From Physcomitrium patens (taxonomy: Eukaryota > Streptophyta > Bryopsida > Funariales > Funariaceae): DNA of 64,000 bases. Both the position numbers and the translations under genes were made by a program. The stretch lies in NCBI RefSeq assembly GCF_000002425.4, contig NC_037258.1, forward strand, positions 18,159,706-18,223,705, written 5' to 3'. This document shows, piece after piece, positions 1 through 64,000 of this stretch (positions are counted from its first letter, which is position 1; each line of letters opens with the position of its first letter). A model generated the notes under the pieces. That model was not told the origin of the DNA, did no database searches, and saw nothing but the letters and a program-made list of their open reading frames with translations.

Positions 1-2
1 GT

Positions 3-245
3 AATAAAAGAAAACACCACAATCACCAGGTCAATGTAGAAACCCCACAACCCACGACTGACTTTGCTGCGCCTTTTGGAAACATGCTCGATTGTCTCAA
101 TGGACGGTTTGAACATGATCTCAAGGAGCACGTAATACCCGCTTTCCTCACAATTGCTAAGAAATACATGGACTGCATGCACTTGTGCATCGGCAGAGAG
201 ACGCAGACACTTTCAATCTTCCATGGGTGTGACTGTGACTGAGAA
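3..245 (+). CDS. Possible 3' end of a gene cut by the window edge
   Basis: A frame open from base 3 to a TGA at 243-245 gives about 80 residues with a balanced composition: a basic and His/Asn-rich start, then a Leu/Phe/Cys-containing stretch ending HGCDCD. The first internal ATG is near base 90, but the frame runs off the left edge, so the start is probably outside the window or in an upstream exon. I recognise no domain. The antisense frame is also open here, so this may be chance. No adjacent gene supports it. Confidence 0.25.
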
Positions 246-2623
246 ATGGTGCCGAGTTGGCTTGGATTTACGCTCAGTGGTGTACTGGCCAAGAGTGGGG
301 GCGCGGTAGGTGGGAACACACCGCCACCATATTTAGTGGTGGCAGTTGCTTCACCTCGCACAAAAATGCCAGACTGTTAATTGGAACGTGGTTTTATGAA
401 CTGTCTCTCCACTGCTTCGTTGACATCTTCCATGACTTCCCGTCTCCGACAATGGGCCTCCTCATGAAGGAGAGAAGCCAAGTGGATATCATATGACTCA
501 CCTAGGGCGCCACTATGCCATAGACATATATTTGCAGGAGGAGGAAATGTTATTGCATTTGTGTTAATTGGGATATAACAACCATGACAAAGGTCATATC
601 ACGCATTCAAACCGGGTCTTCTGATCCAGTTTTAAAGTCTTTGTTAGTCTGGTGATTGTGGTGGTGGTGGCTTGGATTGCGTTTGGCTCCTGTCGAAACA
701 GCGAATTCGGATTCCGTTTCTGCAGGGAGACAAACGGTATGAAGCAAGTGGGGCCCTTGTCAAAACCAACTGCCAGAAATTTGTTTCACCCTGGGAACAG
801 TTTTTATGCCGCTTAGCAGAGTTTCAGCAGATAATTCGCCACCTTTGATTCGTAAACAAAACATGTGTGCCGCTTCAGTAGTCTATAATAGGACTGGAGA
901 TTGCTTGCCTGGTCCTGGAATTAAGTAATTTTGGGCAGGTGGATGGCTTGTGAGAAGTAAGGCTGGCCAAGAGATGCGCCTGCCAGATCATACATGATTT
1001 CATCCTCAGCCCCGTTTTCCCCTAATTTTGGTGCTGATGAGTATGAAAACCTTATTACTTTTCCGCATTTTGTATGAGAATTCCTGCTTTACAATTATAG
1101 AAGCATTTACCTATTATGCAAAACAAATTTTTGTCCTTTTTTTTTGTTCTTTTCCGAGGTGGATATCCATCACCACCGAAGCAACTTGGTGTTTGTATTC
1201 ATGATTGGTTACTCTTGTTGCTTGAGAAAACATAGAAATTGCTTACTTGCTTACTCCCATGAGATAAATGCACCCCAAAACATCTCTAATGAGTATGGTT
1301 GCTTACATATACAAATTTCGGTGTGTGTGACGTTCATATACAAAAACATAATTTTATTTTGCAAATTTCTTTTTAGTATAATTATAAAAAACTTGTGTTA
1401 AGTTACATTGTTGAACTCAAAGAAATTCCAGTTCTTGGTAAGTGCATTTTAACATATAAAAAGCTTGTATTCGGTTATTCTCCTCCAGTAACAATCATTT
1501 GCTTCTTCTTTTCTGTTTTTTCTTAATCCTACATCTTCTGGTCCAGGAGCTTGTCAGCTTAATTTACAACTTGAAAATTGTGGTCATTTCCGAATCTGGG
1601 CCAATCTTTTAGAGTCATTATGTACAACTTTGTTCAAAAAGCATAGTTTAAAAAACCTCAGGGAATATATTTCAACTTCATTTTAAACAAAATGTGGTTG
1701 AGCAGAAGTTGAAGTTATCATTGACAAATTTCCATCGTGGTCAAAGAGCCACGAGAGGGCGGCATTGAAAATTAATGAAGAAAAAACAACACGGAATCTC
1801 ATTTGATAATAATAAAAAGTTGCACCATAGTCTTGCTGTCGTTTATAGTCATTTTAATAGGGGACGAGGCCTTGATTTGTCATCTCAAGAAGTTATTCAC
1901 AAAACAAGGTGTCATTCAACAAATCGATTGCATGGTCAATCATCATCTTAATTTGTAATAGTTGTGCCTTTCCACCAAAACTTTTGATTTTCAAGAGACT
2001 GGTTTAGTATTATAATAACAATTACAATAATACACACAACAGAGTATAAGGTATTACAACTTGAAGGAAAATTTTCTGGCTACTTTGCCATATCAGCATA
2101 TTATTCTTTCTACCCACATGAAATTATAACAACAAAATTTACAATCGATTCCAATGTATTTGAAAAACCAGGAAATTAATGCTCTACATATAACAGAAGA
2201 ACCGAAAAGTCCTTGGACTTTGACCTTCTTTGGCTGATAGATGGGTTTACCCCTAAGTAAGTACTGTGTCGAATCTATAAATAATCCCACAGTACATATA
2301 CAGAGAGAAATAAAATTTTAAAAATAAGAAAAATATGAAAAGAAGTAAGATAGATCTGTAAAATAATGTGGACTTATTTGCAAAGTCCTAGAAATTCTTG
2401 AAAAGGACGTAACATACTTTTCTTCCACTGTTGTGAAGATTTTTTTTTCGAGCACTTGGTTATCTCGATTTCTTTGCAACCTTTGAATCCGAACATGGTC
2501 ACATCTTTTCCCTCTTTTTTTTTTAATTGCTTCTTCTTCAAGCTGTAGAAAAGAAATTTCCGTGTAATTTTGCACACACAGGAGTAACACACATGTCTAA
2601 AAACCCTTCCTTTTTCACATACT
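246..2623. other. Low-copy intergenic DNA, no gene seen
   Basis: Mixed-composition DNA without recognisable coding or transposon homology. Only short open frames occur, and none has protein-like features. From about 1000 the sequence becomes AT-rich. It probably serves as distal upstream DNA of the NAC gene. Confidence 0.5.
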
Positions 2624-2631
2624 TATAAATA
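2624..2631 (+). promoter_or_regulatory. TATA box, candidate core promoter of the NAC gene
   Basis: TATAAATA followed by GGGC is a textbook plant TATA box. AT-rich DNA lies upstream and a GC-richer, pyrimidine-rich leader lies downstream, so transcription probably starts about 25-35 bases later, near 2655-2665. The next protein-coding start on this strand is the NAC ATG at 4923. The promoter is therefore assigned to that gene by position only; a nearer promoter could exist. Confidence 0.4.
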
Positions 2632-2654
2632 GGGCTTCACCTTGCAGTACAAGG

Positions 2655-4922
2655 CGAGAAGATTCCAAGCCTCTTTCACACTGGGTGAGGGAAAACAAAG
2701 GTCTCGGAAAGGTTTCACATTCTCTCATCACCCTCTCACTTAGATTGCAAGGCATGAGATTTCGAGTCGTCCGGTCGAAGAAAAACCAAAGAATCTAGAT
2801 CCCCAATTGCAAACACGTCCTCTAATACTCTTCTCAGATTACCCCACAATTTTTTTCCAGAGTGATAATTTCCCAGGTGATATCAAAGCACATGATATCA
2901 CCTGCCTTGTACAGAGACGGCTATTATAGTAGAAGCGATTACATGTGCGCCAATATAGCGTACATTCTCGTAGGGTGGGCTACCATTTTGTCAGTCGTCA
3001 TCATCACCGCCAACGACCATCGATTGACGGCTCAGGATTAAACTACCAATTCGGGCGTCTCTTCAAAATTGCAAAACAAATGAATAATTTCATTTAGCGA
3101 GAAAAACTCGCTCCGTGGGCGGTCAGTTACCATCCATTTGTCTTGATCAACTACCGCAGGAAAATGTTGCGTTTGTAAGCGGCAACGGATGTAAATTCCT
3201 GGGGTTGGTTTCTCACCGCGCCTACTTCCCCAAATGCCTGTGTCTCCCTCACAGAAGCTATCAGCGTAGCCAGATTTTTTGGTATTAAAAGCAGTGTTAG
3301 CATCCAGTAACCCTGAGCGGGTGATGTGGCTCAAGTGGAAGCGGGAGAGAAGGTTCGTTTAGGGGTGAAGCTAGGAAAGGAACTGTTTTCTCAGCCGCCA
3401 GTGGGTGAGGGGCAATCCGGGCCAAGACTTTTGCGCCATCTCCTGAAAGGTGGGTACTAGGATGGACGAAGCCACTGCACAAAACCCCACCCACAATCGT
3501 CCAACATGATGTTTTCCTTCGTCACCCGGTTTCTGCCGTTTTCTACCTCCGCTACCTCTGCACCTGTTCGTCTACAATAAACCCGTCGTCAGTCTTTGTC
3601 TAGTTGCTGTTGTTGTGTTCCTCCTCTTGTAACATCCTCTTTGGTACGGAAGTCAAGCTGTATCACACCTATTGCGTCTTGCTGAGGTGCAATCGGATCA
3701 TGCATGCGATGCTCCCCATGATCTAAATAGGCTTGTATCAAAAACCTCCTGGTTCCTCTCTCTTATGGGGAAGTTCTGATTTTTCCGCTAGTGTCGAAGA
3801 ACATTTGTTGATCGATTCAATCTAGCTGTCTGCAACCTCCTAGCCACCGTCAGCCGTGTGCCTGGTTGCAATTATATTGGTAAGGCCTCAGATCACATCT
3901 GGGGTTGCTTACACATCTTGCTTGTGAAGTCTGAGTGCTAATCAAACTCTGAGTGCTTCCGGTGGTCGCAGTGAGGACATAACTGATAAAACATCAGCTT
4001 GTAAGACGATGCGGTGCGGAAGATCCATTCAGTTGACGACGATTTATGGTTTGTGTGAGATGCATAGACACGTTGCAGAATCTGTTGTCGGGTGACTGAT
4101 AGCCATCGTTTTGATCAGTGTTGAATGTTGATATACCTTTTGCAGGACCTCAAACTTTCGTGAGATGCCCGCGCTCATACCTTTCTAATCATCCGCGGGG
4201 TTTTTACTTCAAGAAACTGGAGAAATTAGAGTTTAGAGAGAGGACATTGGTCATGCGAGTTACAATCGCACCTGATCTTCGGTATTCTGTGCAATCGAAG
4301 TCCCACAATTCCGAAAGCCGTAGTATAGAAACTTTGTGTGTCAACTAATGTGATCCCTCCCTCCAAATAGGTTACGCAAGTACTCTCAATATTTGCAGTT
4401 GTAGTAGTATATGATCTAATCGGGCACGTAAAGCTGTGCTCATTTCCTCTCTTCAGGCCTAAGCCACAGTTGCTTGTTCTTTCATAGAAGCGTTTGTGGG
4501 GTAAGCTCTAGCAAGTACCGCGCTGGGTGAGTGACCTTCTGTCGTTAGGTCTGAATCTTGCAGCTTGCGTATCTATCGCTAAATCGCTCCCGGTGACTCT
4601 GTGCTCATTCTCTCGTGATTCACTTTACTTTTGGCACGTTTAGCAAGTTCTGCCAGTTTCCTAAGGATCTCGTCATTCTATGTGCCGATCCTACGGTTGG
4701 TCCGTCTCCCTGTGAGGTCCCACAACTTCGTCAGCCTCGCGTCACAAGCAGATTTCTTGTGCGAGTTCTCCACCTGATCATCGACGAACAGTTCTTGGTT
4801 CTATCTGGTTCACTCATCAGACAGACGCTTTAATCTCTCAAATCATTACCCGAGAAAGCTACCACTCCACCTTGATATTCAACCCAAGGATTATCTGTAC
4901 AAACAGCATTCCTGTGAAAAGT
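2655..4922 (+). other. Likely long 5' leader / upstream region of the NAC gene
   Basis: About 2.3 kb between the TATA box and the NAC ATG, of higher GC than the surrounding intergenic DNA. It is rich in pyrimidine tracts and has several short upstream ATG frames, the longest 60-100 codons, none resembling a known protein. Long, often intron-containing 5' leaders are common for moss and other plant transcription-factor genes, so one or more leader introns are plausible. I cannot place splice sites with confidence. Confidence 0.3.
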
Positions 4923-6532
4923 ATGTGCAACGGCAAGAACACCATCGAGATGCAGCAAGATTCCAACCTTGAACTTCCGCCGGGGTTTCGCTTTCATCCT
5001 ACAGACGATGAGCTTGTGAGCTTCTACCTGGTCCGGAAGATTAGCAACCCTCAAGTCGTTGTGAAGACGATTCCAAACGTGGACCTCAACAAGTGCGAGC
5101 CTTGGGATCTTCCAGGTATTTTTTTCTTTTCGCATTATCCTTCAGAACATTTGGTGTAGACCTAACAATTGTGTTATTCGTGTAGTAGGAAACCTGATAC
5201 GAAATTTAGTGTAAGATTCGCATGATCTACAGAATGCTTTATTTGTGGGATAAAGCTGCTCCGTCTCGATGATTTTGCAGATAAGGCCAAGGTTGGAGAG
5301 AAGGAATGGTACTTCTTCAGTCTGCGTGACCGAAAATACCCAACCGGCCAGCGAACTAACAGAGCCACTGATAAGGGATACTGGAAAGCCACAGGCAAAG
5401 ACAGGGATGTCATGAATTCTGGCACCCATTGTCTGGTGGGCATGAAGAAGACTTTGGTGTTCTACATGGGCCGCGCGCCAAAGGGCTTGAAAACTAACTG
5501 GATCATGCACGAATATCGCCTGGGGAGTGACTCCAGCAACCACTTCAACGGCCAACAATCCCACCGATACAAGGTTTGTCCTCGTCGTCCTTCTTCTTCT
5601 TCTTCTTCTTCTTCCTGTTTTTTTTTTTTTTTTTTTTTTTTTTCTGTGATGTTGTCATAAGCCGGTTTTTGCAGCAAACACTTGCTAGATTTGTTTTTAG
5701 CTTCTGTGTGCTACTTCCCAGAATCCTTTCAACATGAGACTGAAAGTTCAGCGGTTCAATGATGCAGAATAACGAATGGGTGGTCTGCCGAGTCTTCCAG
5801 AAGACGGGTGGCAGCAAGACGCTCGGTCTTAGCTCCACTGATAAGGCATCTTACCAACCAGCTGCTCACTTGCATTACGCGCTTCCTGGCAATCACCGCG
5901 ACAGCTCGCCGAACCCTACTGTAACCGACTCGGACGATGGAGACACATGCACTGCTGCCGAGTCCTGCCACAACTCTCAGGATAGCTATCTAGATGCCGG
6001 TGTCTATGTTGCTCAAATGTTGACGCAAGGGGACGTCACGTCCGTCGGAGCACCTCAATGGGCTGCACCAGGGTCGGTTCCAATGGCTACCCCTGTAATG
6101 GACATCCAGCCTCACAACACTATGAAGGAGTCCTATTACAACCATCAGAACGGCGCAAACATGTCAATGCTATTCTCTCCACCTCCTCAGAACATGGTGA
6201 GCTATCCCCTGATCCCCCACATCGGCAACCGCATGCGGCCCAAGCAGGAACCATTCTACCCCACGACCTGTGCAGGAGAGGATGAAGCAGAAAGCAGCCA
6301 GAAGTTGAATAAACTCGACTACGCATGGACTGGTGACGTGCTCAACCCAGAGTACTACCCTTGCGACAGTCCCTTGACTCCATTGCAGTCAATCGTTGGG
6401 GAGAGCGGCCAAACTTCGTCCTGTCTTACGGATGGGAATGCACTCCATAACCGTGCCTTTAGAGGCAGCTTTTCTGGATTTCAGGAGATGGCTGGACCCA
6501 TCGAATTGACGACGCAAGAATGGGCTTACTGA
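4923..6532 (+). CDS. NAC domain transcription factor, NAM/CUC-like
   Basis: Plant-specific NAC transcription factor, expected to bind DNA in the nucleus as a dimer. Three exons are read as 4923-5115, 5281-5573 and 5768-6532, giving 416 residues. Introns begin GT and end AG, and frame is kept (phase 1, then phase 0). The NAC domain covers residues 18-174. Subdomain A starts [14 protein letters not shown] (18-31). Subdomains C/D contain [20 protein letters not shown] (80-99) and [17 protein letters not shown] ends near 145, and [11 protein letters not shown] (164-174) starts exon 3. The intron inside subdomain B/C and the one before NEWVV are usual for the family. The 240-residue C-terminus is rich in Ser, Asn, Gln and Pro, as in NAC activation regions, and ends TTQEWAY. 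ATG 4923 is the first in-frame ATG; 4950 (MQQDSN) is an alternative. The exon 3 acceptor could instead lie at about 5746, adding seven residues. The family is certain; the exact clade is not. Confidence 0.93.
5589..5643 (+). repeat. (TTC)n and poly-T microsatellite in NAC intron 2
   Basis: Eight TTC units (5591-5614) are followed by an uninterrupted T run at 5618-5643, inside intron 2 about 20 bases after the donor. The tract probably varies in length between individuals. It is not next to the 3' splice site, so it is not the ordinary polypyrimidine tract. Confidence 0.9.
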
Positions 6533-8800
6533 GTAGCCGCTGCATTCGAGCTTCAGGGTTGCCGTTTTGTGCTTGTTATTAAGGTCCGCCTTGCCTCAGT
6601 TGGGTCAACATACTGTACAAAGCATACACACAGAGGATTGATTAACATTTTGAATGTAAATTGAATGCTGGGATTGGTCAGACCATAGTTTCCATATTGG
6701 TGTACATTATGGTTTCTAGGCAAGCAGCACCTATTAAAAGCTGCTATTGTCTGACTACTCGCTTGGACAACAACGACCGACCTTCAAAAGGTTTTGGTTA
6801 CACATTGGCAACAGATTTTGTGTCGAAAGAATGACGAAGGGTATCAATTCCGGACCTGCAGCTTGGTGATTAATCCAACGTCCTTCAAGTGGAGAAGCAA
6901 GGATCCGGTGTTCATCGTGCACTCCGGAACTGATCTTCATCCTGTTGCTTACATTGTAGACCGGCTTGCCTCTGTAACTTCATAAACATCGACAAGGAGC
7001 TCGCCATCTTGCAGCAGTTCATATGAACTGGGCCTAGGTTGTCCACAATTTAGTTGTAAGATTTTCAGGTATTCATAGGCATGATTGATTGAGCATCGGC
7101 TTGCCAGATCGATGGAACCGAAGAGTAGGACGTTAGTGCCTTGTATTGTAAGGCAAAGGAAACATGTTCATACATAAATTGCTTTGTGTGCATGTAGCCA
7201 AGTTGCAAACATGGCTTAGTTAAACGCAAGAGTACATCTATAAATTAGTTGTGATTGATTAATTCTTGAATGTCTCCTTTATGAATGGAAAATTAAAATA
7301 TTATCGGTTGATTCCATACATCACGCGTCCGCTGTACCAGACTCTTCACGAAAACTAGACGATGATGTTGTTCCCAATTTTCAAGTCAATTCACTCTATT
7401 TCATTCAAGGCTAAAGCTGCGCAGAACGTAGCGCTCTGCATCAGAGTCAGGTTATGTTGTAGATTATTTGCGAAGCATTTGTGCACTAATTACTACAGTT
7501 CGTGAGGAGATTTTCTCTTGTGATGATCTTAGCTGTACGGAGAGAGGAATAACATCAACATGTGCCTCTTGGGGGAGTCGCCCACAACTTGGCAACTAGC
7601 CACGACTCGCCGCTTGGACTACTGTGGCAGCAACTGGTGTGGCATCAGCTTGGGTTTGATTATTCCCTTCAGTTAGCTTCTGTGCTGTCACAAGTGGTCC
7701 AGATATTTAAGTTGATCTGCACCCTGTCCGTCAACTTGATAGTTCTCACGACTCACTATGCACATATCCTGCTGAGAAAGTGCACCTCAGAATCAGATGA
7801 AACTTAGAAAGTGGGGGGCAAGCTTCGTGCTATAGAAAAAATTCGATCTCTTGTCACTCGAAGAACAATGAAGCAAAGTCAGTTTAGGACTTTTAGTCTC
7901 AATGCAGATTCTTACAGTTTTTTTTTTTCTAGTTGATCTTATGGGGTTGCTGGATCAATGCGATGAATCTACATTTGTTTGAACGCCTAGTTTTGGCAGT
8001 TAGTGGGTGTCCGGCGTAAATATCATGCCATTTGAAGTCGCACCTTAAGTAATAGACCAGGCTGTGAAATTCTTTCCTGCAGAGTTTCTTGCTGTGCAAG
8101 AGATGTGAGATTCTATTATTAGACTCATATGTAGTTTCTCGTTAGCCACGTTTTCTTCTCAAGGAAGCATTTCCAAACACCATGCTATGCTAAGAAGTAG
8201 AGCTTCCGGCAGACATTGCTGCTCTTCAGACGATAATCAAGGCACAGACACTGGTGGGGACGGTTCCCATGAACTTAATTGCATAAGTCCAACTAAGCCT
8301 ATGAAGCCTTCCTTGAGTACACCTGGAGCAGATTCTCATATTAATGCACCACAATTTTTTATCTTATTTCACTTCTCATTTCGTGCAATCAACTGGAAAG
8401 CAATGATAGTTTCCAGAGAACACCAGAGAACACTGCACAATTGTCAATGTTGTCACGACTCTTTGTTATGTAATTCTTAAAGCACTCAATTTTTTGGTAC
8501 ATATATACATACACACATTAATATTGAAACTAATTCAATGAGTGTATGGGCATTTGAACATCATTTGTGGACAAAGCATGTAAGGTCATAGAGGAACAGT
8601 GAATATGACAATATTTACTATAAGGTGCCACTTAGGACAGCATGCCCACTAAGTGAAAACAGCCTGCAGGAATAACCATTTTATAATATTCACATAATTT
8701 GGGTTGAAGTATGTCCATCAAAACTCCCAAAAAAAAAATCATGTTTTAAATCCTGATGTACTCCAGAAGTTGCAGCGTTTTTTTTTTTCACATGTTTATG
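6533..8800. other. NAC 3' flank and intergenic DNA, no gene recognised
   Basis: The first few hundred bases are presumably NAC 3' UTR. The rest has short frames at 6794-6985, 7562-7807 and 8187-8480, up to 97 codons, without motifs I recognise. Composition falls steadily towards AT. No tRNA, transposon or hairpin stood out. Confidence 0.4.
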
Positions 8801-9977
8801 TTTATTTGCAAGCAAACTTGTTGGACCAGAATTGCCAAGTTGGCTGAATTTGTAATAATAAAAAATGTTTGTGACATGGAATCATTTACAAACTTGTGAG
8901 CAAACTTCTCATAGACAACCCTTTAAAATACCATACAAAGACCCACCTATAATTTCCAATATACATTCCATGCACATAATAAATTATCATGTAATTAAAA
9001 TAACAAGTTTAAAGAGTATTGTTGGACATGTAGACTTTAAGTTATCAATACCATATACTAACATATTTAAGTCTAGGTAAAATCTGTAACTTACATTTTC
9101 ATTAAATACATCATGATGTTTTGATTAATGATGTATTTAATGAAAATTTATATTTTTTTATTAATTTTGATCAAACTTGAAAATTTCTTAAAAATTCAAG
9201 TTTATGAATCACTTATTATTTTGAATTTTTATATAATTGGACTAAAAATCTAAAATATAGAAGAAATAATTAAAATAAATCCATATTTTTTTACATTTAG
9301 TTATTATGTATTAATTTGTAGACTCTAATTTTTTGTTGTAAGTAAAGAAAAATAAAATTTTCAAATATTTTTTTTTTATATAAAAGCAAAGAGGTTATTT
9401 TAAAAAGAAAATAATTGTAAAATATATTATGGCTATGGCTGAAATTTTTCAAAGATCTTCTTTCGAATTTGTTACTTTTATTTATTAAATATATTAATAC
9501 AAGATCTTATAATTTTAAAATTATGTTAAAATTTTAAAAATTAATGTATATATATATATATATGTTTGAAAATAAATCATTCAAATTTATTTTATTTTAA
9601 AATAATTAAATAAATTACAAAAATAAATTAGTATGAAAAACAATTAAATTTCTAAAGTCATTATATTTGTATTAATTTATAATTTAAAGTATAATATATT
9701 TAAAAAAAATTAATTTTTTTATAGTTATGTATTGTATTTTTGAATAATTAGTATAAATAGAGTATGATAGGCTTAAATGTCATTAATAGTTGTTTGATGG
9801 AGATTGTAATGTCAAGGATGTTAGATACAAAAATTATATGTATGTTTAATAAAATTTTAACAAAGTAGTATTATTGTAAATTTATTTTTTTTGAACATGT
9901 GTGACTTTGTGTTATTAATTTGTAGCAATGGTATTATTTTTTATTAGTTTTTTATCAATATAATATACTTTCTAATG
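8801..9977. other. AT-rich intergenic DNA
   Basis: Very AT-rich sequence with homopolymer runs and an (AT)n tract near 9547-9562. No coding remnant was identified. It marks the start of the repeat-dominated region that ends near the H4 promoter. Confidence 0.5.
9095..9147. repeat. 20-bp perfect inverted repeat (hairpin)
   Basis: ATTTTCATTAAATACATCAT (9095-9114) and its exact reverse complement (9128-9147) flank a 13-base loop. The stem is longer than expected by chance even in AT-rich DNA. It could be the fused tips of a small inverted-repeat element or a foldback remnant. No target duplication was identified. Confidence 0.8.
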
Positions 9978-10250
9978 TGACAAATAAATAGAGGATTCTA
10001 TTGTTGAAGAATAGAAGTATAATAATGTAAATACAAGGTGCTTACCACTCAAGTAACAAGAATATACAAGAATTAGAAATAGCTAAAATGATGAGTCTTG
10101 AGTTTAAGTTCTTATACTTCTAGTATATTGTCTAATTGCATGAACTTTCGAGTGTAAAAATATTAACATTTAAAATATTTAAAGATATCTAGTTGATATG
10201 TAAATACTAAGTTTATTAGGCTACATGGTAGCTTGATAAGCTATAATATC
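9978..10250 (-). repeat. Copia 3' LTR (left)
   Basis: Aligns with 14744-15008 over shared blocks such as AATGTAAATA, the region around AGAATA-ACA-GAA, and TTGTCTAA followed by a TGAACTTT block. It starts TG. The right end is placed loosely near the TATAACACC at 10250. Confidence 0.55.
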
Positions 10251-10680
10251 TATAACACCAAAAATGGCTAATAATATCATTAGTATATTGCAACTATAAT
10301 TTTTCATCAAACAATGCAATGTCCACTGCTCATATTATATTATTTCTAATACAATTTATTTACTCTATTAATAATTCTACTAAATAATCTATGAAACTAA
10401 GTTCATTGCATAAGATCCATTATTTTTTTACATTTATGATATTTCTCATAAATTAGATATTTTTTCAAAACATTTGCAACTATGTCTTCAATCTTAAAAA
10501 AGATTAAACTGATAATGTTGTTTTTAATCTTCTACAAATAAAGTAATGCTAGATTTTAACATACTTAATCTAAGAGCAGAATATAGAATTCTTTGAAAAA
10601 CAATAAAACCCTGGTTGTTACTAAAATTAATCATAGGACTATTTTGCAAAAATTTAATGTCTTTAAATAAACCTTTGAAG

Positions 10681-10773
10681 CCAAATTGCTTCTTTTTTTA
10701 TATAAGTAATTATCATATAGTCTAGTTTGGTAGTAAACAATGCAAATGTTGGTTCTTTTTTACTATTCCAATT
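10681..10773 (-). pseudogene. Copia RNase H remnant
   Basis: The minus-strand translation contains NWNSKKEPTFALFTTKLDY, followed by a stretch ending KKEAIW. This matches the conserved copia RNase H motif (W-x-SKKQ-TVALSSTEAEY ... EAIW), which normally lies just before the 3' LTR. That is its position here, about 430 bases from the left LTR. The catalytic segment has drifted: SSTEAEY reads TTKLDY, so it is not functional. Confidence 0.75.
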
Positions 10774-11113
10774 GATTGTGTTATTAGCCAACAAAAACAT
10801 ATAATTTGTATTGCAATTTTTAACTACTTCTAAACTCAAGAAACTTCCACCATACTAAAACACATGCTTTGATATATCTTGTAAATATTAAAATATATGT
10901 TTTATGGCTATCCTATATTATGTTTTAAGATTTTCTATGTATTAGATAATAATTCCTATTAGATACAAAAAATTGGCCCAAGTACTTATCATTGTGTAGA
11001 CCAAATTTTCAAATATATTTTGGTATAGAATTCCTTCATTGTTTCAACATCCTTAGGAATTTGTGAATTTAGATTTCTTAATAATTTTCTCTTAGAATCC
11101 AAAGATATAATAA

Positions 11114-11115
<2 letters not shown>

Positions 11116-11152
<37 letters not shown>
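11116..11152. repeat. (AT)n microsatellite
   Basis: An uninterrupted AT dinucleotide run of about 37 bases inside the copia remnant. Similar runs lie at 14572-14620, 16515-16542 and 16581-16603. Confidence 0.9.
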
Positions 11153-11155
<3 letters not shown>

Positions 11156-12300
11156 ATTAAAATAAATTTTATAAGTCCTTTGCTTTCTCATAATTTGTAC
11201 GCCTAAGATAAAATAGAATTCTTCAAATCCTTCATTTCATGCCTTAAAAGATTGCTTGAACTTATTATAGTTTTAGAGAGTTTACACACCAAGTATTTTT
11301 CATCCACTCATATAATCTTATAGTTAGTCTCTGTCTCTCTCTCTCTCTATATATATTTTTCATATTGAAGATATAAAAGACTTAAAAGAAACCAAAGTTG
11401 TTATTGATTTATCAATTATTGATTGTTATTCTAATAGATGTATTTGTGCATGCATAATTATTGATCAAGGTGAAAATAGATGCAGGCTTAAAAATAGATA
11501 TAGAGCCTTATATTTTTTTATTGAATGCATGAACTTGTATTTGAATCTTCTAATTAAATATTAGGATTTAATAATTTTTTATTGTGGAACTTGGTAATTT
11601 TCTAATTCTTCCATTACATCTTTATTATTGCTTTTGGATTTTAATAAAGAGCCAATAGGATCTATCTTCATTATAGCATCTTAAAAATTATTAATAGAAA
11701 TCCTTCACATCCAATTTTTTGCTAAAAATATTCACAGTCAGCGGACTTAACATTTTGTCTCTTAATAATAGAGCTATTTTTAATGTCATATAAATATAAG
11801 CACTTAATATTCTCAACATTTCAATGAATATATATTTTTTATATTTAGCTTCAATCTTTGTGTATTTTTATTTGTAATATGTATACATGCATCACATTAA
11901 AAAATACCAAGAAGTTAAATCAAAGGTTTTATACTTAATCAAACTTTTTAGAATGTTTTTCCTTCCTTAGATATATTAGAAGCTTGATTAAAGATATTTA
12001 TTTCTTTGTTAATGGCATTTTTTTAATATACATTTAAAAGCTATGTATATTATAGAATGCATCTTATACTAGCAAAAAAAAATTCTAATTCTTGTATTTT
12101 ACAACTATATTTAGGTGAAGCATATAAGATGCTAAAAATTATTGTTTAATATTATATTGATTGAATTTTTTTTAAAAGCCTTAAATATAACATTAAAGCC
12201 ATTATTACTGCATAATTTTTAAATTTTTAAGTCTATTTTTTCTCTAGTATAGCTTTAAAAATCATAATATTATCCAAGACTTTTGACTTTTGATTCATAA

Positions 12301-12412
12301 AATATATATAAGTCTTTTTTGAAAAATCATCAATAAAAGTAACAAAAACAAATCTATAAAATATTGTATGCATAGAGCCATTTATATTGGAATATATCAA
12401 TTTCAAGAATTA
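12301..12412 (-). pseudogene. Copia integrase remnant
   Basis: The minus-strand translation reads LKLIYSNINGSMHT, six residues on FVFVTFIDDFSKKTYIYF. This is the copia integrase core (LEL-H-D-x-GPM ... YFVTFIDDFSRKTWVYFL) with the second catalytic Asp region retained as FIDDFS. The first catalytic Asp of HTDL has become Asn (YSNI). No stop falls in this stretch, but the flanks are full of them. It fixes the element as Ty1/copia and its direction as minus. Confidence 0.85.
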
Positions 12413-12543
12413 ACTTACATAACTACCTCTTTTTGGTAAAAATGCATCACAAAGATATTTTCTATAAAACCATCTTTTAAAAAACTCTAACTTTGTGTAC
12501 TTATTCAAGTCTAAATGAATAATATTTTTCATAGATATATTAA

Positions 12544-13041
12544 TGCTAGTGAAGATATGAAGAATTAGTTAGAAATAAGTAAAAGTGAATAAATTAGATA
12601 ATATCTTATAGTAAAACTTCATAGACTTGGATTTGATTTTTTAAGTGTTTATAAGTGATTAACATATTAAAATCTTAGCCAACAAGTTGGCCACATATTG
12701 CAAATTTTAATCACTTGTTTTTCAAGTTGGCCACATATTACAAATATTGTTTACTTATGGCATAAGTTGGCCATGTAGTACAAATGTTGAAAATTTATTT
12801 TTCAAGTTAGACACATGCCGTGCAAATTAGATACATGTTGGATAACCTATAAAACGTTGCCATGGAGCTTTTTAATCAAAGAATATATATAGAAACAAGA
12901 GTGTGTTCTTCTTCATTCTTGTTAATAATTTTTTTGTGTTCATATCTTAATTTAAGAAACTCTATTTTTTTATATTTATAAATAGATATTTTAATTTCTA
13001 CCTTATATCTATCTTTAATTTTTAATTTTTTTAAAGTATCA
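12544..13041 (+). repeat. Solo gypsy LTR (B/C family), plus orientation
   Basis: Similar to the plus-oriented LTR at 24091-24623: shared blocks run from the AGTAAAAGTGAATAAATTA region to the TATATATAGAAACAAGAGTG region (TATA box and transcription start area). It interrupts the copia body. No internal gypsy sequence adjoins it, so it looks like a solo LTR. It holds a short internal tandem repeat around AAGTTGGCCACATATT (12680-12790). The right limit is uncertain. Confidence 0.6.
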
Positions 13042-13692
13042 CAAAAAATTATTATTATATTAAATTTTTATAAAATAATTTTGCCATTTTACACACTTAT
13101 AATTTTTTCTAGTTCAAAATACCAAAATGGCCATAATATAAATGTGCAAGATCAAACTTATTCATTGTCTATTTTTTCTTTGTAATAAGCAAAAATATTT
13201 GGTCTTTGTTTAAAAGTTTTAGTACCTTGCATAAGTTTTGATTTCTAAGATTTTAAATAATATTATTATTTAGTTTCATAAAAACATGTATCAACTTTAA
13301 AATTAACTTTAAGACTTTGGCTTGTGATTTTTGGATTGAAAGAAAAAAATTGGTCAATTTTTTGAAATATAAGGTATTATAAACATCTTTTTGAATATTC
13401 TTTGGAATTCATAAAGAAACATATCTTTTTCAATTCATAGCAAAGCCACTATCATTGCCCATATAAAATTTAAGGCTTAATAGTAGATTTTTATTATTTA
13501 TAAACCAATTTTTATTTTGTTTCATATATCAAATAATAAAAAAATAATATATCACTAATTTTTGTTTAAAATAAAAAATAATACAACTATAAAGATAAAT
13601 TCATCTTTTTTTCTTTTGCTCTTTCCTATCTCTGATATTAGCATATTTTTTAACTTCTTTAATTTCATGACCTTTTTGATGGTTTGAAACTT

Positions 13693-13733
13693 TTTCTCAC
13701 ATAATAGTCTTTGTTGCCACAATATGCATATTT
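13693..13733 (-). pseudogene. Copia gag zinc-knuckle remnant
   Basis: The minus-strand translation reads YAYCGNKDYYVRK, which fits a CCHC knuckle (C-x2-C-GKKGHYVRDC) with the first Cys and the His both changed to Tyr. Each is a single G-to-A or C-to-T transition away. It lies where gag is expected relative to the integrase remnant. Confidence 0.5.
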
Positions 13734-14019
13734 GGCATCCATTTTGTAATTATATAAAGATCTTACATGATTATAAGTATAGAAATATATTTTAGATATA
13801 TATAATATCATACGACCAAAATTCATAGTTATGAGTATTTTAGTAAAAAAATTATAATTTTATATAAAATACACGGCCACAATCTATTTCTAATTATTAT
13901 TTTTCACTATTTGTAATAAATATTTTTCTTACAATAGCAATTTGTATCAAAGAAAAAATAGATTTTATTAATATTTTATATTTTCATCATCTATTATTGC
14001 TCTAAATCTAGTAATTGCT

Positions 14020-14547
14020 TATGAAAGACATGAATCTAAAAAAATTGAAAAATCAAGACACTCTTATGTTACTTGAAAAGACTTGATCATTACTCAAATA
14101 TGATATACTATTGAATTAGAATAGCTATTGCCAAAGACAAGAAAAGTAGAAAGTGTTGAAATAAGACTAAGGACTAAAAAAGTATTGATAAGAGTAAAGA
14201 AGTCTTCACTTTTAACTCTACTTATACTATCTAACTAAGACCTATGTAGCTATGTATTATAAGTCTTTCAAGAAGTGTTGACTTTAAAAGATACATATCT
14301 TAACTTACAAGAGAAGTTTACTATATGTGCGCCACATTATTAGCTTGTTCTACAAGCTACCAATATGTATGACATGCAGTTAACTTGTTGATGAAGTTTT
14401 TAACCTATTGATCAACTACAAATATGTGTAAAGTTAAAACTACTTCTATAAAGATTCTCTAGAAGATATTATAAAATTAATTTATATTTACATAATTCTA
14501 TCTAATCATATATGTAATTATTGGAGTAAATACATATGTCTTCAACA
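14020..14547 (-). repeat. Solo gypsy LTR with perfect 5-bp target duplication
   Basis: Full-length match to the B/C family LTR, minus orientation, from TATGAAAGACATGAATCT (the family starts TGTCAAAGACATG) to TCTTCAACA. It is flanked by TTGCT on both sides (14015-14019 and 14548-14552), the 5-bp duplication expected of gypsy integration. No internal sequence is present, so it is a solo LTR nested in the copia element close to its right LTR. Confidence 0.8.
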
Positions 14548-14566
14548 TTGCTAGTGCTTCTAATAA

Positions 14567-14571
<5 letters not shown>

Positions 14572-14620
<49 letters not shown>
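14572..14620. repeat. (AT)n microsatellite
   Basis: A long pure AT dinucleotide run just right of the solo LTR. Confidence 0.9.
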
Positions 14621-14625
<5 letters not shown>

Positions 14626-14743
14626 AAATATTTGATTTATATTTTTTTAAAGTTAAATAAATAATAAAGATCTTACAAAAATTCTCTACAAGGTACTCAA
14701 AATATTAATGAGAAAGTTTAGAATGCTTGTCTTTAAAACTATA

Positions 14744-15008
14744 TGATAATTTAATAGAGAATTATATTTTCCAATTATAGAATTATAACAATGTAAATAT
14801 AATATAATTACCATCTAATTAAGAAGAATACATGAAAATTAAAAATACCTAAAAAGGTAAGTTTTAGATTAGAGTTCATATATTACTATTTCATTGTCTA
14901 AATATATGAACTTTGTAATGAAAATACACTTATAAATTAAATATTAAAAATACTAATGATAATGTAGATGAAGTTGAACTATTTTTCAAATAGTAATAAT
15001 AATATTTA
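14744..15008 (-). repeat. Copia 5' LTR (right)
   Basis: Diverged partner of the repeat at 9978-10250, starting TG and sharing the same order of blocks. It lies upstream (minus strand) of the gag remnant. The end is approximate. Confidence 0.55.
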
Positions 15009-15979
15009 ATCTTGGAAAAAAATAGACTAAAGAAGCATGGACAATTGTATTGGATAGAAATCTAAATTTTTAAAAATTATTTTATAAATTTTTTTAAACT
15101 ATAAATAAAAATAACATGATTTTTGGACTTGAAAAATCTTGGATTTTAAAACAAAACAAAATAAGACTTTAAATACAACTAAGAACCTATAAGAAGTAAT
15201 GATGTATCCATATTAAACTTTGTCATACTTATTACAATTAACAAAAAGTATTCTTACAACAGATGAGATTTTATATAGTTATTTTATAAATTTATTTAAA
15301 ATTATCTATTTTTTTTAAACATCAACAAATATACCTAAATCATCTATGATAGAAAAATATTCTAAAAAGATATTAATTTTTTTTCTTAAGCTTTAATTAA
15401 TTTTGAATTTAACTTATTATTTTGCAGGACTTAAAATTATGATTTTACATCTATGAAAATTATGATTTTTTATTTATAGTTTTAAAATAAATTTTCTAAT
15501 GTATATGAACACTTGATTTTCTTTAAAAAACTAATTATAATGACATTGAAAGTTGAGCTAAATATTATTTTAAAGTATTTAATTGTATATATTAATTTTT
15601 ATATATTTATATATCTATAATTTTATATTTAATATTACACAATCTATATTCAAGGTAGAAACAAAAGATTGTTTGGATTCATCTATGAACAATTACAAAA
15701 TAAGTTGGTTGCTTTGAATGAACATTAATATAGATATTTGATTTGATACAATCATAATTCTTGTACATGCAGTAATCATTCTCTCAAAGAAATCATATAA
15801 CATTAAATACATATTATAGTATATATATATATATATATACATATATATATTACTATAGATTCAAAATTTAAAAATTATTACCTTCTGTATTAAATTTGAA
15901 AAAATTTCAACCAATCAAGTCAAGTCAAAAAAATTATTAAGTCAAATCTACAAAGAACTTTCAATCCAATCTACCTTGA

Positions 15980-16012
<33 letters not shown>

Positions 16013-16503
16013 TTTCTTATTTTATTTAGGCAAAATCATATTAAATATGATTTCAAATAATTTTTATCAAAATATCTTTAATAAATATTTAGCATTTTTT
16101 TATAGTATATCAGTATTTTTTTAATGTATTTGTATTAGTTAATTTCTAAAATAAAATTCAAATTTTCTAAAAAGAAAAAATTATGAAAGATGTAAACTTT
16201 TATATTAAGATGGAAAACATTATGTTCCACAATTTACAAATAGTTTAGTCATCAAGTGTAACATTATAACCAACCTATGTGTTGATTTATAAATGTCTAT
16301 CTTGCTAATACAAAATATAAAAATAATAATTATAATCATTTTAAATAAACAATAAATTTGTAAACTTATTTTTTTATATTCATGCAATTATTGAAATTAT
16401 TCTGATGTTTTTTTTTCTTTCTTTCTTGAATTTTTAAATTTTTAGAAATTGGTTGCATGGATGTTAGTAATAAAAACTTTGAGAAGAACATGATATTTTA
16501 TAA

Positions 16504-16541
<38 letters not shown>

Positions 16542-16640
16542 TCTTTATAAGTTAGTTAGTTACATCTTTGTTTTTAAAATATATATATATATATATATAT
16601 ATATTTGACATCAAATTATATGTTAGTAAATTATCAACTT
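15009..16640. other. AT-rich DNA with microsatellites, no gene
   Basis: Strongly AT-rich. Contains (TAA)n at 15981-16011 and AT runs near 15820, 16515-16542 and 16581-16603. No coding remnant recognised. Confidence 0.5.
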
Positions 16641-16667
16641 AACAAAAAAAGCAAAAATATCAAAAGC

Positions 16668-16710
16668 ACTTGTGGATGATAACCATAGTTGGCAAAGAAT
16701 GATGCTTGTA
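16668..16710 (-). pseudogene. Short gypsy integrase fragment
   Basis: The minus-strand translation contains QASFFANYGYHPQ. This matches the gypsy integrase C-terminal region (TP-FFVNYGYDP-), seen intact in element B near 51990. The adjoining sequence is not clearly alignable, so it is a small relic or a chance match. The plus-strand 72-codon frame over it is taken as antisense noise. Confidence 0.35.
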
Positions 16711-18490
16711 GAATATATGCCTTTATTGTATCATCCTATTAAAACTTTGGCTATGGCAAGAACTTTTATCAATTTTTTACAATATTTTAAGACATGTAAT
16801 ATGATGTGTTCTAATATTCAAGGTAATCATTTGGTTTATCAATCAATGCACAACTACATCATGAAAGACAACTTAACTTTTTACATTTAGTATCTTAAAT
16901 AGTGTTTTTTAAAACCCATGTATAAAGAATGGCTTTTAATCATGAATAATGTGAATTCAGAATTTGAAACTCGGAAAACATTATTTAACAAAAAAAATCC
17001 CTTATCCAAAACTTCAGTTTGAGTAACTTCCTGCAAACTACAAATTATTCCATTTTAATAATAAAATCCTATATCACAAGAAAATACTAGAATAAACTAA
17101 AAGATGGTGGCATTTTGATTTGTTTTATTAAAACAAATAATCATGAATGTTTAAAAATAAGAAATGATGTCAAATGTTCATATGAGTCCTGATGTGAAGC
17201 ATTTGGTAGAAAACAAATATTATATGCTAGTTCAAATGTATTAAAAGTTAATAGTAACTATAAAACATTTATCTAATGCAAATTTTTATTGAAAAACAAA
17301 AATTGAACTATGGACCACTGTACAAATCTACTGATTACTGTAAAATATAAACTAAACCATTCATAAGAATCTCAAAGTTGACATAAAGGTCAACGTGAAA
17401 ATCTTTAATATCTTGATATTATGCATAAAGTTTTAGAGAAATTAGGAAATTTCCAAAATTTTAAAAAAAGGAAAAACAATGAGACAGGATATATTTCAAA
17501 TACTCCATAGGATTTCTCAAGCATTAATTCAGTGCATTATCTTCAAAAGAAAATGTAAAGAAAAACCAACAGACTTATAAAGAAGATAGCATTAGTACAT
17601 GCAAAGTAACACACTATTTTCTATCAACTAGATATTCATGCAATACATAACATCAGACATACCAACATGTGATTAAAAAATTATAAATTTTTGTGATAAC
17701 TTTTCATGCATACTACTAAAAAACATGCCTAAATTTTATTAGTCAAAACTTGGTAATGACAAACCTTATTTGATTTTTACATTTAATGTAGGAAATGATA
17801 TAAATATTAATATGTTTCACATTGTGTAAGATGCCATATAAAACGTCACAAATAAATTAGATGTGAAGTCTAAATAAAGATTGTTATACACAACATATCA
17901 AGTGCCATAAATCAATCAAGAAGTATGCAATCAAAACAAAATACAAATGCCCTGTCCAAAAACTTCAAAACAAAGATAGAAAATTCAAACACCACTACGT
18001 CAAGCAATCTCTCACACCATAAAGAGAGAATCTAAGAGTGCAAGTGTTTGACAAATTACATGAAAGATGGGAAGGTATCTCAACCTCAAAATATTGGCAT
18101 ACACACCAAACTCTATAACCAACAAGAATAGCACTTTGTAAAATTGAGACCTGCAAGCTGAAACTTAAATCATAGTGAAGCATGAACTTACATCCAAATA
18201 AGCCTTTTGATTCAAACAATGGGGACCACTAAATTTCCATGATAAATTTGACATGCACTAGAACAACCATTTGAAGAACAACAGATGTGGATTCTTCAAT
18301 TAGGGGGGGTTAAGACAAACTTTGAGCAGTTGCGAATTCGGACACGAAAGCAGCATTGACTTGTTATTTGTCACATGGTGGGGGCGGTGTTTCCATCCCG
18401 TCACCCTGACCTCCTGAGAACCGCCGCATAGCTCCGGGTATGATGATCTTCTGGTTGACAACCGTTCTGCGTGGAAGACCCGTTCGCTCT
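16711..18490. other. AT-rich intergenic DNA, no gene
   Basis: No recognisable gene or element. AT content drops sharply near 18300, where the GC-rich histone island starts. Confidence 0.5.
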
Positions 18491-18516
18491 TGCCCACTTC
18501 AACCTTCTAACCCCGC

Positions 18517-18722
18517 CCAATCTTCCCGCCAATGCAGCGAAGTGCGGACGAGACGGGTCTTCTCAACGGGCTTTGGAACGGAATGGAAGACTTGGAAAAT
18601 GCGGGAAATAGAGTGAGAAGTCAGGCTGAGCGTCGGATCCGGTTCTGAAGACCCGGCGCTTGGATGCAAAGGGGAGGGGGACTTGGGATGGAAGTCCCTC
18701 TCCATCGGTTTGAGGCATATAG
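18517..18722 (+). promoter_or_regulatory. H4 promoter elements: CCAAT, E2F-like, TATA-like
   Basis: CCAAT occurs at 18517-18521 and 18529-18533, with TTCCCGCC between and overlapping them. GCGGGAAA at 18601-18608 is a good E2F site (TTTCCCGC on the other strand). ATATAGAG near 18717 is the best TATA-like sequence, about 155 bases before the ATG. CCAAT plus E2F sites are typical of S-phase histone promoters. Confidence 0.55.
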
Positions 18723-18849
18723 AGTCCTTCCAGGCTTGGGTCTGTCACTGTGTGATATTGTGGTGCTTGCTGTGCTGTGTGTCGGAAACCCTATCTGAGT
18801 GTGGAGCGCGGGTGTGTGTCGGTCGCTGTAAGGAGGGGTTTGAGTTTAG

Positions 18850-19188
<339 letters not shown>

Positions 19189-19224
19189 AGCGGAAGGGCG
19201 GGCCGGGGGTGGCTCAAAATCGAC

Positions 19225-19258
19225 GGTGTTCTTGAACACCACCTCTTTGTGGAATGAG
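19225..19258 (+). promoter_or_regulatory. Histone-type 3' stem-loop and purine-rich element (H4)
   Basis: GGTGTTCTTGAACACC (19225-19240) forms a 6-bp stem with a 4-base loop, or 7 bp with a 2-base loop, starting 37 bases after the H4 stop. GGAATGAG (19251-19258) follows 10 bases later. The same arrangement lies 3' of the H2B gene. Size and position match the metazoan and algal histone mRNA stem-loop and downstream element. The role is inferred from that match and from recurrence at both histone genes. Confidence 0.65.
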
Positions 19259-19688
19259 GGATCTCCGGTTGGGTTCTGGTGTGTGTGTGTGTGGGGGGGG
19301 GTGTTGCGTGGTTGTTTTTGGGATGAACAGTGGGTATGGGAGCGTGGTGTGCATGGTGCGTTGTCCGTTTTGATGTTGTGTTTTTGCAATGTGTGAGAGA
19401 GGGTGGTAGTGTAGGGGGCACCTCGTGGCAGTGATGAGACATATTGTCCGTACCATTTGAGGCGAAAGCTATGCTGAATGGCAAGATCTGAAGCTTCGAG
19501 GTGTAGGGTTGTAGCGATGTGATGGTGAAGGCGTGGATGCGTTCGGCAGGAGTTTGGAGCGAGAGCGTGTTGCGTGTTTAGGCGTGTTGTGTGGGAAGAT
19601 GTGGAGGCATGGTGAGTGATAGTTTGTGTGACATGTTTGTGATGGAGTAAATATCGTACGTTGTTTTCCCCGCAGCAATGGATGACAG
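19259..19688. other. H4 3' flank, GC-rich and G/T-rich
   Basis: Contains a (TG)n and G-run stretch near 19280-19302 and GT-rich DNA throughout. No gene is recognised on either strand. The long antisense frames lack any conserved motif and are rich in His, Thr, Pro and Ser. Confidence 0.4.
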
Positions 19689-20134
19689 GTAGAGAGTAGA
19701 GGATAGGGGGTAAATTGCATGCAATTGGTAACTTGATAAGAGAAAGATGATAGCGATGGAACGGAATGGGAGTTCGCAGCTGCAGGGCAGCGTCCGAAAT
19801 TGGTGCGAGACGAGAGCGTGCGATAACTGTGATCCGGCATGTGATATCACGCGAAGAGAAACTTGGCAGGGCGTGGTAACACATTCGGAGGGTAGGGTCG
19901 GTAGACGGGAGTAGTACCGTGACGCGGCTTAGATGTGTATCGGCGGCGGCGGATTGGGAAGTCGTCCGCATCCGTTGTAGTCTAGATGGTTGGGATATTC
20001 GGCTCTCACCCGAGCGACCCGGGTTCGAGTCCCGGCAACGGAAGCTCCCGAGTGATAAAATGGACTACACATGGTTTTTTCCTCTTTTTCAGGTCAGCAC
20101 TTTGACGTCGTCGCAGTCGTCCCTGCCGAGAATC
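19689..20134 (+). repeat. tRNA-Glu segmental duplication, copy 1
   Basis: About 446 bases from GTAGAGAGTAGAGG to just past CGTCGTCGCAGTC are repeated at 26375-26821 in the same orientation with only a few differences. The segment carries the tRNA-Glu gene with about 280 bases of 5' flank and 90 of 3' flank. Copy 1 sits in GC-rich low-copy DNA next to H4, so it is probably the source locus. Confidence 0.9.
19971..20043 (+). tRNA. tRNA-Glu (anticodon CTC), copy 1
   Basis: 73 bases. Acceptor stem TCCGTTG/CAACGGA with discriminator A, no encoded CCA. The D arm includes TGGTTGGGATA. Anticodon loop CTCTCAC has anticodon CTC (20014-20016 region). The T arm includes GGGTTCGAGTCCC. Relative to copy 2, two bases differ (TTGGGATAT versus TTAGGATAC); the second puts a U-G pair at the top of the anticodon stem. 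All arms still fold. The two tRNA copies lie about 6.7 kb apart. Confidence 0.95.
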
Positions 20135-21000
20135 GAAGCCAGGGAGTGTCCCCCTATGATGGATAAAACAAGTCCAATTCACTCGCAGATGGAGAGTTTA
20201 TTTAATCTAGTGATTTAATTTAAGTTGTAATTGTTGATGTACATGCGAAATTAGATTTTCTCTAGTATCATTTGGATATTAACTAGTGGTAACACGTGGT
20301 ACAGTTGTTGGATATTTTGAACAATATTTCTGGTGGACACTGTATGGTCGTGCATTCAACCAAGTGCAAATTTGCCATACAGGTAGACCATGACACTAGT
20401 GCGATAAGAGTGTTCGAGTGCAGGAGTATTTCAAACAGAGCAAGTTCAAACACAATGTAATACGGTGATGTTACGATACTGGTGATTTTCTGCTGGTAAG
20501 TCCTATTGGCTCTTTGCATCGACTTTTACGACTCTTACGACTGTTTGAATGGAATATAGCTGCTTGGTAGGATTGCAGTTCAATGATAGTGAGAATTGGG
20601 GATCATACTTAAACTTTAATCAAAGTGATCTGCATACAGTCCCGACAACTTGGTTGTTGATTACTTGTTTGACATTTCTATCGTATGGCTTACTTACCTC
20701 TTTTATGTGTTTGATGGACACATTGCCCTTTATAAATATGGGATGCACAGTAAATTGGTTTGTCCGTTTTGGTTTGTTAGATTTTCTAAGTTACTAGAAT
20801 GCATTGACTTGGCCTAATTAGTGTAGAATGCAATGATTTGGCCTAATTAGTGTAGAATGCAATGATTTGGCCTAATTAGGCTTTGGAATGACCTACATAA
20901 CATAGGTTATTTCCCTGGCTACAGATGACATCAAAGACGTTAGCTTATTGCCAGCTCTTGGACCTTCAAACATATCAGTCTCATATTATTGTTGGGAGAG
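20135..21000. other. Intergenic DNA, no gene recognised
   Basis: Mixed composition, with short open frames on both strands and no recognisable domain. Contains the 29-bp triplication listed separately. Confidence 0.4.
20797..20882. repeat. Three tandem copies of a 29-bp unit
   Basis: The unit GAATGCAATGATTTGGCC plus TAATTAGTGTA repeats three times. Copies 1 and 2 differ at two or three bases, and the third loses its last few bases. Confidence 0.9.
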
Positions 21001-21009
21001 CTTAATGGC

Positions 21010-22549
21010 TTGCCCCTCACAGAACCAGCCTGTGCAATTTAAACATTGGATCTGGAGTAGCCGTGCTGCGGACGCTGCTGCCATTGGTGAGTTCAATTGT
21101 TGTGAAGTCCAAATTTTTCTTCATTGATTCCTTTTGTAGCTCATTCTGAGATTGCAGAGCGAGTTGGCAGAGCAAAGCGAAGAGCGAGATCGCGGCAGAG
21201 CAATTCCGAAATGACGGCGATAAGTTCTCGACTAGGTCTCGCCACATTGTGTTGCGATTCATAACACCAAACTCCCTTCATATCAGTTTTCTGCAGTCGG
21301 TTTCAGATTCATAGTTCTTAGGACTATTAGTCAGCCAACACTGTAGGTTACACACCAAGTAGAAACATGGCCAATTCACTCCCCCGAACTTGAGATTTGG
21401 TATCCCAAATTGCACCAGAGTAGGGCACTGCTCTCCAGTATGGGAGTAGTGCTCGAACAACCAATCTACACCTCATACACTTAGTGATCTAAAACAGATA
21501 AGAGCCCCTTTATCCAATATGGCTCCAAAGGTAGCACCATTGGTCAGATACTTGTGCACTTGAAAACCTGAAGCCTTCCGGCAAAGGACAATGCAGTACA
21601 GTCAAAGTGCAATCTTCTCTACCGAACAACTCCAAATCATTGAGATTATCCGTAACAAAGCAATGCAGTAGACTATTTTTGGTCATGTCGAAAGTAGAAG
21701 TCCTGAAGAACCCGCCCTGAAAGAACCACCTCTCTTCATCTACCAATGGAGACATGATCTCTATTGGACAATGGCTACTTCAATGTCAGCTTCTCATTAC
21801 TAGACAGCTTCCAGCACACCTATAACTCAACCTCAAGATACACAAGGAGATTTTTATTACTCCATGGACATCTTTTTTCACTGATGAAAACATAGACTAG
21901 TACAGATTCTCCTACCAAGTCTAGGTCCACTGCACAAGAGTGATTCAACATCTCCATCACAAGAACTATCTTTGGATAATAGCCTCCAACTTGGGAGAAG
22001 TTCCATTTATTGAAAAAACATCACCTTACATTAGTAAAACCGCAGGATTAACTGTCAAACGCAAAGACAATGATGTATCGAGAATACCGGCTAAAATCAG
22101 CCTCCTAAGACCGTCACCAAACTACTATTCCTTATCCACATAGTAATAGTTTTGAAACATCCGAATCAGTGCCTCAGGTGCAGAGCATTTGTACATTCCT
22201 AAACCGAATGAAAGCCATGCCACCACAACAAACTAAACCTAAGGGTGTGGGTAGACTTTGCATATAGTGAACAAAATTTATGATCCTTTGTACCTATCAA
22301 AGTCAATGACCACCTAAACAAAATAAAGACCCAATCCCACCAGCAAATATAGAGGACCATAGGCTCAGACCAAAGTCCTATCCACTTGCAATAATATGGG
22401 CTACAGAAGAACTTTCCATCTCTCCAAAATTTGCCTTCATCACATACAATAGATCCATCAATCACACCAAATGACATAGCAAATGAACTTATAAGAGCTA
22501 GTCTACACAACGAGTCTATTTTAATACATCTTAGATTAAAATTGATCAT
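21010..22549 (-). pseudogene. Possible decayed protein-coding remnant, family unknown
   Basis: On the minus strand, three frames (22199-22549, 21510-21755 and 21017-21262) and fragments between them have protein-like composition, with many Trp, Cys, Phe and Gly and internal stops. The middle piece reads like a soluble domain (EERWFFQGGFFRTSTFDM) and the upper one contains GSIVCDEGKFWRDGKFF. The Trp/Gly/Phe-rich character recalls beta-propeller (kelch-like) proteins, but no motif proves it. GC is higher than in the flanking transposons, so this is more likely a relic of a host gene than of a retrotransposon. Low certainty. Confidence 0.25.
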
Positions 22550-22579
22550 TACATATGAAAAGAGTTTTTTCTTTTACAA

Positions 22580-23125
22580 TGTCAAAGACATGAATCTCAA
22601 AGAAAAGAAAACCTCCATATACTCTTATATCACTTGGAAAAAATAGATATTCACTCAAAACTAATATAATATTGAAATTAAAGTAGCTATTGCAAAATAA
22701 AAATAATTAAAAAATCTCAAAATAAGACTAAAGACTAGAAAGGTATTAATAAGAGAGAAAAATTCTTCACTCTTGCCTCTACATATACTATTTAATAAGG
22801 AGGTATGTGGTAATTTTGTATAGGACTTTCAATATGTATAAAACTTGCAAGACATATGTCTTAATTTGCAAGTAATTTTTCTATATGTGTACTATATAGT
22901 AAGCTTGTACCACAAGCTATCAACACATGCAATACATTGCTAACTTGTTGGCCAAATTTTTAACCTACCAATCAACTACAAACATGTATAAAGTCAAAGC
23001 TCCATCTATGAAGCTTTTAAGAAGCTTTTCTAAAAAATATTATCAAATTGATTTATTTTTACTTATTTATAATTATTAATATTATTTAAATAATTATTTG
23101 AATAAATATATATATGTTTGGGACA
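22580..23125 (-). repeat. Gypsy LTR of element A
   Basis: 546 bases, same family as 50280-50820, 60092-60645, 14020-14547 and 24091-24623. It carries the diverged heat-shock-like block GAAGCTTTTAAGAAGCTTTT near 23010. Confidence 0.8.
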
Positions 23126-24090
23126 TTACTCTTTTTTCTAGAGATGAGTTCCACTAAGAGCAATGATCATATATTAATGAAGTCTAAGATGTAATGAATT
23201 ATATATTCCACATACTTTGATCTTTATTCTTTTTGAAGGTAGTTCATAAGGCTTCTTAGCCATCAATAATGTCTCATTCTAGAGCAAAAAGACTTATTTG
23301 GTATTTGATTGTTATTGAAGCCTTTATAACTTCTTTCTAACAAAACATTTGTAACACCATCAAGAGTCATTTCTACTTCTAATAAAATCACCAAACATTG
23401 GACGTTTCTTTCAAGGTTATGATATCAAATGTGTTGTATCTTGCCATTTATTCAAGAAAGAATATGTTGTTGTTAAGAATCTTCATCTCTATTATGTTGT
23501 CTTGAAGGTTGTAACAATTGCAATGTCTCATCTAATAAGTTTGTAAATAATAGTTTTTGAATTAAATCTATTGATTTTTACTTCTTTATTTTTTTAGTAA
23601 AAAAAATACAAAAAAATTATAAGCAAGGATAGAAAGTAGAGTGCAATCTTCTCTAAATTATATTTCTTTGATGATAAAGATTTTTTATTTTTTATTTTAG
23701 TTTTGATGGATATTATTAATAAAAAGCATCAATCTTCTTTATTGTAATTACAAGATTCTTGGCGGATTTTCCTATGCATTTATTAATATCATATTTGTAC
23801 TAATGAATAAGATATTTTAACCTATTTTGATGCTACCTTGAGTCTAGGATGTCTTTCATCTCAAACTCTTGATGATTATCTACTTCTGTAGGAGGTCGTG
23901 GAATTTATCTTTTTTTTGATATATTCACTATCCTATATAGCTCAAAAAGAGACATATAGAATATGATTTGGATCCTTAGAGACTTTGATAGATATAATTA
24001 TTAAGCAATTGGATTAATTTCTTCAAAAGGGTGACTATTCTTGATATTATGACAAAGTGGAATTAAAATTGTTTCTTATAATGGTATCAT
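22580..24090 (-). mobile_element. Truncated chromovirus A: 3' LTR plus end of pol
   Basis: The 3' LTR (22580-23125, minus orientation; TGTCAAAGACATG to GGGACA) is followed by about 960 bases matching the pol 3' end of element B (50821-51800), including the chromodomain region near 23740-23860. Homology stops at about 24090, exactly where a plus-oriented LTR of the same family begins. Heavily mutated. Confidence 0.75.
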
Positions 24091-24623
24091 GGACATATAC
24101 ATGTAAACTAATAATTACCTATATGGTTTAGATAAAAATAAATAAAAGTAGGTTAATTCTAGAATATCTTCTATAAAAGCTTTCTAGAAGCTTGGTAGAT
24201 ATTGCTTTGACTTTATAAGTATCTTTAATTGAATTTTTAGATTAGAAACGTGGTCAATAAGTTGGCCATATGCCACACATGTTGGTAGCTTAAAGAACAA
24301 GCTAACTATATGGCTCACACGTAGAAAACTTGCCTTGTAAGCTAAGGCATGTGTCCTGCAAAGTCAACATATATTAGAGGTCCTATAGAACATTGCCATG
24401 TAGCTCCTAATTAGATAGTATATATAGAGGCAAGAGTGAAGCCCTCTTCACTTTTGTCAACTCTTTTTTTGCTTTTAGTGTAGATTTAAGAATCTCTAGT
24501 TTTCTTGTCTTTTGGCAATAGTCATTCTAATTTTTTTTTAATATAAATACTACTTTATTGCTATTTTTTCACTTTTCTTTTAATACAGGTTTATGCATCT
24601 TCTTCCAATTCGTGTCCTTGACA
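24091..24623 (+). repeat. 5' LTR of element B'
   Basis: 533 bases, TGGACATATACATG to GTCCTTGACA. Contains a TATA box in TAGTATATATAGAGGCAAGAG near 24416-24430 and, upstream of it, TTCTAGAAGCTTG (24182-24194), a heat-shock-like block shared with the family. Confidence 0.8.
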
Positions 24624-24847
24624 AATTGACAAGAGTACACTTACAATATTAGAACTTTGTCTTTTCTTGATTAAGAGTGGATTACTTTTTTTTTTTTATA
24701 AGACATAAGTATATTAGAAGTTATGGATATATTAGAAGTATATTATCTTATTCTAAACTAATATTATTCTTAGTATCTTCTTTTTTCTCAAGTTCCCTCT
24801 TTTGCTTGTCTTGAGCAACATTAGATATTTATTTTTTAAGTATTATC

Positions 24848-25790
24848 ATGGCAGAGCTTGTTATAATAAAGAGTGCAATGGCACAAATGCAAGAAGAATT
24901 GAGGGAGTTAATGCTTGCGATGCATCAACTCAGTTTACTTCCACAAAGAGCAACAAGAATGGCAAGAAGTGATGATATAGATATGATTGGAGCTACTCCA
25001 ACATCTGCACCCAATCATGTTCCTTCTCCTATGGTGGAACATCCTTTCGGTACTAGAAAATCAACAATTGCCTTGCTTGAGAAGTTTGATGGCATTAGAT
25101 CTAAGTTTCAAGGATTTATCAATCAAGTATAATTTGAGATTGAACTTCAATCCTAAAGCTATCTAACAATAGGATCATAAGTTAGATTAATTGATATATT
25201 TCTTTCAGATTTAACATTATCATGGTTTTTATCTTTTTTAGAACAACGAGATCTAATATTGAATAATTTGAAGGCTTTTTTAGTAGAATTTCGTTCTATG
25301 TATGGAGAACATGATGCAACTTGTATTGCAACTAACAAGATCCATATTTTATGATAAAATAATTAATCTATAATATTATATGTTTTTTAATTTTGACAAC
25401 TTGCAACTGATATCAAGTGGGATGATGTTGCACTTATTAGCCAATTTCTCTATGGATTACAATATGAGGTAAAGAAGTTGATGCTCAACTTACATGATCC
25501 TCAAACATTGAGTCTAGCAATTGGTTTTGCTATAAAATGTGACAATCGACTTTTCAAATTTCAATTTGAGAGTAGGATAAGTGGGCTTTAATATTACTAT
25601 AATTCAATGGCAACACCAATGCCTCTTCAATACATACATTCAGAAGTAGAGGATATACAAATTGATGCAATACGTTTCAAACCTTTTACTGAACAAAAAA
25701 CGTCTTATTGCCATCAAGAAGGATTGTGTTTATATTGTGCAAAACCTAAGCATACTCCTCAATATTATCCAAAGAAGTGACGTAATTATA
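24848..25790 (+). pseudogene. Gag of chromovirus B' (broken)
   Basis: ATG 24848 opens 94 codons whose start (SAMAQMQEELRELMLAMHQL) looks like a coiled coil. The rest of gag continues in other frames with stops. A CCHC knuckle near 25732-25780 reads CLYCAKPKHTPQYY, with the last Cys changed to Tyr. Capsid-like protein of a chromovirus; not functional as it stands. Confidence 0.7.
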
Positions 25791-25974
25791 AAATGAGGAG
25801 TATGAATATCAAAGAAGATAATATATTAGAAAACGAGTTTGTCTAGCTACAATAGGAATCGTGTGGCTGGAACCTTGTACAATATCTAATGAAGGTCCTA
25901 TTCACTCTTTAGAATCCTCTCTATGTTTTACATTAAATATTATTTAAGGATCTAAACATTACAAAGCCTCTGCC

Positions 25975-26274
25975 TTGTTAGATTCAGGAGCCTCACCGTG
26001 TTTTTTAGATGAAGAATTTGTTAAAAGACTCAACATATCTTTAATAAGGAAAACTAAACCTGTTCACGTAGAAGTCACAGTTGGCCGCTCGTTGTCTTCT
26101 GAAGATGTTTGTCACAAAACTCTTTCTATACAAGTAATAACTAATGGTCATAATAGCTTTGTTGTATTTAATATCATTAGATCCCCCTCGAATCCAATCA
26201 TTTTAAGTTTACAGTGGTTAGAAAAATATAACCCTCAAGTTGATTGGATTTCTTGTATTCTCAATTTTTTTTAA
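25975..26274 (+). pseudogene. Retroviral-type aspartic protease of B'
   Basis: The frame starts with [17 protein letters not shown], the DSGA active site of gypsy proteases, and ends near SLQWLEKYNPQVDWI, the conserved end of the protease domain before RT. 99 codons, then a stop and loss of homology 100 bases later. Upstream homology extends a little beyond the ORF start. Confidence 0.8.
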
Positions 26275-26374
26275 AAGTATAATTAAGAATGTAGTTAATT
26301 AAGTAGAAAATCATAAGTCTAGTACAATTGAACCTACGTTTGTAGGTGCAAGAGCTTTCTTACATGCTTCAAAA

Positions 26375-26821
26375 GTAGAGAGTAGAGGATAGGGGGTAAA
26401 TTGCATGCAATTGGTAACTTGATAAGAGAAAGATGATAGCGATGGAACGGAATGGGAGTTTGCAGCTGCAGGGCAGCGTCCGAAATTGGTGCGAGACGAG
26501 AGCGTGCGATAACTGTGATCCGGCATGTGATATCATGCGAAGAGAAACTTGGCAGGGCGTGGTAACACATTCGGAGGGTAGGGTCGGTAGACGGGAGTAG
26601 TACCGTGACGCGGCTTAGATGTGTATCGGCGGCGGCGGATTGGGAAGTCGTCCGCATCCGTTGTAGTCTAGATGGTTAGGATACTCGGCTCTCACCCGAG
26701 CGACCCGGGTTCGAGTCCCGGCAACGGAAGCTCCCGAGTGATAAAATGGACTACACATGGTTTTTTCCTCTTTTTCAGGTCAGCACTTTGACGTCGTCGC
26801 AGTCCTCCCCGGAGAGAATTG
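26375..26821 (+). repeat. tRNA-Glu segmental duplication, copy 2
   Basis: Near-identical to 19689-20134. The left edge joins the truncated gypsy B'. The right edge (after GAGAGAATTGA) joins unrelated low-copy DNA. The transposon-side context shows that this is the derived copy, although its tRNA matches the plant consensus better than copy 1 does. Confidence 0.9.
26657..26729 (+). tRNA. tRNA-Glu (anticodon CTC), copy 2
   Basis: 73 bases with all arms pairing. D-arm TGGTTAGGATA, anticodon stem-loop CTCGG-CTCTCAC-CCGAG, T arm GGGTTCGAGTCCC. It retains the consensus bases altered in copy 1. The flanking 5' and 3' sequences came with the duplication, including the T-rich run after the gene that can end Pol III transcription, so it is probably expressed. 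Confidence 0.95.
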
Positions 26822-28160
26822 ATCCTCTTCTTTTTCTCAAAAACCGAATTTTGTTTTTTGACTACTGAAATATCTTTTAGTTCTAGCTAAGCCTGCCCTT
26901 TAATTGGTCGGCAGCAAGTAAAGCTAGTAGAGAAGGAAATGTACTGATTAATCAGTGGTAGAAACAGTTATATTGAGAACCTCTATTACCAAGGGTAGTC
27001 AAAATTCGAGCCCACACATAGTCCGAGTATGTCTCCAAACCAAATTGTATCCATGTTGGTTCTGACTCACACTGATGGTTTCGTTCCTGCGAGGTATTAG
27101 AATGAATGCAGGAACAGGTCGACAGAATTACATAATCAAAACTGGCTCGGACTCGAGATATACTCTACCCTATTCCTCCATCACAATTATGAAACCTCAA
27201 GTCAAATCCATAATTCGACACGGCAGAAAAAACCATTTAGATGAGTAGGGAGTTGAATATGGAAGGAGTTCTCACGAGACCATAAACACGTCAGTTTCCA
27301 TGGAGAATTTGAAAATATTTTCTAGTATAATAGGACATCTATTGGGCAAGGGTACCGGAAGGGAGACAGCAAGGGACAATGATATTCTATTCGACACGCT
27401 AAAGCCAACAAACTACATGGAGATCATTCTCTCGGCGCTGAAGCTAGCGAACAGTTATGAACTTTCCATTGGAACTGATTGATGTCAACAAAGTGAGAAG
27501 CGAGACGTTGGTGCTGCATAGCAGTATCCTCGATCCCCATATGCCACTGTCGCCTGACGGCGATGAAGCCACTGGTACTCTATTTCTCCCTTTCATCGTC
27601 AACGTGGGGTCTGCAGGTTCATATGATGCAACGGTTTTATGCACGCTTCATTGCAACTTCGTAGTAATCTCAAAAAATGTAAGCAATTAAACTTACAGCA
27701 AGAACTGTAGATCTATTGAGGGTGTAACAACGCTGAATCCATACAGGACTTGTGATGAAATGGAACGACCAATCATATCAAAACCAGTTACTATGGTGCG
27801 AGAAAATACGGGAATTGTTTGCAGCAAACCATCTCACAATGAACTGAGGGGTGCCAAACCGGCTTGTATATAAATTGGTAATTTTTATTTATTTATTATT
27901 ATTGAGTGAGTTGTTCCACGGTGGCATGCAAAATATAACTGTAAAATTCTTAGGAATTCTAAGACCTAGGTTCGAAGAAGCCGGTTGTATTTGGGTTTTT
28001 GGATTCTATACAAGGAGGTTCTAAAACCGGGGGATAACTAGGTTTCTCAGGTTTCCTAGGGATCATGCTAGTATAATGTATGTGGCAACACTATTGTATA
28101 ACATGAATTCTTCCTTGAGTATGCACTAGACTCCTAGCTATGGAAGGTAAATAGAAAATG
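26822..28160. other. Low-copy DNA, no gene recognised
   Basis: Moderate GC. Two overlapping plus frames (27300-27482 and 27457-27690) together look mildly protein-like, for example SSILDPHMPLSPDGDEATG, but neither matches a family I know and there is no clear start or splice evidence. It could be a small relic of a host gene. Confidence 0.3.
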
Positions 28161-28169
28161 CAACAACAA

Positions 28170-28630
28170 GATCTTACTAAGTCTAATAGAATCTTAATTA
28201 AATTCTAAGTAATCTTTAATAATTCTGATTAAACTTTAATCAATCTAAAAGAAATTATAAAAGAAACATAAAAAATTCATAAATTAATTTTAAAGAAAAA
28301 TAATAAAAAATCCTAAAAAATACAAAATAACCTTTTAAAATTTTAAAAATAGTAATTTTAAAAGAAGTAATAAAGAATCTTAAAGAAATATAAAAATAGA
28401 AATTCTATATTAATCATAATCAAATCTTAATGTAGCCCTAATCAAATCCTAATAAAATTCTAAAAATTGTAAACAAATCCTAATAAAATCCTAATCAAAT
28501 ATTAATTAAATTCTAATCAAATCTTAAACAAATTCTAGACCAAACTTTAATGAAATCTTAACCATACCATAGACCAAATCTTAATTAAATTTTAATCAAA
28601 TTCTAATAAAATTCTAATTAACTCATTAAT
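28170..28630. repeat. Degenerate 11-bp tandem repeat array
   Basis: About 40 imperfect units with consensus CAAATTCTAAT and variants CAAATCCTAAT, AAAATCCTAAT, CAAATCTTAAA and TAAATTCTAAT. Units are clearest at 28430-28620, where the 11-base period can be followed for more than 12 consecutive copies; the left part is more decayed and the limits are approximate. No protein is encoded. Confidence 0.65.
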
Positions 28631-31112
28631 TTTAAATATCTCAAAGAAAATCCTACATAAATCTTAACAACTTCTAAAGTTTTTTTAAAATCTCAATAAA
28701 TAATAATCAATAAAACTAACAAATTGAAAGAAAAGCTTCCAAAGCCTCTTAGATGTTGGCAACCCTCTTCCAACTTAAATGTTGATCTTCCAACAATGTG
28801 TATTTCTTAGTGAACTATCGAATTACTTAAAAAATTAGCTAGTCTGTAGATTTATGTCATAATTGTTCTCGTCAATTTGTGCTTCAATCAAATTGGCAGG
28901 TGTTAGAAGATTGCAAAATCCCTCACTAACTCTAAATTTCAACCATCCAAGACCACAATCTATAAAAACTCTCATAATCATAAATCTAAGTATTCAATTA
29001 ATATAATTTTTTAAAAATATATTTAAGATAAATATAATTATATAATAATAAAATTATATCTATAAATATATTATGATATTTACAAAATCTTTAAATTTAT
29101 AAATTTCTTTTTATTTTTCAAAATCCAAGTCCATTGAATACATCTCTAACTTTAAAAAACCTTCAAAATTCAATATATTTTCAAATCACATGAAATAAAC
29201 TTTAAAAAATTCTTTTATAATTTTTCTCTCAAATTTGATTCTTAAATCAATCAAAGAACCTCAAAGTGGTTGTAGGTATGTGATTTTGTACCTCGGGGTC
29301 TAATTTTGATCTTATTTTACAACCAATCTTTTGTAGATATCAATTCTTCATATTTTGAGGTGATTTTTTTACTAATCCTATTTTTAATTTTTCTTTTCAA
29401 AATAACTATATTAATTATTTATCTCATTTATTTTGATTCAACTCATTTATGTCATTACAAAATAAATAAAAGTCTCTTCAAAATGGCAATATTAATATTT
29501 ATTAGTTTTTACTACTTTCTTGTCTATTATTTATATTTCTAAAAGAATTTGCCAAAGTATTTTTATTTAAGCTCTTCTATAATATAATTTTTTTTTTTTT
29601 TGTTTTACTATATAGTTGTGGTATCACACAACAATGTTTGTTCGGCTCTTTTCTTGTCAATAAAAAGTTTGAATCCACGTGCATCTAAAGGTATGTAATT
29701 TATACTAATATGGATTGGATTCAATTATCCATTTTGTGTTAAGTAGTGATCATCTGATGGCTCAATTTTGTACATGATTTGTACAAGAATATCTTCTTTC
29801 ATTGCTTATGTAAGTTGCTTCTTAATGTTCATGATACTATCTTCAAACAATAATAGAGAAGCAAGGAATTGATATTGAAGGTAGTATTATACTACTCTTG
29901 GTTGTGTCAAGAAGGGGTTCTAGGATTGCAATGAGTTTTGTTGAAGATAGCTGATTTTATTGAGTTCTTTGTGGTTTAATATTGAAGGGATGATAAGTGT
30001 TTGGATGGTTTGCATTTGGTTGGCAAGATCTTTGAGTAAGAAATCAAGGTATATGAGAGGTTTTTATTTAGGTGGAGATTGTTCCATGCAATAAATTTTT
30101 GATTAAGATCATATGTATACGAATTTAGATTTTATTGTTTTGTGGCACTTAAGTAATTGGCAGTGATTGACTTTTTGGAATTTTATCCAAGTTCTTATTT
30201 TGACTTGGAATAATATTTATCAAACTTCATAAAATACTATCCTAAGATAGAATTGTCTTTTTTCTAAGTCATGTTTATATTTTTGGTACCAAATGTATCA
30301 CATTATGGCCCACTAAATAATGTTCTGTATAATTTTTTTGATAATGGAATGTGAGTTGTCTATATACTAAGAAGTAGAATCATCATGTATATTTAGATTG
30401 CACTTGGATATGGAGAATATCTTAGATAGAGTTGATTTTTAAGTAAGACTAAGCATAAAAAAATCCACTTCGTATTCAGTATTAATACTTATTTTACTGA
30501 TCGAAATCTTGGTAGACGCGTATAATATCCGGAAATTTCTAACCAATTGAAACCTAATTTTTCGATAGTTGTGACATATTCTCCTTTATTCTCATCTTAT
30601 ATCCTACATACTAACTGCCGGACCTACTGTAAGTTTGTTGGCGTTGGAAAAACCTAGAAAATGTACAATGAAGCGGAAGGTAGAGGATGTATTGGTACAT
30701 TACCTTATTAGAACAGCATCCATTTTCCCGTCGTATGAGAACATTTATTTGACAGCTGCTACATATATATAATTTGCTGTTCGGTATTGTAATGAATAAT
30801 CAAGTAATTGTTTGCTACATTTTGTGATTAATTGTGTAAAATGAAGGGAATAATTGAAAAACATTTCCGAAATGGGGCGAATATAAGTAATTGGTTACAT
30901 GGAGGGTTTAATCAGTTTATTAGTAAAAGTGCGAGACTGAATATTTCACTGTACAGATGTGGACACTGTGACATTGTCCCTTTTGTGGAAAATTTATAAT
31001 CTTACAGGTGGTAATGAGCGATATATAAGATGCATTTTCTGCAGTTAGAATATTGTCTGTACAGACAGTTGGGGTAATGACCACAGGAAATTGTATGCAC
31101 ATTCGCCACATT
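28631..31112. other. AT-rich DNA, no gene or assignable element
   Basis: Very AT-rich to about 29700, then T/G-rich. A 78-codon frame at 29306-29542 is Ile/Phe/Leu-only low complexity. From about 30480 composition becomes balanced, leading into the H2B 3' flank. Possible retrotransposon relics around 29600 and 30290 could not be confirmed. Confidence 0.4.
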
Positions 31113-31333
31113 CATGCAGAATAGTAATCGATCAAACATGCCTGTTTCTCATCGTTCACAGACAGTGAATTCCTTACGGCGTGCCTTCTTTGACACAGCA
31201 GTGAGACAGACTTCAGCCTGGGCCCCTAGAAACAGTCAACAGCATACATTGACAGAAGTAAACACGCAAGACTACAGCCTCCCTCCACAACAAAAACAAT
31301 TGCTACGCCCTAGGGGTGAAGGAGCGTCGATTT

Positions 31334-31362
31334 CATCCCAGTTAATGGTGTTCATAAACACC
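31334..31362 (-). promoter_or_regulatory. Histone-type 3' stem-loop and purine-rich element (H2B)
   Basis: On the minus strand GGTGTTTATGAACACC (31362-31347) starts 28 bases after the H2B stop. It has the same 6-bp GGTGTT/AACACC stem as the H4 hairpin, with loop TATG. GGGATGAA follows 8 bases downstream, matching the H4 GGAATGAG. The surrounding bases of the two genes are otherwise unrelated, so the element appears conserved by function. Confidence 0.65.
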
Positions 31363-31389
31363 AATTTAGTATCTAAGTCAAAATCGTCT

Positions 31390-31950
31390 CTAGGCGCTGG
31401 TGAACTTCGTCACGGCCTTTGTGCCTTCTGAGACTGCGTGCTTAGCCAACTCTCCTGGGAGAATCAGACGAACTGCAGTCTGAATCTCGCGAGAAGTGAT
31501 CGTCGGCTTCTTGTTATACCGAGACAGTCGGGCCGCCTCTTGCGCCAGCTTCTCGAAAATATCGTTAATGAACGAGTTCATAATACCCATAGCCTTCGAT
31601 GAAATACCAGTGTCAGGATGAACCTGTCGACAAGACAACCGTAACACGCCACTCAGCACCCACAAAAAACGAGACACTCGTTGAACTCATCGCAAAAATT
31701 CTCAACAAACATACATTTTAAGTAACCACGCACACCCACGACCCAAGAGAAGCCGGACGAGCAGTCTCCATACCTGCTTCAACACCTTGTATATGTAGAT
31801 CTTGTACGTCTCCACGTTCTTCTTCGACTTCTTCTTCTTCGAATCGCCCTTGGTGTCGGCCTTGATCTTCTTCTCCGCCTTCTTCACCACGGGCTTCTTC
31901 TCAGCCTTGGACTTGGTAGCCTTCTGCTCTTCTCCTGCCTTCGGGGCCAT
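31390..31950 (-). CDS. Histone H2B, with one intron
   Basis: Core histone that pairs with H2A. Exon 1 is 31950-31774 (59 codons: [15 protein letters not shown], a Lys-rich tail, then [16 protein letters not shown]). Exon 2 is 31623-31390 (77 codons: [13 protein letters not shown] to [10 protein letters not shown]). The 150-base intron (31773-31624) begins GTATGG, ends GACAG and is phase 0. The 136-residue product is normal for plant H2B, and the C-terminal AVTKFTSA helix holds the lysine usually ubiquitinated. Most core-histone genes of the replication type lack introns, so the intron inside the alpha-1 region (KVLKQ/VHPDTG) is notable. Upstream lie a TATA box and E2F sites, and downstream the shared histone hairpin. 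Confidence 0.98.
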
Positions 31951-32091
31951 CTCTACGAACCGATACACAAACAGAGAGCAGCAAAGATGATGCCAGCCGA
32001 TGGACCACAAGCAATGAGACAAACACGCCAACTGAATGAACTTGACGGACACTGCGTCAACCAGATCTCACAGCGGAGAGAGTCTTTTAGG

Positions 32092-32260
32092 CTATATAGT
32101 GCGAGTTTACGGGAGAGCCAATGGGTGTGGGTGGTTTGGGCGGCAAGAATGGAGACGGTGAGCCTTTGGATTTGCATCGGATTCGCCGTTTGAATGTCCA
32201 GCCCGCCAAATTTCGGTTTTCCCTCCAAATTCCTCAATAAAATTAGATATGGCGGGAAAA
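32092..32260 (-). promoter_or_regulatory. H2B promoter: TATA, octamer-like, E2F sites
   Basis: CTATATAG at 32092-32099 lies about 145 bases before the ATG. Farther upstream are ATTTGCAT (32170-32177), TTTGGCGGGC (complement of 32201-32210) and TTTTCCCGCC (complement of 32251-32260). The last two are good E2F sites. ATTTGCAT equals the animal H2B octamer; plants are not known to use it, so it may be coincidence. Confidence 0.55.
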
Positions 32261-32359
32261 CGGGGATTGCCTTCACACAGAAGGGTTGTGGTCGAACTTA
32301 CCAAGAGTTGGTGTTCTTTTAAGACGGGGTTTTGGCATGATTTGCTTGTAATTATCACC

Positions 32360-32886
32360 CAAGCATTAATTTGTGAGAAAAAAAACCATAATTATAATAA
32401 ATAATAAAATAATAAATAATCACAAAAACACTATCCAAAAATTATTATATGTATAGTAAAGTATTTTTTGAGAAGGACTCTTTTTTGCATTACAAATAAA
32501 AAATGTCAATATGAAGAATATTATATTTAAAAAATGAAATTGAATAAGTAAAAAAAATTTATATAAAAATTAAATATATATTATTTACAATCTCAATATC
32601 CAAGGTTAATGAATAGTATTTAGATTTAAGATATCATCATCTGTTATAATCTGTAGTAAATGGTAGAATCATTTTGTATTAGTGAAGCATTTGGAAACTT
32701 TTCTTCAAATAAAATTCAAAAACATTACGACACAAGAACACAATTTTTTTCTAATGCATATAAATTAATATTTTTCTATTTATATAATGTAAGAATAAAT
32801 CAGTTTTGATGTTTGTATCGATTCAAAAGTTATGTATATCTACAAATATAGTTGTTAATATTAGAAAAATTATATTTTCATAATTT
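32360..32886. other. AT-rich DNA, no gene
   Basis: Composition changes abruptly from the histone promoter to AT-rich sequence leading into the retrotransposon cluster. Nothing recognisable. Confidence 0.5.
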
Positions 32887-33633
32887 AAAGGATATTCTTT
32901 AATATCATAAAAAAAATATTAAAAGATATACTTGATTGAATTTATTTAATGAAAGTTGAATCAATAATTAGTTTTGATATTATTGCTTAAAGAAAAAAAT
33001 GTTCTATCTTCAAGAGAATTATCTATTATTGATCAAAAGCAACATATCCTTCCTTTAGTGTAAGATAAGATTGCCTAACGAATGCATTTGTCAAACATTA
33101 TTATTTTTTTTGGTCAATAAGTGATCTTAAATTTGAATCTTAACAAGGACATACTTCAACGAACTTGCCAATGATTCAAAATATGTGCTGACATGAAATA
33201 TTCAAGATTCTTATGATCTTTATATGTAATGATTGGATTAAAAGTGTCTTCTAAATAATACACCATTCTTGAAATAAATCCATGATTGCAAGAATTTTTA
33301 TTTTGTAGATCTTATAGTTGATCTTAGCTATTAAAAAAAAATGGAATAAAAAGCTATTAGATGAAGTTTATCATTTGTTTCTATTTTTGATAATACAATA
33401 TCTAAATCAAAGTCTATTTCTATAAAAATTTGCTTAAAAAATTCAACATAATATAAGATTGGTATAAAAATAAAAGCTATCTTTAAAACTTTAAAAACTA
33501 CTTTTGTTTTTTTATTCTATTAAAATTTGAATTTATAAGTCAAACATGTAAGTGGAACTACAATTGAAGCAAAGTCTTTGATAAAGATGTAATAGTAGTT
33601 GGCAAATCCTAAAAAAAATATTAAACAATTCTT

Positions 33634-34031
33634 TGTCACGGACACAGAAATACAGACTCGAGATCTAACAAGAAGTTTAAGAAGAACTGGCAAGAACTAG
33701 ATTAATCAGATGAATACAAGAACAACACCAAAGATGTGAGCTAGAGCTCCAAGAAATGTGTTGTCGAGACTGAAGAACTCTTCAGCCTTGATTCCAATAT
33801 ATACTCCTATTTAAGAAGCTTCTGAAGTAACTTCTACCAACTAGGAAGCTTCTAGAAGGTTCCAGAGACTTGCTTCTAGAAGGTTCTAGAAACTTATCTC
33901 TAGAAGGTTCTAAAGACTATGTCCCTAATATCTTCTATCAACTAAGAAGCTTCTAGAAGGTTCTAGAGACTTGCTTCTAAAAGGTTCTAGAAACTTGTCT
34001 CTAGAAGGTTCTAAGGATTATGTCCCTAACA
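33634..34031 (-). repeat. 3' LTR of element D with heat-shock-element array
   Basis: 398 bases. On the minus strand the order is: tandem TTCTAGAAGGTTCTAGA-type units (34020-33815), then TATATATT near 33804-33796, then R/U5 to TGTGTCCGTGACA. TTCtaGAAggTTCtaGAA at 33874-33891 is a perfect four-unit heat-shock element. The array lies directly upstream of the TATA box, where an LTR enhancer would be. Confidence 0.9.
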
Positions 34032-34171
34032 TCACCCCCTCTTTTAGCTTCGAGGTCTCTGAGAAGCAATATTGTTGTTAATCAGTACCAATGCAAGAAA
34101 ATGAAGATCTGTCGCATAATGTCTGCTATGAACTCTTACTATTGTTCACGAGGCAAGTGGTTCATCGGCCC

Positions 34172-34435
34172 TTAAAGCCAACGGTAGTGGCCCACTCCTT
34201 CAACTTCTGACCAAGCATGAACTTCTGTGTCCTCATTGTGAAATTGTCCTGCAAACACGCCTTCTGGCTGACCATCGTAAGTAGGCTCGGACTCAAATAC
34301 AATCACTAGTGATCCGTTACTCGGTATCCTCCATCGTCGTCGTGGTGTAGGCGATTCTTCATCTCGAGGTTGCCTTTGTAAGCTAGTCGGTTGATATAAT
34401 CTGACTGACATAATATCTATCTCTTGGCTATCCAT
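34172..34435 (-). CDS. Small ORF between pol and 3' LTR of element D
   Basis: An uninterrupted 87-codon frame beginning MDSQEIDIMSVRLYQPTSL, with a basic patch (TPRRRWR) and an acidic second half (EDTEVHAWSEVEGVG). It lies in the transposon's sense direction, after the chromodomain stop and before the polypurine tract. Composition is protein-like, with no stop over 264 bases in a decayed element. I know no family for it. It could be part of the pol C-terminal tail shifted in frame, or a separate accessory ORF. Confidence 0.4.
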   Translation of the reverse strand: MDSQEIDIMSVRLYQPTSLQRQPRDEESPTPRRRWRIPSNGSLVIVFESEPTYDGQPEGVFAGQFHNEDTEVHAWSEVEGVGHYRWL

Positions 34436-34611
34436 ATCAAAAGACCAAATTATGACTACTGAAAAAATTCTACTTTATCTTAGAGAAAATAACTACATCA
34501 AGTACGAATTTTGGTGGTACTCTCTCCCTTTCTTATATTATTGGGTGAGCAAGCTTTAGAAGGAAGCTATCGTCAAACCGGCTTAGATTTATGAGGATGT
34601 TGTTGATGAAA

Positions 34612-34947
34612 CTATTGTACCTTTTGCAGTGAATTGGCGAGATTTTCAACTGGCTTCCACGTTTGCTCATTAATGTCGTAGCCACACCAATGAACAAGAT
34701 ACTCCAACTTGCCCCACCTTCGCCATGAATCTAGCACCTTTTCAACCTCGTATTCCTCGTGGTTCTCGATCTCAATACTAGGTGGCAGACATTGCATTCT
34801 TCTAGGAAAAGACAACTCTCGAAAAGGCTCCAACAGAGAAACATGAAAGACTGGATGTACCTTCATAGAAGCCAGTAATTCTAGACGGTACGCCACTGGA
34901 TTGATTTGCTTCTGGATGATAAATGGTCCCAATCTTCGATAGTCCAA
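34612..34947 (-). pseudogene. Integrase C-terminus with GPY/F module and chromodomain (D)
   Basis: 111 codons open without a stop. RRLGPFIIQKQINPVAYRL is the GPY/F module and VHPVFHVSLLEPF the end of integrase. The chromodomain then runs YEVEKVLDSWRRWGKLEYLV then HWCGYDINEQTWKPVENL. The aromatic positions (Tyr, Trp, Tyr) used by chromodomains to hold methyl-lysine are all kept. Such domains direct integration to heterochromatin. The frame is intact but detached from the rest of pol. Confidence 0.9.
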
Positions 34948-35427
34948 CTTATCACATGGTCACTTGGTCTTGATATTCTATCGAAGAAGCCATGCTTTAT
35001 CTCCAATTTTGAAAGTAGGTGCTTAGTTCCGAAATCTATCTACAAACGCCTTGTAGGATTCTTGAGTGGATTGTAATTGAAGCTTCAACGTATTTTAAAG
35101 CTCTGATAGTTGTTTTGCAAATCCTTCAGCTGTTGGATTATTATTTGTTGACGGATACAATAAATCAAGCTTCGGATGATATCCATAGTTGGAAAAGAAT
35201 GGTGTGTATTGAGTCGATGCATGGAGGATATTGTTATATACAAACTCAGCTAACAACAGATATATGGTCCAATCATCTTGCTGATAGTTGATGCTACATC
35301 GTAAATAATGTTCTAAGACTTAGTTCATCCATTTTGTTTGGCCATCAGTTTGAGGATGAAAAGCCGAAGAAAGCTTGATATCCACCTTCAGTATCTCAAA
35401 GAGAGATCTCCAAAACTTTGATACAAA

Positions 35428-36423
35428 CTATGTTCCTCGATCTGATATGATATCATCTGGTAGTCCATGATATTGATATACATTATCAAGAAAGAGCCTT
35501 GCTGTGACTTCACTGGACGATGTCTTCTTACAAGGGACAGAGTGCGCCATCTTAGTAAGCCGATCTACCACGACAAAGATGTTGTCAAATGAGTTCGATG
35601 ATGGCAGGTCTGTGATGAAGTCCATGGAAATTGAAGACCATGGTCGACATGGAATTGACAATGGTTCTAAGAGTTTATAAGGGCGATGTCTAGGATTCTT
35701 GGATCTTGAATAGATGTCGAAGGAGACGACAAAATCTTTCACATCCTTCCACATTTGGGGCCACCAAAAATCTCGAGAAATAAGCTCCAAGGTCTTGTTG
35801 AATCCAAAATGTCCCGCAGTTGGAAAATCGTGGCGAGATTGAAGAACTTGGAGTTGTGCTGGTCCTTTCGGGATATATAACTGCTCCTCAAAGTATAAAA
35901 GATCTCCCTCCACCTTGAACTTGTCGTCATTGGCACGCTGCTTAATATCAATAGCTACTGAATCTTCAATGGTCACGGTACGTACCTGATTTAGGAAGTC
36001 AACATCAATTGGCACAATAGTAGCGCAAAGTTGAAATTGCTCTAGATTCAACAATGTCGTACATTGTTGATCAAACGCTGCTTCTCCAGTCTTTGGTACA
36101 AGATACGATCTCTTTGATAAGGCATCAGATAGTCCTTGTTGCTTTCCAAGTCGATAAGTGATAACAAAATCGAACCTAGATAGCAACATACTCCACCAAG
36201 CTTGACGTCGATTTAGAACTTAAGCCGACATGAAATACTCCAAATTCTTGTGATTTGTGTATATGGTCACTGGGTGTGCAGCTCCTTTAAGAAAGTGATG
36301 CCATTCTTGGAAAGAATCCACTATAGCAAGAAGTTCCTTATCATGGATCTTATAATTGATTTCAACAACAAAGAACTTTCGAGAATAGAATGCAACCGGA
36401 TGGAGCTTCTTGTCTTCTCCCAT
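35428..36423 (-). pseudogene. RNase H and integrase of element D (broken)
   Basis: 36423-36220 holds RNase H ([12 protein letters not shown] ... [20 protein letters not shown]). After a stop, 36189-35428 gives 253 open codons: the end of RNase H, the HHCC region with GHFGFNKTLELI (second Cys pair replaced by D-x-x-S), and the integrase core with SMDFITDLPSS, FVVVDRLTKMAH and GLPDDIISDRGT. Two catalytic Asp residues are visible; the Glu lies beyond the frame end. Loss of the zinc cysteines and the stops make it inactive. Confidence 0.88.
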
Positions 36424-36849
36424 TTATGAAAGTACAGCTCCCAAAGCAAAATCCGAAGCATCAGTTTCTAAATAAAAAGCCTTTGTAAAGTCAAGATATA
36501 TCAAGATTGGAGCCGTAGTAAATGCGATCTTCAGGTCTTGAAACGCCTTCTCCGTTAGAGGTCCTCATTCCAGCTTATCTTTGCATGTTAACTAAGTGAG
36601 AGGAGCAGCAACTTGAGAATAATTCTTGATGAAGATCCGATAGAAGTTGGCAAAACCAAGAAAGAATTATACGTCTGTAAATGTCTTCGAAACCTCTCAG
36701 GACATGATTGCTTCCACCTCCTTGGGGTCCATCTTCAAGCCTTCCATAGTCACAACGAACCCCAGAAACTCCATCTCTATTTGGTGAAATAAATACTTCT
36801 CCAGCTTGGCATATAGTCCTCACTCGCATAGTTTCTTCAAGACCAAACG

Positions 36850-37959
36850 AACGTGCTTCTCATGCTCTTCCTCGTTTTTGGAGAATATCAAAATATCATC
36901 CAAATAGATGACAATAAAATCGTCAAGGTGTTCTTGGAAAATGTCATTCATCATATGTTGAATGATCGCTGGAGCATTGGTAACACCAAAGGGCATGATA
37001 TTATACTCAAAATAGCCATACCTTGTATGGAATGCTGTCTTCGACTCATCTCCTTCCTTGATTTGTACGAGGTATTAAGCTCCCCTTAGATCAATTTTTG
37101 TAAAGATCCTTGCACGTCCAAGTTGTTCTAAGAGACCAAAAATCAAAGGTAACGGATAATGATTCTTCTTTATAACCTTGTTGAGGCCTCGATAGTCCAC
37201 GTACATCCACAACGAGCCATCTTTTTTCTTCACAAATAAGATGGGTGCTCCAAGTGACGATTTTGAATGACGGATGAAATTCTTGGCTAGATTCTCGTCG
37301 ATGTACTTCCACAACTTTGCCAACTCCGTCTGCGATAAATTGTAGATTGAACCAAAAGGCGGTTGTGCTCCTTCTTGCAAGTCTATGGCGCAATCATATG
37401 GTCGGTGTTCCAGTAGCATGTCGGCATTCTTCTTTTGAAACACGTCTTTAAAATCCTTATATTGCTCAGATATACTTCTTATCGAGATCTCCTCCTCAGT
37501 AGTTGGAGCCGCATAAATGACCAACGATGTGCCTTTCTTTAACGATCTTATAAACGCTCTTATTCCAATGAATAAGGATTTTTCTATTCGGGGTTTTCTA
37601 CTAGGCTTGCTCTTGGGTGGTTTTGTGGGAAAGGTCATCTTTAGCAACCTCCAATTTATGGATGAGTTATGCTTTTTCAACCATGAAAGATCAAGAATAA
37701 TAGGATTTGATAGGATTCTAATAATATTAAAAATAATATGACTACTATGGCCCTTAAACATCACTTCTATAGGTTTTGATTCATGGGTGACACTACCAGA
37801 CAATAAAAGTCGCCCATCTATGACCTCAACATGAACAGGTTTGGATTTTTGTACTAAAAGGATCTTATGACACTTTACAAATTCTTCGTCTAAGAAATAA
37901 GCAGATGCTCTTGAATCTAATAATGCTAAGGTTCTCAGTTTCTGAGGGCCAATAAGCAA
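36850..37959 (-). pseudogene. Protease and reverse transcriptase of element D (broken)
   Basis: 37959-37075 is a 294-codon frame. Protease starts [17 protein letters not shown] (the DSG active site is changed to DSR). RT follows with [20 protein letters not shown] and [10 protein letters not shown] stop near 37075 breaks RT, and the YLDD catalytic motif continues near 36907-36896. The matching region in element B lies at 53625-54872. The mutated protease site alone would prevent Gag-Pol processing. Confidence 0.88.
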
Positions 37960-38049
37960 AGGGATTGAAAAGCAAAAGATAGGTTAAGCGAAAAGAAAAG
38001 AACCTGGTTGTGGTTGCGATATTTCACTGTCCAGCTGCACGATTCTTAT

Positions 38050-38667
38050 TATGGCTGGGCATCTTTGTTTTCCTGAACAAACATGCCCCTAATCTTGATA
38101 ATATGTCGATTTTTCTTCTTGGGATAGTTTCCAACTTTGTGGCCTTCTTCATCGCAATACAAGCATAGATCTTCTTCCATACGCCGCTTTTTTTATTCTA
38201 GGTTAAGGGATTTGACACATACCGCATCATTTTACATGTCTCCTACCTCTGAATGTGTATTCATGTTGCTTGCCGATATAGTTGGAGCATGGCAAATCGT
38301 ATGTTGTCTTGAACGTTGGTCTTGGCGGCGTTGGAATAGGTAATTATCGCACTTTACAGCTTGGCTAATAGCTTGGCCTTTGGCCATTCTAAAAGAAGGA
38401 CAGAAATGACTGTACAAGAAGACAATATTGGTTTAGAGGAAGGTACTCCGCAACCTCTAAAATGCCTTAAGAGCTTTAAGAAAAGGGATAATCCACTCTC
38501 TTCAAGAAGAATAAGACTCCAATATTGTAACAAAAGAAGTATCACTTTAGAAGAGGGTAATCTGCAACCTCTAAAATGCTAGTAAACTTCCAAGTAGAGG
38601 GATAATCTGTATTATAACGACGAAGAAACTAACTCTGATATCTGAGGTGAGTGAAGTCTTGATAAAT
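38050..38667 (-). pseudogene. Truncated gag and leader of element D
   Basis: The gag C-terminal part is recognisable from QAISQAVKCDNYLF (near 38395-38350) to a knuckle near 38168-38120 reading CLYCDEEGHKVGNY, with the last Cys changed to Tyr. The N-terminal capsid half seen in B' is absent. In its place, 38400-38640 holds two imperfect direct repeats around GCAACCTCTAAAATGC. On the minus strand GATATCAGAG lies about 25 bases after the LTR, resembling a displaced initiator-Met primer site. Confidence 0.6.
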
Positions 38668-39108
38668 TGTCACGAACACAGAAATACAGATTCGAGATCT
38701 AACAAGAAGTTCAACAAGAACTGGCAAGAAGTAGATTAATCAGATGAATATAAGAACAACACTAGAGAGGTGAGCTAGAACTCCAAGAAGCCTCGATTCC
38801 AATATATACTCCTAATTAAGAAGCTTCTCAAGCAACTTCTACCAACTAGGAAGCTTCTAGAAGGTCCAACTAGGAAGCTTCTAGAAGGTTCTAGAGACTT
38901 GTTTCTAGAAGGTTCTAGAGACTTGTTTCTAGAAGGTTCTAGAAACTTATCTCTAGAAGGTTCTAAAGACTATGTCCCTAACATCTTCTATCAATTAAGA
39001 AGCTTGTAGAAGCGTCTAGAGACTTGCTTCTAGAAGGTTCTAGAAACTTGTCTCTAGAAGGTTCTAGAAACTTGTATCTAGAAAGTTCTAAGGATTATGT
39101 CCCTAACA
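38668..39108 (-). repeat. 5' LTR of element D with longer heat-shock-element array
   Basis: 441 bases, 43 longer than the partner LTR because of extra tandem units. Perfect TTCtaGAAggTTCtaGAA blocks lie at 38927-38944 and 39028-39045, with many three-unit versions between 38850 and 39090. TATATATT lies downstream in the minus-strand sense, near 38800. Confidence 0.9.
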
Positions 39109-40800
39109 CTCTTAAACTATTTAAGATCTTTCAATTTTTAATAGTTTGAATATTTTTAGGATCCATCATAAGTCCATCATTTCAAATTTTGTATTCTATG
39201 AAGTTCACTTGAATAGTGTAAAATAAATACTTTTCTATCTTAGTATACAGTCCCCTTCCTCTTGATTTTTGTAATACATGACAAATATAAAATTCATATT
39301 CTTCTATGTTTTTAAAATAGTTTAAGATGTTGTTTAGATATCAAATAAAATAATTATCCAAAAACTCTCAAAAAACATCATTCATTAGATGTAGATAGTT
39401 GTTACTCCATTTAAAAGTCCAAAAGGTGTGACAATATATATAAAATATTTGTACCTGATTCAAAATATAGTCTTCTATTCATCTTGTTCTTTGATACAAA
39501 TCAAATTGTATGCCCTTTGTAGATCCTTTTTTATATAAATCTTAGCTTGATTTAACTAATCAAGAAGTTTAAATATCAAAAGAAAGAAGTACCTATTCTT
39601 GATGGTGGTCTTGTTAAATCTTTCATAATCAACACATATCTACAATGATCCATTTTATTTTACACAAATAAAATTAGAATTAATACTCAAGATTTTGAAT
39701 GGTGTATAAATTTTTTGGCAAGATTCTCTTTAATATATTCTTTAAATTCAGCCAAATCATTTTTTGATAAACTATAGATTACACTAAATGGCAATTGAGT
39801 TCTTTCTTAAAGATCATTTGAGCAATCATAGGAACAATGTTTCAAAAGAGTATTCATATTTTTCTTCTCAAATACATCTTCAAAATCTTAATTTTGACTA
39901 GAAATACCATTTAAAGTCTTTTCACTATTAAAAATAGATGTGGCATAAGTAATACAAGGTGATCCTTCTTTTGTAGCATACAAAAATATTCTTGCACTTA
40001 TAAATATAGGTTTGGTTGTATTAAACTCATGACTTTTTATTTAATTAATTACATCTTTAATTATACTTTTAAAAGAGTTAAGTCTATAAAAAATCAAGTC
40101 TATTTAAAGATTGTATTTTTTATCTATAATAAATTTAAAATGACTAGATTAAAAGGTAATCTAATAATATTAAATATTATAAAGCTAATATGACCATTAA
40201 TTACTATTTCTAAAAGAAATATTTTATGAATAATGTCTTTAAAGGACAATGGAAGATCATCTATAACTTCTACATGAACAAGTTTTATTTTCTTTACTAA
40301 CAGTATATTATATCTTTTAACAAACTTTTCATCTAAAAAACAAATTAAGACTCTTGAATCTACTAAAGCAAAGGCTTTGTGATGTTTATGTTCTAAACTA
40401 ATATCTATTATAAAAGAAAGAGAGGATTTTGAGGAGAGAATAGAACCTTCATTAGGTATTGCGTAAGGTTTCAATTACATGGTTTCTATTATAGCCAGAC
40501 AAATTTGTTTTCCAACATATTAGCTTCTTTGACAATCATACTTCTTATTTTATAAATACATTATTTTTTTGGTCAATATTGAATAGTATTCTTTGATTTT
40601 CCACAATATAAATATAATCCTTTTTAACAATGATAAATCTTTTTACATTCAATAGAGTTTCAAAATATACTGCATCAATTTGCATATCATCTATTTTCAA
40701 AGGTATGTGTTGAAAAGATGTTGATGTTGCCATTCAATTGTAATAATATTAAGGTCTACTAATGCAGTTTAACCAATAATTATAATAAATATATTTCTAT

Positions 40801-42488
40801 AATAATAATATCTAATTTAATAAAAAATACTTATAAATAATTTGAAAATTTTATTTATAATTTAAAATAAATTCCGTATTAATTTTTAAACCTATAACAT
40901 ATACTTAGAAGTTTTAAAAGTAAAAAATATGATTTTAAGAATTCTTTTTATTTATGATTTTTTAATACTAAACAAATTCACATGCTATGATGTAATATAA
41001 AACACTAAATCAACTCACTAATTATTTTAGCACAAAAATATATATTTAGAATGCTTAAAATCACAATATATGGTGAATAGTATAAAAATCTTTAGACAAA
41101 CAAAAAATTAGATTATTAATTGTAGAAATGAAATCTTAATAAGTCTTAGAGGCAATTATCTAAGTTGATTTAGTATTTTTTACTTATTATTGAGTATTAA
41201 GAGTTATTTATTAAGATAAATATTTATAATGGCTTTTTTTTACATAGATTATTTATAAAAAACTATAAATGTTAGTTAGTAGCTAGAAGAAGTATGAGAA
41301 TGAACCTTGTATTTTTTTTAATTATTTATATAAAAAGTAGGATTTTAAAGTGGATTTAAATTTATTTTATTATTATAAAAAATCATCAAGATAGGAAATT
41401 ATAGCTTTAAACTGATATTAGCATTGTAAAATCATTATAAGAATTTTTAGAATTTATTTAGATTTTTTAGAGCAATTTATAAGACTTTGATAAAAATAAG
41501 TTTTATTACTTTAGAAGCCATTATGGAGAAATAGAACAAGATTTGAAGGCCACAAAAGGTTCTTAGGCTAATTGGATATTTTAAAATACCATAGAGAAGT
41601 CAAAGTTATAAAAATATTGGATCTATTTGTAGAAAATAGAAGGATCAACAGCTAGTATAGTCCTTGTAAGAAAAGTGGGATATAAGTCCTATATAGGTTG
41701 TAGCACCTTGAAGGTACTTGGGAGGATAAGACCAAGGCCTCGTAGCCTCTCTAAGATATCTTTATATACTAGATGTGAGCCTTAGTGAGGTTCGAACCTT
41801 TGATCTATAAGCAAGTTATCCTTGAGGTAAAATATTTTCACTTAACTTTTTATTTATTTACTTGTTAATATATATATTATTTTTATATTTTTATATTTAT
41901 TGAATAAAAACTCAATGAACATGTTGGATCAAGTTTTGAATTGTATAACTCCTTAATTTCATTTATTTAAATTATTTTGTCTTTATTCTTCTTTTATTCT
42001 AACTATTTACTTTTCCCACTTCATACTACTAATTACAAGCAACTCCTAATTAAAGCCATCTTGTAATTTGAGTTGACAAGTAAATTTTACACTCATATGT
42101 GATTAATTTTAGTTACTTATATATATTCTAAAATTATTTGTGATAGAAATAATATATAAAATAATAGAATATCATAATTTTTTATCATTATATCTTATAA
42201 AAATAAATTATAAACTAATGGACTAGCTGAAGGTATCTTAGTTGCCATATCTTCATATTTAATCTTAACCATTATAACATATATAGGTAATACGGAGGAG
42301 GTACCAAAAGAAACATAAAAGATGGATAAAGAAGCTTGGAAGAACTTAGCTTTGTATATAAGAAAGTACAAAGGAATAAAGATCAAAGTTTAAAGAAATT
42401 TGGCAAAGTTAGTATAGAAGCACAAAGAATATTGCAAGGCTAGATGTTCCACATAAAAAGAAGTTATAAGTCCTAACTACCTTCTTGA
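40801..42488. other. Spacer of the segmental duplication, left copy
   Basis: AT-rich 1.7-kb sequence also present at 60646-62322 with only scattered differences. Apart from the SINE-like unit listed separately, no coding or element structure was found. The 63-codon minus frame 42195-42386 is not protein-like. Confidence 0.5.
41640..41845 (-). mobile_element. SINE-like unit with tRNA-type A and B boxes, left copy
   Basis: On the minus strand TTACCTCAAGGATAACTTGC resembles a tRNA A box (TAGCTCAG-GG-AGAGC), and GGTTCGAACC (41798-41789) is a perfect B box about 35 bases on. A GC-richer tail with AGGCTACGAGGCCTTGG follows. The unit is much less AT-rich than its surroundings. Target duplications and poly-A/T tails were not resolved, so the assignment is tentative. 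Confidence 0.4.
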
Positions 42489-43255
42489 TGTTCTCGTTGT
42501 GTTCAAGCTTCAATATATCAAAGCAATTGAACTAATAGAGGTGGAATAAAACACAAGGAAAGACTGGTTATATGAATTGGGTCTGTTAGTGTCACAATTA
42601 ATTATACTCGGGCTATCTAAAATCAATTATCAAACTACAAAATACCAAGGCTTACTACTTCCGTCTTAATTCAACACATAATCCATTCTATGACTATCAA
42701 TTCAACAATATTTCCATATTCTTATCAGTTCATCTCCCACTTACTCTCTTTGTCATTTATATATATTCAATTACTGATCTTCAGCTTATTTATTTTATTC
42801 ATTTTCTCAATTCATCACATAGAATTCAATATCTTTACATAACACAATACAATTCGATAATCTCAATTCTCAAGGTCACAAATTTTCTCCAAATCGGCCA
42901 GTCCAAAGTCATATTCCACAATAATCTAATCATAGTTTCAACAATACTTCTTTCAATCACAATTCTTCATAAGCAAATAATAAAAGCAAAGATAACAAAG
43001 AAGTAGCACCAAGCTTGTCCCGGCTTACGACTATCACAGTCTCGCTCTGATTTCTCTTTTCTCAACCTCTTTATTCTATGAAAAAATTGGACCATCGGCC
43101 AATAGATTCCAAAGGTTATGACCCTTTGAATTCTTAACCATTTGTTCCACTAACAACCTACTGTTACCAACTAAACTGCCTAGCATAAGTATAATTCTCA
43201 AGGTTGTCAATAATCAACCAGTAAATTATTACAAAATTTATTTACCTATTTTACA
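42489..43255 (-). repeat. 3' LTR of element E
   Basis: 767 bases, TGTTCTCGTTGTG to CCTATTTTACA. Much closer to the solo LTR at 62323-63090 than to its own partner at 49636-50279, as expected if the two were copied by the segmental duplication. Confidence 0.85.
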
Positions 43256-43310
43256 TAGCTCCACTCGTTATTGTGCAGCACCCTTGCAAACATTATTTAG
43301 CCTCAACTTA

Positions 43311-43724
43311 TCAAGATGTAGCAATGTTTGCTTCTTGAGTCAATGGCATTGGCTTATTATACTTTGAATTGGTGACCTTCTCCTTTGCTACATCTTTATC
43401 GTCTGCCTCGGTGTTCAATGGTTAACCATCCAAATGCGTCATCAGATCTTCATTCAACAAACTCAATTCCCGTACCTAAGACTCCAGATGGTCAATTTGG
43501 TTGTCGCTCTCTTCGAACATCTTCTGCCATTCTTTTATCGGTTTCAAAAGTATCGCCGAAGGTATTGTCGCTGAAATGGACGTATTGGTCTGCACCAAAT
43601 TATTGGCCTCTTTTATTAATTCGACTAGATTTGTCTATATTATCGCAACCTCTAGCTGCAGCCGCTCTTGCCATTCCTTTCAATCGGTCTCCATCCTTGC
43701 TTTCTGAGACACTATGTTCGCCAT
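43311..43724 (-). pseudogene. Extra ORF 3' of pol in element E (decayed)
   Basis: One minus-strand frame of 138 codons from MANIVSQKARMETD to QEANIATS, interrupted by four stops (TGA, TAG, TAG, TAA). It is rich in Glu, Lys, Leu and Gln with helix/coiled-coil character (WQERLQLEV, LVELIKEANNL, KEWQKMFEESDNQIDHLES). Each stop is one C-to-T change from Gln or Arg codons. It lies between integrase and the 3' LTR, the position of the additional ORF of Athila-type elements. No similarity to a known protein is claimed. The plus-strand frames here (43385-43922) are its antisense shadow. Confidence 0.5.
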
Positions 43725-44075
43725 CTTCTCCTTAACTCCAAAAACAAACACGATGCTTATCAAGAGTTCCGTCTTACTTCTTACTTTGGTCTTATCACTT
43801 GGATCGACTCCTCCTTTTGTAACAAAAAACTCGTCTCGGATTTATGTATAGTAAAGTTTAAGCTGACTGCCATTGATCCGTGTCGTAAATTTAGTATTCA
43901 TAAAATCTTCCAATTGTATTGAATCATTTGAAAGTCCGTCAATAACTTGATATGGCTCATGCCATCGAACTTAAAATTTTTTTGAAAAATATTTAAATTG
44001 ACTATCATAAAGAAGTATCAAATCATTTGACATAAAAGCCTTTGGTCTAAGCTTACTATCATAATAAGTTTTCTT

Positions 44076-44720
44076 TCATTTTTGTATGGTTTCCATGATC
44101 ATTAATACATTGGCTCTAATTTCATCCAATTTTTTCAATTCTTCTAAACGGTGTCGTAATGAATCATGATCTTTCAAACTATTATCTATAGCAATTCGTA
44201 AACTTTGGACTTCTAATTCAATAGATAATATTGCTTTTTGGGCATAAATCAATTGAAAAGGAGTAGCATTGGTAGTAACTTTATACACAGTATGGTATGC
44301 CCATAAAGCTGGGAACAACTTAGTGTCCCAAGCCGTTCTCATTCATGAAATTATTTTTGTTAAGATTTTACATAAAATTCTATTAGTCTTTTCCGTTTGT
44401 CCATTGGCTCTAGAATGATACAGTGTAGTATATATTGTTTTTGTCTATTTCTCGAGGCTAGTACAATTGGTCCCACAAAATCAATTCCCCATTTTTCAAA
44501 AGGCGCTTGAGCCAAAATTGGTAACAATGGCATTGCTAAAGTTCCAGTAGGTTGACCCGTTCTCTAACATGAATCATATCTGCAAACATTATTGACTTCC
44601 AATAACTAGTCTATAAAGCTTTTCGAGCCGTGCTGTCCCTCGCAAAATATCCACCACAACTATCTAAGTGGAAACCTTCCAATATAGTACAATCTTCAGT
44701 CTGATAAATATAGCATCATA
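44076..44720 (-). pseudogene. Integrase of element E (broken)
   Basis: 44342-44076 reads RTAWDTKLFPALWAYHTVYK and FQLIYAQKAILSIELEVQSL, the integrase core end and C-terminal region of Athila/Tat elements (W-x-x-KL-DALWAYRTAYK ... PF-LVYG). The upstream core near 44380-44700 is visible only in pieces with stops. Confidence 0.75.
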
Positions 44721-44736
44721 AAACTCCATCCTTACC

Positions 44737-45591
44737 TCATTTATATAAAGCTTTATCAATCATCATATAAGGTGCACATTTTAATATTAGGCGTCGTTTA
44801 AGCTTTTCATTGAAATTGAGTGGAAAGGTTTGAAAAGTTAAGTATTGAATTATTTCACTATACTCCGGAATAATTATATCTATCACAAACAGTTCCGCAT
44901 TGGATAGTGCATTGTTAATAGGTTTATTATCCAATATATTGGACAACTGAGATAAATGGTCCGCATTGGAATGTGATTTTCTTAGTCTTATCTGAATAAT
45001 AAAGTCAAATTCCTGCAAGAATAAAACCTATCGTGTAATATGACCACTCAATTGAGGCTTATTAATCATATATTTTAAAGCATCATGGTCGACATGGAAA
45101 ACAAATTTATAACCAAGAAGATAATGTCAAAGCTTTTGTACAAAATAAATCATCTTCAATGCTTCTCTTTTGGTTGTTGTATAATTTCTTTCAGTTGCTA
45201 TCAATTGATGACTTGCATAATAAATAGGGTGATCAAAACCTTGATCAACTTTTTGGCTTAACACAGAATCAATCGCGACATTAGATGCATCCACATAAAC
45301 TTGGAATGGTTTTATTCAACAAGGTGCCACCAATATTGGTGCTAAAACCAATTTCTATTTCAATGTTTCGAATGCAATTGTATATTCTTTTGTCCAAAAT
45401 GGATTGATGCCATTGGTTGATAGTTTCTTCAAGAGATTTATCAAAAAAAGGCATATAACTACGAGTAGATAGATAAATCGCCAATAATAACTGACATGGT
45501 CAAAAAATGTTCGAACATCCGTAACAGTGTCTGGTTGCTTTAATTCTACTATAATCTTTATTTTATTCAAATCTGTAGCAATGCCTGCCAT
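44737..45591 (-). pseudogene. RT end and RNase H of element E (broken)
   Basis: Frames 45591-45355, 45484-45281 and 45018-44737 carry DVRTFFDHVSYYWRFI (the RT thumb motif G-x-x-YYRRFI), a degenerate RNase H and EFDFIIQIRLRKSHSNADHLSQL, which is the connection EFD-EIRDKKG-EN-VADHLSRL of this clade. Several frameshifts separate them. Confidence 0.78.
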
Positions 45592-45606
45592 TGAAACTAT
45601 ATAACC

Positions 45607-46266
45607 CTACAGTTTACTAGAAGGCACACCAAATTGGTATTTTTTTAAATTTAAAGAAATTCTATTTTTGGTACATTGATTCAAACATTGACCGAGACAT
45701 TCTAAATGCCTCGCTTTCATACTAAATGTACAAAAATCATCTAGAAATATTTCCATTGAAATTTGTAGATAATCTTGAAATGCTTGCATCATTACTCTTT
45801 GAAATGTAGCTGGTGCATTACAAAGCCCAAATGACACAACCTTATAGGCAAAGGTCCCCTAATCCATAGTAAAAGTAGTTTTTAACTGGTCTTCTTTTAT
45901 AATTTTAACTTGATTATAATCAGAGAATCCATCAAGAAATAAATTATATTCATGTCCAGCGACAACATCCAATATACTATCCATGAATGATAAAGGAAAA
46001 TAATCCTTCTTGGTAGCCGCATTTAATTTACAAAAATCTTGAAAAATACGAATTTTTCTATTTTTTTTCGGTACCATAACAATTGGTGAAATCCATTCAC
46101 TAAATGGAATTGGATAGATAAATCCAACCTCTAAGAGTTTATCCAATTCTACTTTTATTATAAGTGAGTATTTTGGATTAAGTCGATGTTGTCTTTGGCG
46201 TATTGGTGTAGCGTTCTCCTCCAATATAATTCGATGCTCACAAACTTCAGCTGGATTTCCTTTCAA
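45607..46266 (-). pseudogene. Reverse transcriptase of element E (broken)
   Basis: 46266-45859 contains EWISPIVMVPKKNRKIRIFQ (RT entry with PKK), FCKLNAATKKDYFPLSFMD and EDQLKTTFT. 45837-45607 contains MSFGLCNAPATFQRVMM and the catalytic FLDDF. Both parts belong to one RT separated by a stop near 45850. The catalytic Asp pair is kept. Confidence 0.85.
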
Positions 46267-46890
46267 ACCTACATACGACTATACGAAAGTAGTTTTATGC
46301 ATTAAGAAGTAATCCACCTAAATTTCTTTGTCCTTGTCTTTTATACCGTCATAAATCTAAATGATTTGGGGAGCCTCCCATGTACCTAAATTAATTGGTT
46401 GACTTTGTGGAATTTCGGGAGTCTTTGAAATAATATTCTGCTCAATTCTAGAATCTTTCATAAAATCCGACAAATTAGAATTTTCTAATTCCAGTTCCAT
46501 AGCACTAACGTGATTAACATCTTGTCTATTCATCTAATATGCAACCATATGATCAAAATCGTCAATAACATCTGGAGGAACTAAGTACTCTCCCGGTTCC
46601 CTGCACTAGTATTTCATTCTAGTGTGCTTGATAACTTACCTTGTATCAGCATAAATTGGGTTAGGTGCACCAATTTCTTCTTCTATAGACTCATCTTTAC
46701 AATCCGATGTGAATTTTGAACTGGCCAATTGAATTTCTCCATGATATTGGACATGGTACATTTGAAGCACAATTTTATCATTACCTTTCTCAATTGTCAA
46801 TGTACCATGGCTTCAATCATTTCTAGCTTTAGCTTGATACAACCACGGTCACCCCAATAAAATTGGGTATGACAATATAGAGCTTTGCAA

Positions 46891-47238
46891 TCAAAAAATA
46901 ATATAATCAATTTTGTAGGTAATCCCTATAATTTTCATATCAATACTTTGTAAAATATCCATAGGTTTAACTCGACTAGAGTCAGCCATTCTCAAAACCA
47001 CTGTAGTAGGCAATAAGTGATCCAAATCCAACTCCTCTATTGTAGCGGCATTCATAAGATTTACACTAGATCCTCCGTCTACTTGCACTCCCGATAGTAA
47101 TACTCCATCAATTGAGACATCAATCGTTGGTGCACCTGGATCAAGATTCAAATTTACCTCTCGGATTTCTTTATTTCGAGATCTGCGATGAATTAATGAG
47201 GAATTCAAGATAGTTCGGCACTCAAGTGCTACCACCAA
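46891..47238 (-). pseudogene. Protease region of element E
   Basis: LNLDPGAPTIDVSIDGVLL followed by VQVDGGSSVNLMNAATIEEL. VDGGSSVN is the protease active site of Athila/Tat elements (D-G/S-G-S). The 115-codon frame ends at TYKIDYIIF. 500 bases to the next RT frame are mostly non-coding decay. Confidence 0.75.
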
Positions 47239-47838
47239 TAGTTACTTCACACAGATCGTGAGTTGTATGATATCCAAATCTTTTAGAATATCATGTAGTT
47301 CTGTATTAGTGGTAATTGCCAATGTCCATTTCTTCTTCTCAATCCTAGACACCGACACAAGTAAATTTATTTTCTTTATATTAAAAATTGATAAAGCTAC
47401 TGGAACTAAATTTGACCGAGCCTATAAAATTGGTTCTTTCAATGGATAAGATTGTTCTTCCAATTGGGCTGATATTAGTTCCTTGGATTTCATGCCTCTG
47501 AGAGGATCTTTTAACGGAAAGGATGTTTTCCAAAACTGTGTAGAGAATGGAATAGCTTGAAACGGAACCAAAGCCTCCATTATCAGTACCTCATTAGGAT
47601 GTACAATCAATTTAGGTCTTATATTGAGTAAAAGGCCTATATCAAGACCTGGATTGGATGGCCCTGTAATTGGGTCCAATTGGTCCTTCGCTTCAGGATC
47701 ATTCAAATGTTGAATTGGTCCTTTCTCCTTTTGTTGACTTCTTGTAAGGACAGCTTGGACTACTTCTACTCGATGAACTAGTGATTGCTATGTCTCGTTA
47801 TTTTTTTCCTCTATAATTTATACAGTCGATTGTATCTT

Positions 47839-49392
47839 CTAATCATGTTTATTAGGATTAAATGGAACATTGCATTGATAATAAAAATGACTCGATTGAT
47901 TGCAATTTCCATGTACTAGAGCATATTTGTCTATAAACCTTGGATTAGGACATTCACTGGCATAATGACCAATTTGTCGGTACTTATAACAACGTAGTGG
48001 TTTTCGACCCATATCGTCAAGTACACTTGGAGTCTCTATTCGAATATATCTACTAGGCCGATTCCAGGTAGCCATAGTAAATGATCATGGCTAACTAGTT
48101 GCTACTGGTCGAGAATTGGACTGCTAACTTGGTATAGTTTGGAAATTATCTCCTTGATTATTTCCATCATTCTACATATTTGTTCCATAAAGTGGATTGT
48201 AATTAGTATTTTAAAAATTCTCAAAGCCACAATTAGGTCGATTTTGGCGATTACTATTCCAACCATCCATATCTCTAGTTTGTACTTGATTAACATTCCA
48301 TTGAGTGGGCTATATTATCGTTTGGTTATTGAACTGTTGTTACCTTTGTAAATGCCAACAGTTTTGGGTATGGTGCTTTCCTCCACAAAATGTACATTAA
48401 ACCATCATATGTGAGGGTGATGGATATTCCGTATCAAAATGACCTTGTCCCTTACAATTATTACACCATACATTACGTCTCGTATTAGAAGGCTTATGTC
48501 GTTTTTCTTTATCTTTAGCCAAATTCACGGCCAATTCTTCCATCTTTTTAGTTAGATTTAATAACAAGGCTTCATTTGGATCTTTCACAGTCGTATTTGT
48601 GAATAATTCCGATTGTTGATAGGTTGACAATGTAAAAAAAGGTGTCATTGTAATTGGCGCTATTGCTTTGAGTGGTGTAGCATTAATTGATTTTTGCAAC
48701 ATAACATTCTTCATGTTGGAGTCAGCCATTTGTGTATAATTATCCATCGACACATTTCCTGGTTGTATTTGTTGGCTTCCTGAACTTGGAATCATCGTGG
48801 CCTCCACTGTTAACAATTGGTCATAATGACATTCTTCCCACACCTTTGCTCATACTAATGATGCCTCTACCATAGCTAGTTGAGCCTCTTTTACAAACAT
48901 TTTTAATTCTGGTAGATGCATACCATTGATTATTATCGACAACATAAACACCTCTGGTATTTGATTATTTGACCATTTACGAAGTGTATCCATGACCCAG
49001 CCAAAATAGGACTCTACTGATTCCCCCACAAACATCTTGTTATTCATAAAACTTTCTCGAAGCCGAACTTCAAATCCAATTGGTTTAAAATGGGTTAGGA
49101 AGGCATTCCTCAAGGCCTCCCAATTGGAAAATCTATCCACTGGTTGCCAATTATACCATTCAAAAGCTGTATCTTTTAAAGTTATTGACAACCATCTCAA
49201 CCAAATGTCTTCAATTCTACCATTATTAGCAATGCATGCTATCATGAATTGAGATATATAGTGATTAAGATCAAAGCCCAGGAAACCACTAAAAGTAGGT
49301 AATCGTGCCACACTTGTAGTTCGATCTCCTACTGCTCTTATTTGTACTGTAATTAGTACTTCTAGCACTCTCGCGGCCATTGGTATTATCAC
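47839..49392 (-). pseudogene. Gag of element E with three CCHC knuckles
   Basis: 49392-48850 is a 180-codon frame with a retrotransposon gag domain (PTFSGFLGFDLNHYISQF, DTAFEWYNWQPVDRFSNWEA, LTHFKPIGF). After a stop, 48843-48397 includes CNNCKGQGHFDTEY (knuckle 1, last Cys to Tyr). Just past its stop lies CTFCGGKHHTQNC (knuckle 2, intact, 48410-48370). 48075-47839 holds CYKYRQIGHYASEC (knuckle 3, second Cys to Tyr). Three knuckles is more than the one usual in chromoviruses. Confidence 0.75.
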
Positions 49393-49611
49393 TAGTCTCC
49401 TTGCTATTTGAATTTGAATTTTTCTTCCTTTGATTTTACTTAGACCTATAAATGCTTTTTATCGTTCCTGTAGGAGATTTCTTATGCGTAGACGCTCTTG
49501 TCTTTCTTTTGTTTGTCGATTAATTCTTTCATAATCCTTCCCTTCATGATTATCACTCATAATCTTTCATTCTTCCCATACAATCAATTTCTAACATTTC
49601 ATATTGTTATC

Positions 49612-50279
49612 GTTTCCACGGCAACGGTGCCAAAATGTTATTTTCATTATGTTCAAGCTTCAATATACCAAAGCAATTGAACTAATAGGAATGGGTTTGA
49701 AGATGGGAAAAGATTGGTTATATGAATAAGGTCTATTAATGTCACAATTGATTGTACTTGAGCTATCTAAAATCAATTATCAAAATACAAAACACCAAGG
49801 CTTACTACTTTCATCTTAAGTCAACACATAATCCATTCTATGACAATCAAATCAACAATACTTCCATATTCTTATCAGTTCATCACCCACTTACTTTCTT
49901 TGTGGTTTATATATATTCAATTATTGATCTCCAACTTACTTATTATATTCAATTTCTCAATTCATTATACAAAATTCAATATCTTCACTTAATACAAAAC
50001 AATTTGATAATCTCAATTCTCAAGGTCACAAATTTTTTCCAAATTGGTCAGTCCAAAGTCATATTCCATAATATTCTAATCACAGTTTCAATAATACATC
50101 TCTCAATCACAATTCTTCATAAGAAAATAGTAAAAGCAAAGAAGTAGCATCAAGCTTGTCCTAGCTTACGACTGTCACAGTCTCGCCCCGATCTCTCTTT
50201 TCTCAACCTCTTTATCCTACCAAAAAGATGGACCGTCGGCTTGTAGATTCCAAAGGTTATGACCCTTTGAATTCTTAAC
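49612..50279 (-). repeat. 5' LTR and primer site of element E
   Basis: The LTR starts TGTTATTTTCATTATG at 49636 and matches 42489 onward until GAATTCTTAAC, where the B LTR begins at 50280; the last 110 or so bases are missing. The primer-site complement (CACGGCAACGGTGCCA) ends four bases before the LTR. Confidence 0.8.
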
Positions 50280-50820
50280 TGTTAAGGACAAGAACTCGAT
50301 GAAAAATCAATTCAAACAAGTGAGTCTTCACTCAAAGAAAGGTAACAAAATATATATAAATAAGTATGTATATTGAAAGAGAAACTAGAATGGCTATTGC
50401 CAAAAGACAAGAAAACTAGAGACCCTTGAAACTAGACTGGAAGAAAGAAAGGAGTTGACAATAGTGAAGAAGGCTTTACTCTTGTCTCTATAAATACTAT
50501 CTAACTAGGGGCTACATGGCGACATTCTATAGGACCTCCAATATGAGTTGACTTTGTAGGACACATGCCTTGACTTACAAGGTAAGTTTTTTTACGTGTG
50601 GGCCACATAGTTAGCTTGATCTTCAAGCTAACAACATGTGTGGTACATGGCCAACTTGTTGATTATGTTTCTAATCCAAAAAGTCAATTAAAGATACTTA
50701 TGAAGTCAAAGCAGTACCTATGAAGCTTCTAGGAAGCTTCCATATTAAATATTATAGAATTAACTTATTTTTACTTACTTGTATATGTAATTATTAGCTT
50801 ATATAAGTATGTCCGTGATA
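50280..50820 (-). repeat. 3' LTR of element B
   Basis: 541 bases, TGTTAAGGACAAG to GTCCGTGATA (terminal CA changed to TA). Minus-strand order: GAAGCTTCCTAGAAGCTTC heat-shock-like block (50739-50721), then a TATA box in ATAGTATTTATAGAGACAAG near 50495. Inserted in the E 5' LTR. Confidence 0.85.
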
Positions 50821-51424
50821 TTATCCCCCCCCCTTCTAGGAACGAGTTCCACGAGGAGCGATCATCATATGTTGAGAAAATCTATGATGCGACGAATTGT
50901 ATTCGCTACATACTCTGATCTTTGTTCTCTTCGAAGATGATTGATAGGGCTTCTCAACCATTAGTAGTGTCCCATACGAGGGCGGGAAGACCACCCAGTT
51001 ATTTGATCATTGTTGAGGCCTTCATAACTTCCTTCGAATAGAACATTTGGAACACCATCAATAGTTGTTCCTACCTCTAGCAAAATCACCAGATATCGGG
51101 AGTTCCTTCCCAAATCGTGATACCAAACGCGTTGTATCTCGCCATCTATTCGAGGAAGAATATGTCATTCTTAAAGGTTTTTCATCTCGATTGCGTCGCC
51201 TTGAAGGTTGTGACAATTGTAATGTCTTGTCTGATAGGTTAGCAAATGAAGGCTCTTGAGTCGAATCCGTTAGTTGTTGGTTTTCTATCTCTTGAGCGTC
51301 ACAACCACAAAGAAGCTACAAACAAGGATTGAAAGTAAAATTTTATCTTGCCTAGATGTTGTTTCTTTTATAAAGAAGGTTTTCACCTTGATTTTGATGG
51401 ATGTCGTCGATGAAAAGCCTCCAC

Positions 51425-51751
51425 CGCCTTTGTTGCATTTACAAGATTCTTTATTGGCTCCCATGTGCATTCACTAATATCATATCCGTGCCAATGGACA
51501 AGATATTCCAATTTATTTCACCGTCGCCTTGAATCTAACACTTCTTCTATTTCAAACTCTTCATTATTATTCACTTCTATAGAAGAAGGTGGAGCTTGTT
51601 GTCTTCTTCGTATGTCCACTATCTTGTATGGTTCAAAATGAGACACGTGGAATACTGGATGGATTTTTATTGACTCTGATAGATGTAAACGATATGTAAT
51701 TGGATTGATTTGTACAGAAATAGAAAATAGTCCAAGCCTTCGATAGTCCAA
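51425..51751 (-). pseudogene. GPY/F module and chromodomain of B, with internal stop
   Basis: YRRLGLFSISVQINPITYRL then IHPVFHVSHFEPY give the GPY/F module and integrase end. The chromodomain starts FEIEEVLDSRR, meets TGA at 51520-51518 and continues KLEYLVHWHGYDISECTWEP. A single stop thus splits an otherwise aligned chromodomain. Confidence 0.85.
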
Positions 51752-51859
51752 CTTGTCACAAGGACGAGTGGTCTTGATATTGCGACAAAGTAGTCATATC
51801 TTATCACTCAAGTGAAATGGTGGTTGTTCCTTTCGATAGACATTCGTATTGACCTTTTG

Positions 51860-52593
51860 TTATTCTTGAGCTTCTTTTAACTGCGCCTTCATCATTGCAT
51901 GTAGCTCTGACAAATAAATCGCCAAATCTTTCACAACAAGATTATCAACTTTTGAAAAGTCAAAAGTATCAAGTGATGGATCATAACCATAATTAACAAA
52001 GAAAGGTGTTTGTTTTGTAGAGAAATGTACCGTATTATTGTAAGCAAACTCTGCCAATGGCAAAAGAGTTGTCTAATCATCTTGTTGGTAGTTAATGGTA
52101 CATCTTAAATATTACTCCAAAACTTGATTAACACGCTCTGTTTTTCCATCAGTTTGAGGATGGATACCAAAGATAGTTTTATATCCATTTTTAGAATCTT
52201 GAAAAGACTGTGCCAAAATCTTGATACAAATTGAGTTTCCATATCTGATATAATATCCTTGGATAATCCATGATAGCGATAGATATTGTCAAAAAATAGC
52301 TTAGTTGTTTCTTCACCTGTGATAGATTTTGTATATGGTACAAAATGTGCCATCTTGGTAAAACGATCTACTATCACGAATATAGAATCATAAGAACCTG
52401 AGATTAGAAGATCCGTGATGAAGTCAATAGAAATAGAAGACCATGGTTGTTCTAGAATGGGTAATGGCTGAAGAAGTCCTAAAGGTCGATGACGAGGAGT
52501 TTTTGATTTTGAGCAAACATCACATGATTGTACAAAATCTTTGACTGCCTTCCACATTTGAGGCCACCAAAAATCCATATATATCAGCTCCAA
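51860..52593 (-). pseudogene. Integrase of element B (broken)
   Basis: 52593-52105 contains DFWWPQMWKAVKDFVQSCDV with the CxxC of the zinc-binding region, then SISIDFITDL, FVIVDRFTKMAHFVPY and GLSKDIISDMETQF. The catalytic segment SDRGxQF reads SDMETQF. 52063-51860 adds PLAEFAYNNTVHFSTKQTPF and FVNYGYDP. Two pieces are separated by a frameshift near 52090. Confidence 0.87.
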
Positions 52594-52641
52594 AGTCTTA
52601 TTATATCCAAAATGTCATGTTGCTGGGAAGTCGTGACGAGC

Positions 52642-53555
52642 TTAAAGAATATGAAAATGTGCTTCTTCTTCTAGAACATATAGGTATTCTTCGAAATAGA
52701 GTAGATTATTCTTGAATTCAAATTTAGAGGGATTATGAGATGTAAAAGAATTATTCCTGATATCATGAACAAGAGGATTTGAAGACATACTTAATTGGAC
52801 TTGCTTGAGAAAAGTTAAATCAATAGTCAATGTTAATTTTATTGCTCGAAGATGAAATTGCTCCGGCTTCAAGAGAACTGTTCTTTGTTGCTCAAAAGCT
52901 GCATCTCCTTCTTTTGGTACAAGATAAGAACATCTAGACAAGGCATCTGACAAACCTTGTTGTTTTCTTGGCCGATAAGTAATGATGAACTCGAATCTTG
53001 ATAAAGATATGCTCCAACGAGCTTGAGGACGATTTAATACGCATGCTGACATAAAATATTCGAGGTTCTTGTGATCCTTATATATGTTGACTGAACTAGA
53101 AGTGCCTTCTAGATAATGATGCCATTCTTAAAAAGAATCCACAATTGCAAGAAGTTCTTTGTCATAGATCTCATAATTGATTTTTACTGCTGAGAATTTT
53201 TTGAATGAAAGGCTACTAGATGAAGTTTGTCCTCTGTTCCCATTTGTGACAAAACCGTACCCAGAGTAAAGTCTGATGCATTTGTTTCCATAAAGAATGC
53301 TTTGGAAAAATCAACATGATACAAGATTGGTGCAGAAACAAATGTTGTCTTCAAAGATTCAAAAGCAATTTCCGGTTCTTGATTCCATTGGAGTTTGTCT
53401 TTACAAGTCAAACGTGTAAGTGGAGCTACAATTCGAGAGAAGTCATTGATGAAGATCGGATAGTAGTTGGCAAATCTTAAAAAATATTGGACATATCTTA
53501 CCATTTTTGGGATCTTCCAATCTATAATAGTTTGAACTTTCTTAGGATCCATCAC
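52642..53555 (-). pseudogene. RNase H of element B (broken)
   Basis: 53555-53184 covers the RT thumb (RYVQYFLRFANYYPIFINDF), PLTRLTCKDKLQWNQEPEIA and the start of RNase H (DASDFTLGTVLSQMG). A stop follows, then 53052-52642 gives RWSISLSRFEFIITYRPRKQ and the link to integrase. Confidence 0.85.
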
Positions 53556-53624
53556 AAGTCCATCATTTGAAATGATGTAATCTAAGAAATCGACTTGAGT
53601 AGTGTGGAATATACACTTTTCTAT

Positions 53625-54371
53625 CTAGGCATAGAGTCTAATATCTCTTAATTTTTGTAACACATGACAAATATGAAGTTCATGTTCTTCTGGATTCTTA
53701 GAATAGATCAAGATGTCGTCTAGATAACAAACCACAAAATCATCCAAAAACTCTCGAAAAACATCATTCATTAGATGTTGAAAAGCTGTCGGTGCATTTG
53801 TAAGTCCAAAAGGCATGCCGTTGTATTCAAAATATCCATACCTAGTTCGAAACATAGTCTTCCATTCATCTCCTTCTTTGATACATACTAGATTGTATAC
53901 TCCTCGAAGATCTATTTTTGTATAGATCTTAGCTTGATTCAGTTGATTAAGAAGTCTAGATATTAAAGGTAGTGGATACCTATTCTTGATGGTAATCTTG
54001 TTGAGTCCTCGATAATCAACACACATCTGCAATAATCCATCTTTTTTCTTCACAAATAGAATTGGAGCTCCTGTCGGAGATTTTGAATGGCGTATGAAAT
54101 TCTTGGCTAGATTTTCTTCAATATACTCCTTGAAATCAGTCAACTCATTTTGTGATAAACTGTAGATTGGTCTGAATGGTGGTTGTATTCCTTCTTGAAG
54201 GTCAATTGAGCAATCATAGTGACGATGTTTCGGGAGTGTATCTGCATTCTTTTTTTTGAATACATCTTGAAATTCTTGATATTGGCTTGGAATGCCACTT
54301 GAAGTCTTTTCACCAGTAGAAACAGATGTGGCATAAATAATATATGGTGATTTTTTCATAGCAGCATGCAA
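53625..54371 (-). pseudogene. Reverse transcriptase of element B
   Basis: A 248-codon open frame covering most of [68 protein letters not shown] and the catalytic [12 protein letters not shown]. All key motifs including the Asp pair are present. It ends with a stop at the RT thumb border. The best preserved RT in the window, though separate from the protease and RNase H frames. Confidence 0.92.
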
Positions 54372-54482
54372 AAAGGCTTTTGCACCTATAAATACAAGTT
54401 TAATTGAACTGGACTTATGACTCTCTACTTGATTAATTACACTAGTAGTTAAACTTTTAGAGAAAGTAAGAGTTTGAAAAAT

Positions 54483-54872
54483 CTAATTTATTTGAGGGTT
54501 GTATTTTTCTAACCATGATAAACCTAAAATGACTGGACTAGAGGGAGATCTAATGATATTAAATACTACAAAACTATTATGGCCATTGATAATTACTTCT
54601 ATAGGAAGAATTTTGTGAGTAATATCTCCAGAAAATAATAGACGACCATCTATGACTTCTACATGAACAAGTTTAGTTTTCTTTACTAAAGATATGCTAT
54701 GTCTTTTAGTAAATTCTTCATCTAAAAAACACGCTAAGGCTCCTGAATCTAACAAGGCAGAGACTTTATAATGTTTAGGTCCTAAAATAACATTTAATGT
54801 AAAATAAGGAGAGGGCTCTGAGGAGAGAATAGGACCTTTACTAGATGTTGTGCAAGGTTCCAGCCACACCAT
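54483..54872 (-). pseudogene. Protease of element B
   Basis: 129 codons with KVSALLDSGALACFLDEEF (intact DSGA site) and SPVILGLSWLEKYNPQIN, the usual end before RT. The stop at 54483 and 110 bases of broken sequence separate it from RT. Confidence 0.88.
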
Positions 54873-54949
54873 CCCTATTGTGGCTGGACAAACTCGTTTT
54901 CTGACATATTGTCTTCTTTCACAGCCACACTCCTCATTTTGTGATTATG

Positions 54950-55445
54950 TCATTTCTTTGGACAGTGTTGAACAGTGTGCTTTGGTTCTCCACAATATAA
55001 ACATAATCCTTCTTGACGACGACGAGTCTTTTCTTTCTCAGTAAGAGGTTTGAAACTTACTCCATCAATATGCATATCCTCTACTTCCGAATGTATGTAT
55101 TGAAGAGCGCTTCGTGTTGCCATTGAATTATAATAACGTTGAGGTTGGTTCTTAGATCGGAATTCAAAAAGGTGATTGTCACACTTTATAGCAAAGTTAA
55201 TTGCTTGATTCAATGTTTGAGGATCAGCTAAGTTCAACATTAATTTTTTTACCTCATATTATAATCCATAGAGAAATTTGCTAATAAGTGCAGCTTCATC
55301 CCACTTAATGTCAGTTGCAACGTGTCAAATTCTGAAGCGTACAACGTTACTGATCGATTATCTTGTCATAAAATATGGAAATTATTGGTTGCAACACGAA
55401 TTGCATCATGTTCTCCATACATGCATTGAAAAGCTTTGATCTTCT
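54950..55445 (-). pseudogene. Gag C-terminal part of element B
   Basis: 55240-54950 contains ADPQTLNQAINFAIKCDNHL and the knuckle CLYCGEPKHTVQHC, an intact CCHC. The capsid portion continues upstream in pieces (EHDAIRVATNNFHIL region) to about 55445, where homology to gag ends. Confidence 0.8.
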
Positions 55446-55459
55446 TTGCTGTATTTGTA

Positions 55460-58400
55460 AGATTTTTTGTTGATTTTCATATGGATATGTTAATATCATA
55501 TCTGTACCAATGAATAAGATATTCCAACCTAAGTTGGCATCACCTTAAGTCTAAGATTTCTTCCACCTTAAATTCTTCAATATTATCCACTTCTATAAAA
55601 AGTAGTGGTATTTATCTTCTTCTTGAAATATTATCTATTTTATATGGCTCTAAAAGAGATACATAAAATATAAGATAGATTTTCATAGACTCTATTTTCA
55701 TAAGCAATTGAATTGACTTAATTACAAATAAAAAATAGTTCAAGTCTATGGTAATTCAACTTATCACAAAGACAAATAGTTTTAATATTTTAATAAAATA
55801 ACCATATATTATTATTAATATGGAAATGAGGTTGTTTCTTGTGATGGGCATCCACATTGTTCTTTTATTATTTTCAAGCTTCTTTTAGTTGTGCCTTCAT
55901 TATTGTATGTAGCTCAAATAAATGATTTGTTAAATATTTTGCCACATAATTATCAACTTTTGAAAAATAAAAGCATCAAATTATAGATAATAAGCATAAT
56001 TAGCAAATAAAAATATATGATGCATAAAAAAAAATTAGGTTATTATAAGAAAACTTTGCCAATAAAAAAAAAATCCAATTATCTTATTGGTAGTTGATGA
56101 TACAACTCAAATACTACTCCAAAATTTCATTTACCTATTTTGTTTGTCAATCAGTTTGAGGATGAAAAGCCTTAAATAGTTTTATGTCCACCTTTAAAAT
56201 CTTGAAAAGAATTTTCCAAAATCTTCATACAAACTCAATTTCCTTATCTAATATAATATCTTTATATAATCCATGATAGCAAAAGATGTTGTCAAAAAAA
56301 AGCTTAGTTATTTCTTCACTTGTGGTAGATTTTGTATATAATATTAAATGTGCCGTCTTAATTAAAAAATCTACTATGACAAATATAGAGTCATAAAAAT
56401 CTAAGATTTGAAGATTTGTGATAAAATCTATAGAAATAAAAGACCATGATTGTTCTAAAATAGATAATAGCTGAAGAAGTCTATAAGATTCAAGATGAAG
56501 AGTTTTTTAACTTGAACAAACATCATAAAATTGTACAAAATCTTTGATTGTCTTTTAAATTTGAGGCCACCAAAAGTCCGAAGATACTAGTTTTAAAGTC
56601 TTCTTGTACCTAAAATATCATGTTATTTGAAAGTTGTGATTATCTTGAAGAACACGTAATTGAACTTCATCTTCTAGAACATATAGGCATCTTTTGAAAT
56701 ATAATGGATTATTCTTGAATTCAAACTTGAAAGTATAATGAGATTTTGAAGGATATTCTTAAATATTATAAATAAAAAGATTAAAAGATATACTTGATTG
56801 AATTTATTTAATGAAAGTTGAGTCAATAATTAGTTTTGATTTTATTGCTCAAAGAAAAAAATGTTCTATCTTCAAGAGAATTATCTATTATTGATCAAAA
56901 GCAACATATCCTTCTTTTAGTGTAAGATAAGATTGTCTAAAGAATGCATTTGTTAAACATTATTGTTTTTTGGTCAATAAGTAATCTTAAATTTGAATCT
57001 TAATAAGGACATACTTCAACGAGCTAGACAATGATTCAAAATATGTGCTGACATGAAATATTCAAGATTCTTATGATCTTTATATGTAATGATTGGATTA
57101 AAAGTGTCTTCTAAATAATACACCATTCTTGAAATAAATCCATGATTGCAAGAATTTTTTTTTTGTAGATCTTATAGTTGATCTTAGCTATTAAAAAAAA
57201 AATGGAATAAAAAGCTATTAGATGAAGTTTATCATTTGTTTCTATTTTTGATAATACAACATCTAAATCAAAGTCTTTTTCTATAAAAATTTGCTTAAAA
57301 AATTCAACACAATATAAGATTGGTATAAAAATAAAATCTATCTTTAAAGCTTCAAATATTGCTTTTGTTTTTTATTCTATTAAAATTTGACTTTATAAGT
57401 CAAACATATAAGTGGAATTATAATTGAAGCAAAGTCTTTGATAAAGATGTAATAGTAGCTGACAAATCTTAAAAACAATATTAGACATCTTTTACACTTT
57501 TTTAGAATCTTTCAATTTATAATAGTTTAAATTATTTTAAGATCCATCATAAGTCCATCATTTCAAATGTTGTATTCTAAGAAAATCACTTGAATAGTAT
57601 AAAATATACACTTTTCTATCTTAGTATAGAATTCTCTATCTCTTGATTTTTGCAATACATGACAAATATAAAATTCATATTCTTCTATGTTTTTAAAATA
57701 TTTTAAGATTTTTTTTAGATATCAAACAAAAAAATTATCCAAAAACTCTCAAAAAAACATTATTCATTAGATGTTGAAAGCTGTTAGTGTATTTATAAGT
57801 CCAAAAGGTGTGACAATATATATAAAATATTTGTACTTGATTCAAAACATAGTCTTCCATTCATCTTGTTCTTTAATACATATCAAATTGTATGCCCTTT
57901 GTAGATCCATTTTTGTATAAATCTTAGCTTTATTTAACTAATCAAGAAGTTCAAATATCAAAAGAAAGAAGTACCTATTCTTGATGGTGGTCTTATTAAA
58001 TCTTTCATAATCAACATATACCTACAATGATCCATTTTTTTTTACACAAATAAAATTGGAGTTTCTACTCAAGATTTTGAATGGTGTATAATTTTTTTGG
58101 CAAGATTCTCTTTAATATATTCTTTAAATTCAGCCAAATCATTTTTTGATAAACTATAGATTACACTAAATGGCAATTGAGTTCTTTCTTAAAGGTCATT
58201 TGAGCAATCATAGGAACAATGTTTCAAAAGAGTATTCATATTTTCCTTCTCAAATACATCTTCAAAATCTTAATTTTGACTAGAAATACCATTTAAAGTC
58301 TTTTCACTATTAAAAATAGATGTGGCATAAGTAATACAAGGTGATCCTTCTTTTGTAGCATGCAAAAATATTCTTGCACTTATAAATATAGGTTTGGTTG

Positions 58401-60645
58401 TATTAAACTCATGACTTTTTATTTAATTAATTACATCTTTAATTATACTTTTAAAAGAGTTAAGTCTATAAAAAATCAAGTCTATTTAAAGATTGTATTT
58501 TTTATCTATAATAAATTTAAAATGACTAGATTAAAAGGTAATCTAATAATATTAAATATTATAAAGCTAATATGACCATTAATTACTATTTCTAAAAGAA
58601 ATATTTTATGAATAATGTCTTTAAAGGACAATGGAAGATCATCTATAACTTCTACATGAACAAGTTTTATTTTCTTTACTAACAGTATATTATATCTTTT
58701 AACAAACTTTTCATCTAAAAAACAAATTAAGACTCTTGAATCTACTAAGGCAAAGGCTTTGTGATGTTTATGTTCTAAACTAATATCTATTCTAAAAGAA
58801 AGAGAGGATTTTGAGGAGAGAATAGAACCTTCATTAGGTATTGCGTAAGGTTTCAATTACATGGTTTCTATTATAGCCAGACAAATTTGTTTTCCAACAT
58901 ATTAGCTTCTTTGACAATCATACTTCTTATTTTATAATTGCATTGCTTTTTTGGTCAATATTGAATAGTATTCTTTGATTTTCCACAATATAAATATAAT
59001 CCTTCTTAACAATGATGAATCTTTTTGAATTCAATAGAGATTTAAAATATACTGCATCAATTTGCATATCATCTATTTTCAAAGGTATGTGTTGAAAAGA
59101 TGTTGAATGCCATTGAATTGTAATAATATTAAGGTCTACTAATGCAATTTTTATATCAAAATTCAAAAATTTAATTATCTTATTTTACAACAAAATCAAT
59201 TATTTGATTTAATATTTGAGGATCAAATAAATTGAGTATTAATTTCTTTATTTTTTATTGTGATCTATAAAAAAATTAGCTAATGAATACGGCACCATTC
59301 TACTTAATATCAATTGTAAGTTGTCAAAATTATGAAACAAACAATATTATAGTATTATTTTTTTGTCACAAAATAAAAATCTTTTTTATTGCAATACAAA
59401 TTATATCATATTTTCTATACATAAATTAAAACTCTAGAAAAAAAACTTTCAAATTATTTAATATTAAATCACATTATTCAAGAAAAGATAAAAACTATGA
59501 TAATATAAAATCAAAAAATAATATTCCAATAAACTTGACTTGTGATCTTGGAGTTGAATAGCTTCAAGGTTGAAGTCCAATTGTTAGTTATACTTGATTG
59601 ATAAATCCTCAAAATTTTGATCTTGTACCATCAAACTTCTCAAGTAAGACAATTCTTGGTTTTCAAAGAATAATATTCTACTATAAGAAAAAAGACATGA
59701 TTTGATGCAGATGTTCAAGCAGCTCCAATCATCTCTATATTTCCACTTTCTATCATTCTTATTCGTCTTTGTAGTGGTAAATTGAGTTTATGCATCTTAA
59801 GTATTAATTTTCTCAATTGTTCTTGCATTTGTGCCATTGCTTTTTATTTTTTTATTTTGACAAGTTCTATCATATTAAAATATAGAAGAAAAGAAATATC
59901 TAATAACACATAAGACAAAGCAAAAGAAGAATTTGAAAATAAAAATAATATTAAAAATAATATTAGTTTAAAAAATTTAATGTATAATTTTTAATATGCT
60001 TATATTTTATTAAAAAAAAGAATAATCTATTTTTAATAAAAATAAAATAAAAAGACAAAGCTTTAATATTATAAGTGTACTCTTTTCAATATGTCAAGGA
60101 CAAAAACTTGATGAAAGTAAATAAATAAGTAGAATTTTATTAAAGAAGCATGAAAAAATAAAAAAATATATATATATGTATTAAAAAAAAATTGGAATGG
60201 CTATTGCCAAAAGACAATAAAACTAGAGATTCTTGAAACTAAACAAGAAGCAAGAAAAGAATTGATAAGAGTGAAGAAGGCTTTATTCTTACCTCTATAA
60301 ATATTATCTACCTAAGAGCTATGTGGCAATGTTTTATAGGACTTCCAAAATTTCTTAACTTTGCACAATACGTATCTTAACTTATAAGGCAAGTTTCTTA
60401 TATGGATGCCACATAGTTAGCTTGTTTTACAAGCTACCAATATTTGTAGCATGTAGTTAATTTATTAATCAAGTTTTTCACCTATCCATCAACTACAAAT
60501 ACATGTAAAGTCAAAATAGAGTCTATGAAGCTTCTAGAAAGCTTGCCTAAAAGATATTATGAAATTGATCTAATTCTTTTTATTTCTATCTATTCATATT
60601 ATTTAAGTAATAATTATAATAAATATATTTCTATAATAATAATAT
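55460..60645 (-). mobile_element. Degenerate chromovirus C (3' end lost)
   Basis: From the chromodomain/integrase tail (55465-55700, matching 51440-51700) through integrase, RNase H, RT, protease and gag to a 5' LTR at 60092. Nearly every frame is broken; the longest is protease at 58506-58856 (ALVDSRVLICFLDEKF, DSG changed to DSR). The 3' LTR is missing at the junction with B. Part of C (56748 onward) is the right copy of the segmental duplication. Confidence 0.8.
60092..60645 (-). repeat. 5' LTR of element C
   Basis: Starts TGTCAAGGACAAAAACTTG and matches the B and A LTRs. Minus-strand heat-shock-like block TTCtaGAAgcTTC (60549-60537), TATA box in TAATATTTATAGAGG near 60295. The right limit is blurred by AT-rich decay. 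Confidence 0.75.
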
Positions 60646-62322
60646 CTAATTTAATAAAAAATACTTATAAATAATTTGAAAATTTTATTTATAATTTAAA
60701 ATAAATTCCGTATTAATTTTTAAACCTATAACATATACTTAGAAGTTTTAAAAGTAAAAAATATGATTTTAAGAATTCTTCTTATTTATGATTTTTTAAT
60801 ACTAAACAAATTCACATGCTATGATGTAATATAAAACACTAAATCAACTCACTAATTATTTTAGCACAAAAATATGTATTTAGAATGCTTAAAATCACAA
60901 TATATGGTGAATAGTATAAAAATCTTTAGACAAACAAAAAATTAGATTATTAATTGTAGAAATGAAATCTTAATAAGTCTTAGAGGCAATTATCTAAGTT
61001 GATTTAGTATTTTTTACTTATTATTGAGTATTAAGAGTTATTTATTAAGATAAATATTTATAATGGCTTTTTTTTACATAGATTATTTATAAAAAACTAT
61101 AAATGTTAGTTAGTAGCTAGAAGAAGTATGAGAATGAACCTTGTATTTTTTTTAATTATTTATATAAAAAGTAGGATTTTAAAGTGGATTTAAATTTATT
61201 TTATTATTATAAAAAATCATCAAGATAGGAAATTATAGCTTTAAACTGATATTAGCATTGTAAAATCATTATAAGAATTTTTAGAATTTATTTAGATTTT
61301 TTAGAGCAATTTATAAGACTTTGATAAAAATAAGTTTTATTACTTTAGAAGCCATTATGGAGAAATAGAACAAGATTTGAAGGCCACAAAAGGTTCTTAG
61401 GCTAATTGGATATTTTAAAATACCATAGAGAAGTCAAAGTTATAAAAATATTGGATCTATTTGTAGAAAATAGAAGGATCAACAGCTAGTATAGTCCTTA
61501 TAAGAAAAGAGGGATATAAGTCCTATATAGGTTGTAGCACCTTGAAGGTACTTGGGAGGATAAGACCAAGGCCTCGTAGCCTCTCTAAGATATCTTTATA
61601 TACTAGATGTGAGCCTTAGTGAGGTTCGAACCTTTGATCTATAAGCAAGTTATCCTTGAGGTAAAATATTTTCACTTAACTTTTTATTTATTTACTTGTT
61701 AATATATATATTATTTTTATATTTTTATATTTATTGAATAAAAACTCAATGAACATGTTGGATCAAGTTTTGAATTGTATAACTCCTTAATTTCATTTAT
61801 TTAAATTATTTTGTCTTTGTTCTTCTTTTATTCTAACTATTTACTTTTTCCACTTCATACTACTAATTACAAGCAACTCTTAATTAAAGCCATCTTGTAA
61901 TTTGAGTTGACAAGTAAATTTTACACTCATATGTGATTAATTTTAGTTACTTATATATATTCTAAAATTATTTGTGATAGAAATAATATATAAAATAATA
62001 GAATATCATAATTTTTTATCATTATATCTTATAAAAATAAATTATAAACTAATAGACTAGCTGAAGGTATCTTACTTGCCATATCTTCATATTTAATCTT
62101 AACCATTATAATATATATAGGTAATACGGAGGAGGTACCAAAAGAAACATAAAAGATGGATAAAGAAGCTTGGAAGAACTTAGCTTTGTATATAAGAAAG
62201 TACAAAGGAATAAAGATCAAAGTTTAAAGAAATTTGGCAAAGTTAGTATAGAAGCACAAAGAATATTGCAAGGCTAGATGTTCCACATAAAAAGAAGTTA
62301 TAAGTCCTAACTACCTTCTTGA
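60646..62322. other. Spacer of the segmental duplication, right copy
   Basis: Near-identical to 40801-42488. The SINE-like unit recurs at about 61475-61680 with its B box GGTTCGAACC at 61623-61632. No gene is seen. Confidence 0.5.
61475..61680 (-). mobile_element. SINE-like unit, right copy
   Basis: Copy of 41640-41845 carried by the segmental duplication, with A- and B-box-like sequences kept. Confidence 0.4.
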
Positions 62323-63090
62323 TGTTCTCGTTGTGTTCAAGCTTCAATATACCAAAGAAATTGAACTAATAGAGGTGGAATAAAACACAAGGAAAGACTG
62401 GTTATATGAATTGGGTCTGTTAGTGTCACAATTAATTATACTCGGGCTATCTAAAATCAATTATCAAACTACAAAACACCAAGGCTTACTACTTCCATCT
62501 TAATTCAACACATAATCCATTCTATGACTATCAATTCAACAATATTTCCATATTCTTATCAGTTCATCTCCCACTTACTCTCTTTGTCATTTATATATAT
62601 TCAATTACTGATCTTCAGCTTATTTATTTTATTCATTTTCTCAATTCATCACATAGAATTCAATATCTTTACATAACACAATACAATTCGATAATCTCAA
62701 TTCTCAAGGTCACAAATTTTCTCCAAATCGGTCAGTCCAAAGTCATATTCCACAATAATCTAATCATAGTTTCAACAATACTTCTTTCAATCACAATTCT
62801 TCATAAGCAAATAATAAAAGCAAAGATAACAAAGAGGTAGCACCAAGCTTGCCCCGGCTTACGACTATCACAGTCTCGCTCTGATTTCCCTTTTTTCAAT
62901 CTCTTTATCCTATGAAAAAATTGGACCATCGGCCAATAGATTCCAAAGGTTATGACCCTTTGAATTCTTAACCATTTGTTCCACTAACAACCTACTGTTA
63001 CCAACTAAACTGCATAACCATAAGTATAATTCTCAAGGTTGGCAATAACCAACTAGTAACTTACCACAAAATTTATTTACCTATTCTACA
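62323..63090 (-). repeat. Solo LTR of element E family
   Basis: 768 bases, TGTTCTCGTTGTG to CCTATTCTACA, a few percent different from 42489-43255. No internal sequence follows: 63091 onward is unrelated. Flanks CTTGA and CTTCC share only three bases, so the target duplication has decayed or is absent. Probably the outcome of LTR-LTR recombination in the right copy. Confidence 0.8.
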
Positions 63091-63709
63091 CTTCCTTTGA
63101 TACTAATGATTAATTTCCAATATTAAACTTTAACACTCAAATAATTTTATTACTTCTATTTTTTTTGTAACATTTTCTTTATTACTTGTCTTTATCTACT
63201 AGACCTCTTATATTAAAGGTGGTTGTTTAATCAAATCCACATTTTTGCATTCATGTTAGTCACTTCAATCATTGTGCATTTTTGGTGAATTTACTACTCT
63301 TTTAGATTTTTCTTCCTAATTGTAAATTGATCTTAAAGAAAATAAAGAAATGTACTTCCATCTTTTCTACCATTGTTTTGTTGTAAGTTTGTACTTATGG
63401 ATCAAAACAAAAAGATCCAAAAATAAATAATTATTACTTTATAATTCATGTATTAAAAAATTAACAATGATGCAAATTCATATGAAACTCATTACATTCT
63501 AATGGAAAGCTATAGAGCAATCTAAGGCAAAAACTTTGGAAAAAAGATAATAAGGATAATTTGGTCTTAATTCTACAACAACATTTATAGATTAATTTTT
63601 TTAAATAATCGAATGTGATTTTTTTTTCTAAGTGATCTAATATAAATTTTATATTTGTTGACTTTTTGCATACATTATTAAGACATGCTGAATCAATAAA
63701 TCCAAGCCA

Positions 63710-63744
<35 letters not shown>

Positions 63745-64000
63745 ATATAGAGGAGCACTAGAAGGAATGCAAGTGACAAGCAAATATGCTTGGAAGAACT
63801 TGGTGGAGCATATAGAGAAGTGTAGGGACAACAAGAGAAGGATGACCTTCAACCTACTAATTATATATATCATATTCCACTAACATTTCAATAACTAATA
63901 ATCAAACATAATAACTAAATTAAACTTTAATGCACATATTTAATTTATATCCATCTATTGATTTACAAAAATCGATTTGGCTATAAAAAAAATCAAAAAA
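63091..64000. other. AT-rich DNA to the window end
   Basis: No gene. Contains a pure (AT)n tract at about 63714-63741 followed by GCTTGGAAGAACTTGG, which resembles GCTTGGAAGAACTTAG at 42330 and 62164 in the duplication spacer, hinting at another diverged copy of that repeat. Confidence 0.4.

What the first reader, a model, noticed from the sequence alone, without database searches (positions are those of the whole stretch)
19225..31362. Shared histone-type stem-loop plus purine element after H4 and H2B
H4 (19225-19240) has GGTGTTCTTGAACACC; H2B (31362-31347, minus) has GGTGTTTATGAACACC. Both are 16 nt with an identical 6-bp stem, a 4-nt loop of form YWTG (H4 CTTG, H2B TATG), and start 28-37 nt after the stop. 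A purine-rich GGRATGA follows 8-10 nt downstream in each. No AATAAA is obvious between stop and hairpin. Metazoan histone mRNAs end in a 16-nt hairpin (6-bp stem, 4-nt loop) followed by a purine-rich downstream element bound by U7 snRNA; green algae also have 3' palindromes. Land-plant histone mRNAs are generally described as polyadenylated without one. Two unrelated histone genes on opposite strands sharing this but no other 3' sequence suggests a retained or independently evolved histone 3'-end system with a different stem sequence.
Basis: partly seen in the sequence, partly recalled or inferred. Interest (0 to 1): 0.88.

Follow-up and report, generated by a model that had tools for sequence, protein, structure and literature searches.

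The report
Animal-type histone stem-loop in moss
Most of the H4, H3 and H2B histone genes found in this plant genome (very likely a moss) carry the same hairpin just after the stop codon, and the genome also encodes the protein family that binds such hairpins in animals, although land plants are usually said to have neither.

Summary
The two hairpins are real (19225-19240 +; 31362-31347 -). In the same genome (470 Mb, probably the moss Physcomitrium patens; inferred) GGTGTT-N4/5-AACACC lies 19-37 nt after the stop in 12 of 14 H4, 7 of 9 intronless H3 and 7 of 9 H2B genes returned by the searches, and in three H2A genes found through the hairpin. It is found in 0 of 5 intron-bearing (H3.3-like) H3 and 0 of 3 H2A.Z genes. 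The purine element is not: GGRATGA follows 3 of 27 hairpins, though a weaker downstream signal exists. U7, Lsm10 and Lsm11 were not tested (U7 searches did not complete) and mRNA 3' ends are unknown. Against simple specificity, the bare palindrome occurs 252 times genome-wide (control 33); of 20 sites read, 14 lie in two repeat families, 4 in histone genes, 2 unassigned. A paper seen here says plant histone mRNAs lack this hairpin, with Volvox and Chlamydomonas as exceptions.

The parts
18877..19188 (+). histone H4 gene (103 aa, no intron), stop at 19186-19188
   Evidence: one search finds 14 H4 genes 99-100% identical to it
19225..19240 (+). histone 3' stem-loop GGTGTT-CTTG-AACACC, 36 nt after the H4 stop
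   Evidence: best Rfam match of this stretch is RF00032 Histone3 in register, 16.3 bits (gathering 34, E 0.036)
19251..19257 (+). GGAATGA in a loosely similar downstream region (possible downstream element)
   Evidence: GGRATGA in 3 of 27 hairpin genes
31774..31950 (-). histone H2B exon 1 (splice sites inferred from GT/AG)
   Evidence: read by eye
31390..31623 (-). histone H2B exon 2, stop at 31392-31390
   Evidence: PF00125 match C6:18191170-18191337
31347..31362 (-). histone 3' stem-loop GGTGTT-TATG-AACACC, 27 nt after the H2B stop
   Evidence: no RF00032 match up to E 10
31333..31339 (-). GGGATGA, possible downstream element, 7 nt after the stem

Best explanation
The hairpin is the SLBP-binding 3' stem-loop of replication-dependent histone mRNAs, kept in a land plant (very likely the moss Physcomitrium patens). 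Shown: a 16-17-nt hairpin with one stem, GGTGTT/AACACC, lies 19-37 nt after the stop of most H4, H3 and H2B genes found and of three H2A genes, not after the H3.3-like or H2A.Z genes read; two SLBP-domain proteins are encoded. Inferred: SLBP binds the hairpin in the pre-mRNA, the transcript is cut a few nucleotides after it by the CPSF73-type nuclease shared with polyadenylation, and the mature mRNA ends in the stem-loop without poly(A), tying histone supply to S phase. The downstream region may position the cut through U7 or another guide; that step is open.
Against: No transcript data: 3' ends and poly(A) status unknown. U7, Lsm10, Lsm11 untested. The stem does not vary, so no compensatory change proves RNA pairing, and the word is also a DNA palindrome. 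Rfam's hairpin model scores H4 under its threshold and H2B not at all. 6 of 32 core genes lack the hairpin. The palindrome occurs 252 times (control 33), in repeats at 14 of 20 sites read. TPNK is only partly kept (TPDI). The SLBP proteins are spliced models: one exon match runs into a TAA, which lies at the splice donor.
Confidence: 0.8

Rival explanations
1. The hairpin is an SLBP-bound RNA element but the mRNAs are polyadenylated; SLBP would control stability, export or translation and ordinary cleavage and polyadenylation would make the end further downstream.
For: PMC6827988 (passages) holds that plant histone mRNAs are polyadenylated. GGRATGA is not conserved (3 of 27) and U7 could be neither found nor excluded. 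A wheat H3 3'-flank element for accurate mRNA 3'-end formation is cited in PMC7457121 (passages).
Against: Distance from the stop and an A after the stem (26 of 27, ACC in 16 of 27) resemble processed animal ends (recall). The H3.3-like and H2A.Z genes read lack the hairpin, like the animal split into non-polyadenylated and polyadenylated histones (recall).
Confidence: 0.3
2. The palindrome is a DNA element (a binding site or a termination site), not an RNA hairpin.
For: GGTGTT-N4-AACACC is a perfect DNA palindrome; no compensatory changes; the same palindrome recurs in repeats.
Against: It lies 19-37 nt after the stop in the genes counted, and the genome encodes two proteins with the domain that binds such an RNA hairpin.
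Confidence: 0.06
3. Shared ancestry, recent duplication or gene conversion of histone loci, without function.
For: Three H4 copies (L027-L029) have identical 300-nt 3' flanks; two of them share 2347 bp at 99.8%.
Against: Other H4 flanks share little beyond the hairpin, and it recurs in four histone types on many contigs.
Confidence: 0.02

Closest known systems
Metazoan replication-dependent histone mRNA 3' stem-loop and SLBP (Rfam RF00032, Pfam PF15247)
   Same: Hairpin with 6-bp stem starting GG and ending CC, U-A pair closing the loop, mostly 4-nt loop, short distance from the stop, in genes of all four core histones, missing from the H3.3-like and H2A.Z genes read; SLBP with full RNA-binding domain.
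   Different: Stem GGTGTT instead of GGYYYT (G at position 4; metazoan consensus recalled); three genes with 5-nt loops; RF00032 gives 16.3 of 34 bits for H4 and nothing for H2B; no conserved U7-type element established; the SLBP models are 551 aa with a long N-terminal part.
Green algal histone 3' palindromes (Volvox, Chlamydomonas)
   Same: Histone hairpin in the green lineage (PMC6827988, passages); most Chlamydomonas replication histone transcripts are non-polyadenylated and a small constant group polyadenylated (PMC8226298, passages and histone section).
   Different: Those are algae with histone genes in divergent pairs; the same section reports no such arrangement in the moss. Algal hairpin sequences were not compared here.
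Land-plant histone mRNAs as described in print
   Same: The H3.3-like and H2A.Z genes read here have no hairpin.
   Different: PMC6827988 (passages) says plant histone mRNAs lack the stem-loop apart from exceptions including Volvox and Chlamydomonas, and that a search in Solanaceae gave no SLBP candidate; here both are present.

Membership tests
SLBP / histone stem-loop system (broad kind) | Hairpin of 6 bp and about 4-nt loop shortly after the stop of core histone genes | tested here: met
   H4 12 of 14, H3 7 of 9, H2B 7 of 9; loop 5 nt in three genes; 3 H2A without denominator
SLBP / histone stem-loop system (broad kind) | Missing from replication-independent variants | tested here: met
   0 of 5 intron-bearing H3, 0 of 3 H2A.Z. 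Named as variants from introns and sequence (recall), not expression; only about 50 nt after the H2A.Z stops and about 80 nt after the H3 stops were read
SLBP / histone stem-loop system (broad kind) | SLBP with RNA-binding domain and the Arg that reads stem G7 | tested here: met
SLBP / histone stem-loop system (broad kind) | mRNA ends at the stem-loop without poly(A) | not testable with these tools
Rfam RF00032 Histone3 | Score above the family's gathering threshold | tested here: not met
   H4 16.3 bits against 34; H2B no match; whole-genome search unanswered
Metazoan U7-dependent processing | U7 snRNA (RF00066) | not tested
   nine requests unanswered
Metazoan U7-dependent processing | Lsm10 and Lsm11 | not tested
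   no search was made
Metazoan U7-dependent processing | Purine-rich downstream element | tested here: inconclusive
   GGRATGA in 3 of 27. Best 8-nt motif in 23 downstream flanks 143.2 against shuffle mean 121.0, sd 5.3, largest of 60 135.7; 27 upstream flanks 141.9 against 132.0, sd 6.0, largest of 40 151.4. The motif reads like ACTTCTGA, not purine-rich, and paralogues may inflate it

The most novel reading that the evidence does not exclude
Mosses keep a working cell-cycle histone mRNA system ending in a stem-loop without poly(A), bound by two SLBPs, with a stem of their own and loops that differ by histone type (in the sets read, third loop base T in the nine distinct 4-nt H4 loops, first base T and third A or G in the seven H3 loops).
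Probability: 0.5. Interest if true: 0.88.

Novelty: new variant of a known kind. Interest (0 to 1): 0.82.

Why it matters
Histone stem-loop processing is described as a trait of animals and some green algae that plants lack. If a moss keeps it, the loss happened inside land plants and not at their origin, and there is a plant with good genetics in which to ask what SLBP control of histones does, whether U7 is needed, and how a lineage gives the system up. The genes, the binding protein and a built-in set of variant controls are named here, so it can be tested directly.

Tried and rejected
Rejected: chance (census); recent duplication as the whole explanation (true for the three H4 copies L027-L029, not for the rest); GGRATGA as a conserved element (3 of 27); the palindrome as unique to histone genes (252 sites).

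What the counts cover. The genome tool scores only the best candidates, so the gene numbers are of genes returned. PF00125 returned 42 places: 9 intronless H3, 10 exon rows of 5 intron-bearing H3, 9 H2B, 3 that I first took for H2B and that read as H2A.Z after fetching (L074-L076, by recall of the sequence), and 11 not fetched (C17:4440232, H3-like, and 10 weaker places). Of these I fetched 24 3' ends; the window H2B and L043 were already held. The H2A search did not complete, so H2A has no denominator. Whether the core genes without the hairpin (H4 L039, L040; H3 L064, L065; H2B L080, L081) are variants was not tested. Their flanks were read for 300 nt (H4) or about 80 nt (H3, H2B). L028 and L029 were left out of the 27-gene set as identical to L027; 4 of 27 downstream flanks were too short for the motif test.

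Literature: 10 answered searches (malformed). Searches found no paper; the others list at most 20 of the papers found, judged by title and abstract start. Among the listed papers none announced SLBP or a histone stem-loop in a moss or other land plant. The library is open-licence PMC only, and database annotations may exist. Passages were seen of PMC6827988, PMC7457121, PMC10388802, PMC8226298 (plus its histone section), PMC12803260 (no match for plants or algae; 'moss' matched unrelated words) and PMC5089844. The 2008 survey of histone 3'-end processing in protists (recalled) is not held.
Full report
WHAT WAS CHECKED. The window lies in a 470-Mb genome held in 101 contigs (C6:18159706-18223705). 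No call names the organism. Genome size, a 27th contig of 5.3 Mb and an open frame that reads like a NAC transcription factor (by eye) fit the moss Physcomitrium patens; this is inference and recall. Both hairpins are as described and fold as stated. They start 36 nt (H4) and 27 nt (H2B) after the stop codon; GGRATGA starts 10 and 7 nt after the stem.

LOCAL CONTROL. In 264 kb around the genes the only perfect GGNNNT-N4-ANNNCC hairpins are three: the two in the window and one after a second H4 copy just beyond the window end. That copy is a recent duplicate (2347 bp at 99.8%, identical coding sequence), so it is not independent. A covariance model built from ten H4 hairpins and the window's H2B hairpin was run over 285,620 bases: four rows had E below 0.01, all at these three sites (one row is the other strand of the H2B palindrome); the best other match had E 0.79.

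CENSUS. The counts are of genes that the searches returned. H4: 14 genes. Eleven have GGTGTT-N4-AACACC 31-36 nt after the stop, one (L031) has a 5-nt loop at 37 nt, and two (L039, L040; 99% identical proteins) have none. H3: nine intronless genes; seven have the hairpin 19-33 nt after the stop (L043; L061, L062, L063, L066, L067, L068), two do not (L064, L065). H2B: nine genes (window and L077-L084); seven have it 23-34 nt after the stop, two of these with 5-nt loops (L079, L084); L080 and L081 do not. H2A: three genes (L049, L052, L053) were found because their hairpins were in the pattern list; gaps 32, 28 and 33 nt; no rate can be given. Variant controls: five intron-bearing H3 genes (L069-L073) and three H2A.Z genes (L074-L076) have none. 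Fisher exact p is 3.9e-5 for 26 of 32 against 0 of 8, 9.9e-5 without the window genes and the two extra H4 copies (22 of 28), and 0.021 for H3 alone. The genes are related, so these values overstate independence.

THE ELEMENT. Two scans did not ask for the stem sequence: 14 H4 flanks of up to 250 nt, GG..CC hairpins, 4-nt loop; 20 3' ends, any hairpin of six standard pairs with G-C at the base, 4- or 5-nt loop; both found only GGTGTT/AACACC. The other hairpins were found with the stem fixed. In 27 distinct hairpin genes the next base is A in 26 and the next three ACC in 16. Loops: H4 CTTG (twice), ACTT, ATTG, CTTT, ACTG, CATT, CTTA, GTTG and CTTTT; H3 TAAC, TCAC, TAAT, TTAT, TGAT, TCAT, TTGT; H2B TATG (twice), CATT, TATT, ATTA, TTATT, ATATT; H2A TAAT, TTGA, TCAT. 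Apart from the three identical copies, pairs of H4 flanks share only stretches of 17-50 nt, all but one overlapping the hairpin. The stem does not vary, so there is no compensatory evidence for RNA pairing.

DOWNSTREAM REGION. GGRATGA follows 3 of 27 hairpins: H4 L027, the window H2B and H2B L077. An ungapped motif search in 23 downstream flanks found a best 8-mer (like ACTTCTGA, mostly 18-23 nt after the stem) scoring 143.2 against a shuffle mean of 121.0 (sd 5.3, largest of 60 135.7); 27 upstream flanks scored 141.9 against 132.0 (sd 6.0, largest of 40 151.4). By eye a GAAT, GGAT or GAAA string often lies about 8-16 nt after the stem. Paralogues can inflate such a signal. A guide RNA is possible, not shown.

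THE BINDING PROTEIN. PF15247 (SLBP RNA-binding domain) matches two places, two exons each: C10:1730716-1731138 (-) and C14:436836-437262 (+). One exon match includes a TAA, which lies at the splice donor. Joining three exons at GT/AG sites gives two models of 551 aa with 114.4 and 113.5 bits to PF15247 (cut-off 27), over positions 2-70 of 70. The closest solved structures are SLBP 4tux, 4tv0 and 4tuw and human SLBP 4l8r (that 4l8r is human is recalled). In human SLBP the only base-specific contacts run from Arg181 to stem G7, and phosphorylation of Thr171 raises affinity (PMC10388802, passages). By the alignment the moss domain has Arg and Thr at these positions; TPNK reads TPDI. All these stems begin GG, so the changed stem centre is compatible with that contact.

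GENOME-WIDE RESULT AGAINST SIMPLE SPECIFICITY. The exact palindrome occurs at 252 places; the reversed control pattern at 33. Only the first 50 places (C1 to C5) were listed. I read 20 of them, namely the 15 with uncommon loops that were not already known and 5 with the two common loops; two more are H4 genes L035 and L037. Of the 20, ten lie in one repeat family (75-89% alike over up to 1 kb), four in a second short repeat, four are histone genes (one H3, three H2A) and two are unassigned. So the excess over the control is at least partly repeat-borne; without annotation I cannot say how many sites follow ordinary genes.

LITERATURE. [quoted passage not shown] PMC8226298 (passages and histone section) describes non-polyadenylated replication histones in Chlamydomonas and no divergent histone pairs in Marchantia, Physcomitrium and Arabidopsis. 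Ten searches (listings capped) showed no report of SLBP or the stem-loop in a moss; the one paper holding SLBP, Physcomitrella and histone as whole words (PMC5089844, passages) names the moss in a tree of nucleotidyl transferases.

VERDICT. The hairpin is real, common to most H4, H3 and H2B genes found and present in three H2A genes, missing from the variant genes read, and accompanied by two SLBP homologues. The most likely mechanism is SLBP-dependent 3'-end formation or control of replication-dependent histone mRNAs. Whether the mRNAs lack poly(A), and whether U7 takes part, is not shown.

Noticed in passing
L045, L047, L048, L051, L054, L056-L060: A repeat family (75-89% alike over up to 1 kb) carries the GGTGTT-N4-AACACC palindrome; L048 has exactly the H4 hairpin. 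Copies were picked by the palindrome, so its conservation is unknown; mimicry of the histone stem-loop is conceivable, not tested.
   Followed up: partly
L041, L046, L050, L055: A second, short repeat (75-81% alike over 75-147 nt) also spans the palindrome.
   Followed up: no
19678-20043 and 26364-26729: A stretch next to a tRNA-Glu (CTC) gene is duplicated within the window, 98% over 300 nt.
   Followed up: no
C6:18178582, C6:18224848, C6:18331903: Three H4 genes within about 154 kb have identical 300-nt 3' flanks.
   Followed up: partly
L031, L079, L084: One H4 and two H2B genes have 5-nt loops on the same stem.
   Followed up: no
L040, about 34 nt after the H4 stop: One H4 gene without the standard hairpin has GGTTT and AAACC nine bases apart at the usual place, perhaps a decayed or different hairpin (by eye).
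   Followed up: no
window 31624-31773: The H2B gene has an intron although it carries the stem-loop (splice sites by eye).
   Followed up: no
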